Source of the DNA: Commensalibacter communis
GTDB taxonomy: Bacteria; Pseudomonadota; Alphaproteobacteria; Acetobacterales; Acetobacteraceae
Length of the DNA stretch: 64,000 nucleotides
Assembly (NCBI RefSeq): GCF_947179015.1
Contig: NZ_CAMXCM010000001.1
Location: 855,387 to 919,386 of the forward strand
Reading direction: 5' to 3'
Shown here piece after piece: positions 1 to 64,000 of the stretch; position 1 is the first letter of the stretch, and every line of letters begins with the position of its first letter. Position numbers and translations under genes: made by a program. The notes below the pieces were generated by a model, which was given only the letters and a program-made list of their open reading frames with translations, was not told the origin of the DNA and did not search any database.

Positions 1-707
1 ACCGTAATCGCACCTAATACTAGGTCTGAATGTCCATTACCATATTTAGTGAGTGCTTGGACAGAGACATCAACCCCATGGTCAAATGGTTTAAAGACCC
101 CTATTCCCCAAGTATTATCTAAAAAAAGTTTAATATCATGTTGATGGGCTAGTTTCGATAATGCGGAGATATCTTGGATTTCAAATGTATGACTACCTGG
201 GCTTTCAGTAAAAATAACTTTGGTATTGGGTTGAATATAGTTTTTAATCTCATCAACAGAAATATCAGCTGGATAGTAACTGATCTCTACACCAAATTTT
301 TTCATTACTTTTTCAGAAAAACGCTTTGTCGGACCATAGATACTATCAATTAATAGACAATGATCTCCAGCAGACAAAAAAGCCAATAACGGAACCGTAC
401 ACGCTGTTAGTCCAGAAGAAACAATTTGGCTGTGACTGCCCCCTTCAATCAAAGCAATGACTTTTTCAAGCTCATGTTGGTTCGGAGATCCCATTGCACC
501 ATATAAAGTTTGGTGTTCATATTGTTGACCAGCAGTATTTCTCATTGCAGCAACAGAGGGATATATGACTGTTGATCCTCTATGTAAAGGATCATTTACA
601 AAAGAGCCTTTTTCAGAAACAGATTCTGTATGTCTGCCTGAAGTGACAAGTAATGTTGATAATGCTTTCCAACCAATTGAAACTGTTTCTTCAGGGGTTA
701 AATTCAT
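1..707 (-). CDS. metC: Cystathionine beta-lyase, N-terminal part (truncated by window edge)
   Basis: A PLP-dependent Cys/Met metabolism enzyme that converts cystathionine to homocysteine, pyruvate and ammonia in methionine synthesis. About 235 N-terminal residues are present, read from the ATG at 707 leftward past base 1. Visible family features are an N-terminal FVNDPLHRGST segment, LYGAMGSPNQHELE, a glycine-rich turn IVSSGLTACT, the cofactor-contacting FTESPGSHTFE and DNTWG segments, and QALTKYGNGHSD with the expected PLP-binding lysine. The sequence resembles MetC more than MetB or MetZ (for example ESPGS and DNTWG), but the C-terminal half that would settle this is outside the window. The gene is divergent from the next one. 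Confidence 0.85.
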   Translation of the reverse strand, partial: MNLTPEETVSIGWKALSTLLVTSGRHTESVSEKGSFVNDPLHRGSTVIYPSVAAMRNTAGQQYEHQTLYGAMGSPNQHELEKVIALIEGGSHSQIVSSGLTACTVPLLAFLSAGDHCLLIDSIYGPTKRFSEKVMKKFGVEISYYPADISVDEIKNYIQPNTKVIFTESPGSHTFEIQDISALSKLAHQHDIKLFLDNTWGIGVFKPFDHGVDVSVQALTKYGNGHSDLVLGAIT

Positions 708-777
708 TATATTTTATCCTTATTTACGATGATAATTTTATATATCTGAATTTTATATTGTATAATTTTGCACTATT

Positions 778-808
778 TTGACAGTTTTTTATTAAAATTT
801 TGTAAAAT
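778..808 (+). promoter_or_regulatory. Possible sigma70 promoter for the AI-2E family gene
   Basis: A perfect -35 hexamer TTGACA (778-783) is followed 19 nt later by TAAAAT (803-808), about 60 nt before the start codon at 871. The spacer is longer than the ideal 17 nt, so this is only a plausible promoter. Confidence 0.35.
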
Positions 809-870
809 TACGAAAATTAATCTTTTTTTCTCTTAACAATATTTTATAGTCATGTCTTAAGGAGAAAAAG

Positions 871-1905
871 ATGAATAAACGCGTTATATTATATATTCTT
901 TTAGCAGCAATCGCATATGGATGTTGGTTGATCTTAAACCCTCTTTTTTCTTCTATTTTATGGGCTGGTATTATCAGCTTTGCCACATGGCCAATCTATG
1001 TTTTTTTCAGGAAATATATAGGGAAAGTGTGTGCTGCATTATTGATGACTATATTTTGTGGATTATGTATGGTCATGCCCGTCGTCATTTTATCTGCAGC
1101 GATTATTGATGATGTTCCAAGGGTCGTTCAAACCATTTCATCTGCAACTTCATCGATTAATTTTGTGTCCCCTCCTCATTGGATGCAACATATACCTATT
1201 ATTAATAAGTATTTAGCAAAAACTTGGGAAAATGGGGCTGAGCACTTATTAAGTATTGGGGATACGCTTCGTCCTTATTTATATGATATCACGCGTGCTT
1301 CTTTTTCTGTATTTCTCCAAACTATTGGTGGATTTATTCAGTTTGCTTTTGCGTTATTTATTTCTTTTTTCTTTTGGTTAGGTGGCGATTATGTCGGAGA
1401 AATCATTCTAGCACTTATTTACAAAGTTGCTGGGCCTTCCTCTAAACATTTGGTCGAAATGACTAATAAAACAATTTTGGGAACAGTATATGGCATTATC
1501 GGAACCGCCTTATTACAAGGTATACTAACAGGTTGTGGTTTGGCCTTATTTGATATTCCGGAACCTGTTTTATTGGGAGGTATTGCAGCTTTTTTATCCC
1601 TTTTCCCAATCGGTGCACCTGTTGTTTGGATCCCAGCTGTTATTTGGTTGGGGTTCTATCATCATCAGATTGTCTCAGCATTATTATTACTAATATATGG
1701 AATTGTTATTATTTCAGGCGTTGAACATATCATACGGCCGATGTTTATTTCTTCTGGCAATAAACTTCCTTACTTATTAAGTGTCTTAGGAATTTTAGGT
1801 GGTGTATTGGCTTTTGGTGGTTTGGGTATCTTCTTGGGGCCCGTTTTGCTAGGATTAGGATATACTCTGACAATAGAATTTTCAAAAGAAAGCATTGAAA
1901 AATAA
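871..1905 (+). CDS. AI-2E family transporter (YdiK/PerM-type membrane protein)
   Basis: A 344-residue polytopic inner-membrane protein of the AI-2E exporter/PerM superfamily. Two hydrophobic helices lie at residues 5-55, a third near 60-80, then a soluble stretch (about 85-145), followed by a helix-rich C-terminal half with the family's glycine-rich segments (LLQGILTGCGLALF, FPIGAPVVW and the terminal FLGPVLLGLGY). Family members have been linked to autoinducer-2 export or sodium/proton antiport, but the substrate cannot be read from sequence. The start is supported by AAGGAG six bases upstream of ATG. It stands alone with its own likely promoter and is followed 71 nt later by an EEP-family gene on the same strand. 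Confidence 0.85.
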   Translation: MNKRVILYILLAAIAYGCWLILNPLFSSILWAGIISFATWPIYVFFRKYIGKVCAALLMTIFCGLCMVMPVVILSAAIIDDVPRVVQTISSATSSINFVSPPHWMQHIPIINKYLAKTWENGAEHLLSIGDTLRPYLYDITRASFSVFLQTIGGFIQFAFALFISFFFWLGGDYVGEIILALIYKVAGPSSKHLVEMTNKTILGTVYGIIGTALLQGILTGCGLALFDIPEPVLLGGIAAFLSLFPIGAPVVWIPAVIWLGFYHHQIVSALLLLIYGIVIISGVEHIIRPMFISSGNKLPYLLSVLGILGGVLAFGGLGIFLGPVLLGLGYTLTIEFSKESIEK

Positions 1906-1976
1906 TATTTTAGCTCTGAAAGTAAAATTTCATGATATATATAACGTTTTAATAAAAAAGATAAGTCATAAGATTA

Positions 1977-2633
1977 ATGCTTTATTCATCTAAAATATAT
2001 CCGCATTTTTACGTAGATACTCAACCTGATTTACGATATTTTAAAATTATTAGTTGGAATTTGCTACGAAAAGTTGGGGCTTCTCCTTATGAAGTTGCGT
2101 ATTTGGTCAACACGCATCAGCCTGAATTATTATTAATGCAAGAAGCGACAGAGGATATGAATATCCTGCCTCAATTAATTGGAGGATATTACAGTCGATT
2201 TCCGTTGCCAGGGCGTATTCATGGCGTTGCTTGTTGGAGTCCTTATCCATTCAATACACCGCCGTCAACTTGTGTGTTACCCAAAGGAGCATTAATTAAA
2301 AGAGTTGCTCAGTTAATTGATTACGGTAAGTTTTGGATTGCAAATGTGCATTTGTCCCATGGACAAATTTTGAATAGAAGACAATTACAAGTCCTTTCTG
2401 ATTTTCTTCCTGAAAAAGCTGCTGTATTGGGTGATTATAATTTAATTGGGCCTACGCTGATACCAGGTTTTAAAGACGTTGGACCACGTGAGCCCACCCA
2501 TAAAATGATTAATTTATTTCCTATTCGTCTGGATCGTTGTCTGGTCAGAGGGATGGAATGTATCGATAAGCAAGTTTTATCTCGTTCTTCATCCGACCAT
2601 CGCCCAATTATGGTAACGCTAAGACCAAAATAA
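1977..2633 (+). CDS. Endonuclease/exonuclease/phosphatase family protein
   Basis: A 218-residue protein with the EEP (DNase I/ExoIII-like) fold. Motifs in order are ISWNLL near residue 26, a metal-binding glutamate in LLMQEATED, an ANVHLSHG strand, VLGDYN with the catalytic Asp/Asn pair, and the C-terminal SSDHRPIMV with the Asp-His pair. The family hydrolyses phosphodiester bonds in nucleic acids or phospholipids; the substrate here is unknown. No good Shine-Dalgarno sequence precedes this ATG, so the exact start is uncertain, although the ISWNLL strand needs most of the N-terminus. It ends two bases before the convergent cardiolipin synthase gene, and no signal peptide is visible. Confidence 0.8.
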   Translation: MLYSSKIYPHFYVDTQPDLRYFKIISWNLLRKVGASPYEVAYLVNTHQPELLLMQEATEDMNILPQLIGGYYSRFPLPGRIHGVACWSPYPFNTPPSTCVLPKGALIKRVAQLIDYGKFWIANVHLSHGQILNRRQLQVLSDFLPEKAAVLGDYNLIGPTLIPGFKDVGPREPTHKMINLFPIRLDRCLVRGMECIDKQVLSRSSSDHRPIMVTLRPK

Positions 2634-2635
2634 TT

Positions 2636-4072
2636 TTATAGATAGGGTAATAACAGTCTAGTGGTTGAGTCTCTAAATTTAGCAAGAGATGATCTATTCT
2701 TTAACTCTTCCAAGGTTAATAAACGATGTCGGTGTGATCCAATAAAATCATCGATTTGTTGCGCGAATTCTTTATGATATATTTCCATATTAATTTCGAA
2801 ATTTAACCGTAAGCTTCGCATATCAACATTAGAACTACCTACAAAAGACCAAATTCGGTCAATAACCATTAATTTTGAATGGTTAAATGGTGCTTTTACT
2901 AGCCAAATTTTACACCCGAATTGTAAAGGCAAAATATTATTTATGTTTCGTGCCCAATCGACTAAGATCTGATTACTTTGTTCAGGAATGACGATCTCAA
3001 CATTAACTCCTCTGACAGCTGCCAAACATAAAAGAGATAAAAAGCGATCATCGGGTAAAAAATAAGGGGTCATAATACGAATAGATTCTCTTGCCAAGCT
3101 AATCGCTTGCATCATCGTATATTTTATTTTTTCCATATCTGTATCAGGGCCTGCCGTTATAATACGACAAATCATGTTTCCCTTGGTTTCGACAGGTGGG
3201 TAGAAGCTTTTCTTGTTCAAATCTTCAGCCGTAATGAAAAACCAATCCTGTAAAAAAGCTTCTGTAAGCTCATGTACAATAGTTCCCGTAATTTTGAAAT
3301 GGGTATCTGAAACTGGGTTCTTTGGATGGTCTGCAAGAATGTTTTCACCAGCTATATTTAATCCACCTAGAAAACCTATTTTTCCATCAACAACTAAGAT
3401 CTTTTTATGTGTCCTGAGATTAATAAAAGGCATTTTCCAAGGTAAAAAAGAGTGCATAAAACGATCAATTCTGATCCCATTTTTTTTTAGATATTTGGCT
3501 ATTGGGCAATAAAAATAACCACTTCCTATTCCATCAACTAAAACTCGAACAATCGCCCCTCTTTGTTGTGCTGCAATTAAGGCATCTGCGAAAATTTTAC
3601 CTGTTTCGTCACTTCTTAAAATATAAGAGGAAAGGAATACACATACTTTGGCCGAATGAATAGATTCTAGCATCACGGGATAGGCTTGATCGCCATTGAA
3701 CAAAGGTTCAACGTCATTACCCATCAATAAAGGACGTTGCGTAAATCCTTCTACTACTTTAGCCAAAGGATAAAAATGACCTTTAATATAATAACGCGTC
3801 ATATTATTTAATAATTTATTATGCCAAGGACGATTATTCACCAGTTTTTGGGCTCGACGAACAACACGGTTAACACCAAACATTACATATAAAATAAAAC
3901 CTATGATCGGCATTATTAAAGAAAAGCCGATCCATCCAATAGCGGCTCTGGTATCACGAACATGTCTCAATACATGAAATATAACAAATAATATTAAAAT
4001 AAACCGCAAAATTGCTAGGAACCAATCTTGTTTAAAATCTGTTAAAAATAAATATGTGTAAAACACATGCAT
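2636..4072 (-). CDS. cls: Cardiolipin synthase (phospholipase D superfamily)
   Basis: A 478-residue bacterial-type cardiolipin synthase that condenses phosphatidylglycerol into cardiolipin at the inner membrane. Two N-terminal membrane helices (about 17-37 and 44-66) precede two PLD domains. Each has an HKD signature: the first has H222, K224 and D229 within HKKILVVD, the second H398, K400 and D405 within HSKLMVID, and each is followed by the G-x-x-N region (GGLN, GSSN). Length and layout match the ClsA type. It faces yraN divergently across about 100 bp and converges with the EEP-family gene. A downstream pgsA (34.5-35.1 kb) supplies the phosphatidylglycerol-phosphate precursor in the same pathway. 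Confidence 0.93.
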   Translation of the reverse strand: MHVFYTYLFLTDFKQDWFLAILRFILILFVIFHVLRHVRDTRAAIGWIGFSLIMPIIGFILYVMFGVNRVVRRAQKLVNNRPWHNKLLNNMTRYYIKGHFYPLAKVVEGFTQRPLLMGNDVEPLFNGDQAYPVMLESIHSAKVCVFLSSYILRSDETGKIFADALIAAQQRGAIVRVLVDGIGSGYFYCPIAKYLKKNGIRIDRFMHSFLPWKMPFINLRTHKKILVVDGKIGFLGGLNIAGENILADHPKNPVSDTHFKITGTIVHELTEAFLQDWFFITAEDLNKKSFYPPVETKGNMICRIITAGPDTDMEKIKYTMMQAISLARESIRIMTPYFLPDDRFLSLLCLAAVRGVNVEIVIPEQSNQILVDWARNINNILPLQFGCKIWLVKAPFNHSKLMVIDRIWSFVGSSNVDMRSLRLNFEINMEIYHKEFAQQIDDFIGSHRHRLLTLEELKNRSSLAKFRDSTTRLLLPYL

Positions 4073-4171
4073 TTCATTGAGCTTTCGATTTAAAAGATAG
4101 TCATTCGTATTATTAAAATAAATAAGTACTATTTTTCTATAAAAAATGTGGTTTTATGATAAAATATCAAG

Positions 4172-4546
4172 ATGAAAAATAGCAATCAAAATTTAGGGGT
4201 TCTAGCATACAATAAAGGTTTGTCTGCAGAAAATCTGGCAGAAAATTATTTAATTAATCTTCAATGGAATATTCTACAAAAACGATTTCGTAGCCCAGTT
4301 GGGGAAATCGACCTAATTGCAAAAAAAACTAATTGGTTGCTTTTTGTTGAAGTAAAAGCACGAAAAAAAATGAGCGATGCCTTAATGTCAATTTCAGCCA
4401 AGCAAAGGCAAAGATTAATAAATGCTGCGAACTACTATTTAGAATATTATTATCCTGAAATAGAAAATGTTCGGTTTGACCTGATTACAATCAATCAGTC
4501 AGGTCAAATCGAACATTTCGAAAATATTATTCTAAGCGACTTCTAG
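4172..4546 (+). CDS. yraN: YraN family (UPF0102) putative endonuclease-like protein
   Basis: A 124-residue protein with the UPF0102 core: an N-terminal helix with GLSAENLAENYL, then VGEIDLIA and LLFVEVKARK, which together resemble the PD-(D/E)xK nuclease core (Asp, then Glu-x-Lys). The family is widespread and of unproven function, with a nuclease role predicted from the fold. In many bacteria it neighbours the lytic transglycosylase/rsmI region, but here it stands between cls (divergent) and a small exported protein gene (convergent, six bases apart). Confidence 0.85.
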   Translation: MKNSNQNLGVLAYNKGLSAENLAENYLINLQWNILQKRFRSPVGEIDLIAKKTNWLLFVEVKARKKMSDALMSISAKQRQRLINAANYYLEYYYPEIENVRFDLITINQSGQIEHFENIILSDF

Positions 4547-4551
4547 AAAAG

Positions 4552-4875
4552 TTAACTGCGATGGCGATGTTTTACAGCAGTTTTTTTATGTGAAGAAGAT
4601 TTATAAACGGCATTTTTTACAGATAGTTTGCCTTTTTGTTTATAGGAAACATTTCTTACGAGTTTCGAGTGGTTTTTACTTGAACTTGTTTTATATGAAA
4701 CTTTTCTGGCTTTATAATGACGAACAGCAGGAGCAGCAGTTAAAGATTCTAGTGTTAATTTACCAGCTTCTGTTTCTGTAACAATATGTTGTGCTTTTGC
4801 AGAAGAAGGAGATAAGGAAACAAGTGCGGCGGCACCAAAAAGGAAACAAATTGTTTTTTTGAAATGTCTGACCAT
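4552..4875 (-). CDS. Small exported basic protein, function unknown
   Basis: A 107-residue protein I do not recognise. Residues 1-28 form a clear Sec signal peptide (basic start, hydrophobic core, AKA-Q cleavage site). The mature part is about 79 residues, very rich in Lys, Ser and His, lacks Cys, and ends in a K-H-R-H-R-S tail. The composition suggests a disordered, strongly positive periplasmic or surface protein that could bind nucleic acid, lipopolysaccharide, peptidoglycan or metal; none of this is shown. The only nearby structure is the AT-rich hairpin upstream at 4972-5007. Protein-like features (a well-formed signal peptide followed by biased composition) support it as a real gene. 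Confidence 0.6.
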   Translation of the reverse strand: MVRHFKKTICFLFGAAALVSLSPSSAKAQHIVTETEAGKLTLESLTAAPAVRHYKARKVSYKTSSSKNHSKLVRNVSYKQKGKLSVKNAVYKSSSHKKTAVKHRHRS

Positions 4876-4971
4876 TTATTGACTCTCTAACGATATATAT
4901 ACTAACTGCTGACGGATTACATAATTACGCTAAAAGCTAACTTATAAATTCATTTTTGGATACATACGAAT

Positions 4972-5007
4972 AAAGAGAAAAATTATTTTTTTATAATTTT
5001 TCTCTTT
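4972..5007 (-). terminator. Perfect 15-bp AT-rich hairpin downstream of grxD
   Basis: The arms 4972-4986 and 4993-5007 are exact reverse complements (15 bp) around a six-base T loop (on the plus strand). It begins 24 bases past the grxD stop, so it probably ends the purC-to-grxD transcript. It lacks a GC-rich stem, so termination efficiency is uncertain. Confidence 0.55.
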
Positions 5008-5030
5008 ATGTTGCATTTATGATACTAAAA

Positions 5031-5360
5031 TCAGTTGCAAGCGATTGATTTTTCTTTTAAGAGTTGAGCTAGCTCTCCAGAAGCATACATTTCTCTGACG
5101 ATATCACATCCACCAACCAACTCTCCTTTAACATAAAGTTGAGGAAAAGTTGGCCAATTTGAAAATTCTTTGAGACCTTGACGTAAAGAATCGTCTTCTA
5201 AGATATTAATATCTTTAAAAGAAACGCCTAGATCTGAAAGAATATGTGCGACTTTCGCTGAAAATCCACAACCTGGAAAATCTGCTGTGCCTTTCATAAA
5301 CAATACAACATTATTTGAATCGATTTCTTTTTGGATTTGTTCAAAAACAGGGTTACTCAT
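5031..5360 (-). CDS. grxD: Monothiol glutaredoxin, Grx4 family
   Basis: A 109-residue Grx4-type glutaredoxin that carries and delivers 2Fe-2S clusters, usually with a BolA partner. The CGFS active site is at residues 31-34 in FPGCGFSAK, preceded by VVLFMKGT; the glutathione-binding WPTFPQLY and GGCDI segments follow. The start is supported by GGAGA shortly before ATG. Its immediate upstream neighbour is bolA (16 bp gap), which matches the known physical partnership between Grx4 and BolA proteins. The pair sits at the 3' end of the purine operon. Confidence 0.96.
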   Translation of the reverse strand: MSNPVFEQIQKEIDSNNVVLFMKGTADFPGCGFSAKVAHILSDLGVSFKDINILEDDSLRQGLKEFSNWPTFPQLYVKGELVGGCDIVREMYASGELAQLLKEKSIACN

Positions 5361-5376
5361 TATATGTCTCCTATAT

Positions 5377-5607
5377 TTAGTTTGATAGAGCTGAGGTTTC
5401 TAAAGCTAAGGCATGAAGATCACCATCAAGATAATCTTCCAGTGCTTTATAAACCAATTGATGTTGCTTGACTTTATTCAAGCCCTCGAATTCTTTTGCT
5501 GCAATTTTACAATAAAAATGCCTACCGTCTTTTTTCAAAGCACCGACGTCAATATTTGCGTCAGGAAAAGCGTTACGCAGGCGTTCATCGATTTCAGATA
5601 CATCCAT
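5377..5607 (-). CDS. BolA family protein
   Basis: A 76-residue small BolA-like protein, of the class that forms heterodimers with monothiol glutaredoxins in iron-sulfur trafficking. Visible motifs are the N-terminal helix EIDERLRNAFPDA, the central GRHFYCKI strand, FEGLNKVKQHQLVYKAL and the terminal LHALAL helix with the conserved histidine. It lies four bases after the purL stop and 16 bases before grxD, so it is co-transcribed with both. The short length favours the BolA2/IbaG-like class over long BolA1. Confidence 0.92.
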   Translation of the reverse strand: MDVSEIDERLRNAFPDANIDVGALKKDGRHFYCKIAAKEFEGLNKVKQHQLVYKALEDYLDGDLHALALETSALSN

Positions 5608-5611
5608 GTGA

Positions 5612-7819
5612 CTATACTTTCATTAATTTTTCAAAAAAGCTTTTGGAAGCAGCTTTCATTCGAGCAATCGTTGTGACCGCACCAGATGGCATGACGAGGC
5701 TATCACCTCCTGTACAACCAATGAATCTGACTGGAATGTCTTGCGCTTTGGCTGCTTGTAACAGCGCATCTTTTTGAGAGGTCATTACCAAATAACGTGC
5801 TTGATCTTCACCAAACCAATAGGCCTCTGGACGCATTCCAACTTCTGGCACATCCAAAGTACATCCCACGTTTCCTGCCATTGCCATTTCAGCAGCTGCA
5901 ACTAATAACCCGCCATCTGAAACATCGTGACAAGCTTCGATCACACCATTTGCTATTTGCTCTCTGACAAAATCACCATTACGGCGTTCTGCTTGCAAAT
6001 CCACTTGGGGAGGATTTCCTGTTTCTTTACCTAAGATTTCTCTTAACCACAATGTCTGTCCTAATTCGCCCTTGGTTGCACCAATGACAACAAGGTCATA
6101 ATCTGCTTTGAACACATTTCCGATGGTTTTAGAAACATCATCAATAACACCCAAAGCACCAATGGCAGGTGTTGGTAATACAGAAACATTCTCGCCATTT
6201 GCATCACGAGTTTCATTATATAATGAAACGTTACCACTGACGACAGGGAAATCAAGTGCATTACAAGCATCTTTCATGCCTTCAATCGCTGCAACAATCT
6301 GCCCCATCACTTCTGGTTTTTCTGGATTACCAAAGTTCAGATTATCAGTCACTGCCAAAGGTTTCGCGCCTGTTGCCGTAATATTACGCCATGCTTCTGC
6401 AACAGCTTGAGCACCACCTTGGTAAGCATCAGCAGCACAATAACGTGGGGTACAATCTGTGGTTAATGCAAGACCAATATTAGTACCATCAACACGAATA
6501 ATCGCTGCATCTGCTTGGCCGGGACGATAAACTGTTTGCCCACCAATGGTGCTGTCATATTGATCCCAAATCCAAGAACGAGATGCAAGATCAGCACAAC
6601 CTAGCAATTTGATTAAGGATTGTTCAATACTGACATCAACGTCTATTGCCCCTAAAGGTTCAGGCTTTGGTGAAGGTGCAGTCGGACGATGATATAAAGG
6701 CGCTTCATCAGCCAAAGGTTCTAATGGAATATCAGCTTCGGTTTGACCATGATGTTTAATGACAATGTGACCCGTGTCTGTCAAATGACCAATGATTGCA
6801 AAATCCAATTCCCATTTTTCAAAGATTTCTTTTGCAAGGTCAGTACGATCAGGACGTAAAACCATCAACATGCGTTCTTGGCTTTCTGACAACATCATTT
6901 CATAGGCTGTCATGTGTTCTTCACGTTGAGGAACATGGTCAAGATTAAGTTCAATACCAACACCGCCCTTGCCGGCCATTTCCACAGCAGAAGAGGTCAA
7001 GCCGGCAGCACCCATATCTTGAATAGCAACAATCGCATCGGTTGCCATTAATTCTAAGCACGCTTCGATTAATAGTTTTTCAACAAATGGATCACCCACT
7101 TGAACTGTTGGACGTTTTGAAGCTGCGTCCTTATCAAATTCAGCAGAAGCCATCGTTGCGCCATGAATACCATCACGACCTGTTTTAGAACCCACGTAAA
7201 TCACTGGATTTCCAATACCAGCAGCAGCAGAAAGGAAAATACGATCTTGTCTGGCAACACCGACATTCATGGCATTAACCAATGGATTTCCATTATAGCT
7301 GGCATGGAAATTAACTTCTCCACCAACTGTCGGAACGCCAACGCAGTTACCATAACCACCAATTCCACGAACAACACCATCCACAATATGACGAGTTGCT
7401 GGATGATCGGGGCTACCAAAACGCAATGCATTTAAATTCGCTACAGGACGTGCACCCATGGTAAAGACATCGCGTAAAATACCACCAACACCAGTTGCAG
7501 CACCTTGATAAGGTTCGATAAATGACGGATGGTTATGACTTTCCATTTTGAAAATCGCAGCCAAACCCTGACCAATATCGACTACGCCAGCATTTTCACC
7601 TGGGCCGTGAATAACCCACGGAGCTTTGGTAGGAAGATTACGCAACCAAGCACGAGAAGATTTATAAGAACAATGCTCTGACCACATGACGGAGAAGATA
7701 CCAAGTTCTGTTAAACTTGGAGTTCTGCCCATAATGGTTAATACTTTGGCATATTCATCGCTTGATAATCCAAATTCTTTGCCAAGTTCTTCATTTACAA
7801 TAAGTTGAGCTTTACTCAT
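5612..7819 (-). CDS. purL: Phosphoribosylformylglycinamidine synthase, large subunit PurL
   Basis: A 735-residue small-type PurL that converts FGAR to FGAM with ammonia delivered by PurQ, in complex with PurS. The N-terminus (ELGLSSDEY-like, then [16 protein letters not shown]) holds the catalytic histidine region, followed by the ATP-binding GPGENAGVV and KMESHNHPS segments; two PurM-like halves follow ([16 protein letters not shown] and [18 protein letters not shown]). I place the start at 7819, where ATG overlaps the purQ stop as ATGA. An in-frame extension upstream would run deep into purQ and lacks family similarity. Length is normal for alphaproteobacteria. bolA follows after four bases. 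Confidence 0.96.
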
Positions 7820-8517
7820 CGTGTTAATGTCTCCATGATTCCTTGGAAAAGGGGTTTTCCATCTTCGCTGCCCATTAAGGGATCGACCATATCTTCGGGA
7901 TGAGGCATCATACCACAAATACGGCCAGTTTGATCGACAATGCCAGCAATCGCATTAATGCTGCCATTTGGATTAAAATCGGAATTCGATGGATCAATCT
8001 CACCATTAGGAGAAGCATAACGGAATACAACTTGCCCCTCGCCTTCAAGACGTTTTAATCCTTCAGCATCACAAAAATAATTACCATCACCGTGTGCTGT
8101 TGCTGTTCTGAATATATCTCCTTGCTTCCATCCTTGGGTAAAAGCAGTGTCATTGCGTTCAATACGTAAATGACAATCTCTGGAAAGAAATCTCAAGCTA
8201 GCATTCGGTAGTAACGCGCCAGGCAACAGATTTGCTTCAGTTAAGATTTGGAAACCATTACAAACGCCCATGATATATCCACCCTTTTGTGCAAAGGCTT
8301 GGATTTCACGCATGATTGGGGAATGTGCAGCCATTGCGCCACAACGTAAATAATCCCCGTAACTGAAACCACCAGGCAAAACAACCATATCGAGTTGTGG
8401 TAATGCCGTCTCACGATGCCAAATAATTTGGGGGGTAAACCCTGTCACACGTTCAAAAGCGATAACCATATCTCGTTCACGGTTGGTACCTGGAAATACA
8501 ACGATACCTATTTTCAT
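7816..8517 (-). CDS. purQ: Phosphoribosylformylglycinamidine synthase, glutaminase subunit PurQ
   Basis: A 233-residue class I glutamine amidotransferase that frees ammonia from glutamine for PurL. The motifs are [14 protein letters not shown] for the oxyanion region, the nucleophile Cys86 in GVCNGFQ and the C-terminal MMPHPE with the catalytic His/Glu. It overlaps purL by four bases (ATGA) and starts three bases after the stop of the small exported Rap1a-like gene, an unusual insertion between purS and purQ. Confidence 0.96.
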
Positions 8518-8520
8518 GAT

Positions 8521-8913
8521 CTATTTTCCATTTTTCGTAGAAGGACATGGATAAGCATCATGCAATGCCGTAAATACAGATGCTCCAGCAGGTTGAGATA
8601 ATTGGTCTGAATGAGCAGTCATCCAAGCAATCACTTTGCTTCTCATTTCTTTACCAGAAACATTGGTTGCAATACAAAAACCAGCAGGCGCACTAGCATC
8701 TCCTTGATTCTTTGCAAACATTTTGGAGTATGCTACAGAATCTGCGATCCCACTGATATAAGCATCACAGGCTTGCAAAGATTTTGTATTTTTACAAATT
8801 TGCAAAAATTTCCCAGATTGCAATGGTGTTACTCTTTGAGCCAACGCAGATTGAGCGCCAGATACAGCCATCAATCCAAAGCCAGCCAAAAGAAAGGCTA
8901 TTTTTGTATTCAT
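8521..8913 (-). CDS. Exported Rap1a/Tai-like protein encoded inside the purine operon
   Basis: A 130-residue protein with a Sec signal peptide (hydrophobic core about 5-20, cleavage after SALA near residue 25). The mature part resembles the Rap1a/Tai domain known from type VI secretion immunity proteins and many uncharacterised exported proteins: four cysteines (C40, C49, C80, C123), a C-x8-C-D-A-Y-I-S-G pattern, a GFCI segment and a final YPCP. Disulfides are likely. Its start overlaps the purS stop (ATGA, 8910-8913) and its stop is three bases from purQ, so it is translationally coupled to purine genes. No type VI genes are in the window, so immunity is not implied. The family assignment is from memory of the pattern. 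Confidence 0.72.
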   Translation of the reverse strand: MNTKIAFLLAGFGLMAVSGAQSALAQRVTPLQSGKFLQICKNTKSLQACDAYISGIADSVAYSKMFAKNQGDASAPAGFCIATNVSGKEMRSKVIAWMTAHSDQLSQPAGASVFTALHDAYPCPSTKNGK

Positions 8914-9152
8914 GCCAAAACCTCAACTTGGAAGTCCTCAATCACGCCATTCGCCAAAAGTTGCTGAGCCATTTCAGTAGCTCTTGCTTTCGCTTTTTCT
9001 GGGGATGTTTCTGTAACTTCTAAATCAATAACGCGACCGACGCGAACGTCTTGAACTTCCTGAAAAGACAAATTATGTAGAGCATGATTAATTGCTTTGC
9101 CTTGAGGATCTAAAACCCCTTGCTTTAGCATAATAATTAAACGAACTTTCAT
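8910..9152 (-). CDS. purS: Phosphoribosylformylglycinamidine synthase subunit PurS
   Basis: An 80-residue PurS that bridges PurL and PurQ in the FGAM synthase complex. The family pattern is clear: VRLIIMLKQGVLDPQGKA, then LSFQEVQDVRVGRVIDLEV and the C-terminal LLANGVIEDFQVEV. It begins immediately after the purC stop and overlaps the downstream exported-protein gene by four bases, so the three are tightly coupled. Confidence 0.95.
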   Translation of the reverse strand: MKVRLIIMLKQGVLDPQGKAINHALHNLSFQEVQDVRVGRVIDLEVTETSPEKAKARATEMAQQLLANGVIEDFQVEVLA

Positions 9153-9923
9153 TTAGATACTCTCCAAGCCTTCTTTACCTTTAAGGGATTCAATATTTGA
9201 TTCTGGTATAATTTTTAAACGACGTGCCACTTCTTGATAGGCTTCTTCAACTTTACCTAAATCTCGACGGAAACGATCTTTGTCCAGTTTTTCGCCGCTT
9301 TCAATATCCCAAAAGCGACAATTATCGGGGGAAATTTCGTCAGCCAAAACGATGTGAGATTCATCATCTTTCCAAAATCTGCCAAATTCCAGTTTGAAAT
9401 CAATCAATTTGATACCAACACCAAGAAGTAACCCACTTAAGAAATCATTAATTCTGAGTGTATAAGTAACGATTTCATCCATTTCTTGAACGGTTGCCCA
9501 ATTAAATGCCGTGATGTAATCTTCTAATACCAACGGATCATTAAGATCGTCATTTTTAAGGTAATATTCTACCAAAGGACGTGGTAAACGTAGCCCCTCT
9601 TCTAATCCCAAACGTTTAACAATACTGCCAGCAGCAACGTTCCGAACAACGATTTCCAGAGGAATAATCTCAACCGCTTTGACCAACTGTTCGCGCATAT
9701 TTAAACGACGAACAAAGTGGGTCGGAATGCCAATATCTTCGATTTGTGTCATTAAATATTCGCTGATGCGATTATTTAAAACACCTTTTCCTGTAATAGT
9801 TCCTTTTTTGGCACCATTTCCAGCAGTGGCATCATCTTTGAAATATTGAACAATTGTTCCAGGTTCTGGCCCCTCATAGAGGATTTTTGCCTTACCTTCA
9901 TAAATTTGTCGACGGCGGGTCAT
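9153..9923 (-). CDS. purC: Phosphoribosylaminoimidazole-succinocarboxamide synthase
   Basis: A 256-residue SAICAR synthetase that ligates aspartate to CAIR with ATP, the step before PurB. N-terminal [12 protein letters not shown] is the ATP-binding signature of the family; [14 protein letters not shown] and [14 protein letters not shown] are the other diagnostic segments. The start is supported by AAGGGA before ATG. It heads the purC-purS-x-purQ-purL-bolA-grxD transcript, downstream of purB across 133 bp that contains a hairpin and an inverted repeat. Confidence 0.97.
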
Positions 9924-9959
9924 AATCGTCCCTTAATATATCGTAATAAAGTTGTAACA

Positions 9960-9998
9960 ATTAAATAATATCAAACGGAATATGTTCTATTATTTAAT
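9960..9998. repeat. 11-bp inverted repeat upstream of purC
   Basis: The arms 9960-9970 and 9988-9998 are exact reverse complements (left arm ATTAAATAATA) separated by 17 bases. It lies 37-75 bases upstream of the purC start and could be an operator or an AT-rich leader hairpin. No known purine regulator site was recognised. Confidence 0.4.
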
Positions 9999-10020
9999 AT
10001 CATAGATATCATATTGACAG

Positions 10021-10043
10021 AATAGCTTGATTTACAAGCTATT
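10021..10043 (-). terminator. Hairpin between purB and purC
   Basis: Arms AATAGCTTG (10021-10029) and CAAGCTATT (10035-10043) pair over 9 bp with a five-base loop, starting 14 bases past the purB stop on the minus strand. The minus-strand transcript has no clear U-run after the stem, so it may only attenuate or stabilise the end of the purB message. Confidence 0.45.
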
Positions 10044-10056
10044 TTATCAAAGATAA

Positions 10057-11412
10057 TTAATTCTGTGAGCCAGGACCAGCTTCACCAAATACATTTTGAT
10101 AAATGTGATCCAGGTTTTGAACATGCATACTGCCGTCCATAGCTTTGTCTAAGATCGAAGAATCTATGCGACCCATAATTTCTGGATCGTTTTCTAAGTT
10201 CTCTCTAAAGCTTTTACCTTCAGGTTTACCCAGTTTTGTCCAAGTTTCCATCGCAGAACGTTGCACGATGCGATAAGATTGTTCTCTTGATAATCCAGCA
10301 CGGGCAAGTGCTAGCAATACTTCACCAGAATGAACAACACCACCAAGGCTTTCGATATTTTCTTGCATACGTTCTGGATAAACAACCATTTTTTCAATAA
10401 CGCTGGCTAATCTGTTTAAAGCGAAATCAAGCGTAATCGTGCCATCAGGACAAATCATTCGTTCTACGGAAGAATGACTAATATCGCGTTCATGCCATAA
10501 AGCAACATTTTCCATCGCAGGAACGACGTGTGAGCGGACAATACGAGCCAAGCCTGTTAAATTTTCTGTCAATACTGGATTGCGTTTATGTGGCATTGCA
10601 GAAGATCCCTTTTGATCGGGATGGAAATATTCTTCTGCTTCACGAACTTCAGAGCGTTGAAGATGTCTGATTTCGATTGCTAAACGTTCAATAGAACTGG
10701 CGATGACGCCTAATGTCGCAAAGAAAGCTGCATGACGATCACGAGGAATAACTTGGGTTGATACAGGTTCTGCGCTTAGACCAAGTTTCTTGGCAACATA
10801 AGTTTCAATTCTTGGATCAATGTGAGCGTAAGTTCCGACAGCACCAGAAATAGCACAAGTCGCAATTTCTTGACGAGCTTGTAATAAACGAGCTTTGTTG
10901 CGCGCAAATTCTGCGTAATATCCAGCCAATTTCAAACCAAAAGTCACAGGCTCTGCATGAATAGCGTGGCTACGTCCAATGGTTAACGTATATTTATGTT
11001 CGAAAGCACGATTTTTTAATGCTTCTAACACTCTATCCAAATCTTCTAATAAAATATCAGCAGCTTGTGTTAATTGCACGGATAGACATGTATCTAACAC
11101 GTCAGATGAAGTCATGCCCATATGGACAAAACGACTATCTTCGCCAATATTTTCAGCAAGCCATGTTAAAAATGCAATAACATCATGACGTACTTTTGCT
11201 TCAATTGCGTCAATCTTAGCAACATCGTCAGCATTAAACTTAGCCATGGCTTTATCGCCATTTTCACGAATGTTTTTTGCTGATTCTTTAGGGATAAAGT
11301 CATATTTAGCCATGGCTTCACAGGCTAGTGCTTCGATTTCAAACCAAATACGATAACGATTTTCAGGTGCCCAAATCGCAGTCATTATAGGGCGGCTATA
11401 ACGCGGTATCAT
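10057..11412 (-). CDS. purB: Adenylosuccinate lyase
   Basis: A 451-residue member of the fumarase/aspartase superfamily that cleaves SAICAR to AICAR and adenylosuccinate to AMP, releasing fumarate. Family features are N-terminal MIPRYSRPIMTAIW, MGMTSSDVLDT, the catalytic-histidine segment GRSHAIHAEPVTFG and the mobile signature loop GSSAMPHKRNP. It is just upstream of purC on the same strand, with a hairpin between them, so it may be a separate transcript or read through. Confidence 0.97.
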   Translation of the reverse strand: MIPRYSRPIMTAIWAPENRYRIWFEIEALACEAMAKYDFIPKESAKNIRENGDKAMAKFNADDVAKIDAIEAKVRHDVIAFLTWLAENIGEDSRFVHMGMTSSDVLDTCLSVQLTQAADILLEDLDRVLEALKNRAFEHKYTLTIGRSHAIHAEPVTFGLKLAGYYAEFARNKARLLQARQEIATCAISGAVGTYAHIDPRIETYVAKKLGLSAEPVSTQVIPRDRHAAFFATLGVIASSIERLAIEIRHLQRSEVREAEEYFHPDQKGSSAMPHKRNPVLTENLTGLARIVRSHVVPAMENVALWHERDISHSSVERMICPDGTITLDFALNRLASVIEKMVVYPERMQENIESLGGVVHSGEVLLALARAGLSREQSYRIVQRSAMETWTKLGKPEGKSFRENLENDPEIMGRIDSSILDKAMDGSMHVQNLDHIYQNVFGEAGPGSQN

Positions 11413-11657
11413 CCCCGTCGTTCCTTTCTATGTCGATAGCTTAAAAAAAGGTTATATCACAATTTTTATAGCTTTCATCCAGAAATTTATATTTCAATCA
11501 ATAAATATTTATGGGATAAAATTTAACAATCTTTCCTATACTTATTTTAACCATGATTTTAAAATAGTATAATCTGGACAACCTACAGGTCATATCATCA
11601 TTTGTGGCACGAAGCATTTACGATCGTTATTCATTTCCATCTAGGCTGATTTTCTAA

Positions 11658-13667
11658 ATGAACATTTCAACATTAAAGTCTTTTTTTAATTTTACCACTG
11701 TTTTGAGCGTATTTTCAATTGCTATGGTTGGATGCAGCAGCAGTGATCCTGTTAAATCTCAACCTGCGACACAACCTCAGGACACTCCTTCTTTATATTC
11801 TAAAATCCCACAAGCATTTTCAGTTAAAAGTGGAACTGCTGGTCTTGGTTTGGCTGCTGATGCGACGGTGCAGGAAAAGATTAATTTATACTTACAACTT
11901 TTGCAACCTAATGGTGGAGATGCCGAAACTTATGCTCAATTTATGAGCAAAAACCCAACCTGGCCGAATCAACCAATCTTTTCAAAAAGAATGCAACAAG
12001 CATTACTAACAGAAACAGATAAAAATATTATAGATCAAATTTGTCAAAATCAGTCCATTACGACCGCAGATGCGCTGAGTTTTTGTGCTCAACAATCGAA
12101 AATAAGCAGTCATCTTATTCAACAAGCAAAATATGCTTGGACACATACCATTACTAAAACGACTGATGCACAAACTGTAGCGTCTGTTTTTTCAAGTCAT
12201 TTTACAGCCCAAGACCAATGGGAAAGATTTAATATGCTTGAATCTCGAGGCCTTTTATCCGCAGCATCGCAACAAATACAGTATTTACAACCATCCGAAC
12301 AAAAAATCGCCTCAGCCATATTGTCTTTACGTAGACAACAACCCACAGCCGAAAATCTGATATCTACCTTAAGCGCTTCCGAATTAAAAAGCCCTGGTTT
12401 AGTTTATGCGCGATTGCGTTGGTTAAGAACTCAAAATCGAAATGATGAAGCTGCAAAATTATGGCAAGATGTAGGGTTACAAGTTGAACGTAATTCCGAT
12501 CAGAAGCGTTTTTGGATTGAGAGAAATAGTTTAATTCACTCTTTGCTGGATAATGGTGATAATAAAACCGCCTATGCTCTGGCATCCGTTGATGCATGTA
12601 ATAATAATAGCTGTGAGTATGATTCAACGTTTTTAGCAGCCTGGATCGCGTTAAGAAAATTAAATAAAGCTTCAGAATCAGTTGGTTATTTCAAGAAGTT
12701 AACACAGGCAAGTTCTGTTATTACGACCAGTCGAGGTTACTATTGGTTGGGTCGTGCTTATCAAGATATGAATAATGCATCCTCAGCAAAGCAAACTTGG
12801 CAGCAAGCAGCGCAATATCCAACCACTTTTTATGGCCAGATGGCGATTGCAGAGCTTGAAAATATTCATAATGGAAGTGTGATTTTAAATCCGTCCTTGA
12901 TCTCTAACGCGATTACCAAATATCTATCAACTATAAAAGAGCCTTCATGGTCTTCGTCAGAGTTAAACTCTTTTAAAAACAATGAATTAATTAGAGCTGC
13001 TCAGATATTAGTTGAACAAAATGATTTGGCTCATGCACGGCCATTTATGCTCGCGCAAAACAAAATAAGTTCTTCAACGGTAGAACAAGCTATGAATGCC
13101 CGCATCTCTAATCAAATGGGTTTAGCCGATGATGCCGTAACAATAGCACGTTATTCAGGAGCCAAAGGGGTTGTTCTATTAAAAGATGGCTGGCCCCGTC
13201 CCTATACTATTCCAGCCTCAAGCCTGCCGTCAGGACTAGAGCTGGGTGTGATGAGACAAGAGAGCAGTTTTAATCCTGTTATCGTCAGCCCATCGAATGC
13301 TTATGGTTTAATGCAACTATTGCCTTCAACAGCCAGAGAAGTTGCAGTGCAAATCGGTTTACCAGCCAAAATGGGGGCACCCGGTAATTTAGTCGTGCCA
13401 GACAATAATATTAAATTAGGAACTGCTTATTTAGAAAAGTTACTAGTTCGTTTTAATAATGTCATTCCTTATGCTGTTGCTGGATATAATGGTGGGCCTA
13501 ATCGTGTAAAACAATGGATTGCTCAATATGGTGACCCCGCCAGTAATCCTGATGCACAAAATCAATTAATTGATTGGATAGAGCAAATTCCTTATACTGA
13601 AACAAGAAATTACGTGCAAAGAGTGATCGAAAATACCATTATTTATCAAACCAAAATTAATCAGTAA
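11658..13667 (+). CDS. slt: Soluble-type lytic murein transglycosylase, predicted lipoprotein
   Basis: A 669-residue Slt-like enzyme that cleaves peptidoglycan with 1,6-anhydro product formation. Residues 1-26 are a lipoprotein signal ending in the lipobox AMVGC (Cys26), so it is probably membrane-anchored in the periplasm. A long helical superhelix domain (about 60-500) precedes the catalytic SLT domain: LGVMRQESSFNP with Glu535 as the predicted acid, then YGLMQLLPSTA and AVAGYNGGPNRVKQW. It precedes the CinA-type gene by 29 bp in the same direction. The family symbol is used loosely, because several slt paralogues may exist. Confidence 0.9.
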   Translation: MNISTLKSFFNFTTVLSVFSIAMVGCSSSDPVKSQPATQPQDTPSLYSKIPQAFSVKSGTAGLGLAADATVQEKINLYLQLLQPNGGDAETYAQFMSKNPTWPNQPIFSKRMQQALLTETDKNIIDQICQNQSITTADALSFCAQQSKISSHLIQQAKYAWTHTITKTTDAQTVASVFSSHFTAQDQWERFNMLESRGLLSAASQQIQYLQPSEQKIASAILSLRRQQPTAENLISTLSASELKSPGLVYARLRWLRTQNRNDEAAKLWQDVGLQVERNSDQKRFWIERNSLIHSLLDNGDNKTAYALASVDACNNNSCEYDSTFLAAWIALRKLNKASESVGYFKKLTQASSVITTSRGYYWLGRAYQDMNNASSAKQTWQQAAQYPTTFYGQMAIAELENIHNGSVILNPSLISNAITKYLSTIKEPSWSSSELNSFKNNELIRAAQILVEQNDLAHARPFMLAQNKISSSTVEQAMNARISNQMGLADDAVTIARYSGAKGVVLLKDGWPRPYTIPASSLPSGLELGVMRQESSFNPVIVSPSNAYGLMQLLPSTAREVAVQIGLPAKMGAPGNLVVPDNNIKLGTAYLEKLLVRFNNVIPYAVAGYNGGPNRVKQWIAQYGDPASNPDAQNQLIDWIEQIPYTETRNYVQRVIENTIIYQTKINQ

Positions 13668-13696
13668 AAATATGTAATATCAAGAGGATAAACATT

Positions 13697-14194
13697 ATGA
13701 ATAATGATTATTTAAAGCATCAATTATCCTCTTTATGCTCTGAATTTGCACTTTTCTGCCTAAAATCTAACCTAAAATTAGTCACAGCAGAAAGTTGCAC
13801 TGCGGGTTTAATGAGCGGTTATTTAACAGATTTACCAGGATCCTCTGCTTATATAGAAGGTGGTTTTGTTACCTATTCCAACGAGATGAAAGCAGCTATT
13901 TTAGGTGTCAAACAAGAAAGTTTGGAAAAATTTGGTGCAGTCAGTGAACCAGTCGCTCTTGAAATGGTAATAGGAGCGTTGCGAAAGGCTCCGATGGCCA
14001 ATATCGCTGTAGCGGTTACTGGTTTTGCTGGACCTGATCCTTCTGGTAACAGTAATATTGGGCTTGTATGGATAGCATTACAGAAAGATAAACAACAAGC
14101 CACTGCTCATCAATATCATTTTTCTGGAAATAGAGATGAGATAAGGCTGAAGACAATTATCCAGGCTATAAAATTAATGTTACGTTTGTTCTAA
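13697..14194 (+). CDS. pncC: CinA C-terminal domain nicotinamide-nucleotide amidohydrolase
   Basis: A 165-residue stand-alone CinA C-terminal domain protein, predicted to deamidate nicotinamide mononucleotide to nicotinate mononucleotide in pyridine nucleotide recycling. Signatures are TAESCTAGLMSGYLTD (catalytic Ser region), GGFVTYSNEMK and VAVTGFAGPD. The N-terminal MoCF-like domain of full-length CinA is absent, as is common for PncC. SD-like AGAGGA precedes the ATG. A strong hairpin terminator follows immediately. Confidence 0.9.
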   Translation: MNNDYLKHQLSSLCSEFALFCLKSNLKLVTAESCTAGLMSGYLTDLPGSSAYIEGGFVTYSNEMKAAILGVKQESLEKFGAVSEPVALEMVIGALRKAPMANIAVAVTGFAGPDPSGNSNIGLVWIALQKDKQQATAHQYHFSGNRDEIRLKTIIQAIKLMLRLF

Positions 14195-14205
14195 TGATAA
14201 ATAAC

Positions 14206-14245
14206 AAGGCCTCTTCATCATTAAGATAAAGAGGCCTTTCTTATT
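14206..14245. terminator. Bidirectional intrinsic terminator between pncC and an exported-protein gene
   Basis: Arms AAGGCCTCTT (14206-14215) and AAGAGGCCTT (14229-14238) form a 10-bp GC-containing stem with a 13-base loop, followed by a T-rich tail. The two flanking genes converge on it, so it can serve both strands. Confidence 0.85.
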
Positions 14246-14261
14246 ATAGTTTTAGTAACAA

Positions 14262-14747
14262 TTAATATTGTGCAGGAGGCATGTTATTTGGATTTACTGC
14301 ACCTGGTGCTGCTGGAGGAGCAACTGTATTTCCTGTGCCTGGTGCAACAACAACGCGGCCATTATTCACACGTGTTGCATCTTGCAAACTGTCGCCGTTC
14401 AATGTTCTTGTAGTTTGATTGCCTGACAATGGCACTCTTGCGCTTGGAGGTAATTGCATTTCTGGATTTGGAACAACTTGTTGAACAGCACTAGGATTAC
14501 CGCCGTTATTTACTGTTTGGACTGCTTGTAAGCTACGTGCATTCAAATCAGCTGTTTCTTGGTCACCTTGCATAGCTTGTTGGTTAGCACCATTTTTTTT
14601 GTTATGTTTTGTAACTTTTTTGCTATGACGATGCCCTTTGTAGTATTTATGAGCGTCTTGATGCTGAGCTGTCGCAGCCATTGCAATATTTGGAACAGCA
14701 AATGCCAATGCTGCAGCAAAAAGGGATAGTTTGAAACTAGAATTCAT
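14262..14747 (-). CDS. Exported His/Lys-rich and Asn/Pro-rich repeat protein, function unknown
   Basis: A 161-residue protein not assigned to a family. A signal peptide (AMA-A, about residue 24) precedes a His/Lys-rich segment (about 30-52, with HKYYKGHRHSKK), then a disordered Gln/Asn/Pro-rich tail. Two imperfect copies of a motif of the form LN-x2-SLQ-x4-VNNG are visible (about 69-83 and 114-128). A 5' leader hairpin (arms AATATTAA at 14764-14771 and TTAATATT at 14778-14785) lies just upstream of the GAGG ribosome-binding site. Low complexity points to a periplasmic or surface role; nothing more can be claimed. Confidence 0.6.
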   Translation of the reverse strand: MNSSFKLSLFAAALAFAVPNIAMAATAQHQDAHKYYKGHRHSKKVTKHNKKNGANQQAMQGDQETADLNARSLQAVQTVNNGGNPSAVQQVVPNPEMQLPPSARVPLSGNQTTRTLNGDSLQDATRVNNGRVVVAPGTGNTVAPPAAPGAVNPNNMPPAQY

Positions 14748-14907
14748 AATTAACCTCTTACTTAATATTAAGAAAAATTAATATTATAAAATGATATATA
14801 CCAATTTATTCTATTGTTGAACAAAAAACGATTGTTACAGATGTAGTTATAACACTAAAAAATTACAAGTAGGTAGCTGAATATTTACCAAATATATTTT
14901 TTATGTA

Positions 14908-15360
14908 TTACTGTGCCTTTTTGTAACTGTCAGCATAACAGAAATCAGCTCTTTTGACAAACGCAGTCACCATTTTTTGTACAGCTTCATTGAAAACAAG
15001 TCCCATCGCCTTTTGCATGATTTTGGATCTAAATTCAAAGTCCACAAAAAAATCAATCATACATCCCTGTGGATCTGGTAAAAACAGCCATTGATTGCTT
15101 AAATATTTTAATGGTCCACGATCATATGTAACAACGATCTTATTTTCTTCTCTGAATAAATCCACACGACTGCCGAATACCTCTTTGAATGGACCAAATC
15201 CTACTTTTAGATCGGCTAATAACAATCCTTTATCTTTATAACGAATACTGGCACCTGTACACCAAGGTAGGAATTCGGGATATAAATCAACTGCTGCAAC
15301 CAAATCAAACATTTGTTCAGGACTATAAGTTATAATACGTTTTTCAGCATGAGTAGGCAT
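14908..15360 (-). CDS. RatA/Coq10-like START-domain protein
   Basis: A 150-residue SRPBCC (START-like) protein of the RatA/Coq10 group. The N-terminal TYSPEQMFDLVAAVDLYPEFLPWC is the group's hallmark, followed by a beta-rich body and a C-terminal helix (FNEAVQKMVTAFVKRAD). Coq10 proteins bind ubiquinone and assist respiration; E. coli RatA was described as a ribosome-associating toxin, which is not assumed here. It follows lipA by 31 bp on the same strand, and lipA-coq10-like adjacency is common in alphaproteobacteria. Confidence 0.88.
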   Translation of the reverse strand: MPTHAEKRIITYSPEQMFDLVAAVDLYPEFLPWCTGASIRYKDKGLLLADLKVGFGPFKEVFGSRVDLFREENKIVVTYDRGPLKYLSNQWLFLPDPQGCMIDFFVDFEFRSKIMQKAMGLVFNEAVQKMVTAFVKRADFCYADSYKKAQ

Positions 15361-15391
15361 ATAAATTCTTCTTTAACTTTTTTTAATAATT

Positions 15392-16327
15392 CTAATTTGA
15401 TAAATGCGTTGATTGTCGTTTGATTTGTAAAATTTTAAAGTCTTCATCAGCGTGATAAGATGAACGTGTTAACGGCGAAGAGCTTACCATCAAAAATCCT
15501 TTTGATTTCGCAATATGACTAAATTCTTCAAATTCATCTGGAGTAATATATTGTTTTACTTCTGCATGTTTCAATGTTGGACGTAAATATTGCCCCAGAG
15601 TTAAAAAATCTACCTGTGCACAACGTAAATCATCCATAACTTGCAGAATTTCTTCTTTACTTTCTCCTAATCCCAACATCATCCCCGATTTTGTGAAAAC
15701 ATTTGGTTGGTACTGTTTCATTTCATATAGAATTCGCAATGATTGAAAATACCGCGCACCAGGACGAATGGACGGGTATAATCTAGGAACTGTTTCCATA
15801 TTGTGATTAAATACATCTGGCTGAGCAGAAGAAATTGTTATTAACGCCCCTTCTTTTCTTAAAAAATCTGGCGTTAAAATTTCGATTGTAATAGATGGTG
15901 ATAGTTTTCTAATTTCGTTAATCACATTTGCAAAATGCTGTGCGCCACCATCTTTTAAGTCGTCTCTATCAACAGAAGTAATTACAACATGGCGAAGATT
16001 TAACTTCTTTACCATTAAGGCGGTACGAATTGGCTCCTCTAAATCGACAGGAGAAGGCTTTCCTGTCGCCACGTTGCAAAACGCGCAAGCTCTGGTACAA
16101 ATACTGCCCAATATCATGATGGTTGCATGACGTTTAGTCCAACACTCACCAATATTGGGACATGCGGCTTCTGTGCAAACTGTATTAAGTTGATGTTTTT
16201 TTACTAAATCATCTGTTTCATTAAAAACAGATGATTGACTTACTTTAACTTTTATCCAGCTTGGTTTGGGTAAAAGAGTTGCCGATTGTTTTCGTTCATG
16301 TTGCACAAGAATTCGTCTGAACGTCAT
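15392..16327 (-). CDS. lipA: Lipoyl synthase
   Basis: A 311-residue radical-SAM enzyme that inserts two sulfurs into protein-bound octanoyl groups. The auxiliary cluster ligands are in [12 protein letters not shown] (C-x4-C-x5-C), and the radical-SAM cluster ligands in CTRACAFC (C-x3-C-x2-C). [15 protein letters not shown] and [13 protein letters not shown] are family segments, and the C-terminal RSSYHADED region carries the conserved serine. SD AAGGAAG precedes the ATG. In many relatives lipA sits with pyruvate dehydrogenase genes; here it follows trpC and precedes a ratA-type gene. Confidence 0.97.
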
Positions 16328-16385
16328 GTATAACTTCCTTGTAAACTATTTTTGGAACTAGTTTACAAATAATATAAAGAACAAT

Positions 16386-17243
16386 TTAGACTAAACCAAG
16401 CAAATTCCTTACTGCTGCTCCTGCATTTTGTTGTGATAATAGACTTTCCCCTACCAATACGGCACTTGCACCCACGGCTTGAACTCTGCGAATATCATCA
16501 AAAGTTTTTAAACCACTTTCTGAAACGATAATGCGATCAGGTGGGACTAATGGGGATAAAGCCTCAGTCACGGCTATATCAGTTTGGAGCGTTCTTAAAT
16601 TTCGATTATTAATACCAATCAAACATACATCCAAGGCTAATGCTCGGTTTAACTCTTCTTCATTATGAACTTCAACCAAAACATCGAGTTCAAGACATTT
16701 TGCTAGCTCAACTAATTCGCTTGCTTCTTGATCCTTTAAGGCAGCCAAAATTAACAAAATACAATCCGCATCAATGACACGGCTTTCATAGACTTGCCAT
16801 GGTTCAAGTATAAAATCTTTGCGTAAAACAGGTAAAGAACAGGCATCCCTGGCGATTTTCAAATCTTCGTTATTACCGTAAAAATAACCAGTTTCTGTTA
16901 ATACAGATAAACAACTTGCGCCTGCATTTTCATATTGTACAGCAATCATCGCTGGGTCATATTCTTGACGGATAACACCAGCTGAAGGAGAAGCTTTTTT
17001 ACATTCAGCGATCAGCCCCATTTGTCCTTTTGCCATTTTTTCTTTTAATACGCGGGCAAATCCACGTGTTGGTGTTTTTTTAGACTTAGCTTCTTCTGCA
17101 ATTTCTTTTAAAGGTTTAATTTTTGCTTTTTGCTCTGTCTCTGCTCTTGTCCTGGCGCAAATTTGAACCAAAACATCTGATAACTCACTTTCAGATTGTA
17201 AAATTGCGTTCAGAACGGGATCGGATTTGGATATGTCATTCAT
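16386..17243 (-). CDS. trpC: Indole-3-glycerol-phosphate synthase
   Basis: A 285-residue TIM-barrel enzyme of tryptophan synthesis that cyclises CdRP to indole-3-glycerol phosphate. IAECKKASPSAGVIR with the catalytic lysine, VLRKDFILEPWQVYESR, the IGINNRNLRTL strand and the C-terminal phosphate loop GASAVLVGESL are all present. It is stand-alone, not fused to PRAI as in enterobacteria. It follows trpGD by 15 bp. Confidence 0.97.
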   Translation of the reverse strand: MNDISKSDPVLNAILQSESELSDVLVQICARTRAETEQKAKIKPLKEIAEEAKSKKTPTRGFARVLKEKMAKGQMGLIAECKKASPSAGVIRQEYDPAMIAVQYENAGASCLSVLTETGYFYGNNEDLKIARDACSLPVLRKDFILEPWQVYESRVIDADCILLILAALKDQEASELVELAKCLELDVLVEVHNEEELNRALALDVCLIGINNRNLRTLQTDIAVTEALSPLVPPDRIIVSESGLKTFDDIRRVQAVGASAVLVGESLLSQQNAGAAVRNLLGLV

Positions 17244-17258
17244 AATAATAACTAATGT

Positions 17259-18944
17259 TTAAATTGAATTTCTTTGCTGAATCTTATGTAATAGCGATAA
17301 AGCAGCACCATTATCAATCGTTTCAGCCGCTTTGGAGACTAACCCTTTTAAGATAGTTGGATCGATTTCTCCATGTGAATTGATTAAAGAATAATCTTTT
17401 ACAATATGTAGTGCAATAGCCGTATTAATCAATACAGTATCACGATAAGCACCCTTTTGACCATTAAATAATGCAAGCATAGAAGCTGCATTTTCTTTTG
17501 GTGAACCCCCTGAAATAGCTGATAAAGGTGCAAGTTGTAAACCAGCAGCCTGTATGTTTTGGGTTGATAAAGTTACAGCAGTAATTTTATTATCTTCCAA
17601 AGCCATTATTTTAGAAGGTCCGGCTAAGGTGATTTCATCTACGCCTTGTTCTTGTTCTTTTTCGTCCAGAAGACCATGAACAACCCATGCTCTTTCAGAC
17701 CCTAAATTTTGAAGAACTTGTGCGAAAGGTGTTAACCATTTGGAATCGTAAACGCCAATCATTTGATATTTTACATTTGCTGGGTTTGATAAAGGACCCA
17801 ACAGGTTAAATATGGTTCGAATACCTAATTCTTTTCGAACGACATTTATTTTATTTAACGCTGGGTGATGCACAAAAGCCGACAGAAAAGAGAGCTTATA
17901 TTCGTCAAGATGTTGTTTTAGGACGGTTAAATCTGTTTGAGGCTTAATATTTAAGGCTCCTAAGACGTCAACTCCACCTGATCTTGAAGATTGAGCACGA
18001 TTGCCATGTTTTGCGACTGAAATACCCATAGCAGCCAGAACAAAGCTGACTGCTGTGGAAATATTTAATGTGCTTTGACCATCTCCACCTGTTCCACATA
18101 CATCCATGGTCAATGGGTCTGATGGTATAATAGGCAACATTTGGTGCCGCATAGATCTTACTGCACCTTCAAGCTCTTCTATCGTGACCCCACGCATGCG
18201 CAATGCCATCAAAAACGCAGCAATCTGAGTATCAGAAACGGCGCCTGATAAAATAGCATCAAAAATCTCTGTTGTTTCACAAAGAGAAAAACTTTCTCCA
18301 TGCAGAGATTTTTGTAAAATCGGTGTAAATAAGAAAGGTAAAGCCTCTTTCTCAATTAAGGCTTTTTTTTTATTCCATTCTTTTGCAGTATCAATAAAGT
18401 TTTGTAAAAGTTCATGTCCTTGTTCGGAAGCAATACTTTCAGGATGAAATTGTACAGCGTGTATCGGCAATTCTTTATGTTGAAAAGCCATTAAAATACG
18501 GTCTTCTGTAAAAGCTGTTGGTAAAAAGCTATCTGGCAATGTATCCATTTGCACTACTAAAGAATGATATCGGGTCACTCTCAAAGGATTTTTTAATCCT
18601 TTAAAAACACCCTCACCCGTGTGAAATATAGGGAATATTTTACCATGTGCAGGATTTTCTTTAACAACTTTTGCACCAAAAGCCTGACCAATCGCTTGAT
18701 GTCCAAGGCATACGCCTAGTATAGGAATAGTTGGTGCAGCTGCTTTAATTAAATCACAACAAATTCCTGCTTCTGAAGGGCTACATGGTCCAGGTGAAAT
18801 AACAATCGCTTCAGGTTTTAATTCAATCGCTTCTTTAACAGTAATCGCATCATTGCGATAAACCTGACACTCATGTCCTAAATCTCCAAAATACTGGACA
18901 AGATTATAGGTAAAACTATCATAATTATCAATAAATAAAATCAT
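17259..18944 (-). CDS. trpGD: Fused anthranilate synthase glutaminase and anthranilate phosphoribosyltransferase
   Basis: A single 561-residue frame with two enzymes. Residues 1 to about 190 are the TrpG glutamine amidotransferase ([14 protein letters not shown], oxyanion GPCSPSEAG, nucleophile Cys79 in GVCLGHQ, His167 and Glu169 in VQFHPES). About 205-561 is TrpD, which transfers phosphoribose to anthranilate (PRPP loop CGTGGDG at 283-289, [18 protein letters not shown], and NLLGPLSNP). Such a G-D fusion is classic in enterobacteria; in alphaproteobacteria I expect separate genes or trpEG fusions. No stop or frameshift lies between the domains. It is between trpE (39 bp) and trpC (15 bp). 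Confidence 0.95.
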
Positions 18945-18983
18945 GTGGCACTGCCAATCAATAAAATCTGCATGTTAAATTAT

Positions 18984-20507
18984 TCATTCTGTTACTATAT
19001 TGGATTTATTTGCTTTGGGGTCAATATTGGGAACAAATAAATGTGCATCTTCAGCGGCACGGAACAAAGCTCTGGCTTTATGTCTTGTTTCTTCATACTC
19101 AGCTTCAGGGTCACTATCTGCAACGACACCACAGCCTGCCTGCACATACATCGTATCATCTTTGATTAAGGCGGTTCGTAGACCGATACAAGTATCCATA
19201 CTGCCATCAGCTCCAAAATATCCAATACATCCCGCATAAGTTGCGCGTTGTGTATGTTCAATTTCATCCAAGATTTCCATTGCTCTAATTTTCGGAGCTC
19301 CTGTTAAAGTGCCAGCAGGAAATCCAGCAATCAAAGCGTCTAATGCAGTCAGATTTTCTTTCAGTTTTCCTTCGACATTCGAGGAAATATGCATCACGTG
19401 ACTAAATCGTTCAATAACGAATTGTTCTGTTACTTTTACAGAACCAATTTCACTCACTCGACCAACATCGTTACGACCCAAATCAATAAGCATTAAATGT
19501 TCGGCCAATTCTTTTTGATCGGCTAATAAATCTTGTTCTAATTGCAAATCTTCTTCTGGAGTTTTCCCTCTTGGACGAGTGCCCGCTAATGGTCTAACGG
19601 TAACTGTTCCATCGCGAAGCCGAACGAGGATTTCAGGCGATGATCCTACCAAAGCAAAATTTTCCAATTGTAAGCAAAATAGAAATGGTGCTGGATTAAT
19701 CTTTCTCAAGGAGCGATATAAAGCGATGGGCGGTAATGTAAATGGTATTGAAAAGCGTTGGCTGGGTACAACTTGGAAAGCATCCCCTTCAAAAATATAT
19801 TCTTTAATTTTGTCAACGGCTTGTTTGAACTCATCTTTGGTAAAAGTCGAAATAGGTGTCTCAGAATGTTTGATTGAGGCTTTATCAATTTTTTTATCTG
19901 AAGGCAACGGCTCGTTTAGTGCTGCTTGTGCTTTTTCAAGAAGTTTTTTCGCCCGCTCTTGTTCTTCAGCTGTTTTTCCTCTTAATGGGGCTGCTAATGT
20001 CAGTTCATCAAGAACGGTGTCAAAGATTGCAAAGATAGAAGGCCTAACCATAATCCCTTCAGGTAAATTCAAATCATTCTTTGGAGGGTTCGGTAAATGC
20101 TCCATTTGTCTGACCATATCATAGCCCAAATAACCAAATATACCCCCTACCATAGGAGGAATATCTTCAGGAATATTCAGTTGACTGTCTGCAATAAAGC
20201 GTTGAAGGGATTGAATAGGATGAATATCTTGCGCTATAAATTGGTCAGGATGATTCAATGGGTCTGTATTGATAGACACCTTCCCTTGCTTACATTTCCA
20301 AATAACGTCAGGCAATAATCCAATGATAGAATAACGTGCTCTTGATACGCCCCCTTGTACACTTTCAAGCAAGAAAATATTCTTTGGATCTTCCCCTGCG
20401 ATAGCAGATAATTGCAAAAAAGCAGAAACAGGCGTAATGAGATCAGCTGATTTTGCAGTATAAATTACTGTCTGTTTTTTATTTATAATAAAATCATCGT
20501 AAGACAC
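18984..20507 (-). CDS. trpE: Anthranilate synthase component I
   Basis: A 507-residue chorismate-binding enzyme that forms anthranilate from chorismate with ammonia from TrpG. The N-terminal half holds the LLES element linked to tryptophan feedback. The catalytic half has FQVVPSQRFS, the chorismate-binding signatures SSPEILVR and VRPLAGTRPRG, DLGRNDVGRV and FPAGTLTGAPKIRAMEI, and CIGYFGADGSMD. It starts 17 bp after ppiD, so there is no room for a trp attenuator directly in front of it. Confidence 0.97.
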   Translation of the reverse strand: MSYDDFIINKKQTVIYTAKSADLITPVSAFLQLSAIAGEDPKNIFLLESVQGGVSRARYSIIGLLPDVIWKCKQGKVSINTDPLNHPDQFIAQDIHPIQSLQRFIADSQLNIPEDIPPMVGGIFGYLGYDMVRQMEHLPNPPKNDLNLPEGIMVRPSIFAIFDTVLDELTLAAPLRGKTAEEQERAKKLLEKAQAALNEPLPSDKKIDKASIKHSETPISTFTKDEFKQAVDKIKEYIFEGDAFQVVPSQRFSIPFTLPPIALYRSLRKINPAPFLFCLQLENFALVGSSPEILVRLRDGTVTVRPLAGTRPRGKTPEEDLQLEQDLLADQKELAEHLMLIDLGRNDVGRVSEIGSVKVTEQFVIERFSHVMHISSNVEGKLKENLTALDALIAGFPAGTLTGAPKIRAMEILDEIEHTQRATYAGCIGYFGADGSMDTCIGLRTALIKDDTMYVQAGCGVVADSDPEAEYEETRHKARALFRAAEDAHLFVPNIDPKANKSNIVTE

Positions 20508-20524
20508 TGAAATATAGTCCTTTT

Positions 20525-22447
20525 TTAATAATTACCCTGTTTAACAATTGCATCAACGGCTTTTTGATTAACGTCAACTTTGCCTTGTTTATTCACGAAA
20601 ATAACAAAACTTGAATAAATATCATCCCCATTAGCTTGTATTAAATTATCTTTAAGCTCTTTATAAGCAGAAGAGTTATCTTTGGGGGCTGGTGTTGTAA
20701 TATTACTTAATGACGCAACATAAAAACTGTCGGGAGATTCTACCATTGTCGTTTGTCCAATCTGCATTGAAAATGCTTGAGATTGCAATTCTGGTGGTAG
20801 AGTTTTCAATGGATTAAGGCGTGAAAAAGACTCACTCACTTTGATTGGAAATTGTTGCATTCCTAAATCTTGAATAGGTTTACGATTATCTTGGGCTTGT
20901 TTAAAGACCGCTGTTGCAGCAATATTTGCTTGTCTTTTAATATTTTGCTGTTGCCATGAATGTAATACTAAATCTTTGGCTTTATCAAATGCTTCTTGGT
21001 GTGCTGGTACAATATCCTCAACAACGAACGCATAGTAAATATTATTCTCACCTAGGATCAAAGATGCTGGAGCATTTTTTGCTTTTGAGAAAATATTAAC
21101 GAGCATTGTTTTTTTAACCTTTTCATCAGAAGGAAGTGGAGCTGGATTTCCTTGTAATGTTAGGCCTTGTTCATTTAACGTTCCTGTAACAGCAATTATG
21201 CCCAAACCACCTAATTTACTCAATTGATCTTCATCAAGCCCTTGGCTTCCTGCTAATACATCTTGGATTTTTTTGATATTATTGGGGAAATCTTGTTTTG
21301 ACTGGGATTGAACAAGTTCTGATTTAAGTTGATCTTTGACTTGGTCCAACGCAATTTCATGAGGCGGCACAATCCCAGTGACCTTGAAAACACTCCAACC
21401 CATAGGGGTTTTAACGGGTGCAGATACTGTATTTACAGCAGCTTTTTGTACAGCATTAGCCAACTCTACTGAGGGAGAAGATTGGGGGGTAAATTCAGGT
21501 ATTGTGGTTGCAAAACCACTATTTTGCTGTGCTTGTTTTTGAATATTTTCCCAAGTTTCTTTGCCCCATGAAGCTGCAATATTTTCAGCAGCTTTTTGAT
21601 CTTTGACTGTTACAATTTCAAGGTTCTTTGACTCTGCTTTTTGGAATTCTTTTTTTCTAGAATTGTAATATTGTGAAACCTGTTGGTCAGATATTTCCAC
21701 CCCTTTTTGGACTGTTTCAGGTGAAATAAAAATTAATTTGATCTTTCTATACTCAGGAACAGTAAATTCTGACAAATGATTTTCATAATATCTTTTTAAT
21801 ACTGCATCTGATGGATTAGCATCAGGTTTATAAGTATTAAACGGCACTTGGATATAATTTAGTTGTCTTGTTTCGTTGCTGAAGGCAAAGATATTTTTAG
21901 CCATAATATCTGATGCTGAAGCTCCAGAAACGAGAGGAACTGTCAGGCCAGATATGATTAGTTGATTACGCAACATTTCCAGAAATTGAACTTCGGTCTG
22001 GTTAGTTTGTCTGATATATTGATTAAACAACTCCCGATCAAATTTGCCATCTTTTTGAAAAGCGGGAAAAGAAAATACTAGATTTCGCAGTGCTTCATCG
22101 GAAACAGCTAGTCCTGACTTTTCTGCTGTAACAATTAAATTATCTTCGATAATCAATTTTTGCAAAGCTTGATCAACCAATCTTGCTCTTACGCCGTTAG
22201 GAATTTGGGATTTATCAGAAAATCCTTGTTGTGCAGCATATTGTTGCAGTTGCATGCTTGCTGCCGAATCTAGTTGTTGCAATGTGATGGTTTTATCACC
22301 AACCCAAGCCACAACATTGTTATCTCGATGAGACCAAGTGTCGATAATAGTTTCGGCACCCCAACTGATAAATACAAGAAAGATAAGGCCAACGATGACG
22401 CGCCCAAACCATGAATCAATAAGTAAATGTCTTAACCGAGACAACAT
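20525..22447 (-). CDS. ppiD: Periplasmic chaperone/peptidyl-prolyl isomerase, PpiD/SurA_N type
   Basis: A 640-residue inner-membrane-anchored folding factor. One N-terminal membrane helix (about 12-30) is followed by a SurA_N-like chaperone domain (VGDKTITLQQLDSA, LVDQALQKLIIEDNL), a parvulin-type PPIase domain with poorly conserved active-site residues, and a long C-terminal region. It is predicted to assist outer-membrane and secreted protein folding. It is the first gene of a minus-strand run into trpE. The ppiD-trpE adjacency is a familiar alphaproteobacterial arrangement. It is divergent from tpiA over about 200 bp. Confidence 0.9.
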   Translation of the reverse strand: MLSRLRHLLIDSWFGRVIVGLIFLVFISWGAETIIDTWSHRDNNVVAWVGDKTITLQQLDSAASMQLQQYAAQQGFSDKSQIPNGVRARLVDQALQKLIIEDNLIVTAEKSGLAVSDEALRNLVFSFPAFQKDGKFDRELFNQYIRQTNQTEVQFLEMLRNQLIISGLTVPLVSGASASDIMAKNIFAFSNETRQLNYIQVPFNTYKPDANPSDAVLKRYYENHLSEFTVPEYRKIKLIFISPETVQKGVEISDQQVSQYYNSRKKEFQKAESKNLEIVTVKDQKAAENIAASWGKETWENIQKQAQQNSGFATTIPEFTPQSSPSVELANAVQKAAVNTVSAPVKTPMGWSVFKVTGIVPPHEIALDQVKDQLKSELVQSQSKQDFPNNIKKIQDVLAGSQGLDEDQLSKLGGLGIIAVTGTLNEQGLTLQGNPAPLPSDEKVKKTMLVNIFSKAKNAPASLILGENNIYYAFVVEDIVPAHQEAFDKAKDLVLHSWQQQNIKRQANIAATAVFKQAQDNRKPIQDLGMQQFPIKVSESFSRLNPLKTLPPELQSQAFSMQIGQTTMVESPDSFYVASLSNITTPAPKDNSSAYKELKDNLIQANGDDIYSSFVIFVNKQGKVDVNQKAVDAIVKQGNY

Positions 22448-22649
22448 GTAACGTAACCTAAATAATTTAAAGACGAATTAAATACTCTGTAATTATGTAG
22501 CAATAACCTATATATGATTAAGCTGCAAAAAAAATGTTATAGCTTTTGAATTATACCAAAATAATATATTGTATGATAACATCTTTTGATTATAAATCGA
22601 ACCTTTATAATCCAATATAAAGTAATTATTCATTTAGGGAGCATTTAAT

Positions 22650-23399
22650 ATGGCTAAACCAATCATTATTGGCAATTGGAAAATGAATGGCTTATCAGAA
22701 GAAGCAGATCATATTGTGTCTGTTTTATTGACTTATGCTGAACAAAATCAAAATTTTGCGCCAACAGTTATCTGCCCTCCCTTTACGCAACTCTATCATA
22801 TTCGCAAACATGTTAAGAACACCCCTTATGCATTAGGTGCTCAGGATTGTCATATCGCTGAAAAAGGTGCTTATACGGGGGATATTTCTGCTGCCATGTT
22901 AAAAGATGTTGGCGCAGAATATGTGATATTGGGTCATTCTGAACGCAGAGCTGAACATAAAGAGAGCAATGAACTCGTTAATAAAAAAGCTGTCGCTGCT
23001 TATAAATCTGGATTATTACCGATTGTTTGTATTGGTGAAACCAAAGAAGAACGAGACTCTAATCAGTATAAAGATGTCATTGCTAATCAAATCAAAGGAT
23101 CGTTGCCTGAACATTTTAACGGTCTAGTAGCATACGAGCCCGTATGGGCGATCGGCACAGGTGTATCAGCCAAAAATGAAGATATTGCCGAAGTGATTTT
23201 ATTTATTCGTGAAAAACTTGTTGCTCAATACGGAGAAAATGGTAAAAAAACACCTATATTATATGGTGGATCAGTTAAACCAAATAATGTAAAAGATATT
23301 TTTGCAATTCCCGAGCTGGGTGGTGTATTAGTTGGTGGGGTCAGTTTAATTCCTGAAGACTTCTTGCAACTGGTTACAATTGCTCAAGATTTTATATAA
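22650..23399 (+). CDS. tpiA: Triosephosphate isomerase
   Basis: A 249-residue TIM-barrel enzyme interconverting DHAP and glyceraldehyde-3-phosphate. It has IGNWKMNG with the active-site Asn/Lys, LGHSERR with the catalytic His, and AYEPVWAIGTG with the catalytic Glu; the terminal phosphate loops are ILYGGSVKPNN and GVLVGGVSL. SD AGGGAG lies upstream. It opens a plus-strand run tpiA-secG-pyrG-kdsA typical of alphaproteobacteria. Confidence 0.98.
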   Translation: MAKPIIIGNWKMNGLSEEADHIVSVLLTYAEQNQNFAPTVICPPFTQLYHIRKHVKNTPYALGAQDCHIAEKGAYTGDISAAMLKDVGAEYVILGHSERRAEHKESNELVNKKAVAAYKSGLLPIVCIGETKEERDSNQYKDVIANQIKGSLPEHFNGLVAYEPVWAIGTGVSAKNEDIAEVILFIREKLVAQYGENGKKTPILYGGSVKPNNVKDIFAIPELGGVLVGGVSLIPEDFLQLVTIAQDFI

Positions 23400-23446
23400 T
23401 TTAAAAACATCTCTTTCTTGACTGCTAGTGAAAGTATACTAAACAC

Positions 23447-23800
23447 ATGATGACTATTCTTCTAATTGTACAATTATTGGTTACTCTTGCATTGATTGGC
23501 GTTGTATTAATTCAACGTAGCGAAGGTGGTGGTTTAGGTATCGGAAGCAGTCAAGGAATGGGTTCTTTTATGACTGGGCGTGGTACAACAAATTTGTTAA
23601 CACGTACCACAGGTATATTGGCAGCGGCTTTTATGGTGTTATGTATCGTTATTGCTATTTTATATAAAAATGAAGCACAAGATAAAAGAAAAAGTCTTTT
23701 AGATATCGTTCCACAACAAACAAGTCAATCACAACCAAAACCTGCTGCTCAACCACAACCTCAGCCTCAACAAACTGAGAAAACAACACCAAATAAATAA
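23447..23800 (+). CDS. secG: Preprotein translocase subunit SecG
   Basis: A 117-residue SecG that assists the SecYEG channel. Two membrane helices (about 2-22 and 54-74) flank the conserved VLIQRSEGGGLGIG loop with a GMGSFMTGRGTTNLLTR stretch. The C-terminal tail is Pro/Gln-rich and low complexity (about 84-117), as in many alphaproteobacteria. The frame opens with two consecutive ATG codons, so the start could be three bases downstream. Confidence 0.95.
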   Translation: MMTILLIVQLLVTLALIGVVLIQRSEGGGLGIGSSQGMGSFMTGRGTTNLLTRTTGILAAAFMVLCIVIAILYKNEAQDKRKSLLDIVPQQTSQSQPKPAAQPQPQPQQTEKTTPNK

Positions 23801-23831
23801 TTTTATTTAACATCTATATAATTAACTCTAG

Positions 23832-26297
<2,466 letters not shown>

Positions 26298-26314
<17 letters not shown>

Positions 26315-26777
26315 AAATTACCGCACCGATGAGGCACAGCTGAATAACAAATGTTGTTAGCCATCTCATCGTTCGATAACCAGTGGGCTGCTCTGTCGGT
26401 AAATAGGAATTTCTTTCCAAAAATAAGGTGACTGCAAACCCGATAATAAGAAATAATATGGCCATAGACCATTTATGATAAGCAGTTAAGATAATAGCCA
26501 ATTCACCAAATAAACAAGGGACCACAGCGATCGATAACCGTTTTTTATCAATCGCGTTAACATTATTATCCAACAAAATCACGGGTTTTTGCATCGAAAG
26601 AATCCAATTAATTCCTCCAATAAATGACAATATAATTGTCGCATATCCTACGAAAGCTGGTAATAATATAGGTAACATTGTTTGTGGTGAACAAAACATC
26701 ATTATTAACACCATCATCACTAGTGGAATAGGTGATAATACCCCCAGTAAAAATGGTAAAAGAGGTATTTGTTTCAT
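26298..26777 (-). CDS. DUF3429-like small integral membrane protein
   Basis: A 159-residue hydrophobic protein with about five membrane helices (at residues roughly 7-28, 33-57, 70-100, 104-122 and 138-157). [10 protein letters not shown] motif and a region like those of DUF3429 proteins suggest that family; function unknown. The start is placed at the ATG at 26777, which has GAGGA eight bases upstream, over an in-frame TTG further out. It is antisense to the flanking kdsA and eno genes and its stop lies inside the kdsA 3' end. Confidence 0.7.
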
Positions 26778-26900
26778 TATATCATTCCTCAAACTTATAA
26801 TTATGTTTCTAAAATAAATTATTGACTATCTAGCAAAAAAATAATTTTTTAACTATAGTAATACTCATTTAACAAAGTTCCTTTGCTAATACATATGCTT

Positions 26901-26935
26901 TAATATTGCTTAATAATCAAGTTTCAGCAATATTA
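26901..26935. repeat. 10-bp inverted repeat upstream of eno
   Basis: Arms TAATATTGCT (26901-26910) and AGCAATATTA (26926-26935) are exact reverse complements around 15 bases, ending 57 bases before the enolase start. It could be an operator or leader hairpin. No U-run follows, so it is not a typical terminator. Confidence 0.4.
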
Positions 26936-26989
26936 GATTCATGTGATTTTATTTTCGATAATTTTTAACACTTTTATACGTTAGGATAA

Positions 26990-28282
<1,293 letters not shown>

Positions 28283-28292
28283 TCAAATGCTT

Positions 28293-28330
28293 GACAAAAT
28301 CGGAACAATTAGATTATTTCCGATTTTGTC
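28293..28330 (+). terminator. 12-bp hairpin after eno
   Basis: Arms GACAAAATCGGA (28293-28304) and TCCGATTTTGTC (28319-28330) are exact complements with a 14-base loop. It starts 11 bases after the eno stop. No T-run follows, so it may be a weak terminator or an mRNA-stabilising stem before ftsB. Confidence 0.55.
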
Positions 28331-28360
28331 ACTATATAGAATCATTTAAGGGAATATCGA

Positions 28361-28690
28361 ATGCGTTTTTTTCATTTTGTTAAAAAACTAGTTAAATCAG
28401 TTATTCCCCCTATTTTCTTTTTAAGCCTCACTGGCTTTTTTATATGGAATACCTTAAATGGCGACCATGGATTAAAAAGCTATTATGTTCAGCAAAAACT
28501 ATTGGTTGAAGCTGAACAAGCTCAACAAGATGCTATCTCAGAGCAGCAAACTTGGGGTAGAAGAGTTATTGGGTTAAAAGAAGGTCATTTAGACAAAGAT
28601 CTATTAGATGAACGCACTCGCGTCATGTTAAGTTTTTCACAGGAAAATGAAATTATCATACCTTATAAAGCAAATGATCATCTCTATTAA
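28361..28690 (+). CDS. ftsB: Septum formation initiator family protein (FtsB/DivIC-like)
   Basis: A 109-residue small bitopic protein expected to join the FtsB-FtsL-FtsQ divisome subcomplex. A short cytoplasmic N-terminus precedes one membrane helix (about 14-31), followed by a periplasmic coiled coil (about 42-72, LLVEAEQAQQDAISEQQ) and the family's terminal LDKDLLDERTRVMLSF. Adjacency to eno is the usual alphaproteobacterial arrangement and supports the assignment. In many relatives pdhA would follow; here a terminator and rpmG follow instead. Confidence 0.87.
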   Translation: MRFFHFVKKLVKSVIPPIFFLSLTGFFIWNTLNGDHGLKSYYVQQKLLVEAEQAQQDAISEQQTWGRRVIGLKEGHLDKDLLDERTRVMLSFSQENEIIIPYKANDHLY

Positions 28691-28714
28691 GATGCGTTAT
28701 ATATCCAAGGCATA

Positions 28715-28755
28715 AAAAAAGCTGGCGCAAATAAAATTGCCCAGCTTTTTTATTT
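28715..28755. terminator. Bidirectional terminator between ftsB and rpmG
   Basis: The stem AAAAAAGCTGG (28715-28725) pairs with CCAGCTTTTTT (28741-28751), with an inner GCAA/TTGC extension. A-rich and T-rich flanks suit both strands, and the two genes converge here. Confidence 0.9.
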
Positions 28756-28776
28756 GTTCAATTTCGTAGAGAAAAA

Positions 28777-28944
28777 TTATTTAATTTTTGCTTCACGGAA
28801 AACAACATGTTTACGAACAACTGGATCGTATTTTTTTAATTCCATTTTACCAGTATGTGCTCTTGCATTCTTTCTGGTTACATAGAAAAAACCTGTTTCA
28901 GCAGTTGAAAGTAATTTAATTTGAATTGTGTTACTTTTAGCCAT
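28777..28944 (-). CDS. rpmG: 50S ribosomal protein L33
   Basis: A 55-residue protein starting [20 protein letters not shown] and ending VVFREAKIK, the alphaproteobacterial L33 pattern with the central [21 protein letters not shown]. It lacks the CxxC pairs of the zinc-binding form. It is a component of the large ribosomal subunit near the E site. A start at 28944 is preceded by GAGG. The gene is monocistronic, bounded by a terminator and a palindrome-overlapped promoter about 100 bp upstream. Confidence 0.96.
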
Positions 28945-29049
28945 TACATCCTCGTTTTGATCAGCTTATCTTTGTATTAAAATATTGCTTTTATACTAAA
29001 TGCTTATATTTTATCAAAAGATCAAGTTAAATCTTAAAATCCTATTATT

Positions 29050-29083
29050 TTCATACAATTTTTTTATCATTTGTCAAATGATA
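29050..29083 (-). promoter_or_regulatory. Promoter with overlapping 19-nt palindrome upstream of rpmG
   Basis: On the minus strand a perfect -35 TTGACA (plus 29072-29077) is followed after 16 nt by TATGAA (29050-29055). The -35 is embedded in a perfect palindrome, TATCATTTG-A-CAAATGATA (29065-29083, minus-strand reading), a typical position for a repressor operator. It is about 100 bases upstream of rpmG and downstream of bioCD, so it most likely serves rpmG. Confidence 0.55.
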
Positions 29084-29136
29084 TCAAATCATAAATCCCT
29101 GTTGATGTTCTTTATACTATAAATTATTCAATAACT

Positions 29137-30531
29137 CTAATAAAATAATCTGATTTCTTGTTTAAATTGAGCAATAAATTGATCGGTGATCTGATCCATT
29201 CGTGGAACCTCTGCAATCATCTTAATATTTCCATGACGTTCTATTGCTTCTTTATTAGCTAGGTTTTGATTACCGTTCAAAATTACCCCAGCAATAGGAA
29301 TATGGTGATTTCTTAAGACCTCAATTGTCAAAAGGGTATGGTTTAATGTTCCTAATTCGGTTCTTGCAACTATTACAACAGGTAAATTTACTTTTTGCAT
29401 CATTTGGATCATATATTGAGAGTCTGCGATAGGAACCAAAACTCCTCCTGCTCCTTCAACGATATAAGGTCTATTTTGAGTTGCTAGAAAGAAATCTAGT
29501 TTGTTAATATCTAATCGAATCTCTTCGAGTTTAGCTGCTGCTTCTGGAGATAAGGGTTCTTGTAAGGCTACTAGTGGTGGGATTATCTGATTATCACAGG
29601 TTTGTGCTAGTATTTGAACTGTTTTGCTATCACCAAAATCGCTCTTCAGCCCTGTTTGCATCGGTTTCCAATAGGTTGCGTTTAATGCTTTAGTTAAACA
29701 TGCCGAGACGAAGGTTTTACCAACATCTGTATCTGTGCCTGTGACAAAAAATCCCTTTGCTGCATATCGTCTAAAACTACCCAAAGCCACTTCATAGGTC
29801 GTATATCCATAATTAAGATCAAATTGGGCAATAATCTTGCGCAATTGTCCTGCTGATAATGGTTTGTGCATGTTAGAAGAAGTATGGGCGCCAATGTTAC
29901 GCAGCCCTTTAATAAAATCAATTCCATTTTCAACTGATTCTATAATGGTTTCGGCCTGCCAAAAACCACCACCAACTTTAGAAGGCCAATAAGATTCTAG
30001 GGTTTTTACATCAGGATAGGATTGAAAAGAATAATGACAATGATTCTGAGTATATAGTTGACGCCATTCTTCAAAGCTCTTTTGAGCCAATGTAGAACAT
30101 ACTAAATATCCATTGGGGTTTAACAATGCTGTAATTGATTGTAATGATTGTTCTAAATTCTCAAACCATTGAAACGCAAGGCTGGAAACAATGAGATCAA
30201 AAGAATGCTCCAGATCAATTGCCTCTCCATCCATCACTTTAAATTCAATATTTGGATTGTTATTATATTTTTCTTTGACCCGCTCAATCATGCGAACGGA
30301 AATATCGGTAATTAAAAATTGAGCCTTCGGAAATAATTCAGTTAAATATTGGGTTAATAAGCCAGTTCCGCAACCAATTTCTAAAATTGATATCGGTTGA
30401 GAGAAATCTATATCCATTGTTTTAATAAAGTTGACTAACCGCTTTACAACAATCTTTTGCATATGGGCTGATTGTTCATAGGACACGGCGTTGTCAAAAG
30501 AATGGATGATTTTTTGTTTATAAGAATTCAT
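29137..30531 (-). CDS. bioCD: Fused malonyl-ACP O-methyltransferase and dethiobiotin synthetase (BioC-BioD)
   Basis: A 464-residue protein with two biotin-pathway domains. Residues 1 to about 250 are a SAM methyltransferase of the BioC type (FDNAVSYEQSAHMQ start, EIGCGTG at 51-57, then VSSLAFQWFENLEQSL). About 258-464 is dethiobiotin synthetase: P-loop GTDTDVGKT at 265-273, KPMQTG, VEGAGGVLVPI and the terminal GVILNG region. BioC methylates malonyl-ACP to start pimelate assembly; BioD carboxylates DAPA to dethiobiotin, so the two act at opposite ends of the pathway. The reading frame is continuous. Its start overlaps the bioH-like gene by four bases. Confidence 0.93.
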   Translation of the reverse strand: MNSYKQKIIHSFDNAVSYEQSAHMQKIVVKRLVNFIKTMDIDFSQPISILEIGCGTGLLTQYLTELFPKAQFLITDISVRMIERVKEKYNNNPNIEFKVMDGEAIDLEHSFDLIVSSLAFQWFENLEQSLQSITALLNPNGYLVCSTLAQKSFEEWRQLYTQNHCHYSFQSYPDVKTLESYWPSKVGGGFWQAETIIESVENGIDFIKGLRNIGAHTSSNMHKPLSAGQLRKIIAQFDLNYGYTTYEVALGSFRRYAAKGFFVTGTDTDVGKTFVSACLTKALNATYWKPMQTGLKSDFGDSKTVQILAQTCDNQIIPPLVALQEPLSPEAAAKLEEIRLDINKLDFFLATQNRPYIVEGAGGVLVPIADSQYMIQMMQKVNLPVVIVARTELGTLNHTLLTIEVLRNHHIPIAGVILNGNQNLANKEAIERHGNIKMIAEVPRMDQITDQFIAQFKQEIRLFY

Positions 30532-31193
30532 GATTTCAACGCTACATCTTTAATGATTTTGGCACAAATTTCAGGATGAGAGATAGGAAGAACGTGAGTG
30601 TTATCTTTTACCCAATAAATGGGATGGGATTTGAAAGAATCTATCGTCATATCAGAAGATACGACTGGATCACTTTTTGAGGATACTATGGTTAATCTAT
30701 CCGTAATAGAAGGCAAAACATTTCTAAAATCTTCGGTTTCCAAAGTTCCCAACCCTATTTGTAATGCAGAAGCATTCATTTGATTGGGTACATTGCCAAC
30801 ATATTGACATTGTTGATAAAATTGGGACAGCACTGAATAAACATCTTTATCAATTCCTTTTGACATTAGATGTAAAATACGGGATGGAACACCAGATAAA
30901 TAATCTTCAGCTTTAGAGAAACGTAGGAAACTATTAATTGCTATATAGTGGTGAAATGTACGTGGAAACTGTTTTAATAAATACAACAAACCCAGAGAGT
31001 GCCCTATCGCTATCGTATTAGGAATTTGTTGAGAAAGATCGTGAACGTCATTACTTAATATCGATATATTATTTACAAACCCTAGATCAATATATTCTTT
31101 CGAAAATTCATTTAATAGATAACTAACGGGTTCCCAGAAATGTTTAGAAAACCCCCATCCATGTACGAATAGTAAGTGGTATTTTTGGATCAT
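30528..31193 (-). CDS. bioH: BioH-like pimeloyl-ACP methyl ester carboxylesterase
   Basis: A 221-residue alpha/beta-hydrolase predicted to remove the methyl ester from pimeloyl-ACP methyl ester, closing the BioC branch. It has LLFVHGWGFS (oxyanion), nucleophile motif GHSLG, a late Asp in SSKSDPVV, and a final THVLPISHP with the catalytic His. The start is put at 31193, where ATG overlaps the bioF stop as ATGA; an in-frame GTG lies 12 bases further out. Position inside the bio operon supports the role more than sequence similarity, which is modest; other small esterases (BioG, BioJ types) could fill the same slot. Confidence 0.78.
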   Translation of the reverse strand: MIQKYHLLFVHGWGFSKHFWEPVSYLLNEFSKEYIDLGFVNNISILSNDVHDLSQQIPNTIAIGHSLGLLYLLKQFPRTFHHYIAINSFLRFSKAEDYLSGVPSRILHLMSKGIDKDVYSVLSQFYQQCQYVGNVPNQMNASALQIGLGTLETEDFRNVLPSITDRLTIVSSKSDPVVSSDMTIDSFKSHPIYWVKDNTHVLPISHPEICAKIIKDVALKS

Positions 31194-32377
31194 ATTCTTT
31201 TCCACGAGGATGGCTTTTGTACGATCAACATATGAATTTTCTCAAGTAAATATTGTATATCTTTAGCTTGATGTGCAGCACTCAAGGTCAATCTTAACCG
31301 ACTACTATTGACAGGAACAGTAGGGGGACGGATGGGTGTGACCCATATTTTTTCTTCTCTTAACGATTGCGTGATTTCTAATGCATTTTCAGCAGATCCA
31401 ACGATAAGTGGAATAATCTGAGAAACCGTATCTCCCACATCAACTCCCCATTCTGTCAATTGTTGTTTAACTAACAGACATTGTGTTTGTAAGTAGGTAC
31501 GCTCAGCGTCTAATGTTGGAATCAACTCTAGGGCTGCTGAAATACTACCGCTGACTGCTGGTGGTAAGGCAGTCGTATGAATAAAACCTGAACAATAATT
31601 AATTAACCAATCACATAGTGCTTTGGAGCCTGCAATATATGCCCCAAAACTGCCCCAAGCTTTGCTGAATGTGCCCATCGTTAAATCTGCGTAGGAGGAT
31701 GCTAATCCTTGCCCATGCGTCCCCAGCACTCCTGTAGCATGTGCATCATCTAAGAATAAAAAAGCTTGATATTCATTAGCTAGCCTTCTTAAACCTTGCA
31801 AGTCAGCTTGATCCCCATCCATACTAAAAATTGTTTCAGTAATAATTAATTTGCTGCCATTTTCATTTTGAATAGAATCCAATCGTTCTTGCAAATGTCG
31901 CATATCATTATGACGGAAACGAATCTGTTTTGTTTGTCCTGCTTTACAGCCATAATGAAGGCTGGCATGATTGAGTTTGTCAGTAATTACCCATACAGGC
32001 TTCGGTAAATTTTCCAATAAACATGAGATTACGGCAACATTGGCTTGCCATCCAGAGGCAAATATCAGTGCTGCTTCAGTGCCAAGGAACTTTGCCAAAT
32101 CAGCTTCTATTATTTCGTGATATGAAGTATGACCAGTCACCAAACGAGAGGCAGAACAGCCGACCCCATATTGTTCAATCCATTCTTGGCTTTTTTGTTC
32201 TAAATATGGATTAATAGAAAGACCGAGATAATCATTGCTCGAAAAATTGAGATATTCTTGATTTTGATAGTTTAACCGAACGGAACTTATCGCATCAATT
32301 GGTGTCAGATTTCTAAGTATTCCCTGCTGTTTTCTTTTTAATAGAGACTCTTGAAAAAAATTGTCGAAATAATTCAT
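31190..32377 (-). CDS. bioF: 8-amino-7-oxononanoate synthase
   Basis: A 395-residue PLP enzyme condensing pimeloyl-ACP (or CoA) with alanine. Signatures are YLNFSSNDYLGLS, GCSASRLVTG, HASLHYGCKAG, FLDDAHATGVLG and MGTFSKAWGSFGAYIAG with the PLP lysine. It leads the minus-strand bioF-bioH-bioCD operon, and its start faces bioA divergently across a short region. Confidence 0.96.
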   Translation of the reverse strand: MNYFDNFFQESLLKRKQQGILRNLTPIDAISSVRLNYQNQEYLNFSSNDYLGLSINPYLEQKSQEWIEQYGVGCSASRLVTGHTSYHEIIEADLAKFLGTEAALIFASGWQANVAVISCLLENLPKPVWVITDKLNHASLHYGCKAGQTKQIRFRHNDMRHLQERLDSIQNENGSKLIITETIFSMDGDQADLQGLRRLANEYQAFLFLDDAHATGVLGTHGQGLASSYADLTMGTFSKAWGSFGAYIAGSKALCDWLINYCSGFIHTTALPPAVSGSISAALELIPTLDAERTYLQTQCLLVKQQLTEWGVDVGDTVSQIIPLIVGSAENALEITQSLREEKIWVTPIRPPTVPVNSSRLRLTLSAAHQAKDIQYLLEKIHMLIVQKPSSWKRI

Positions 32378-32454
32378 AAAAATAATCTGTTTGAGTTCAT
32401 GTGAAGATATCGTTAATTTTAACTTTTAATCTTTCTCTTTTATATGCAAAGAAA

Positions 32455-33702
32455 ATGTCTGGTTCAATGCTTAAAAATATTTGGCTACCCTATACACAAA
32501 TGCAAACCTGCAACAATCCTGTTATTGCTGAAAATACAAAAGGCTCTGTCATTACATTACAAGATGGTACAGAACTGATAGACGGGATCGCCTCTTGGTG
32601 GACAGCATGTCACGGATATAATCATCCCTATATTGCTAATCATGTGCAGCAACAGCTACGTAAAATGCCACATATTATGTTTGGTGGTATGGTTCACAAA
32701 CCCGCAATCAATTTGTCAGCGAAACTAGCAGAATTATTGCCTGGCGATTTGAATAAAGTTTTTTTTACAGAATCTGGCTCTGTTGCGGTGGAAGTCGCGA
32801 TGAAAATGGCTATTCAATTTTGGTTAAATCAAAATAAAATGGCCAAAACAAAGATTTTGTCCTTTTATGGTGGATATCATGGGGATACAATGGCAACGAT
32901 GGCAGTTTGTGACCCAGAAGAAGGAATGCATCATTTATTCAAAGACGTGTTACCTCATCAACATATTATTGCTTTGCCAACAACAAAGGAACTACAACAG
33001 CAATTCAGCCATTTTTTAGAAAATCACCATCAAGAAACTGCTGCAATGTTGATTGAACCATTGGTTCAAGGGGCTGGAGGAATGTTATTTCACGATCCAG
33101 AAATTTTGTTATTTTTACGTCAACAAGCTGATCATTATAATGTTTTGCTTATTTTTGACGAAATTTTTACAGGTCTAGGACGTACAGGCAGTCTTTTTTC
33201 ATGTAATCAAGCTGACATCGTTCCTGATATTATAACCTTATCCAAAGCCTTGAGCGGTGGAACCATGGCTTTGGCAGCAACAATTGCTAGAGAACGTATA
33301 TTTAGTGGTTTTCTATCCGATAAAGAGAGTCATGCCTTAATGCATGGACCAACCTTTATGGCTAATCCTTTAGCGTGTTCTTGTGCTAATGCGTCTTTAG
33401 ATTTATTCAATCAATATGATTGGAAAAATAATGTCAAAAAAATAGAAGCGCAATTGTCTGAAGAATTATCAATTTGCCGTCAATTAGAAGTAGTAAAAGA
33501 TGTTAGAGTAAAAGGTGCTATCGGTGTTGTAGAACTCTATAAAATCGAGAATATGAATTTACTCAAAAAACAATTATTGCAACATAAGGTTTGGATTAGA
33601 CCTTTCAGAAATATTCTCTATCTAACCCCATCTTTTACGATCACAACTGCCGAGTTAAGTCAATTAACTCGTGCAATATATGAAGTCTTGATTCAATTAT
33701 AA
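32455..33702 (+). CDS. bioA: Adenosylmethionine-8-amino-7-oxononanoate aminotransferase
   Basis: A 415-residue class III aminotransferase making DAPA from KAPA with SAM as amino donor. The N-terminal KNIWLPYTQMQ is the BioA hallmark; ELIDGIASWWTACHGYNHP, FFTESGSVAVEVAMKMA, SFYGGYHGDTM and FDEIFTGLGRTG, plus the PLP-lysine region TLSKALSGGTM, complete the picture. A GTG-initiated frame extends 18 codons upstream to 32401, but family proteins usually start near KNIW, so I chose the ATG at 32455. It is divergent from bioF, giving one biotin regulon. Confidence 0.94.
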   Translation: MSGSMLKNIWLPYTQMQTCNNPVIAENTKGSVITLQDGTELIDGIASWWTACHGYNHPYIANHVQQQLRKMPHIMFGGMVHKPAINLSAKLAELLPGDLNKVFFTESGSVAVEVAMKMAIQFWLNQNKMAKTKILSFYGGYHGDTMATMAVCDPEEGMHHLFKDVLPHQHIIALPTTKELQQQFSHFLENHHQETAAMLIEPLVQGAGGMLFHDPEILLFLRQQADHYNVLLIFDEIFTGLGRTGSLFSCNQADIVPDIITLSKALSGGTMALAATIARERIFSGFLSDKESHALMHGPTFMANPLACSCANASLDLFNQYDWKNNVKKIEAQLSEELSICRQLEVVKDVRVKGAIGVVELYKIENMNLLKKQLLQHKVWIRPFRNILYLTPSFTITTAELSQLTRAIYEVLIQL

Positions 33703-33714
33703 TAATTAAAATAT

Positions 33715-34389
33715 TTATTTAATAATTTTTTTTTCTTTTTGATCATTTGAATGGTCAGAGTTTGCTTTTGAAGTAGACTCTGATTTATCTTTATTGTTTT
33801 TGCTTTTAGACGTTTTTGAATCTGGAACAATTGAGACTTTACCCATTGAGTTAATAACCGTATTTGTTCCATCACCATTTGGAATAATAATTGGAGCATC
33901 ATTCATATTTTTTTCAATATATTTTGGTGCGTGGTCATCAATATGGTCAGGTAGAGCCCCTTCGTCAATTTTAAGTGTATTAATTGCGGCACCATGCTTA
34001 ATTAAATTCTTCTCACCAGCACTTAAGTCACCATCTTCTGGGAAGTCAGAGGGTAGAGAATGATTTTGACCTTGTTCATGTTTCACAACGTCTTCATCCG
34101 CACCAAAGGCATGGCTGTAATCTGACAAAGAAAAAGATTGTTCATCATTTGCAACGTCACTTAGTGTTGGTAAAGCCGGAGGACGAGATGGCCAAATATT
34201 TTCGCCTTGCGGAAGAATCGGTGTCGAAGCAACAGTTTCACCACGAACTTTCATCATGTTTTCAGAATTACCTTGAGGAGCTTCAGGATTACTCCCTGGT
34301 AATCTTACCGTATCATCTAAAAATCTATCAAATCCAGAGCAACCACTAAGCAGTAACATCGTTGCCATAAGAGCAGCATAACTCCGCAT
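33715..34389 (-). CDS. Predicted lipoprotein, function unknown
   Basis: A 224-residue protein with a lipoprotein signal (lipobox LLSGC, Cys17) and no other recognised domain. The mature part is acidic and proline-rich, probably disordered (LPGSNPEAPQGNSEN, SRPPALPTL), and the last 30 residues are a Lys/Ser-rich low-complexity tail. Proteins of this layout occur next to pgsA or other envelope genes in acetic acid bacteria as far as I recall, but I cannot assign a function. It is 97 bp downstream of pgsA on the same strand and converges with bioA over 12 bp. Confidence 0.7.
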   Translation of the reverse strand: MRSYAALMATMLLLSGCSGFDRFLDDTVRLPGSNPEAPQGNSENMMKVRGETVASTPILPQGENIWPSRPPALPTLSDVANDEQSFSLSDYSHAFGADEDVVKHEQGQNHSLPSDFPEDGDLSAGEKNLIKHGAAINTLKIDEGALPDHIDDHAPKYIEKNMNDAPIIIPNGDGTNTVINSMGKVSIVPDSKTSKSKNNKDKSESTSKANSDHSNDQKEKKIIK

Positions 34390-34486
34390 CTATAGCCTCC
34401 AACTTATAATAAAATCAAAACAGACTGCAATTTGCCTGTAATGCAAAAAAATCTCAAGAAAAAAATTACTAGATGAATATCGTATC

Positions 34487-35059
34487 TTATGATTTACTAA
34501 CAAATCTTAATCCAGTTTGAATATATTCCCATCCAGTAATCATCGTAAGAATAGCTGAAATCCACAATAAAACAGCCCCTATCATGCTGACGGGAAACCA
34601 AGAAATACCAAGCATTTGCGCTGAAGTATCTCCTGCTAAAAGAAATCCCAACGCAATCATTTGTAAGGTTGTTTTCCATTTAGATAATTGTGTTACTGGT
34701 AAGCCAATTTGAGATGAGGCTAAAAATTCTCTAAGGCCACTAACCAGAATTTCACGCGCTAATATAATCATTGCAGGAATTAACCCACCATAAGGTAAAC
34801 GGTCATAACCTGCCATTACAATCAGTAATACACCCACCAATAATTTATCTGCTATTGGATCCATCATTCGACCAAGATCGGATAACTGTTGCCATGCACG
34901 AGCAAGCTTGCCATCAAGATAATCTGTTATTCCTGCAAAAATAAATAAAATGCAAGCAAGAAAATCGGTCAATGGGCAGTGGATCATTACCAATACAGCC
35001 AATATGGGAATGACTATGATACGAGATAAGGTCAAACAATTAGGTAAATTAAAAAGCAT
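34487..35059 (-). CDS. pgsA: CDP-diacylglycerol--glycerol-3-phosphate 3-phosphatidyltransferase
   Basis: A 190-residue membrane enzyme of phosphatidylglycerol synthesis. The CDP-alcohol phosphotransferase motif is complete: DG-x2-AR-x8-G-x3-D-x3-D, read in DGKLARAWQQLSDLGRMMDP then IADK. About four or five membrane helices surround it, and the N-terminus LPNCLTLSRI is typical. It follows uvrC by 96 bp, an arrangement widespread in alphaproteobacteria (uvrC-pgsA). Confidence 0.95.
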   Translation of the reverse strand: MLFNLPNCLTLSRIIVIPILAVLVMIHCPLTDFLACILFIFAGITDYLDGKLARAWQQLSDLGRMMDPIADKLLVGVLLIVMAGYDRLPYGGLIPAMIILAREILVSGLREFLASSQIGLPVTQLSKWKTTLQMIALGFLLAGDTSAQMLGISWFPVSMIGAVLLWISAILTMITGWEYIQTGLRFVSKS

Positions 35060-35155
35060 AATTTTCGCAATGCAGACTGGGGATTAATTAGACGAACTTA
35101 ACGAAACATTTTATTTGTTATACGTTATTTACAAGAAAAATCCTATATCAAAACT

Positions 35156-37030
35156 TTATTTTTCCTCTCTGTGCCAATTTGGTCGAAAATGACCATAAAT
35201 AACCTCGGCCATTGCTTGATTAAACCCAGGGATTGCTTGAATATCAGATAGACTTGCACTCTTGACTGCTTTTGCTGATCCAAAATGATTTAAAAGTAGA
35301 CGTTTACGATGAGATCCTACACCAGGAATATCGTCTAGTTCAGAACGTTGTATGGCTTTTGAACGCCCACTTCTGTGTGTGGTAATTGCAAAGCGATGCG
35401 CTTCATCCCTTAATCTTTGTAAATAATATAAAACAGGATCCTGAATAGGCAATTGAAAAGGCTCTTGATCTTGAGTGAAAAACCATTCACGTCCAGCATT
35501 ACGATCTTTCCCCTTGGCAATACAAATTAATTTTACATTTGTAATTTCTAATTCTGTCAAAATTGAATCAACAGCTGAAAATTGACCTGCCCCACCATCG
35601 ATTAATAAAATATCAGGCCAATTTTCAGGATCGGTATGTTTGCCTTTGGCAAATCTTCGAGTGAAAACTTCTCGCATCATACCAAAATCATCCCCTGGAG
35701 TGATAGACGATTTGATGCTAAATTTCCGATAAGCCGATTTATTAAAACCTTCTGGACCAGCAACAACCATCACACCGTAAGCATGAGTACCCATTAAATG
35801 ACTATTATCATATATTTCAATTCGTTGAGGCGTTTTAGGTAAGTTAAAAAGATCTCTCACTTGCTCAAGTAATTTTTGTTGAGAGCCTGTTTCTGCAAGT
35901 TTACGTTCAAGTGCACCTTTGGCATTTTCAATAGCGTGGTCAATAACGGCTTTTTTTTCACCTTTTTGAGGAATTGATATATTTACTTTATATCCTGCTT
36001 TAAGGCTTAAAGCTTTGCGCATTAATGTCATTTCCGATAAAGGAATATTGAGTAAAATCTGTGACGGTGGTGGCTTATTTTCGTAAAACTGACCCATAAA
36101 TGCAGAAATAATTTCTTCATCAGATTGTCCTTCTATCTGTGTAGGGAAAAAAGCTCTATTTCCATTATTTCTTCCACCTCTAATGAAAAATACTTGGATG
36201 CAGCATTGGTTGCCGATTTGGTAAACAGCAATAACATCTGCGTCGCCAATCGATCCTGGATTGATGACGCCATTGCTCTGCACATAAGTAAAAGCGCGAA
36301 TACGATCCCTTAGCGCGGCTGCACGTTCATATTCCATTTCTGCTGCAGCTTTTTCCATTTGTTGGGCTAAGTCTTGTTGAATTGTTATTGTTTGTCCTGA
36401 TAAAAAAGCTTTAGCTTGTTCAACCAAATGGGCATATTCTTCTGGCGCTATACGGTCATCACAAGGGCCAGCACAGCGTTTTATTTGATATAACAAACAT
36501 GGACGTTTACGAGAGTTAAAAACAGCGTCTGTGCATGTTCTAAGTAAAAATATCTTTTGTAATAATTCAACAGTTTGATTAACCGCCCATGCAGAGGCGA
36601 ATGGACCCCAGTAATTATTTATTTTAGAAGTTTTACCCCTATGTTTATCAATTCTTGGCCATTTATCTTTGCTCATTATTAACCACGGATATGTCTTATC
36701 ATCGCGCAGTAAAATATTATATCTAGGTTTAAAACTTTTGATTAAGTTAGCTTCCAGCAATAGTGCCTCTGCTTCGGTATATGTGGTAATGATTTCCATA
36801 GAAGCTGTTTGTTGCACCATCCGGCGAATACGATCTGATAAACGTGTTAATTGTGTATAGGAATAAACACGCTTTCTGAGATCTTTTGCTTTTCCAACAT
36901 AAAGTATCTCACCTTCTTTATTCAGCATACGGTAAACACCAGAATCAGAGGGCATGGTTTCTAAAGCTTTTTTAATAGCAGCCACACCTATTGTGATATT
37001 AGTTGGATCTAATTCTTGATGAGTCATCAA
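35156..37030 (-). CDS. uvrC: Excinuclease ABC subunit C
   Basis: A 624-residue nucleotide-excision repair nuclease that cuts both sides of the lesion in the UvrB-DNA complex. The N-terminal GIY-YIG domain is visible ([20 protein letters not shown]), followed by a Cys-rich CAGPCDDRI linker, the UVR domain ([20 protein letters not shown]) that binds UvrB, the RNase H-like core ([28 protein letters not shown]) and a C-terminal HhH tandem ([20 protein letters not shown]). Length is normal. Confidence 0.97.
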
Positions 37031-37408
37031 AATGCTCTTTACTAAATATGGTTTTTCTTTGTTTTAAAACAGTTATTTTAGTTCTCCACTGTTTCTGTGG
37101 ATAACTATAGGGATGAATATTTAATATATCGATTTAATAGGCAGTTTTTCAACCCTTATCATGTATTGCCTAAAAATTAATCACTTTTAATAAGCTGTTG
37201 AATTTAAAATATTTTTTATTAAGAAACAAAAGATCTACAATCTGATATTATTTTGAATAATTAATAATGAATGCAAAAAAAAAATTATCGAATATAGTGG
37301 ACAAAAATTTTAAAAATGTTAAAAGTCTATTAAAAATTTGCAAATTATACGTTGCAATATCATCATTATCACCAATAGTTCCTTTACTCTATCATTGAAA
37401 ATACAATA
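37031..37408. other. 378-bp AT-rich intergenic region between uvrC and xthA, with a consensus DnaA box
   Basis: The divergent uvrC and xthA genes are separated by 378 bp of very AT-rich DNA without a coding frame I can support. One perfect DnaA-box consensus (TTATCCACA on the minus strand; plus 37096-37104) lies 66 bp from the uvrC start, and a weaker two-mismatch copy is near 37300. No cluster of boxes or GATC array is seen. Promoters for both genes should lie here. Confidence 0.5.
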
Positions 37409-38215
37409 ATGCGTATCATTAGCTGGAATATTAATTCTCTAAGGTTGAGATTGCCTTTGTTAAAAGAACTAATTCAACTGGCAGATCCAGATATTATTTG
37501 TTTACAAGAAACGAAGGTTCCTGATCCCTTGTTTCCTCGAGATGATATTATAGCATTAGGGTATCCTTATATTGCTTATAAGGGTATGAAAAGTTATAAT
37601 GGGGTCTGCATTATTTCGAAACACCCTATAAAACAGAGTAATTTAACCCGAAATTGGTGTAATCAAGCTGATTGTCGTCACTTAGCTATTGAGTTTGAAT
37701 TTGCGGGACAAACAACAATTTTGCATAATTTTTATGTCCCAGCTGGCGGTGATGAACCTGATCCTGATATTAATCCAAAATTTTTACATAAATTAAATTT
37801 TTTGAATGAAGTTACCGAATGGTTTAAAGCGAATTTAGCACATAATAGTATCTTGGTTGGGGATTTGAATATTGCCCCTTTGGAGCACGACGTATGGAGT
37901 CATAAACAGCTTTTAAAAGTTGTTAGTCACACCCCTATTGAAACAATAAACCTTACCCAATGGCTAGAAACAGGATTTATTGATGCCATGCGTAAAATAA
38001 CACCACCTGATGCAAAACTCTATACATGGTGGTCATATCGCAACAAAGATTGGGAAAAGTCCAATAGAGGACGTAGACTTGACCATTTATGGATTACCCC
38101 TACACTGACCCCCTACCTTCAAACAGTAAAAGTTTTTAAAGAGGTTCGAAACTGGGAAAAGCCATCAGATCACGTCCCTATTTTACTAGAGTTAAATGAA
38201 AATCCATCTATTTAA
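37409..38215 (+). CDS. xthA: Exodeoxyribonuclease III
   Basis: A 268-residue AP endonuclease/3' exonuclease of base excision repair. EEP-fold signatures are ISWNINSLRLRLPLL, the metal-binding Glu in CLQETKVPD, NFYVPAGG, VGDLNIAP with catalytic Asp/Asn, RRLDHLWIT and the terminal SDHVPILLEL. Length matches the Xth family. It is divergent from uvrC, so two DNA repair genes share one intergenic region. The gene converges with the response regulator 29 bp after its stop. Confidence 0.96.
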   Translation: MRIISWNINSLRLRLPLLKELIQLADPDIICLQETKVPDPLFPRDDIIALGYPYIAYKGMKSYNGVCIISKHPIKQSNLTRNWCNQADCRHLAIEFEFAGQTTILHNFYVPAGGDEPDPDINPKFLHKLNFLNEVTEWFKANLAHNSILVGDLNIAPLEHDVWSHKQLLKVVSHTPIETINLTQWLETGFIDAMRKITPPDAKLYTWWSYRNKDWEKSNRGRRLDHLWITPTLTPYLQTVKVFKEVRNWEKPSDHVPILLELNENPSI

Positions 38216-38244
38216 AATTAAACTTATGGATTTCCTATATCAAA

Positions 38245-38964
38245 TTAGAAATCATCTTTTTGTTCAGTAGCAGAGCTTAAACGATACCCGCCAGCTTCTG
38301 TTACTAAAAGAGACACATTTGTTGGATCTGGTTCAATTTTCTGACGCAAACGGTAAATATGTGTTTCAAGTGTATGGGTTGTAACTGCAGAATTATATCC
38401 CCACACTTCATTTAACAATACTTGCCGAGGCACAGGTCTGGCACCTGAACGATATAAAAATTTTAGGATTGCTGCTTCTTTTTCTGTTAGCCTAATTCGT
38501 TTATTGGTTTTATTTTCTTGTAGCAACTTTGCTGATGGTCTAAAAATATAAGGTCCAATCGTAAAAACGGCATCTTCACTATTTTCAAAAATACGCATTT
38601 GTGCGCGCAGACGAGCTAGTAATTCTGCGATACGAAATGGTTTAGATACATAATCATTCCCGCCCGCATCTAGACCACGAACGACATCGTTTTCTTCATC
38701 TGAACCAGTCAATAAAATGATTGGCGTTCTACATCCTTCTCTACGTAAATAAGCACATAAATCGCATCCATCCCCATCTGGTAACATAACATCTAAAATA
38801 ATTGCATCAAAATGTTTGTCAGACTTTAAAATTTTAACTTTTGCGTCCTCAACAGTATTGACAGCATGAACATCAAATTCTCCATCTGTTTGTAACTGCT
38901 CTGATAATGTTTCAATTAATTTTAAATCATCATCGACAACAAGAATTGGGTGTAATCCAGCCAT
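38245..38964 (-). CDS. OmpR/PhoB-type response regulator, orphan
   Basis: A 239-residue two-domain regulator. The receiver (about 7-120) has acidic DDD at the N-terminus, the phospho-acceptor Asp58 in IILDVMLPDGDG, Thr86 in LLTGSDEE and Lys108 in YVSKPFR. The C-terminal winged-helix domain (about 140-232) has LTEKEAAILKFLYRSG, LLNEVWGY and HTLETHIYRLRQKIE. No histidine kinase is adjacent (neighbours are xthA and an antiporter), so its kinase and regulon are unknown. The conserved layout resembles regulators kept even in reduced alphaproteobacterial genomes. Confidence 0.9.
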   Translation of the reverse strand: MAGLHPILVVDDDLKLIETLSEQLQTDGEFDVHAVNTVEDAKVKILKSDKHFDAIILDVMLPDGDGCDLCAYLRREGCRTPIILLTGSDEENDVVRGLDAGGNDYVSKPFRIAELLARLRAQMRIFENSEDAVFTIGPYIFRPSAKLLQENKTNKRIRLTEKEAAILKFLYRSGARPVPRQVLLNEVWGYNSAVTTHTLETHIYRLRQKIEPDPTNVSLLVTEAGGYRLSSATEQKDDF

Positions 38965-39134
38965 TAAACAACATCCTTTTATTTAAAATACACCTATAAT
39001 AAACGAACCATTCATTAAAAATATATGAAAATCATATCAGCTTTAATATCTTATTAATACTACAATTATCACTTATATTATCATAAAAAAAAAGTTATTA
39101 TAAAAAAAACAATAAACTGCAAAAGAAGAGGCCA

Positions 39135-40376
39135 ATGGATATCTTAACAATTGTATCTTGCTTATTTTTACTGACAGCGATCAGCAGCACAATAAATCAT
39201 AAGTATTTCCGCCTTCCAATGACGATTGGAATTATGATTATGGCGTTTATATTTTCATTAATTTTATTTGTTTGCGATTATTCGATTACTTTTTTCTCTG
39301 GGTATCACTTTGCAAAAGATCTTTTGGCAGATATGGATTTTCCTAAATTGCTTTTAAATGGTGCTTTGGCATTCTTATTATTTGCTGGTAGTCTACATAT
39401 TAAATTAGACGAGTTGTGGAAAGCGAAATATAATGTTGCCTCTTTGGCAATTTTGGGCACATTGATCTGTATATTCTCTTTGGGGGTTGTTTTCTGGGGT
39501 CTATTCTCTCTTTTTTCTGTTTCAATTTCTTTTGTTTGGTGTCTTGTTTTGGGGGCTATCTTGGCGCCAACCGATCCAGTTGCAATCATTAATATGTTAG
39601 GAAGACTGGGGCTCCCATACCGTTTACAAGCTATTTTCGCAGGCGAAAGTTTATTTAATGATGGGATAGCCTTGATGGCATTTACCACATTAATTGGTAT
39701 TGCGACCAGTGAACATTCCCCTAGTGCTGCGGGATTGGCTTTGACTTTTATACAAGAAGTTTTTGGTAGCGGTATTTTAGGTGCTATTACTGCATTCATT
39801 ACACTGGCGATTATTAAGCGGATTAATAACGATGATATTATTATCTTATTTTCCTTGGCCTTGGCTGCAGGGACGTTTTCTTTAGCGGATCATCTACATA
39901 TGTCTGGACCTATTGCTGTGGTTGTCAGTGGATTATTAATGGGGGATTATCTTCAAAAACGTCCGTCAAAAGATGATCATGATACTGTCACTGGGTTTTG
40001 GCACGTGATTGACGAGATTTTAAATACATTATTATTCTTGTTAATCGGTTTAGAAATAATGGTTATTCCATTTCACTGGCAAACAATCCTAATTGCGTTA
40101 ACCTGTATTCCATTCCTGATTTTATGCCGTTTCATTGCTGTAGGTCTCAGTGGATCATATTTATTATATAAAGATAGCAATCCAAAAGGGTTAATCTCGA
40201 TATTAACGTGGGGAGGTTTACGTGGAGGGATTTCGTTAGCAATTGCGCTGTCCCTGCCCAATATATTCCCAAAAAGTGAAATCCTTGTTGTGACTTATAT
40301 CTGTGTTATTTTCACAGTCATCGTCCAAGGACTCACTATGGAAAAATTAATCAATTATTTTTATAAATTGAAATAA
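39135..40376 (+). CDS. Na+/H+ antiporter, CPA1 (NhaP-like) family
   Basis: A 413-residue inner-membrane cation/proton antiporter with about 12 membrane helices. The conserved transport motif APTDPVAI (residues about 149-156) carries the ion-binding Asp, and FAGESLFNDGIALM and GLRGGISLAIALSLP are further family signatures. It should extrude sodium or potassium in exchange for protons, useful for pH homeostasis in an acid-producing bacterium. There is no long cytoplasmic C-terminal domain. It has its own upstream region and converges head-to-tail with rsmB with no gap. Confidence 0.92.
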   Translation: MDILTIVSCLFLLTAISSTINHKYFRLPMTIGIMIMAFIFSLILFVCDYSITFFSGYHFAKDLLADMDFPKLLLNGALAFLLFAGSLHIKLDELWKAKYNVASLAILGTLICIFSLGVVFWGLFSLFSVSISFVWCLVLGAILAPTDPVAIINMLGRLGLPYRLQAIFAGESLFNDGIALMAFTTLIGIATSEHSPSAAGLALTFIQEVFGSGILGAITAFITLAIIKRINNDDIIILFSLALAAGTFSLADHLHMSGPIAVVVSGLLMGDYLQKRPSKDDHDTVTGFWHVIDEILNTLLFLLIGLEIMVIPFHWQTILIALTCIPFLILCRFIAVGLSGSYLLYKDSNPKGLISILTWGGLRGGISLAIALSLPNIFPKSEILVVTYICVIFTVIVQGLTMEKLINYFYKLK

Positions 40377-41681
40377 TTATTCAGCATCTTTTTGACGTTC
40401 CAGCACAGCACAGAAAAAACCATCTGTTTTATATTGTGCTGGGGTCAATTGAAATGTTGGATTATTTGAAAAATCTGCTGGCAGCAACCCATCTGGCGTA
40501 TCTGGACAAACCAATTTAAATTCTGGATGCGCTTTTAAAAACATCTCTATCTGATCTTGGTTTTCTTTTTGTAGAATAGAGCATGTGGCATAAATTAAAC
40601 GACCACCCTCTTTAACCATCTTAGCAGCAGAATCTAGAATCTCAGATTGTTTAGCAACCAATTCATTTAAATCATTTTCTTTGAATTTAAGACGAGCGTC
40701 TGGATTACGTCTCCAAGTTCCAGTGCCACTGCAAGGCGCATCAACTAATACACGATCAAATGTTTTTACACGTCTTTTAATCCATTTTGCCCCTTCGGCA
40801 AATAGATGGGTTTGCACGTTAAAAACACCTGCACGACGAAAACGTTTTTCAGCAGCACTGACCCGAACGGTGTGGACATCAGACGCTATAATTTGTCCTT
40901 TATTTTGCATCATCATAGCCATTGCTAATGTTTTACCACCAGCACCAGCACAGAAATCAAGAACACGCATCTGAGATGTAACGCCAGTCATTAATGCGAT
41001 GAGTTGGCTTCCCTCGTCCTGGATTTCTATGATACCATCTTTGAACAGATTAGTAGATGTAACTGATTGACGACCTTCAACTCGTAATCCCCAAGGAGAT
41101 AATGGCATATTTTCAGAAGATATGCCCTCTCGTTTTAACATTTCCTTGGCGTTATCACGTTGTTCTTTTAAAAGATTTACGCGTAGATCAAGAGATGCAG
41201 GTTCTAGTAATGCAGAAAGTTCACGATCTATATTTTCACCATATTGCTGTTCAAGCATAGGATAGACCCAATCGGGGATCTCATAACGAACTGCCTTTGG
41301 CATCTCTTTAAAGAAAAGCTCTTGACCTTCAAGAGATTGTAAATACAAGCCCTCATTTTGTGTTAACGGTAAAGGCGCATAACGTTCACCAGAAAAAAGG
41401 TGGCTTACTTCTGTTAATGTTTTACCTGTTAACATTAAATAAGCAGCAACCATCATTCTTGGGTTAATTGGACTGCCGATGCGTTTTAACCACCATTGTA
41501 ATTTACGATAATGGCGCATCATTTCCCAAATCTGAGCGGAAACATATCGACGATCCCCTCCGCCAATATAACGGCGTTGCCTGAAAAAACGATTGGCCGT
41601 TGCATCAGCTGGTGCATGCCTTTGGTTTTGAATAGTTAATAGCAGTTCAATAACCGCAGATATTTGAGCGGAAGGAGTCAT
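40377..41681 (-). CDS. rsmB: RsmB/NOP family rRNA (cytosine-C5) methyltransferase
   Basis: A 434-residue SAM-dependent RNA m5C methyltransferase, RsmB-like. An N-terminal NusB-like part precedes the catalytic domain: LDFCAGAGGKTLAMAMMM (motif I), DRVLVDAPCSGTGTWRRNPD (motif IV with the conserved Cys) and LIYATCSILQKENQDQI (motif VI with the catalytic Cys). The rRNA target (C967 in E. coli) is presumed. It is 24 bp downstream of guaB on the same strand, an association seen in many alphaproteobacteria. Confidence 0.9.
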   Translation of the reverse strand: MTPSAQISAVIELLLTIQNQRHAPADATANRFFRQRRYIGGGDRRYVSAQIWEMMRHYRKLQWWLKRIGSPINPRMMVAAYLMLTGKTLTEVSHLFSGERYAPLPLTQNEGLYLQSLEGQELFFKEMPKAVRYEIPDWVYPMLEQQYGENIDRELSALLEPASLDLRVNLLKEQRDNAKEMLKREGISSENMPLSPWGLRVEGRQSVTSTNLFKDGIIEIQDEGSQLIALMTGVTSQMRVLDFCAGAGGKTLAMAMMMQNKGQIIASDVHTVRVSAAEKRFRRAGVFNVQTHLFAEGAKWIKRRVKTFDRVLVDAPCSGTGTWRRNPDARLKFKENDLNELVAKQSEILDSAAKMVKEGGRLIYATCSILQKENQDQIEMFLKAHPEFKLVCPDTPDGLLPADFSNNPTFQLTPAQYKTDGFFCAVLERQKDAE

Positions 41682-41705
41682 AATTCGATACTTATTTACT
41701 TTTAA

Positions 41706-43259
<1,554 letters not shown>

Positions 43260-43323
43260 CTATTGGCAATTCTTCATACACTTAAAAGTGATTTTCGACA
43301 AGCTTTAAAATTATTTTAACGGA

Positions 43324-44046
43324 TTATCCTTCTTGGATTGATGGTTTTCCTTTAAATCCTGTCGCGATCACATAAAGCTCTTTTGACTCTTTACGGCTGG
43401 CTGGAGGTTTTGCATGTTTTACAACTTTGAAGTTTTGTTTCAAAGTATCCAACATTCCTTTTTCAGAGCCACCTTGGAAAACTTTGGCAATAAAAATTCC
43501 ATGAATATCAAGAATATCTAAGGCAAATGCCAAGGCATCTTCGGTTAGATTAATAATACGAATATGATCTGTCGAAGAATGCCCTGTGGTATTGGGTGCC
43601 ATATCAGACATAACCAAATCGGCTTTACCCCCTAATTTATCAATCAAAATATCCATATTGTCAGGATCGGTAAAATCACCCTGAATAATGTCAGCACCAG
43701 GAATAGGATCAACCGCTAGCAAATCAATGCCAACGACTTTGGTTGCTTTACGATGCACCGCAACTTGAGACCATCCACCAGGAGCCGCACCAAGGTCAAT
43801 GACTTTCAAACCTGGGCGAAGAAACTTAAATTTTTCATCAAGCTCAATAAGTTTAAAGGCTGCTCTAGATCTCCATCCTTGTTGTTGGGCTGCACGAACA
43901 TAAGGGTCATTTAACTGACGCGTTAACCATCTTTGTTGAGAGGTTGAACGGCCATTACTTTTTTTTAGCTTCACCGTTAAACTGGCAGTAGAAAAGCGAG
44001 ATTTTTTCTTTTTAGGCGAACTCTCGTTCGCGTTCTTTTCATCCAT
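43324..44046 (-). CDS. rlmE: 23S rRNA (uridine-2'-O-)-methyltransferase RlmE
   Basis: A 240-residue FtsJ-type methyltransferase acting on U2552 of 23S rRNA in the ribosome A-loop. After a Lys/Ser-rich N-terminal extension (about 1-45), the fold has RSRAAFKLIELDEKF (catalytic Lys), VIDLGAAPGGWSQVA (motif I), the VMSDMAPNTTGHSSTDH segment with the catalytic Asp, and IAKVFQGG with a catalytic Lys. The start is placed at the ATG 44046; an in-frame TTG three codons upstream is less likely. It follows the ppx/gppA-like gene by 26 bp on the same strand, a pairing frequent in alphaproteobacteria. Confidence 0.93.
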   Translation of the reverse strand: MDEKNANESSPKKKKSRFSTASLTVKLKKSNGRSTSQQRWLTRQLNDPYVRAAQQQGWRSRAAFKLIELDEKFKFLRPGLKVIDLGAAPGGWSQVAVHRKATKVVGIDLLAVDPIPGADIIQGDFTDPDNMDILIDKLGGKADLVMSDMAPNTTGHSSTDHIRIINLTEDALAFALDILDIHGIFIAKVFQGGSEKGMLDTLKQNFKVVKHAKPPASRKESKELYVIATGFKGKPSIQEG

Positions 44047-44072
44047 AATGAACAACTTTATTGGTTTAAAAT

Positions 44073-45083
44073 TTAATTTTTTACAAGAAAATGAGGAAGA
44101 TTGAAATTATGTTTATTATTTTTAGTCAGTTTATTTTCTTGCATACTAGTAATAATACCATCACGAATACCACGATCCGCAACGACAATATCTTCGGCAG
44201 GCCATATTGTATGAATGGCTTCAAAGATAGCACATCCAGGTAGCAAATAGTGTAATTTACTGTGATGAACTGTAGCATAGTCATAAATTTTATTGAATTT
44301 ACTGACTAAAATGTGACGAATCATATCCTTTACTTGTGTAGTATCCAGCAATAATCCATCAATGGCAGCCCTACTATATTTAGGTTGTTTCAAGATCATG
44401 CTGGCCAAAGCGGTTACGGTGCCACTTACGCCAATAAACTGCACTTGCTCGCGTAATATCTCCGCTCTTATTTGATGAATACGTTCAAAATGATTAATTT
44501 TATTCATGACAAAATCAACCATTTGATAATATTCATTTAACGTTAGCTTTTTGAATTGTTCTTTTAGAGTAATTACGCCAACAGGGATACTGCAACATCC
44601 AATCAATGTTTGCTTGCGCTTGACGGGATCAATCCTAACCCAAGCAATTTCAGTTGACCCCCCACCAATATCAAATAATAATGTTTTTGTTCTATTCCGT
44701 CGCAAAACTTTGTCGTGTAGAAAAGTTCTGCATCCACAAACGGCTAACTCAACCTCTTCTCTGGGTGAAATAACGTTGATGTTCAATCCAGTTTCTTGTT
44801 TAACTCGATCTAAAAAAGAAGATGCATTCGAAGCGCGTCGACAAGCTTCTGTTGCCACAGCATACAAATTATATGATTTCCTGCGATGAATGCGGGCTGC
44901 ACAATGATGTAAAGCTATTAATGTACGATCCATAGCAGCATCACTCAAAAGCCCTGTATCATACAATCCTTCACCCAAACGAACGACGCGATTATAATTA
45001 TCAATAATTCGCCCCCCCCTTTGACCCGAAGAAACAATCAAAAGGCGACAGTTGTTTGTTCCTAAGTCTAATGCTGCGAACAT
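44073..45083 (-). CDS. Ppx/GppA family exopolyphosphatase
   Basis: A 336-residue ASKHA-fold phosphatase, short single-core form. FAALDLGTNNCRLLI (phosphate 1 motif), ATEACRRASNA, LLFDIGGGSTEIAWV (phosphate 2 motif) and GVSGTVTALASMIL are visible, as is the terminal ADRGIRDGII. The enzyme degrades polyphosphate or pppGpp; the short form usually lacks the C-terminal HD domain, and the precise substrate is unclear. It pairs with rlmE downstream on the same strand. Confidence 0.9.
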   Translation of the reverse strand: MFAALDLGTNNCRLLIVSSGQRGGRIIDNYNRVVRLGEGLYDTGLLSDAAMDRTLIALHHCAARIHRRKSYNLYAVATEACRRASNASSFLDRVKQETGLNINVISPREEVELAVCGCRTFLHDKVLRRNRTKTLLFDIGGGSTEIAWVRIDPVKRKQTLIGCCSIPVGVITLKEQFKKLTLNEYYQMVDFVMNKINHFERIHQIRAEILREQVQFIGVSGTVTALASMILKQPKYSRAAIDGLLLDTTQVKDMIRHILVSKFNKIYDYATVHHSKLHYLLPGCAIFEAIHTIWPAEDIVVADRGIRDGIITSMQENKLTKNNKHNFNLPHFLVKN

Positions 45084-45263
45084 GCCCCTCGTCCAACTTC
45101 TATAACAATTTTAAGACTATCTATATTTTCAAGAATATCGTTGAATATTAATGAATTTAAATAATTGTTTGCTTCTTTTATATATTCTATTTTAAATCTA
45201 TACCATCATATACTTGTCTTATAAATAATTTAATGATAGGTTTTCAACCTAAATTTACGTTAT

Positions 45264-45334
45264 TGGGGGATAGTTTAGCGGTAGAACTATCGGCTCTGAC
45301 CCGATCAGCCCTGGTTCGAATCCAGGTCCCCCAG
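45264..45334 (+). tRNA. tRNA-Gln (anticodon CTG)
   Basis: The 71-nt cloverleaf is complete. Acceptor TGGGGGA pairs with TCCCCCA, D-stem GTTT/GAAC, anticodon stem ATCGG/CCGAT around loop CTCTGAC (anticodon CTG, reading CAG) and T-arm CCTGG-TTCGAAT-CCAGG. The discriminator base is G and CCA is not encoded. It is 37 bp upstream of a Nudix gene and downstream of the ppx/gppA gene, which points away. Confidence 0.96.
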
Positions 45335-45371
45335 ATTAAATTCCCAATATATTCAATTAAGGGTCCCTGAA

Positions 45372-46058
45372 ATGCAGTGGGAAACGATCTTTTTAGATTC
45401 AGCACTAGCAATAACTATTATTCCAAATCCACAAATTTTATCTATTGAGCTCAAGAATCAAGTGGAAGATATCTGGGAAGAAAAAAGGAAACTATTTCCT
45501 TATTTATTTAATGGTAGAATTTTTAATGTTCAAGAATTAACCTCAAATTTAATTACTGGATATTGGACTGAGTATAAATATGTTTTGGCTCAAACAGAAA
45601 GACCCGGATTATATTCAGAACTTGCTATTCGATCTCTTGCTGTTATTGGACTTATTCAATGCCCTCAGGGATTTATTATTGGGAAAAGAACAAATAAATC
45701 GGTATATCTACCGGGATATTGGCAGTCTGCGCCTGCAGGAACTGTTGAATCACGCGATAGAAATGATGATATTGATTTAACTCAACAACTTTTAGCCGAA
45801 GCAAACGAAGAGTTAGGATTAAATACATTCCATCTAACTAATCCTAAAATCATCTCAGCAACGGAACATACAAATACGCACATTATTGATGTTGGAATTT
45901 TGTTAAAGACAGAATTATCATTCACAGAAATTTCTGAGTTATGGAAAAATAATAATAATCCAGAATATGACGAGTTATGTTGCTGTGCTTCTTATACTGA
46001 TTTACCAGAAAACACTTTGCCCACAACTCGTTTTTTAGTTGAGCATTGGTCAGATTAA
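45372..46058 (+). CDS. Nudix hydrolase domain protein
   Basis: A 228-residue protein with a C-terminal Nudix fold (about 85-215). The Nudix box is recognisable but not canonical: the catalytic core reads LLAEANEELGL, keeping E-x2-E-E and G while the usual arginine is alanine, and the stretch before it (GTVESRDRNDDIDL) is longer than the G-x5-E-x7 consensus. The N-terminal 85 residues match no family I recognise. The substrate cannot be inferred. It lies just after tRNA-Gln and converges with prfC, whose stop follows by only one base. Confidence 0.7.
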   Translation: MQWETIFLDSALAITIIPNPQILSIELKNQVEDIWEEKRKLFPYLFNGRIFNVQELTSNLITGYWTEYKYVLAQTERPGLYSELAIRSLAVIGLIQCPQGFIIGKRTNKSVYLPGYWQSAPAGTVESRDRNDDIDLTQQLLAEANEELGLNTFHLTNPKIISATEHTNTHIIDVGILLKTELSFTEISELWKNNNNPEYDELCCCASYTDLPENTLPTTRFLVEHWSD

Positions 46059-46059
46059 G

Positions 46060-47607
46060 TTAAGAAGCAACCCCTATTCCAATCTGCTTAATATCATGGA
46101 ATGATAGATCTTTATTGGCATCAATAGTACGCTGCATCATAAAATCTGAAGTGGATAAAAATACTGGATCACCATCAATATCATCAGCAATAGCACTACG
46201 ATTTGAATTAATAAAACGTTCGATAAGTGCTTTATCCCCTTGCACCCAGCGTGCTTGAGAAAAAGATATATTATCAAAGGTAATTTCAACGCTATATTCA
46301 TGTTTTAAACGCGTTTGTAGAACGTCCAGCTGCAATACGCCTACCACACCAACAATCGGTGCAGAGCCATCTTGGGGTTTAAATAGTTGCACCACACCTT
46401 CTTCAGCTAACTCTGTTAATGCTTGCTTTAGTTTTTTTGCTTTCATAGCATCTTTTAAATTAACACGACGTAAGATCTCTGGAGCAAAATAAGGTACACC
46501 TGTGAACTGTAAATCTTCACCTTCGGTTAACGTATCCCCAATCCTTAATGTGCCATGATTAGGAATACCAACTACATCCCCCGCAAATGCCTCTTCAGCA
46601 AGTTGACGATCTCTAGCAAAGAAGAATTGAGGGGTATGTAATGCAAATGTTTTTCCTGTGCGTGTATGTTTGAGCTTCATCCCTCTTTCAAGACGACCTG
46701 AACAAATACGTGCAAAAGCAATACGATCACGATGATTAGGATCCATATTCGCCTGAATTTTGAATACTAATGCTGTCATGGATTCTTCAGTGGCTGCAAC
46801 TTGACGATCTTGACTGTCCTGATTTCTTGGACTGGGACCAAAGTCTGCTAACGCATCCAATAAATCCGTCACCCCAAGTTCTTTGATCGCACTACCAAAG
46901 AACACAGGTGTTAAAAACCCTGCGTTAAAGTCATCCAAGTTAAATTCGGGCAACCCGACTTTGGCTAATTCCACTTCATCTTGCATTTGTAGAATGCGTT
47001 CATCAGTATCTGCAACTTCTTCTCTCAATCGCATCGAATCTTGACGCAGATCGTAAGTTCCAAGGAATTTTGCAGCCCTGCCAACAGGCCAAGTTAACGG
47101 TGTCGTTTCCAAAGCCAACGCCGAAGCAACTTCATGTAATAAATCGAATGGGTCCTGAGATTCCCTATCCATCTTGTTGATAAAAGTCACAATGGGGATA
47201 TCCCTAAGACGACAAATCTCAAATAATTTACGTGTTCTTGCCTCGATCCCTTTGGCGGCATCAATCACCATTACTGCAGCATCAACGGCGGTCAGCGTTC
47301 GGTATGTATCTTCCGAGAAATCTTCATGGCCTGGAGTATCAAGCAAGTTAAATATACATCCACCATATTCAAAGGTCATTACTGAGGTAACAACGGAAAT
47401 ACCACGGTCTTTTTCAATATTCATCCAGTCAGATCTTGTGCGACGCTGTTCACGTTTTGCACGCACATTTCCAGCCATCTGAATGGCACCCCCAGCATGC
47501 AAAATACGCTCTGTCAATGTCGTTTTACCCGCATCTGGATGGGAAATAATAGCAAATGTTCGACGACGAGAGATTTCTTTTTCCAAAGATTGAGCTGAAT
47601 TTGACAT
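46060..47607 (-). CDS. prfC: Peptide chain release factor 3
   Basis: A 515-residue translational GTPase that removes RF1/RF2 from terminated ribosomes. P-loop SHPDAGKTTLTE, switch II DTPGHEDF and NKMD are all seen, followed by domain II (MTALVFKIQANMDPNHRDR) and the RF3 C-terminal domain (VGVLQLDVLQTRLKHEY). The size and the presence of GAIQMAGNVRAKR separate it from EF-G. It follows rpsD on the same strand across a good terminator, so it probably has its own promoter. Confidence 0.96.
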   Translation of the reverse strand: MSNSAQSLEKEISRRRTFAIISHPDAGKTTLTERILHAGGAIQMAGNVRAKREQRRTRSDWMNIEKDRGISVVTSVMTFEYGGCIFNLLDTPGHEDFSEDTYRTLTAVDAAVMVIDAAKGIEARTRKLFEICRLRDIPIVTFINKMDRESQDPFDLLHEVASALALETTPLTWPVGRAAKFLGTYDLRQDSMRLREEVADTDERILQMQDEVELAKVGLPEFNLDDFNAGFLTPVFFGSAIKELGVTDLLDALADFGPSPRNQDSQDRQVAATEESMTALVFKIQANMDPNHRDRIAFARICSGRLERGMKLKHTRTGKTFALHTPQFFFARDRQLAEEAFAGDVVGIPNHGTLRIGDTLTEGEDLQFTGVPYFAPEILRRVNLKDAMKAKKLKQALTELAEEGVVQLFKPQDGSAPIVGVVGVLQLDVLQTRLKHEYSVEITFDNISFSQARWVQGDKALIERFINSNRSAIADDIDGDPVFLSTSDFMMQRTIDANKDLSFHDIKQIGIGVAS

Positions 47608-47644
47608 GAAAATACTCAGGTTAAATAGTGGGTTTTAAACACAG

Positions 47645-47673
47645 AAAAGCCGAGCGTATGTACACCGCTCGGC
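47645..47673 (-). terminator. Intrinsic terminator of rpsD
   Basis: On the minus strand, an 8-bp GC-rich stem (GCCGAGCG / CGCTCGGC; plus 47649-47656 and 47666-47673) has a nine-base loop and is followed by TTTTCTGT. It starts about 27 bases past the rpsD stop. Confidence 0.92.
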
Positions 47674-47699
47674 GACCTTGCAATAACAGCAAAGAATAA

Positions 47700-48317
47700 T
47701 TAACGAGAATAGAACTCGATAACTAGGTTTGGTTCCATTGTTACTGGATATGGAACATCATTTAATTTAGGCGTGCGAACAAAGCTGCCTTTCATTTGAC
47801 GATGGTCTACTTGCAAATATTCTGGTGTATCGCGTTCTTTACTTTGAACAGCGTCAAGAACGATTGCAAGTTGTTTAGATTTTTCTTTAACTTCAACAAC
47901 ATCATTGTCTTTTAAAGAATATGAAGGAATATTTACTTTTTTACCATTAACCAAAATATGACCATGGTTAATAAATTGACGTGCAGCAAATGGCGTAGCT
48001 GCAAATTTCAACCGGTAAACAACTGCGTCGAGACGGCGTTCCAAAATATTGATCAAGTTTTCTGAAGTATCCCCTTTACGGCGTGATGCTTCATCATAAT
48101 AACGACGGAATTGTTTTTCGCTGATGTTACCATAGTAACCCTTCAGCTTTTGTTTAGCCATCAACTGAACGCTAAAGTCAGATGGTTTTGAACGACGGCG
48201 TTGACCATGTTGACCTGGACCGTATTCACGTTTATTAATTGGAGATTTTGCACGTCCCCATAAATTAACGCCTAAACGACGGTTAATTTTATACTTACTT
48301 TGTATACGTTTACTCAT
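47700..48317 (-). CDS. rpsD: 30S ribosomal protein S4
   Basis: A 205-residue S4, an early-binding small-subunit protein that nucleates assembly on the 16S rRNA 5' domain. It starts with [20 protein letters not shown], has [13 protein letters not shown] and a central S4 RNA-binding domain ([38 protein letters not shown], described here by its ends), and finishes with [15 protein letters not shown]. It stands as a single transcription unit with a promoter at 48489-48517 and a terminator at 47645-47673. The leader of about 165 nt could carry autoregulation. Confidence 0.97.
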
Positions 48318-48789
48318 AACGATTTAAAACTTTCTTATACATCTAATACTGCAGAGGCAAACAATACTAACCTTTTATTGTACTGGTAGTTCCCTAAGTC
48401 ATTAAGGACGGGTCTACGATTTTATTTCCCAAGTTAACCTCTAACTATCTTGGTCAAAACAATAAACCTCTTTCCCAGCAGTAAAAGCTGTATACGAAGA
48501 TTATTTTAAAAAGTCAAATAGTTAATAAAAATAATCGTTACAAAATGTTATTAATTTAAAATTATATGATAACGCTATGTATTAATAAATATTAATGACA
48601 ATTAACATATATTAATATTTATTTATTTTTTTTAATAAATTTTTAATAATAGATAATAAATAACTAAGTACTAATTGATAAATAAAACAATTAATTAAAA
48701 ATATACTTATTCTATATTGTAATTAAAGTCATTGATTACTACATATAATACTAACAATATAATAATAATTAAAGTATAGGAATGATCGA
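48318..48789. other. 472-bp intergenic region: rpsD leader and promoter, then extremely AT-rich DNA before the Hint gene
   Basis: The rpsD-proximal part (48318-48488) is an mRNA leader of ordinary composition. The rest (about 48520-48780) is well over 80% A+T with tandem TTAATA/AATAAT runs. It should hold the promoter of the divergent Hint-protein gene, but no hexamer pair stands out. No coding frame was seen. Confidence 0.6.
48489..48517 (-). promoter_or_regulatory. Sigma70 promoter of rpsD
   Basis: On the minus strand, -35 TTGACT (plus 48512-48517), a 17-nt spacer and -10 TATACA (48489-48494) form a near-consensus promoter. It predicts transcription starting near 48482 and a leader of about 165 nt before rpsD. 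Confidence 0.75.
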
Positions 48790-50838
48790 ATGGCATCGAC
48801 AAGCAATGTGAGTACAGGAATAGTTAGTGGTACAACAGTTTCCACTAATGATACTTTAAATATTTATAATAATGGCATTGCTTCTGGTACGACTATCAGT
48901 GCCAATGGTAACGTTAGTGTATATAGTGGCGGCATAATTAATAATACCACTATGTATGACAATGCAGGATTAACTATTGTTAATGGTGGTAGTGCATTTA
49001 ATACAGACATTAAAGCTGGTCATTTATATGCTTTAAGTGGATCAACAAATTATATTGAAAATACGACAGCAACCTATGCGACTATTTCTGTTGCTGATGG
49101 CCAAATTGTTAGCACAACTCTTTATGAGGGAGGAACTTTATTCGTCAGCGATAAAGGAATAGCCAGAGATACTATTATTAATAACTATACAGATCTTGGC
49201 CTTGGGATCTCTAATAATGGTTCGGCTTATGGCACAATTATCAATAGTGGTGGGACAATGGAGGTTGCCTCCGGAGGGCACGCTTATGATACCACTATCT
49301 ATGGTTCTGCAACTGTATTAAACAATGGCAACATTTATGATAACACTATTGGTAATGGGGGTGTTTTAACAATAAGTACCGGGGGTAATTTAAGTGGCAC
49401 TACCACAATTGATTATGGTGGATCTGCAGTAATTTGGTACGGTGCTGGTGGTAGCGCTCAGTTACTCAATCATAATAATGGACAACTCGTTATCACTGGT
49501 TTAACGGGTGGGCAAAACCCAACAACAGTTATCAATATTACAACAACGATTGATAGTTTCTCAGGCGAAAAACCTGGAAATTCAGATGCTATTATTTTAG
49601 AAGGTATCAATCAAGAAGATGTTGTCAACGTAGCATATGAAGATGCCACAGGAAAGCCTAGTTCAGATCATGTCACCTTAACTTTAAAAGATGGCTCTAA
49701 AATTACTATGAACATCATAGGGGCTGAAAATGCAGGTTATAATCTATCCTCTCGAGATGGACAGTTAGTGTATGAAGTATGCTTTTTAACAGGATCTCTT
49801 ATTAAAACAATCCATGGCGATATTAAAGTGGAAGAGTTACGCGTAGGCGATGAACTAGTCACCTATGATTGGAAAAATAGTAAAGAAGTCACACAAAAAA
49901 TCAAATGGATAGGATATAAAAACGCTATTGTAAACCCTAATCTTTCTGACGATATAGCTGGTTATCCTGTGCGCATTTTAAAAGATGCGATTGCAGAGAA
50001 TGTTCCTTATAAAGATTTACTTATTACCCCTGAACATTGCTTGTTTTTTGATGGTAAATTTATTCCTGCCCGTATGTTAGTTAATAATTATAACATTTTT
50101 TATGATTATTCGATCACAGATTATATTTATTATCATGTTGAGACAGAGACTCATTCAGTAATTTGGGCGGATGGAATGTTAACAGAAAGCTATCTAGATA
50201 CTGGTAATCGCCAAACGTTTCATAACTCAAGAGGTAATGTTATTTTATTTTCTCAAGAAAAAATCACTAAAAATTGGGAAAAAGACAGCTGTGCATCTTT
50301 GCTGACAGACCGCAACTCTGTTGAACCGTTATTTAATGATTTAGTTGCTAGGGCACAAAATATTGGTTTATCAAAAAGAATAAATGATCTTGTGTTGGAT
50401 AATGACTCTCAGCTTTATATTACAACGAAAAACGGTAAAACTATCCATCCTCACGCACAAAACAATGATCGTTTTCTCTTTGCTATTCTTTCTGATACAG
50501 ACAATATTCGGTTAATTTCTCAAAACAGCCGCCCGAGTGATACAATTGGTGCATTTGTCGATGATCGAAGGGAATTAGGCGTTTTGATTGGCAATATTAC
50601 TTTATTAAGTCAAAATAGTATGAAAACAATCGATACACATTTAAGCCAAAATGATTTAGATGGCTGGCATGGTATCGAAAGTCACTTATATCGTTGGACA
50701 AACGGGAATGCTGATTTGCCCTTGGGACTACGTGGTAATAAAAACTCTCAAGAGGTTCATTATAATATCTTAGTTGTTCATGTAGTCGCAGGTGGACCTT
50801 ATTTATCATTAACACAAGAAATCAAAAAAGTAGCATGA
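48790..50838 (+). CDS. AIDA-repeat and Hint-domain protein (intein-like self-processing candidate)
   Basis: A 682-residue protein with three parts. Residues 1 to about 235 are AIDA-like passenger repeats, about 20 residues each, rich in G, N, T and S, with recurring GG-x-(A/I)-x2-T-x-I patterns. A short linker (about 235-330) precedes a Hint_2-type domain starting at Cys331 (CFLTGSLIKT, then VEELRVGDELVTYDW) and holding the block-B-like T413-P-E-H416. A C-terminal region (about 490-682, with RWTNGNADLPL) is shared by acetic acid bacterial Hint proteins as I recall. There is no signal peptide, no autotransporter barrel and no RTX repeats, so the export route is unknown. Cleavage at Val330-Cys331 is inferred, not shown. 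Confidence 0.85.
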   Translation: MASTSNVSTGIVSGTTVSTNDTLNIYNNGIASGTTISANGNVSVYSGGIINNTTMYDNAGLTIVNGGSAFNTDIKAGHLYALSGSTNYIENTTATYATISVADGQIVSTTLYEGGTLFVSDKGIARDTIINNYTDLGLGISNNGSAYGTIINSGGTMEVASGGHAYDTTIYGSATVLNNGNIYDNTIGNGGVLTISTGGNLSGTTTIDYGGSAVIWYGAGGSAQLLNHNNGQLVITGLTGGQNPTTVINITTTIDSFSGEKPGNSDAIILEGINQEDVVNVAYEDATGKPSSDHVTLTLKDGSKITMNIIGAENAGYNLSSRDGQLVYEVCFLTGSLIKTIHGDIKVEELRVGDELVTYDWKNSKEVTQKIKWIGYKNAIVNPNLSDDIAGYPVRILKDAIAENVPYKDLLITPEHCLFFDGKFIPARMLVNNYNIFYDYSITDYIYYHVETETHSVIWADGMLTESYLDTGNRQTFHNSRGNVILFSQEKITKNWEKDSCASLLTDRNSVEPLFNDLVARAQNIGLSKRINDLVLDNDSQLYITTKNGKTIHPHAQNNDRFLFAILSDTDNIRLISQNSRPSDTIGAFVDDRRELGVLIGNITLLSQNSMKTIDTHLSQNDLDGWHGIESHLYRWTNGNADLPLGLRGNKNSQEVHYNILVVHVVAGGPYLSLTQEIKKVA

Positions 50839-50915
50839 ATACAAAACTAAGAATAGCAGCCATGATAAAAAATTGAAAAACTTTTCTATACTTTAATTAT
50901 TGTTAAATTCACTTT

Positions 50916-50953
50916 AAATGCACCCCGTTTCAACGAATTGTGGTGCATTTTTC
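50916..50953 (+). terminator. Intrinsic terminator of the Hint-protein gene
   Basis: Arms AAATGCACC (50916-50924) and GGTGCATTT (50942-50950) form a 9-bp stem with a 17-base loop, followed by TTC. It sits about 78 bases after the stop and isolates the gene from the hdeD-like gene. Confidence 0.8.
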
Positions 50954-51094
50954 TTAACTGAATTCATGTCGTTATGTAAATGTTTTGCAATATTTACAGA
51001 AGGTCGATATTCGATAGTTTTAATATTTTAGCTTGGAAAACTATATTAAAACGCATAGCATAAATAACAAATAACGTTACTTTAGGAGTTTTTA

Positions 51095-51628
51095 ATGGAA
51101 GAATTATTTGCACAAAAGTGGAAATGGTTTGTTGGCTTGGGTATTATTACACTTATTTTAGGATGTTTGGCACTCCTTGATACAGTTCTCGTGACAATTG
51201 CTGTGGTTATTGCCTTAGGGGTTGTATTAATTCTTACTGGTATTGCTCAAATTTTTCACGCTTGTTACGTCAAAGGTTGGAAAGGTTTTATCTTTTCTGC
51301 CTTAGCGGGAATTGTTTATTTAATTGGGGGAATTTTACTTGTTAAAGGACCCGTATTAGGATCACTTATTCTTACAACTTTTCTGGCGGTTTGTTTTTGT
51401 TTTGGTGGCATCATGCGAATAATGATTGCATTAAACCATAAATCAACAGGCGGTTGGGGATTTTTAATGTTTAGTGGTATTATGGGTATTATCGTAGGGG
51501 CTATGCTCTTTATTCAACCTTTGAGCGGACTATGGTTTATTGGTTTTATGATTGCGTTTGACCTTATTTTTGTTGGTGCTGGTTGGATACAGCTGGGTCT
51601 TAATTTAAAAAATAAGATCAAACAATAA
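51095..51628 (+). CDS. HdeD family acid-resistance membrane protein
   Basis: A 177-residue inner-membrane protein with six predicted helices arranged as three pairs, the DUF308 repeat layout of HdeD. Glycine-rich segments such as LGIITLILGCLALLD and GIVYLIGGILLVKG are typical. E. coli HdeD helps resist acid stress at high cell density; a similar role would suit an acetic acid bacterium but is inferred. TAGGAG precedes the ATG. It converges with trmJ over 12 bp that include a 16-nt AT palindrome. Confidence 0.85.
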   Translation: MEELFAQKWKWFVGLGIITLILGCLALLDTVLVTIAVVIALGVVLILTGIAQIFHACYVKGWKGFIFSALAGIVYLIGGILLVKGPVLGSLILTTFLAVCFCFGGIMRIMIALNHKSTGGWGFLMFSGIMGIIVGAMLFIQPLSGLWFIGFMIAFDLIFVGAGWIQLGLNLKNKIKQ

Positions 51629-51640
51629 TATTAATATATA

Positions 51641-52414
51641 TTAATTGTCTTTCTTCGGTCCTCGAACTAATTCAGAGACAATACCATGTAGGGTTCGTAA
51701 TTCTTGATCTGTCACCTCTCCTCTTTGAAAAAAGTGACGAAGGTTACGAACCATTCCTGGACGCTTTTGCTCATTACGTAAAAAACCACAATGATCGAGT
51801 TCTTTTACCAGGTGAGACATAAAATTTTCAAGTTCACCTTTATTGGCAATATGCGTACCGTTTGTTTGTAGTTGACGTTGAGGTGTTTGTTCTGTTGCCA
51901 TCCACCATTCATAGGCCATAATCATCACGGCTTGAGCCAGATTTAAAGACATAAATCGTGGGTCTAATGGGTATCTGATCCAATAATCTGTATGAGCAAA
52001 ATCGTCATTTTCTAAACCCGTTCGTTCTGGACCAAACAAGATTCCAACGTTTAAATCTCGATTGGTCATCTCACGCATCTCTAGCGCACCACCACGAGCA
52101 GTCAGTAAAGGTTTAATAATGTGACGTGGGCGTGGGCAAGTTGCAAAAACATGATGAAGATCAGCGACTGCGTCTTCAACCGTTTCGAAAATTTGGGCAT
52201 TATCTAATAAGCGATCAGCACCAGAAGAGGCTCTCCATGCAATAGATTGAGGCCATCCGTCACGAGGCGCAACAAGCCTTAGATGAAATAATCCACCATT
52301 TGCCATCGCTCTGGCAACAGTTCCAATATTTTCACCAAGTTGTGGTCTTACTAGAATAACGATTGGAGTATTTCCGATAGGCACTAAATCCGCGCCACCA
52401 TCTTTACCAGTCAT
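51641..52414 (-). CDS. trmJ: TrmJ-like tRNA/rRNA (2'-O-ribose) methyltransferase
   Basis: A 257-residue SPOUT-class RNA methyltransferase. IVLVRPQLGENIGTVARAM, then the knot motifs FGPERTGLENDD and LNLAQAVMIMAYE mark the TrmJ/LasT group, which methylates position 32 of tRNAs. The start is set to the ATG at 52414 because GGAGG lies eight bases upstream; a nine-codon longer frame would overlap cysS. It begins one base after the cysS stop, so the two are co-transcribed. Confidence 0.88.
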   Translation of the reverse strand: MTGKDGGADLVPIGNTPIVILVRPQLGENIGTVARAMANGGLFHLRLVAPRDGWPQSIAWRASSGADRLLDNAQIFETVEDAVADLHHVFATCPRPRHIIKPLLTARGGALEMREMTNRDLNVGILFGPERTGLENDDFAHTDYWIRYPLDPRFMSLNLAQAVMIMAYEWWMATEQTPQRQLQTNGTHIANKGELENFMSHLVKELDHCGFLRNEQKRPGMVRNLRHFFQRGEVTDQELRTLHGIVSELVRGPKKDN

Positions 52415-52415
52415 A

Positions 52416-53771
52416 TTATATTTGCCTCCATATTGTGCCATTGGGGCTGTCTTCTAGCACAATGCCTTGGTCTTTTAATTCATCGCGTATACGATCAGCT
52501 GTTGTGAAATCTCTCGCTTTTTTAGCAGTATTACGTTGTTCAATTAACGCTTCTATTTGCTGTGCTTTATCTGTATTTTGAAACCATTTCGAGGGTATTG
52601 TGTTAAATAACCCCAACTGCTGGCCAGCAGATTTAAGTTGTGTAGCTGCTTCTTTATTCCCCTTTAGTGCTTGATCTGCCAATTGATGCATCACCATCAA
52701 TGCTTTCGGTGTATTAAGATCATCTGACATAGCCTCTGTAAAAGCTTCTGGTAAATCATCAGTTTGATCTAGATCACTTTCAAAAGCAGATAATGCACGA
52801 TAAAAGCGATCCATAATTTGTTTTGCTTCTTTTAATCCTGCTTGAGAAAAATTTAATACAGAACGATAATGGGCTTGTAATAACGCAAAACGAATAGCTT
52901 CGGGATTATGTTGTGCTAATATTTCACGAATAGTAAAGAAATTCCCCAAAGATTTGGACATTTTTTCACCATCGACTAATAACATGGCATTATGAACCCA
53001 AATGTTAGCAAATTGACTTTCTGGAAAACAACATAGACTTTGCGCACATTCATTTTCATGATGAGGAAATAATAAATCATGCCCACCCCCATGAATATCG
53101 AAACTTTCCCCGAGATAACGATAGGACATCGCAGAACATTCAATATGCCAACCAGGACGCCCCTTACCCCATGGACTATCCCATCCTGGTTCATCATCAT
53201 TTGATGGTTTCCATAAAACGAAATCGCCTGGGTGCTTTTTATAGGTTGCAACCTCTACCCTCGCCCCTGCGATTAACTCTTCTGGATTTCTACCTGATAA
53301 GTGACCATAATCTTTATAAGAAGGAACAGAAAATAAAACATGTCCCTCGGCTGCATAAGCATGTCCATTCTCTATAAGTTGAGAAATCATTTGTTGAATA
53401 TCATTAATATGTTCAGTAGCACGCGGTTCAACATCAGGGGGTAATATATACATAGACTGCATATCTTGATGAAAATCTTGGGTGGTTCTTTGTGTTAAAG
53501 ATTGTATGGATTCATTATTTAATTTTGCACGAGCATTGATTTTGTCATCAACATCTGTGATATTACGAACATATGTAACCTTGGGATATAATGATCTTAG
53601 CGTCCTTACTAAAATATCGGCGGTAAGCATTGCCCGTAAATTACCAATATGTAAAAAATCATATACTGTAGGTCCACAAAAATAGAGACGAACATGTAAA
53701 GGATCCAAAGCAACAAAAGGAACCACCTTGTGTTGACGACTGTCATATAACGATAAATTTAATTTACTCAT
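52416..53771 (-). CDS. cysS: Cysteinyl-tRNA synthetase
   Basis: A 451-residue class I aminoacyl-tRNA synthetase that charges tRNA-Cys. The zinc-binding Cys is in LYFCGPTVYD, followed by HIGN (the HIGH motif), VRNITDVDDKI, GWHIECSAMS, HGGGHDLLFPHHENE and the KMSKS loop. Length is a little short of the E. coli enzyme (461). trmJ follows directly on the same strand. Confidence 0.97.
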   Translation of the reverse strand: MSKLNLSLYDSRQHKVVPFVALDPLHVRLYFCGPTVYDFLHIGNLRAMLTADILVRTLRSLYPKVTYVRNITDVDDKINARAKLNNESIQSLTQRTTQDFHQDMQSMYILPPDVEPRATEHINDIQQMISQLIENGHAYAAEGHVLFSVPSYKDYGHLSGRNPEELIAGARVEVATYKKHPGDFVLWKPSNDDEPGWDSPWGKGRPGWHIECSAMSYRYLGESFDIHGGGHDLLFPHHENECAQSLCCFPESQFANIWVHNAMLLVDGEKMSKSLGNFFTIREILAQHNPEAIRFALLQAHYRSVLNFSQAGLKEAKQIMDRFYRALSAFESDLDQTDDLPEAFTEAMSDDLNTPKALMVMHQLADQALKGNKEAATQLKSAGQQLGLFNTIPSKWFQNTDKAQQIEALIEQRNTAKKARDFTTADRIRDELKDQGIVLEDSPNGTIWRQI

Positions 53772-53872
53772 TTTTTCTTTTCTTTACTGTCTCTATTTCA
53801 AAGCTATCTAATGTTTTTTATTTTCTTTACTCAAAATTACAAGTCTTTTTTCTTTGTTCCATAGATCATCAA

Positions 53873-55255
53873 ATGCAAAATAATACACGAAGTTTCTTTA
53901 AGAATGAATTAGTCGCCATTGCTTATATTGCAATCCCTATTGCTTTTGCTCAATTATTTCAAATGGCAATGGGGGTCACTGATACCATATTACTCGGTCA
54001 TGTTAATAAAGAAACCTTGGCAATTGGGGGATTAACAACCAATATATTCTTTTCGATTTGCATTGTTTTTCAATCTGCTCTCAGTGCTGCTGCGATTTTA
54101 ATTGCTCAAAATATTGGTGCAAAAAAAATCAAAGATATTTCCAAGATTTATTATACAACCTATATCTTCGGATTACTTTTATGTATTCCTTGTTTTTTTA
54201 TTTTATATCATTCCAGCACACTTTTACAATGGAATGGGGAACATGATCAGGAAATTTTAGTAAAATCTCGTAATTTTATGCTGATTTTATTATGGGGCTT
54301 ACCCCCTCTTATTGCTGGTGCTGGATTAATCAGGGTCATTTTACCGGCTTTGAATGCTTCAAAAATTCTTTTGCAAATTACCCCAATTACCGCGGTCATC
54401 AATGGTCTATTTAATGCCGCTTTTATCTATGGTCTATGGGGAGCGCCTAAAATGGGACTTTATGGATCTGCATTAGGAACAACTCTGGCTTTATGGATGT
54501 CCAGCTTTATTTTGATTGGGGTAGCTCATTGTAAAAAAGATTTAAAACAATATTTATATCCTTTTGCTATTGATTTATCTTTGTTACGCCCTCTTTTTAA
54601 ATTAGGGTTTCCGATTTGTATCAGCTCAGCTGCGGAAATACTTCTTTTCTTGTTTGCCAATTTTAATGCGACAAAATTAGGAACAGAATCCCTTGCAGCA
54701 CATCAAATTGCCCTTAGCTTTGCCACATTTACCTTTATGATTCCGTTGGCAATTTCACAAGCTGCAAATGTCAGGGTAAGTTATTGGATTGGGGCGGAAA
54801 AGCCATATCGTGCAAAAAGAAGTGGTTTTCTTTCTATTGGATTAAGTGCACTTATTATGAGTTTTGTCTGTGCGATTATCTTTTTCTTCCCCTATTTGGT
54901 TGTTCGTCTTTCTCTTGATGCATCTTCTCCGGATAATGCCAATACTGTTGCGATTGCAATTGCGATTATTCAGGTCGTCGGATTATTCCAGGTTGTTGAC
55001 GGAATACAAACCGTTGCAATGGGGGCTTTGAGAGGACTTAAAGATACCACTATTCCTATGATTTTAGCATTAATTAGCTTTTGGGGAGTTGGATATACAT
55101 TAAGTGTATGGTTTGCTTTTCATAAACATTTTGGCGCACCAGGTATTTGGGCAGGTATGGGGGTTGGGTTGGCGGTTATTGCCTTCCTAGCAACAGTTAG
55201 ATTTTACCTACTTACACGCAATCCAAAGAAAATGTTGAGGCGTGCGTTAAGATAA
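53873..55255 (+). CDS. MATE family multidrug/sodium antiporter
   Basis: A 460-residue inner-membrane exporter with twelve predicted helices in two six-helix halves. The N-terminal segment IAIPIAFAQLFQMAMGVTDT and the QSALSAAAILIAQNIGA helix are typical of NorM-like MATE pumps, as is the second-half FPICISSAAEILLFLFA. It should export cationic drugs or metabolites in exchange for Na+ or H+; the substrate is unknown. It ends before a strong hairpin shared with the convergent lpxR-like gene. Confidence 0.9.
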   Translation: MQNNTRSFFKNELVAIAYIAIPIAFAQLFQMAMGVTDTILLGHVNKETLAIGGLTTNIFFSICIVFQSALSAAAILIAQNIGAKKIKDISKIYYTTYIFGLLLCIPCFFILYHSSTLLQWNGEHDQEILVKSRNFMLILLWGLPPLIAGAGLIRVILPALNASKILLQITPITAVINGLFNAAFIYGLWGAPKMGLYGSALGTTLALWMSSFILIGVAHCKKDLKQYLYPFAIDLSLLRPLFKLGFPICISSAAEILLFLFANFNATKLGTESLAAHQIALSFATFTFMIPLAISQAANVRVSYWIGAEKPYRAKRSGFLSIGLSALIMSFVCAIIFFFPYLVVRLSLDASSPDNANTVAIAIAIIQVVGLFQVVDGIQTVAMGALRGLKDTTIPMILALISFWGVGYTLSVWFAFHKHFGAPGIWAGMGVGLAVIAFLATVRFYLLTRNPKKMLRRALR

Positions 55256-55325
55256 TCCTTTAATTTTATATGTCTACTTTTATTTAACAATCGAAGGACT
55301 AAAAAGGAATAAATAAGCTAATAAA

Positions 55326-55349
55326 AAAACCCCATTTTAATGGGGTTTT
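55326..55349. terminator. Bidirectional terminator between the MATE gene and the lpxR-like gene
   Basis: AAAACCCCATT pairs with AATGGGGTTTT (55326-55336 and 55339-55349) as a GC core with A/T flanks, giving a U-run in both directions. The flanking genes converge on it. Confidence 0.9.
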
Positions 55350-55376
55350 AAATAAATCTTAACTTATGTAGTTTGA

Positions 55377-56402
55377 TTAGAATTTAAACGATACAGAAAC
55401 AGATCCATAGTTAAATAGACCGCTTCTTTGTCCTTTAAATTCTTGTGTTTGCCAAGTTTGCGTATAGGCAATTTTATAACCTTTGACGATAATAGCAGCC
55501 CCACCAACAATTTCACCAACACCCCATTTTTTAGATACGTGCTGTTGATGAGAATGTGTTGGATCGCCTTGAAGCGTAGAGTTATAAGCAACTGCCTGCC
55601 CATCAACCCCGCCAAAAACATACCAATTTACAAAACGCGTTCCAACGTAAGCGTCAGTACCGTCATTGCCAGAACCAATACGAGATGGGCCAAAGTCACT
55701 GTCTAATCCTTGACCAAAACGAGCAATTCCACCAAGTTGTGCAAAAGTTTTATAGTTACCTGCTGCACCATTTGCAGAAGGTAATACATCAAAATCAACA
55801 TTGCCTAATTGTGCAAATTTATAACGCCATGTACGTCCCATTTGCACTTGGAAAACAGGCATATTTTTCAACTGATTGTGCCAACCGTTATTTTTATGAT
55901 CCCCAATAATACTATGGAAACCATTTTGCACTTGACGTCCCAAAGCACCAGGTCCCATTAAACCAGCTTGAATACCAAAAACACTACGTGTGGTATCAGT
56001 ATCGCTGATCAAATTAACCGTTGTTAGTAATACGCCAGCATAAGGACGATCATGAGGTAATCGCGCATAAGCTCTGGTATCACTTGGGGTGAACATCATT
56101 TGTTGTAAACCCCAATGAATACGTTGCATTCCCTTGCCCAATAAAAATGTATTCATATCTGCGATGGGCGTTGGAAGGCTATCTGTTGGTGATGTCCAAC
56201 CGACTCTTAATCCATTGGTATAGTAACGATCAGATGTTCCACTTTGAGTTGAAACCGCGTCATTTTCCCATTGTAAAGTTAATGTATTATAAGGGTCTTG
56301 TTTTGGGGTTGCATGTGCTGAGGGTGAAGATAAAACAGCACCTGAAACAATAGCTGTCGTTAATAAAAAGCTAGAAACAGATAAGCGTTTTTTATTGCTC
56401 AT
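55377..56402 (-). CDS. LpxR-like lipid A 3'-O-deacylase (DUF2219), outer membrane
   Basis: A 341-residue predicted outer-membrane beta-barrel. A signal peptide (AHA-T, about residue 31) is followed by LTLQWENDAVS and DRYYTNGLRVGW, matching the Asn-Asp and Ser/Tyr region of LpxR, and the sequence ends in YGSVSVSFKF with the terminal Phe expected for barrel insertion. LpxR removes the 3'-acyloxyacyl chain of lipid A, which can dampen host recognition. Catalytic-residue numbering was not matched one by one, so activity is inferred from family similarity. It is a monocistronic gene between two terminator-flanked neighbours. Confidence 0.85.
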   Translation of the reverse strand: MSNKKRLSVSSFLLTTAIVSGAVLSSPSAHATPKQDPYNTLTLQWENDAVSTQSGTSDRYYTNGLRVGWTSPTDSLPTPIADMNTFLLGKGMQRIHWGLQQMMFTPSDTRAYARLPHDRPYAGVLLTTVNLISDTDTTRSVFGIQAGLMGPGALGRQVQNGFHSIIGDHKNNGWHNQLKNMPVFQVQMGRTWRYKFAQLGNVDFDVLPSANGAAGNYKTFAQLGGIARFGQGLDSDFGPSRIGSGNDGTDAYVGTRFVNWYVFGGVDGQAVAYNSTLQGDPTHSHQQHVSKKWGVGEIVGGAAIIVKGYKIAYTQTWQTQEFKGQRSGLFNYGSVSVSFKF

Positions 56403-56558
56403 AATATGCCCTATAACCTTACATAAGAAAAATGGAAAACGTTCTTTCTTATCTACGGCTTAAATTTTTAAAAGAAAAGATTTCTTTAGCAGTGTTAACT
56501 CATTTAATCGTGTATAGAAACATATTTGCAACGCTGCTATTCAGCGATTGAAGCTGAA

Positions 56559-57245
56559 CTAGCTATCTTGATCCCATAAAGCATTAGATATTTTTTTTTG
56601 CAGAAACTTTTGATGAGCTTCAAGTTCTTGTTGAGTGGGTTTGACAAAAATTGGTGTATGCTCTTGTAACTGGCGATATGTTTTTCCAGTTTTTTCTGAC
56701 CCTTGATTGGCAAACCCAAGCCCTCTTTGCCTTCCTCCTGTTAATTGAATATAAACCTCGGACAGCAGCTTGCAATCCAACAATGCGTTATGAGTTGTAC
56801 GTTGTGATAAATCAATTGAAAATCGTCGACACAAGGCATCCAAACTATTGGGAGATAGTGGATATTTTGCCCTCGCTAGTTTTAACGTATCAATCATGCG
56901 ATCTAGTGAAATGATAGGACGTTTGATACGACTGAGTTCGGCATTAACGAATTTAAAATCGAACGGGGCATTATGGGCAACCAACGGATCGTCTTGAATA
57001 AATTCTAAAAAATCATTAGCAATTTCTTTGAATTTAGGTTTTCCTTTTAAATCTTCGATCGTCATCCCATGAACTCGCGTTGCTTCGATGGGAATATCTC
57101 TTTCTGGATCAACAAGGACGTGATAAAAATTTTCAGTGGGCAAATCGTTAATCAGCTCAATTGCTGCAATTTCAATAATGCGATCTCCCTTATCGGGATC
57201 GACACCTGTTGTTTCTGTATCAAATAGAATTGAACGTTGATTCAT
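56559..57245 (-). CDS. dnaQ: DNA polymerase III epsilon subunit (3'-5' exonuclease)
   Basis: A 228-residue DEDDh exonuclease, the proofreading subunit. ExoI FDTETTGVDP, ExoII VAHNAPFDFKFVNAEL and ExoIII THNALLDCKLL with the catalytic His are all present, as is the IEIAAIELI strand. The C-terminal 40 residues probably carry the clamp/alpha contact. The start overlaps the coaE stop as ATGA (57242-57245). It ends the aroE-coaE-dnaQ run, an order common in alphaproteobacteria. Confidence 0.95.
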   Translation of the reverse strand: MNQRSILFDTETTGVDPDKGDRIIEIAAIELINDLPTENFYHVLVDPERDIPIEATRVHGMTIEDLKGKPKFKEIANDFLEFIQDDPLVAHNAPFDFKFVNAELSRIKRPIISLDRMIDTLKLARAKYPLSPNSLDALCRRFSIDLSQRTTHNALLDCKLLSEVYIQLTGGRQRGLGFANQGSEKTGKTYRQLQEHTPIFVKPTQQELEAHQKFLQKKISNALWDQDS

Positions 57246-57838
57246 AATTGACCTGCCTGCATTAAGCGAATAATTTTTTTTACTTGGAAAAATGTGTGTG
57301 CTTTGGATAAGCCTGTTTGAATGACAATATTAGCCATTTTACACTTGGTTCTAGATGGGATTTGAGCATCTATAAACGCTCTGGCTTGTTCCCATGTAAT
57401 TTTATTACGTTTTAATATTCTAATTTTCTGGATATTGACTGGTGCTGCGACCACCAACGTTTTGGTACAAAGTAAATTAATTTTTTTCTCAAAAAGTAAT
57501 GGCACATCCAAGATACACCATTTAATTCCTCTGGCTTGTGCCAAACGAATAAATTTATCTCTTTCTTGAGCAACCATTGGTAGAATAATTTGTTCAATTT
57601 TCTTTAAGTTATTTCGATCTTGAACAATTAAATGACGTAAATAATTCCTATCCAAGGCATTATTTTTAACTGCACCAGGGAAGGTCTGTTCTATCTTTTT
57701 TAAGCCCTTGCCATGAGGTGCCTGTATTTGATGAACCACACGATCTGCATCAAAAACTGGGAAACCATATTGTTGGAATAAAGCACATACCGTGCTTTTC
57801 CCCATCCCCATACTGCCTGTAACCCCTAATATTTTCAT
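57242..57838 (-). CDS. coaE: Dephospho-CoA kinase
   Basis: A 198-residue P-loop kinase that completes CoA synthesis by phosphorylating the ribose 3'-OH of dephospho-CoA. GVTGSMGMGKSTVCALF is the nucleotide-binding motif, then VFDADRVVHQI, LDVPLLFEK and the C-terminal RTKCKMANIVIQTG. It is seven bases downstream of aroE and overlaps dnaQ by four. Confidence 0.95.
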   Translation of the reverse strand: MKILGVTGSMGMGKSTVCALFQQYGFPVFDADRVVHQIQAPHGKGLKKIEQTFPGAVKNNALDRNYLRHLIVQDRNNLKKIEQIILPMVAQERDKFIRLAQARGIKWCILDVPLLFEKKINLLCTKTLVVAAPVNIQKIRILKRNKITWEQARAFIDAQIPSRTKCKMANIVIQTGLSKAHTFFQVKKIIRLMQAGQL

Positions 57839-57845
57839 AAGCTGG

Positions 57846-58685
57846 TTATTTCTTTAAACTATTAGCAACAAACTCTGTTAGTTCATGATCGACAATCGGA
57901 TCAACACCAAACCATTTTGAAAACCCTAGACGTGCTTGATGCAATAACATTCCAAGACCTTCAACGGTTTTCAACCCCTTTTGTTCAGCAGCTTTTAACA
58001 AAGGCGTTATTCTTGGTACATAGACAATATCAGTCACTACCAAATTTTTACTTGCATTTTGTAAATCAAATTGAAAATCTTCTTTACCCTCCATGCCCAA
58101 AGACGTTGTGTTGACCAACAGATCAAAACTCCCAAGCTCTTTAGTCCATGACTGCCAATCGATAACTCGTCCAGAATTTAAATCTTGCACAAGCTGTTCT
58201 GCACGTTCCAACGTTCGATTGGTTATGGTAATTTGTGCATTTTCTTGCAATAAAGAATAAGCTACGGAACGTGCTGCTCCGCCTGCCCCTAAAATCAAAA
58301 TCTTTTTATTGGTTAATGTAATACCTGCATCTCTGAGATTAGCAACAAACCCATCCCCATCCGTAGAAGTACCACATATTTTTCCGTCTTCTGTAAACCA
58401 TAATGTGTTCACCGAACCCATCTTTTTAGCCGTCTCATCGACGATATCACAACATTGATAAGCAGCTTCTTTATGAGGAATGGTGACATTACATCCTTTG
58501 AAACCAGCTGCTTTCATAGTTTGAATAACATCTTTAAAATCTTCAGCTTTGACTGCCAAAGGAATATAAGCGCCATCAATCTGATGTCTTTGCAACCAAA
58601 AATTATGTAACAAAGGCGAGCGCGAATGTTCAATCGGCCATCCCAATACGGCAGCGATTTTGGCTTTACCTGTTATAATTTGCAT
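57846..58685 (-). CDS. aroE: Shikimate dehydrogenase
   Basis: A 279-residue NADP-dependent enzyme reducing 3-dehydroshikimate in aromatic amino acid synthesis. GWPIEHSRSPLLHNFW, NVTIPHKEAAYQ with the catalytic Lys, LILGAGGAARSVAYSL (dinucleotide site), VNTTSLGM and the terminal GLGMLLHQARLGFSKWFG are seen. The start is the ATG at 58685, with AAGGAG 11 bases upstream; it lies within the 3' end of the preceding gene (13-base overlap). It supplies chorismate precursor for the trp genes found elsewhere in the window. Confidence 0.95.
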   Translation of the reverse strand: MQIITGKAKIAAVLGWPIEHSRSPLLHNFWLQRHQIDGAYIPLAVKAEDFKDVIQTMKAAGFKGCNVTIPHKEAAYQCCDIVDETAKKMGSVNTLWFTEDGKICGTSTDGDGFVANLRDAGITLTNKKILILGAGGAARSVAYSLLQENAQITITNRTLERAEQLVQDLNSGRVIDWQSWTKELGSFDLLVNTTSLGMEGKEDFQFDLQNASKNLVVTDIVYVPRITPLLKAAEQKGLKTVEGLGMLLHQARLGFSKWFGVDPIVDHELTEFVANSLKK

Positions 58686-59449
58686 TGGGTTTGATACTCC
58701 TTTAATGCCATGGGTAATAAAAGCGATAATCGTTCCGCCCATTCAAATTGCTGATCAGTTGATGTGATCAAATCTTGTCGAATTTCTAATTCTAAATAGG
58801 GTAAGTTTCTTTGATAAGCATGTGTTGGAACCGTGTAATCATTTTGTTCCGTTAAAGCGTAAGGTTCATTATCACCGATTGGATATTGATAATTTTCTTC
58901 AAGTATTTCTTTAAAAATCATAGAAAATTGATTGTTACGACCATGTAAAATCCCAGCATGCCAAGGTCTTTGAAATCCATCATTCATAACTGGGGTAAAA
59001 CTATGAAGTGAAATAAAAATTGTTTGTATATTTGTTGCCAAACGTTCATCAATTAATGTTGAGATGGTATAATGATAAGGGCTATAAATCTCATTGATAC
59101 GATCGTGTTTTTGCTCTGAACTAAGGTTTTGGTTGCCCTTTATTAGTGAATTATCACTTTTTTCCGCAATTAAGGAGAGATTATTTTCCCCTCGATTACA
59201 ATCAATCACTAATCTGGAATAAGTTTGCGTAATAAATGTCGCACCTAGTAATTTCGATAGCTGTTCACCAACGTTTTTAATGCCAATATCCCAAGCAATA
59301 TGGCGATAGCGATCTTTTTCTGGTAATCCGAGATCTTTAAGTTGATCTGGAATAGCATATCCAGCATGATCGCAAACCATAAAAAAAGGAGATAATGACT
59401 TTTCATTCATTATAGAGACAGGGTTGGGATCATGTTGACGCAATAACAT
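58673..59449 (-). CDS. N-formylglutamate amidohydrolase-like protein
   Basis: A 258-residue protein of the N-formylglutamate amidohydrolase superfamily. Signatures are VCDHAGYAIP near the start, AWDIG, YSRLVIDCNRG and a late ISLHSFTPVM with a metal-ligand-like His, matching the family's zinc-peptidase-like core. The reaction releases formate from N-formylglutamate in the known enzyme; many relatives are uncharacterised. The start is the ATG at 59449 with AAGGAG six bases upstream, over a TTG further out. Its 3' end overlaps aroE. No histidine-degradation genes are near, so the substrate is open. Confidence 0.85.
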   Translation of the reverse strand: MLLRQHDPNPVSIMNEKSLSPFFMVCDHAGYAIPDQLKDLGLPEKDRYRHIAWDIGIKNVGEQLSKLLGATFITQTYSRLVIDCNRGENNLSLIAEKSDNSLIKGNQNLSSEQKHDRINEIYSPYHYTISTLIDERLATNIQTIFISLHSFTPVMNDGFQRPWHAGILHGRNNQFSMIFKEILEENYQYPIGDNEPYALTEQNDYTVPTHAYQRNLPYLELEIRQDLITSTDQQFEWAERLSLLLPMALKEYQTQCKL

Positions 59450-59480
59450 TAATGACTCCTTTAATAAAAACAAGTTTTGA

Positions 59481-60209
59481 TTATATGCTAAGATTGGTAC
59501 TTTTTAAAACACTGAAATATTGAGAATCAAAACAAATAATATGATCGCCTAAATTTAAATCAAAATGATGGGCTGAACTCTGTAGAATCATCGAAAATTT
59601 CGTTTCATTTTTTCGCATTAAAGGTGTAAATTCATTACCTACACCATAATAAATTGTGATTAAATGGGTTGCGTAAAGATTTAGTGCTTTTTGTATGATT
59701 AATGAAATTGATTTTGTATTTTCATGTAAGATATACTCATCACAGATAAGTTTTTGTTGATTGTTCAGGAAAAGCAACCGCAACATATGTTTGTGATTGT
59801 CGTTTTTGTCCATTGGATATTCATTTAAATAAACAATCACATCCTTCCAGCGCTTTAAATAGGGACGGTTATGAAAATCGGGTAAAGTAAACCGTTCGGT
59901 TATCTGTTTTAATAATGCAATTAACTGTATTAATTCTTGAGATAATTTCTCTTTTTCTAATAATTCATTCGAAGCAGTAAACACCCCATCCAACGAGCCA
60001 AAACTATTAATTAACTGTTTTGCCAATGGCTTTGTATCTCTTCTTGGAATGACTAAATAAAGCAACATTTCGAGAAGCTCGTAATCCTCAAAAGCTTGTC
60101 CACCTTTTTGCAATAGCTTTGAGCGCATCCTTCCCCGATGTCCAACGCCATTCAGAGTGGTAAATTGTTTGCTTCTTTTTGAAACAGGCGGTAAAAAAGA
60201 ATTATTCAT
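59481..60209 (-). CDS. RadC-like protein lacking the JAMM metal motif
   Basis: A 242-residue homologue of RadC. The N-terminal helix-hairpin region (GHRGRMRSKLLQKGG, YELLEMLLYLVIPRRDTKPLAKQLI, FGSLDGVF) is well kept. The MPN fold follows, but the segment that should hold the metal-binding HNHPSG...S..D reads ITIYYGVGNEFTPL (about 184-197), with no such histidines. It is therefore not a metalloprotease of the usual kind, or has become degenerate. The open frame is full length and free of stops, so a structural or binding role is possible. It is divergent from uvrD and just upstream of the amidohydrolase gene. Confidence 0.8.
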   Translation of the reverse strand: MNNSFLPPVSKRSKQFTTLNGVGHRGRMRSKLLQKGGQAFEDYELLEMLLYLVIPRRDTKPLAKQLINSFGSLDGVFTASNELLEKEKLSQELIQLIALLKQITERFTLPDFHNRPYLKRWKDVIVYLNEYPMDKNDNHKHMLRLLFLNNQQKLICDEYILHENTKSISLIIQKALNLYATHLITIYYGVGNEFTPLMRKNETKFSMILQSSAHHFDLNLGDHIICFDSQYFSVLKSTNLSI

Positions 60210-60265
60210 CTTAAATCTTGTTTTATGTTGCTTTATAGTAATTCATCAAAGTTATTTACAAAATT

Positions 60266-62476
60266 ATGACCGAGTATCTTAACCAATTAAATCAAGCGCA
60301 ACGCGAAGCCGTGGAAACCATAGAAGGACCAGTATTAGTTCTGGCTGGTGCAGGTACTGGCAAGACCAGAGTATTAACAACCCGTTTTGCACATATTTTG
60401 TTAACTGGCAAAGCATATCCTAATCAAATATTGGCTGTTACCTTTACCAATAAGGCTTCAAAGGAAATGAGTGAGCGAATTGCTCATTTAATTCAACAAC
60501 CCGTTGATGGACTATGGTTAGGCAGCTTTCATAAGATCTGTGCTAAAATGCTAAGAATTAATGCACATCTTGTGGGATTAACTTCTAATTTCACAATTTT
60601 AGATACTGATGACCAAATCAGATTACTTAAACAAATTATTCCTTCTTATCCAATTGATGTAAAAACGACCCCTCCCCAGCTTATTTTGGGAACAATCCAG
60701 TCTTGGAAAGATAAAGGCTACTCCTTTGGGAATTTACCCACATCCGAAAAAAATACTCCAGAAAATATTATTATTCAAGAAATATACCACGCCTACCAAG
60801 TGCGATTACAGCAATTAAATGCTTGTGATTTTGGGGATTTGATGTTGCATGTTTTTAACATTTTTAATCAACATCTAGAAATCTTACAAAAATATCAACG
60901 GTATTTCAAATACATATTGGTGGACGAATATCAAGATACCAATACGATCCAATATTTATGGTTACGACTTTTGGCACAACGATCCGACGAAGTTGCGAAT
61001 ATTTGTTGCGTTGGGGATGACGATCAATCGATCTATTCTTGGCGTGGTGCCGAGGTTGCTAATATTTTGCGATTCGAAAAAGACTTTCCCAATGCCAAAA
61101 TTATTCGCCTAGAAGAAAATTACAGATCAACTCAACATATTCTTGGTGCAGCTTCGGAATTAATCGATCATAACTCGCAACGTTTGGGAAAGACACTACA
61201 AGCAGCAAATGAAACGCTTCAAAATGAAAAAGTGCATATTGCCTCTGTATGGGATTCAGATGAAGAATCACGATTAATTTGTGATCAAATAATTGCTTTA
61301 CAAAAAGACGGGCATCAATATGGGGATATGGCGATTTTAATGAGAACTGGCTCTCAAACTCGACCATTCGAAGAACGTATGATTATGTTGGGTTTGCCTT
61401 ATAAAATTATTGGCGGATTACGTTTTTATGAACGTGCAGAAATCCGAGATGCTATTGCTTATATGCGTATCGTTGCCCAGCCGAATGATAATCTGGCTCT
61501 TGAAAGAATTATTAATGTGCCCAGAAGAGGTGTCGGCAGCGTCGCATTACAAAAGATACATATGACCGCACGTGAACTTGACGTTCCAATGTTGCAAGCA
61601 GTTGATTATTTGCTAATTAACAATCAGCTCAAAGGAAAAATATACACAGAGCTGACACAATTAATGAATCAGTTGGATCAAACCAGAAAGAAAATCGAAA
61701 CAGAGGGTCACGTCAGTGCCATTGATGATTTGCTAAACACTTGTGGTTATATTGACATGTGGAAACAAGATAAGTCACCCGAAGCTGCTGGTAGGCTGGA
61801 AAACATTAAAGAACTTTTCCAAGCAACAGCTGAGTTTCCAACTTTGGTCGAGTTTCTAGAGCATATTTCTTTGATAATGGATAATGATGATTTGTCAGGT
61901 GATGATAAAGTTAACTTAATGACCTTGCATGCTGCCAAAGGGTTAGAGTTTAATATTGTTTTCTTGCCTGGTTGGGAAGAAGGGCTTTTCCCTTCTCAGC
62001 GCACAATGGATGAAAGTGGCAATTACGGTCTTGAAGAAGAACGCAGGTTGGCTTATGTCGGAATTACCAGAGCCAAACAGCGGTTATTTATTTCTCATGC
62101 AGCGAACAGACAGATTTATGGACAATGGCAATCATCTATCCCCAGTCGTTTTGTAGAAGAGCTTTCAGATAAACATACAAAACGAACTTCTCATCTTAAG
62201 CAAAGTCAAAATCGTTCAAAAAGAAATAATGATTATTATGATCGTTATTCTTCGCCCAAATTTTCGGCTGAATCTTCACAAGGAACCTCTTATACACAAT
62301 CCAAACGCTCTTATACCGCACCTCAATCCAAGAATATTCCAGTCGGCAGCCGTGTCTTTCATCAAAAATTTGGACATGGGACTGTTCTCAGCACTGAAAA
62401 TAATAAACTTGAAGTTGATTTTGATAAATCAGATATTAAACACGTAATTGACAGCTTTGTAACGTTAGAATCATGA
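60266..62476 (+). CDS. uvrD: ATP-dependent DNA helicase UvrD/PcrA
   Basis: A 736-residue SF1A 3'-5' helicase of excision and mismatch repair. All helicase motifs are in place: Walker A AGAGTGKT (27-34), TFTNKASKEM (motif Ia), DEYQDTN (motif II), GDDDQSIYSWRGA (III), LEENYRST (IV), LMTLHAAKGLEF (V) and VGITRAKQRL (VI). A C-terminal Tudor-like KFGHGTVLSTENNKLEVDF closes it, as in UvrD/PcrA and unlike Rep. Its stop overlaps the prmA start (ATGA). Confidence 0.96.
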   Translation: MTEYLNQLNQAQREAVETIEGPVLVLAGAGTGKTRVLTTRFAHILLTGKAYPNQILAVTFTNKASKEMSERIAHLIQQPVDGLWLGSFHKICAKMLRINAHLVGLTSNFTILDTDDQIRLLKQIIPSYPIDVKTTPPQLILGTIQSWKDKGYSFGNLPTSEKNTPENIIIQEIYHAYQVRLQQLNACDFGDLMLHVFNIFNQHLEILQKYQRYFKYILVDEYQDTNTIQYLWLRLLAQRSDEVANICCVGDDDQSIYSWRGAEVANILRFEKDFPNAKIIRLEENYRSTQHILGAASELIDHNSQRLGKTLQAANETLQNEKVHIASVWDSDEESRLICDQIIALQKDGHQYGDMAILMRTGSQTRPFEERMIMLGLPYKIIGGLRFYERAEIRDAIAYMRIVAQPNDNLALERIINVPRRGVGSVALQKIHMTARELDVPMLQAVDYLLINNQLKGKIYTELTQLMNQLDQTRKKIETEGHVSAIDDLLNTCGYIDMWKQDKSPEAAGRLENIKELFQATAEFPTLVEFLEHISLIMDNDDLSGDDKVNLMTLHAAKGLEFNIVFLPGWEEGLFPSQRTMDESGNYGLEEERRLAYVGITRAKQRLFISHAANRQIYGQWQSSIPSRFVEELSDKHTKRTSHLKQSQNRSKRNNDYYDRYSSPKFSAESSQGTSYTQSKRSYTAPQSKNIPVGSRVFHQKFGHGTVLSTENNKLEVDFDKSDIKHVIDSFVTLES

Positions 62477-63378
62477 CATTAAAAACAAAAAGACACGCCT
62501 CTGCTCTGGAAACCATTTCTGTTGTTGTTCCAGAAGAACATGTAGAAATCTTTGAAAATGCGTTAGGCACCATTTGTCCAACCGTTGGTATTTTCGAGGA
62601 AGATTCCGATAATAATATCTGGCGCTTGGAAGGCATCAAAGATGTTGGTTATGGCGAAGAAGAGCTTGCCAATGCCTTAACCTTAGCCAACAGTATTTCT
62701 GGTATTTCCCCTGAGTTACAAAGAAAAACAACCGAGACCGATGGATGGCTGGCCAGAACCTATGAAGCCTTTCCTGAACAAGCCATCGGAAAAAGATTTA
62801 TCATTCGTGGAACACATTTAGATGATACACCATCCCCTTCTCATCTTGTGTTAACCTTGGATGCAGGGGTTGCATTTGGCTCGGGCGAGCATGGATCAAC
62901 ACGGGGCTGTTTGATTGCGCTTGAAAAAATTGCCCATCTGAAACCACAACGCATTTTAGACCTTGGTTGTGGTTCAGGCATTTTGGCAATGGGTGCTGGG
63001 GCTTTATTAAATAAAAAAGTGCTGGCTGTTGATATTGAACCTTGGTCAGTTCGTGCAGCCAAGCAAAATGTTATTCGTAATGGATTAAGAAATTTAATTG
63101 TCTGTGAACATGGTAATGGATGGTTATCACCGTCTATTCGTAAAAAAGCCCCCTTTGATCTTGTTTTTGCCAATATTCTAGCACGACCTTTATGCAAAAT
63201 GGCCAAAGATTTAGCGAAAAATTTGGCTCCTGGTGGGCGAGTTATCCTATCTGGATTACTGGCAACGCAGATCCCTATGGTTTTGATTGCTCATCAACGC
63301 CAAGGGCTTAAATTACAAGAAAAAATCATACAAGGCAGCTGGGCCGCATTAATTCTTTATAAGCCGACAAAATCATGA
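62473..63378 (+). CDS. prmA: Ribosomal protein L11 methyltransferase
   Basis: A 301-residue SAM-dependent enzyme that trimethylates L11. The N-terminal substrate-binding half is followed by LDAGVAFGSGEHGSTRGC, motif I LDLGCGSGILAMGAG, DIEPWSVRAAKQN and the NILARPL catalytic segment. Overlaps at both ends by four bases (ATGA) link it to uvrD and to the GNAT gene, so the three are translationally coupled. Confidence 0.95.
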   Translation: MTLKTKRHASALETISVVVPEEHVEIFENALGTICPTVGIFEEDSDNNIWRLEGIKDVGYGEEELANALTLANSISGISPELQRKTTETDGWLARTYEAFPEQAIGKRFIIRGTHLDDTPSPSHLVLTLDAGVAFGSGEHGSTRGCLIALEKIAHLKPQRILDLGCGSGILAMGAGALLNKKVLAVDIEPWSVRAAKQNVIRNGLRNLIVCEHGNGWLSPSIRKKAPFDLVFANILARPLCKMAKDLAKNLAPGGRVILSGLLATQIPMVLIAHQRQGLKLQEKIIQGSWAALILYKPTKS

Positions 63379-63881
63379 CCCATATCAGACATGCTATTCC
63401 CTCAGACCTCAGAGGCATCCTTGAAATTACAAATCATGAGATCATTCATGGCACTGCTTTTTGGATGACCATTCCAAGAACTTACCAAGAGCAAGTACAA
63501 TGGTTTGAAGCCAGAGAAAAAGCTGGCTTTCCCGTTTTTGTTGCGGTTGATGAAACTCAAAAAGTCTTGGGCTTCGCCTCTTATGGCTCATTCAGAGCTT
63601 ATGACGGATATAAGTATACCGTCGAACATTCAGTATATGTATCCCCTCATGCTCAAGGAAAAGGATTAGGTAAAGCTTTACTCAAAGATCTGATTGCTTA
63701 TGCTCAACACCATAAAGTTCATGCAATGATTGCCGCTATTACCGAGGGTAATACAGCTTCTGTTCGGTTACATGAATGGTTCGGGTTTAAACATGGTGGG
63801 ATTTTACCTCAAACAGGAATTAAATTTGATCAATGGTTAAACCTTTTATTTATGTATAAAATTTTAACGACTGAAGACTAA
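63375..63881 (+). CDS. GNAT N-acetyltransferase, MnaT/phosphinothricin-type
   Basis: A 168-residue acetyl-CoA-dependent acyltransferase. HIRHAIPSDLRGILEI begins the GNAT fold; VEHSVYVSPHAQGKGLGKALL contains the pyrophosphate-binding (Q/R)-x2-G-x-(G/A) loop, and GFKHGGILPQTGIKFDQWL closes it. The family contains phosphinothricin and methionine-sulfone acetyltransferases; the natural substrate is unknown. The start overlaps the prmA stop. Confidence 0.88.
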   Translation: MTHIRHAIPSDLRGILEITNHEIIHGTAFWMTIPRTYQEQVQWFEAREKAGFPVFVAVDETQKVLGFASYGSFRAYDGYKYTVEHSVYVSPHAQGKGLGKALLKDLIAYAQHHKVHAMIAAITEGNTASVRLHEWFGFKHGGILPQTGIKFDQWLNLLFMYKILTTED

Positions 63882-63906
63882 ACCTTATTGAAAAGTCCAA
63901 GAAACG

Positions 63907-64000
63907 ATGAATTCTGCACAAAAGCTTGCCCAAATACGCGCTATCTTTAAACAACAACAGATTGATGGCTTTATTATTCAACGAGGCGATGAATTTCTGA
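63907..64000 (+). CDS. pepP: Aminopeptidase P family protein, N-terminus (truncated by window edge)
   Basis: Thirty-one residues are visible from the ATG at 63907: an N-terminal helix (AQKLAQIRAIFKQQQ) followed by IDGFIIQRGDEFL. The D-G-F-I-(I/V)-x-R-x-D-E pattern is the creatinase/aminopeptidase P N-terminal signature. The metal-binding catalytic domain is outside the window. It continues the uvrD-prmA-GNAT run after 25 bp. Confidence 0.75.
   Translation, partial: MNSAQKLAQIRAIFKQQQIDGFIIQRGDEFL

What the first reader, a model, noticed from the sequence alone, without database searches (positions are those of the whole stretch)
8521..8913. Exported Rap1a-like protein locked between purS and purQ
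A signal-peptide protein with four cysteines overlaps purS by four bases and is three bases from purQ. Subunits of one enzyme complex (PurS/PurQ/PurL) are split by a gene for a periplasmic protein, which is hard to explain by function and suggests either coupling for expression dosage or an undocumented link to purine metabolism.
Basis: partly seen in the sequence, partly recalled or inferred. Interest (0 to 1): 0.55.

Follow-up and report, generated by a model that had tools for sequence, protein, structure and literature searches.

The report
Periplasmic Rap1a-like gene in purine operon
Acetic acid bacteria keep a gene for a probably secreted, cysteine-rich protein (related to antibacterial-toxin immunity proteins) wedged between two purine-synthesis genes; it is widespread and under selection, and in one lineage it outlived the purine genes around it, so it probably has a job of its own in the cell envelope and only shares their expression.

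Summary
Confirmed: window 8913-8521 (-) encodes a 130-aa signal-peptide-like protein of Pfam Rap1a (PF18602, E 5.8e-17), with a 4-bp ATGA overlap with purS, 3 nt before purQ. It is no strain oddity: at least 59 of 136 purS-bearing Acetobacteraceae genomes carry a PF18602 gene directly after purS, and 74 of 75 named relatives, found by protein pattern alone, lie between purS and purQ. Its Shine-Dalgarno site lies in the purS tail in 74 of 75 (3 of 30 outside the family). Mature-part dN/dS in four close comparisons is 0.07-0.16. The predicted fold matches Rap1a/Tai4. Key natural experiment: one genus (two near-complete genomes) shows no purS, purQ or purL but keeps the gene between purC and bolA. 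A part in FGAM synthetase is therefore unlikely; translational coupling in the purine operon is the better reading. T6SS self-immunity fits poorly (sheath gene in 16 of 59 linked genomes). In 34 other genomes the slot holds an unrelated two-TM protein. Function is inferred: a housekeeping periplasmic, perhaps endopeptidase-binding, protein. Moderate interest.

The parts
8521..8913 (-). Rap1a-like, probably exported protein, 130 aa, four cysteines
   Evidence: ORF; PF18602 E 5.8e-17; AF2 mean pLDDT 86.9; PDB folds Rap1a/Tai4
8839..8913 (-). signal peptide codons 1-25 (cleavage ALA|Q), judged by eye
   Evidence: sequence; pLDDT 55-73 in the blocks of residues 1-30
8910..8913 (-). ATGA overlap of purS stop and rap1a-like start
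   Evidence: -4 offset in 72 of 74 named loci
8921..8924 (-). GAGG Shine-Dalgarno-like motif of the rap1a-like gene inside the purS tail
   Evidence: sequence; motif class found in 74 of 75 named loci
8910..9152 (-). purS
   Evidence: PF02700 E 4.1e-30
9153..9923 (-). purC, directly upstream of purS
   Evidence: PF01259 E 8.6e-81
7816..8517 (-). purQ
   Evidence: PF13507 E 8.1e-46
5612..7819 (-). purL, 4-bp overlap with purQ
   Evidence: PF02769, PF00586, PF18072
5377..5607 (-). bolA (also kept in the genus that lost purS/Q/L)
   Evidence: PF01722 E 1.6e-14

Best explanation
A housekeeping gene of Acetobacteraceae, kept by descent, for a periplasmic, disulfide-bonded protein of the Rap1a/Tai4 fold. 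It sits between purS and purQ and is co-translated with them: its ribosome-binding site is written in the codons of the purS tail, and its stop overlaps or abuts the purQ start, so its dose should follow the purine operon. It is not a part of the purine enzyme. Shown by sequence: conservation, coupling features, predicted fold, purifying selection, survival without purS/Q/L in one genus. Inferred: export, actual coupling of translation, and (less sure) that it binds a peptidoglycan endopeptidase, as its fold relatives do, in a domesticated rather than weapon-linked role.
For: At least 59 of 136 purS genomes have a PF18602 gene right after purS, same strand in each (67-211 bp between profile matches). 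75 named loci found by protein pattern alone, all Acetobacteraceae: 74 complete purS-gene-purQ. On a PurC+PurS+PurQ tree of 98 family loci and 21 outgroup loci the gene's presence changes 7 times against a mean of 39.3 (minimum 32) in 500 label shuffles; 39 of 39 loci of one clade that holds acetous genera have it (the tree holds 53 loci with the gene but only 45 of 77 genomes without it). SD motif in the purS tail: 74/75 and 48/55 with the gene, 11/21 and 13/20 without it, 3/30 outside the family; SD before the gene 72/73 against 5.9% in controls. dN/dS 0.09-0.19 whole, 0.07-0.16 mature, four comparisons. Genus of G029/G116: no PurS, no GATase_5, no PurL; order purB-purC-gene-bolA-glutaredoxin; its proteins nest within the slot clade (support 0.98) and are 74% identical to each other with dN 0.19, dS about 2. 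Fold: Z 10.2-11.5 to Rap1a/Tai4, next entry 3.7.
Against: Export is judged by eye; there is no experiment. The fold server warns that Z under about 13 can be common for helical bundles, so the fold match leans on its gap to the next row and on the Pfam and profile hits. The window protein matches none of 10 mapped Ssp1 contacts of Rap1a, though the proven inhibitor AtTai4 lacks the key Gln84 too, so this does not decide. The purQ SD is weak after the gene (median -5.0 kcal/mol in named loci, -6.0 in the other loci) but also outside the family (-3.8), so dependence of purQ on the gene is not shown. 13 of 20 loci without any slot gene also have the purS-tail motif, where it serves purQ. The gene tree does not put all slot proteins in one clade (low support), so more than one insertion is possible. 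The purS-less genus is a single lineage.
Confidence: 0.72

Rival explanations
1. T6SS immunity protein: it neutralises a Tae4-type amidase, either the cell's own T6SS effector or one injected by neighbours (orphan immunity).
For: Family and fold are those of Rap1a/Tai4; the window's own genome encodes a Tae4-domain protein (L196 1294-1995), and same-genus G040 has both a Tae4 domain and a T6SS sheath gene.
Against: T6SS sheath gene in only 16 of 59 linked genomes against 50 of 77 unlinked ones (Fisher p 1.4e-5, not corrected for kinship); Tae4 domain in 2 of 59 linked genomes; descent inside a biosynthetic operon is unlike effector-linked immunity genes. Orphan defence against neighbours is not excluded.
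Confidence: 0.2
2. True functional link to purines: the protein senses or affects an envelope process tied to purine supply.
For: Strict linkage over many genera.
Against: Kept without detectable PurS, PurQ, PurL in two genomes of one genus, where PurD is also absent or under the cut-off; in other family genomes with the operon the slot is empty or holds an unrelated membrane protein.
Confidence: 0.1
3. Neutral passenger: no selected reason for the protein or its place; it stays because removal would disturb purQ translation.
For: ATGA coupling to purQ (69 of 74) and few SD motifs before purQ (7 of 73).
Against: dN/dS 0.07-0.16 for the mature part, C80 and C123 kept in 49 of 49, and survival where purQ is gone need selection on the protein itself. 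The place alone may still be neutral.
Confidence: 0.12

Closest known systems
Rap1a of Serratia marcescens (PDB 3zfi, 4bi8), inhibitor of the Ssp1 amidase
   Same: Pfam family, all-helical fold (Z 10.2-10.5 over 84 residues); by the profile alignment its disulfide pair Cys78/Cys122 corresponds to C80/C123 and its dimer residues Tyr64/Asp70 to Y52/D58
   Different: 16% identity; a second cysteine pair C40/C49; none of 10 mapped Ssp1 contacts kept in the window protein; lies in a purine operon with no partner amidase beside it
Tai4 of Agrobacterium tumefaciens (PDB 6ije, 6ijf)
   Same: closest solved structure by profile (E 2.4e-5) and by fold (Z 11.5); Cys80-Cys124 disulfide and alpha-2 dimer reported (passages of PMC6277958)
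   Different: paired with a T6SS effector; 24% identity; serine in place of C49 (the counterpart of C40 lies outside the aligned stretch)
purS-purQ genes of other Alphaproteobacteria
   Same: purC-purS(-purQ) order where checked
   Different: none of 30 purS loci from outside the family has a Rap1a-like gene there; purQ lies within the fetched stretch in 22, and in 18 of these within 67 bp of purS

Membership tests
Pfam Rap1a (PF18602) | profile score over curated cut-off | tested here: met
   62.4 bits against 27.7
Pfam Rap1a (PF18602) | Rap1a/Tai4 all-helical fold | tested here: met
   predicted model: Z 10.2-11.5, rmsd 2.0-2.4 over 84-85 residues; next entry 3.7
Pfam Rap1a (PF18602) | cysteines of the Cys78-Cys122 disulfide | tested here: met
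   C80 and C123 in 49 of 49 aligned slot proteins; the bond itself was not seen
T6SS immunity protein (functional class) | encoded beside a T6SS amidase effector | tested here: not met
   neighbours are purS and purQ
T6SS immunity protein (functional class) | host has a T6SS | tested here: not met
   no VipB match in G000 at E up to 1e-10 (draft of 66 contigs, 99.76% complete); same-genus G040 has one; 16 of 59 linked genomes have one
T6SS immunity protein (functional class) | effector-contact residues kept | tested here: inconclusive
   0 of 10 mapped Ssp1 contacts identical in the window protein, but AtTai4, a proven inhibitor, lacks Gln84 too (PMC6277958 passages)
T6SS immunity protein (functional class) | neutralises a Tae4 amidase | not testable with these tools
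   needs a binding or protection assay
periplasmic protein | Sec signal peptide and export | tested here: inconclusive
   n-region, h-region and ALA|Q by eye only
subunit of FGAM synthetase | present only together with PurS, PurQ, PurL | tested here: not met
   kept in G029 and G116 without them

The most novel reading that the evidence does not exclude
A toxin-immunity fold domesticated as a housekeeping periplasmic regulator of the cell's own peptidoglycan endopeptidases, with its dose set by the purine operon (growth) through a ribosome-binding site evolved inside the purS coding sequence; the purS-purQ junction of Acetobacteraceae is a slot where envelope proteins (Rap1a-like in many lineages, a two-TM protein in others) are placed under purine-operon control.
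Probability: 0.3. Interest if true: 0.68.

Novelty: new variant of a known kind. Interest (0 to 1): 0.5.

Why it matters
It is a clean case in which strict gene linkage does not mean shared pathway: in one lineage the gene outlives the pathway genes it was locked between. It also offers a setting away from T6SS for a fold that the papers seen here describe as T6SS immunity, and a testable model for how an envelope protein is tied to growth through a biosynthetic operon.

Tried and rejected
Functional part in FGAM synthetase: rejected by the purS/purQ/purL-less genus. Canonical T6SS self-immunity: rejected as the general role by T6SS and Tae4 counts; orphan defence left open. Commensalibacter's own Tae4-like protein as the partner: not general (2 of 59), and not beside the gene. 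Contact-residue test: uninformative. 'purQ depends on the gene for translation': the motif count looked striking (7 of 73), but duplex energies gave a weaker picture and outgroup purQ is weak as well, so it is not claimed. purS-tail remnant upstream of the gene in the purS-less genus: the L263 junction ranks first of 137 ATGA sites, the L262 junction does not stand out; only suggestive.

PDB search with the single protein gave only chance hits; NCBIfam gave none. I first noted bolA as lost in that genus; searches show it is kept, corrected in entry 3. The linked count of 59 is a lower bound because one search lists only its best 150 matches; so 'no genome has both slot proteins' holds for the two lists. 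The C40/C49 'invariance' in A1 is partly by construction, since the pattern used to pick rows asked for the first two cysteines; C80 and C123 were not asked for. A1 holds 49 of 59 picked rows; dropped were three second loci of a genome already in, five near relatives of rows kept and the two fused two-domain proteins. The tree holds 53 loci with the gene but 45 of the 77 purS genomes without it, since only part of the latter were fetched or long enough. dS could not be computed for purS and purC against L004.

Papers: complete listings (1 paper; 9; 1; 1; 0) held nothing on this gene in a purine operon, by title and start of abstract; only the top 25, 15, 10 and 8 of 296, 1,352, 652 and 88 papers were seen, so absence from print is not claimed. 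Passages of PMC3852654, PMC9100681 and PMC6277958 were read; all other papers were seen as listings.

Full report
The observation. The window lies in a Commensalibacter-like genome (nearest named match C. intestini, 82% identity of this protein). On the minus strand the order is purB (11412-10057), purC (9923-9153), purS (9152-8910), the gene in question (8913-8521), purQ (8517-7816), purL (7819-5612), bolA (5607-5377) and a glutaredoxin gene (5360-5031). The gene encodes 130 aa with an N-terminal signal-peptide-like stretch (by eye) and four cysteines. Pfam gives Rap1a, PF18602, at E 5.8e-17. It is the only such match in its genome.

Spread. Of 150 Acetobacteraceae genomes drawn by the tool, 130 have a PF18602 match at E up to 1 (118 over the cut-off) and 136 have PurS. 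In 59 of these 136 a listed PF18602 match follows purS on the same strand at 67-211 bp between profile matches; this is a lower bound because only the best 150 matches were listed. A search of named genomes by short protein patterns, blind to neighbours, returned 75 loci, all Acetobacteraceae: Acetobacter, Gluconacetobacter, Komagataeibacter, Novacetimonas, Asaia, Swaminathania, Acidomonas, Tanticharoenia, Ameyamaea, Brytella, Lichenicoccus, Commensalibacter and two bins named only to family. In 74 of 75 the order purS-gene-purQ is complete (the other, L195, has purS but gave no purQ match); the start overlaps the purS stop by 4 bp in 72 of 74 (one at +1, one a misplaced start) and the stop overlaps the purQ start by 4 bp in 69 of 74.

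Outside the family. A profile of 49 slot proteins (A1) matched 59 of 289 genomes of the class, 4 of them in the family. None of the 26 fetched loci from outside the family shows a pur gene in the fetched stretch (up to 1.5 kb each side, less at contig ends). Conversely, of 30 purS loci from other families none has the gene; 22 show purQ within reach, 18 of them within 67 bp of purS, and 8 show no purQ in the fetched stretch.

The slot. Among the family's 136 purS genomes, 59 have the Rap1a-like gene; 34 have an unrelated protein with two hydrophobic stretches (69-88 aa in the loci read), same strand, 5-339 bp after the purS match in each; 43 are in neither list; the two lists share no genome. 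In 20 of the 25 fetched loci with neither gene whose purQ start was placed, purQ starts within 40 bp of the purS stop. On a tree of PurC, PurS and PurQ with 21 outgroup loci, presence of the Rap1a-like gene changes 7 times against a mean of 39.3 in 500 label shuffles (minimum 32); presence of the two-TM protein changes 4 times; all 39 loci of one clade that holds acetous genera have the Rap1a-like gene. That tree holds 53 loci with the gene and 45 without (of 77), so the proportions are not a fair sample. A gene tree of the short Rap1a-like proteins is weakly supported and does not join all slot proteins; separate insertions in some lineages (for example L064/L071) remain possible.

Coupling. 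In named loci a Shine-Dalgarno motif precedes the gene in 72 of 73 (two of 75 set aside: one without purQ, one with a misplaced start) and purQ in 7 of 73, against 5.9% at random places in purQ. The motif before the gene lies inside the purS tail codons (GAG GT.): 74 of 75 named and 48 of 55 other loci with the gene, 11 of 21 with the two-TM protein, 13 of 20 with purQ directly after purS, and 3 of 30 outside the family. Duplex energies to the anti-SD: median -10.6 kcal/mol before the gene, -5.0 before the purQ that follows it, -2.9 in controls (named loci); -9.4 and -6.0 in the other loci with the gene; purQ after the two-TM protein -6.2, purQ directly after purS -7.0, outgroup purQ -3.8. The gene thus has a good ribosome site tied to purS; whether purQ needs the gene is not shown.

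The protein. AlphaFold2 from A1 gives mean pLDDT 86.9. Among solved structures only Rap1a and Tai4 stand out (Foldseek best E 2.8e-3, probability 1.00; Z 10.2-11.5 with the next entry at 3.7; the tool warns that helical bundles can reach such Z by common arrangement). By sequence profile Tai4 has E 2.4e-5 and Rap1a 0.005. C80 and C123 take the place of the Rap1a Cys78-Cys122 bond, and Y52 and D58 (47 of 49 each) that of the dimer residues Tyr64 and Asp70; the mapping rests on the profile alignment. None of 10 mapped Ssp1 contacts is identical in the window protein, but the key Gln84 is also missing in AtTai4. Against four relatives dN/dS is 0.09-0.19 (mature part 0.07-0.16), higher than for the pur genes (0.01-0.07 where computable) but well under 1.

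Natural experiment. Two genomes of one genus (G029, one contig; G116, two contigs; 98 and 99% complete) have no PurS match, no GATase_5 domain, which would also mark a long fused PurL, although all 14 control genomes do, and no PurL match, while three control relatives do. PurD is absent in one and under the cut-off in the other. Their loci read purB, purC (much diverged, 43-45% identity to the window's), the Rap1a-like gene, bolA, glutaredoxin. The gene is intact, with PF18602 at 1e-14 and 7.6e-12, nests in the slot clade, and differs between the two genomes with dN 0.19 and dS about 2, which is saturated. The genes on both sides of it are gone and it stayed. This argues that it serves something other than FGAM synthesis. 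It is one lineage, so one case.

T6SS. A sheath gene (VipB) is found in 16 of 59 genomes with the linked gene and in 50 of 77 other purS genomes (kinship not corrected). A Tae4 domain is found in 6 of 150 genomes, 2 of them linked. The window's genome has no sheath match (it is a draft; same-genus G040 has one) but has one Tae4-domain protein with an N-terminal hydrophobic stretch between a glycosyltransferase gene and an RgpF-domain gene, without a Rap1a-like neighbour. So self-immunity cannot be the general role; defence against neighbours is possible.

Verdict. The finding is real and conserved; its coupling half is supported, its purine half is not. Most likely this is a housekeeping periplasmic protein with a borrowed immunity fold, riding on the purine operon.

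Noticed in passing
L112:1934-2182 (-), A3 members; 34 of 150 family genomes: Unrelated small protein with two hydrophobic stretches (MIKASL..LTVLI..WREER..RW.TAAALA..GGLHWLRV) sits in the same purS-purQ slot in other lineages; no genome is in both lists; no Pfam match over cut-off.
   Followed up: partly
L262:4452-7755, L263:4489-7777: Genus with no detectable PurS, PurQ or PurL and a strongly diverged PurC, yet purB, purC, bolA and glutaredoxin kept in order.
   Followed up: yes
L196:1294-1995 (+), G000 C5; similar in L198: Tae4-domain amidase (E 1.5e-21) with an N-terminal hydrophobic, signal-like stretch between a glycosyltransferase gene and an RgpF-domain gene, without a Rap1a-like neighbour.
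   Followed up: partly
L070:1437-2192, L077:1437-2207: In one genus the slot gene is a fused tandem of two Rap1a domains (251 and 256 aa, 9 cysteines each) (L070 scanned).
   Followed up: no
window 4552-4875 (-); L262:4104-4442, L263:4126-4476: Small, probably exported, lysine/histidine-rich protein near the glutaredoxin gene, fast evolving (55% identity between G029 and G116); the window copy has no Pfam match over cut-off.
   Followed up: no
L272 (G013 C1:261941-262210): Second, very similar copy of that genome's slot protein elsewhere, changed at the C-terminus and lacking the last cysteine; looks like a recent partial duplicate.
   Followed up: no
L118:1434-1691 and L120: An extra 85-aa hydrophobic protein lies between purS and the two-TM protein in one genus (no Pfam match).
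   Followed up: no
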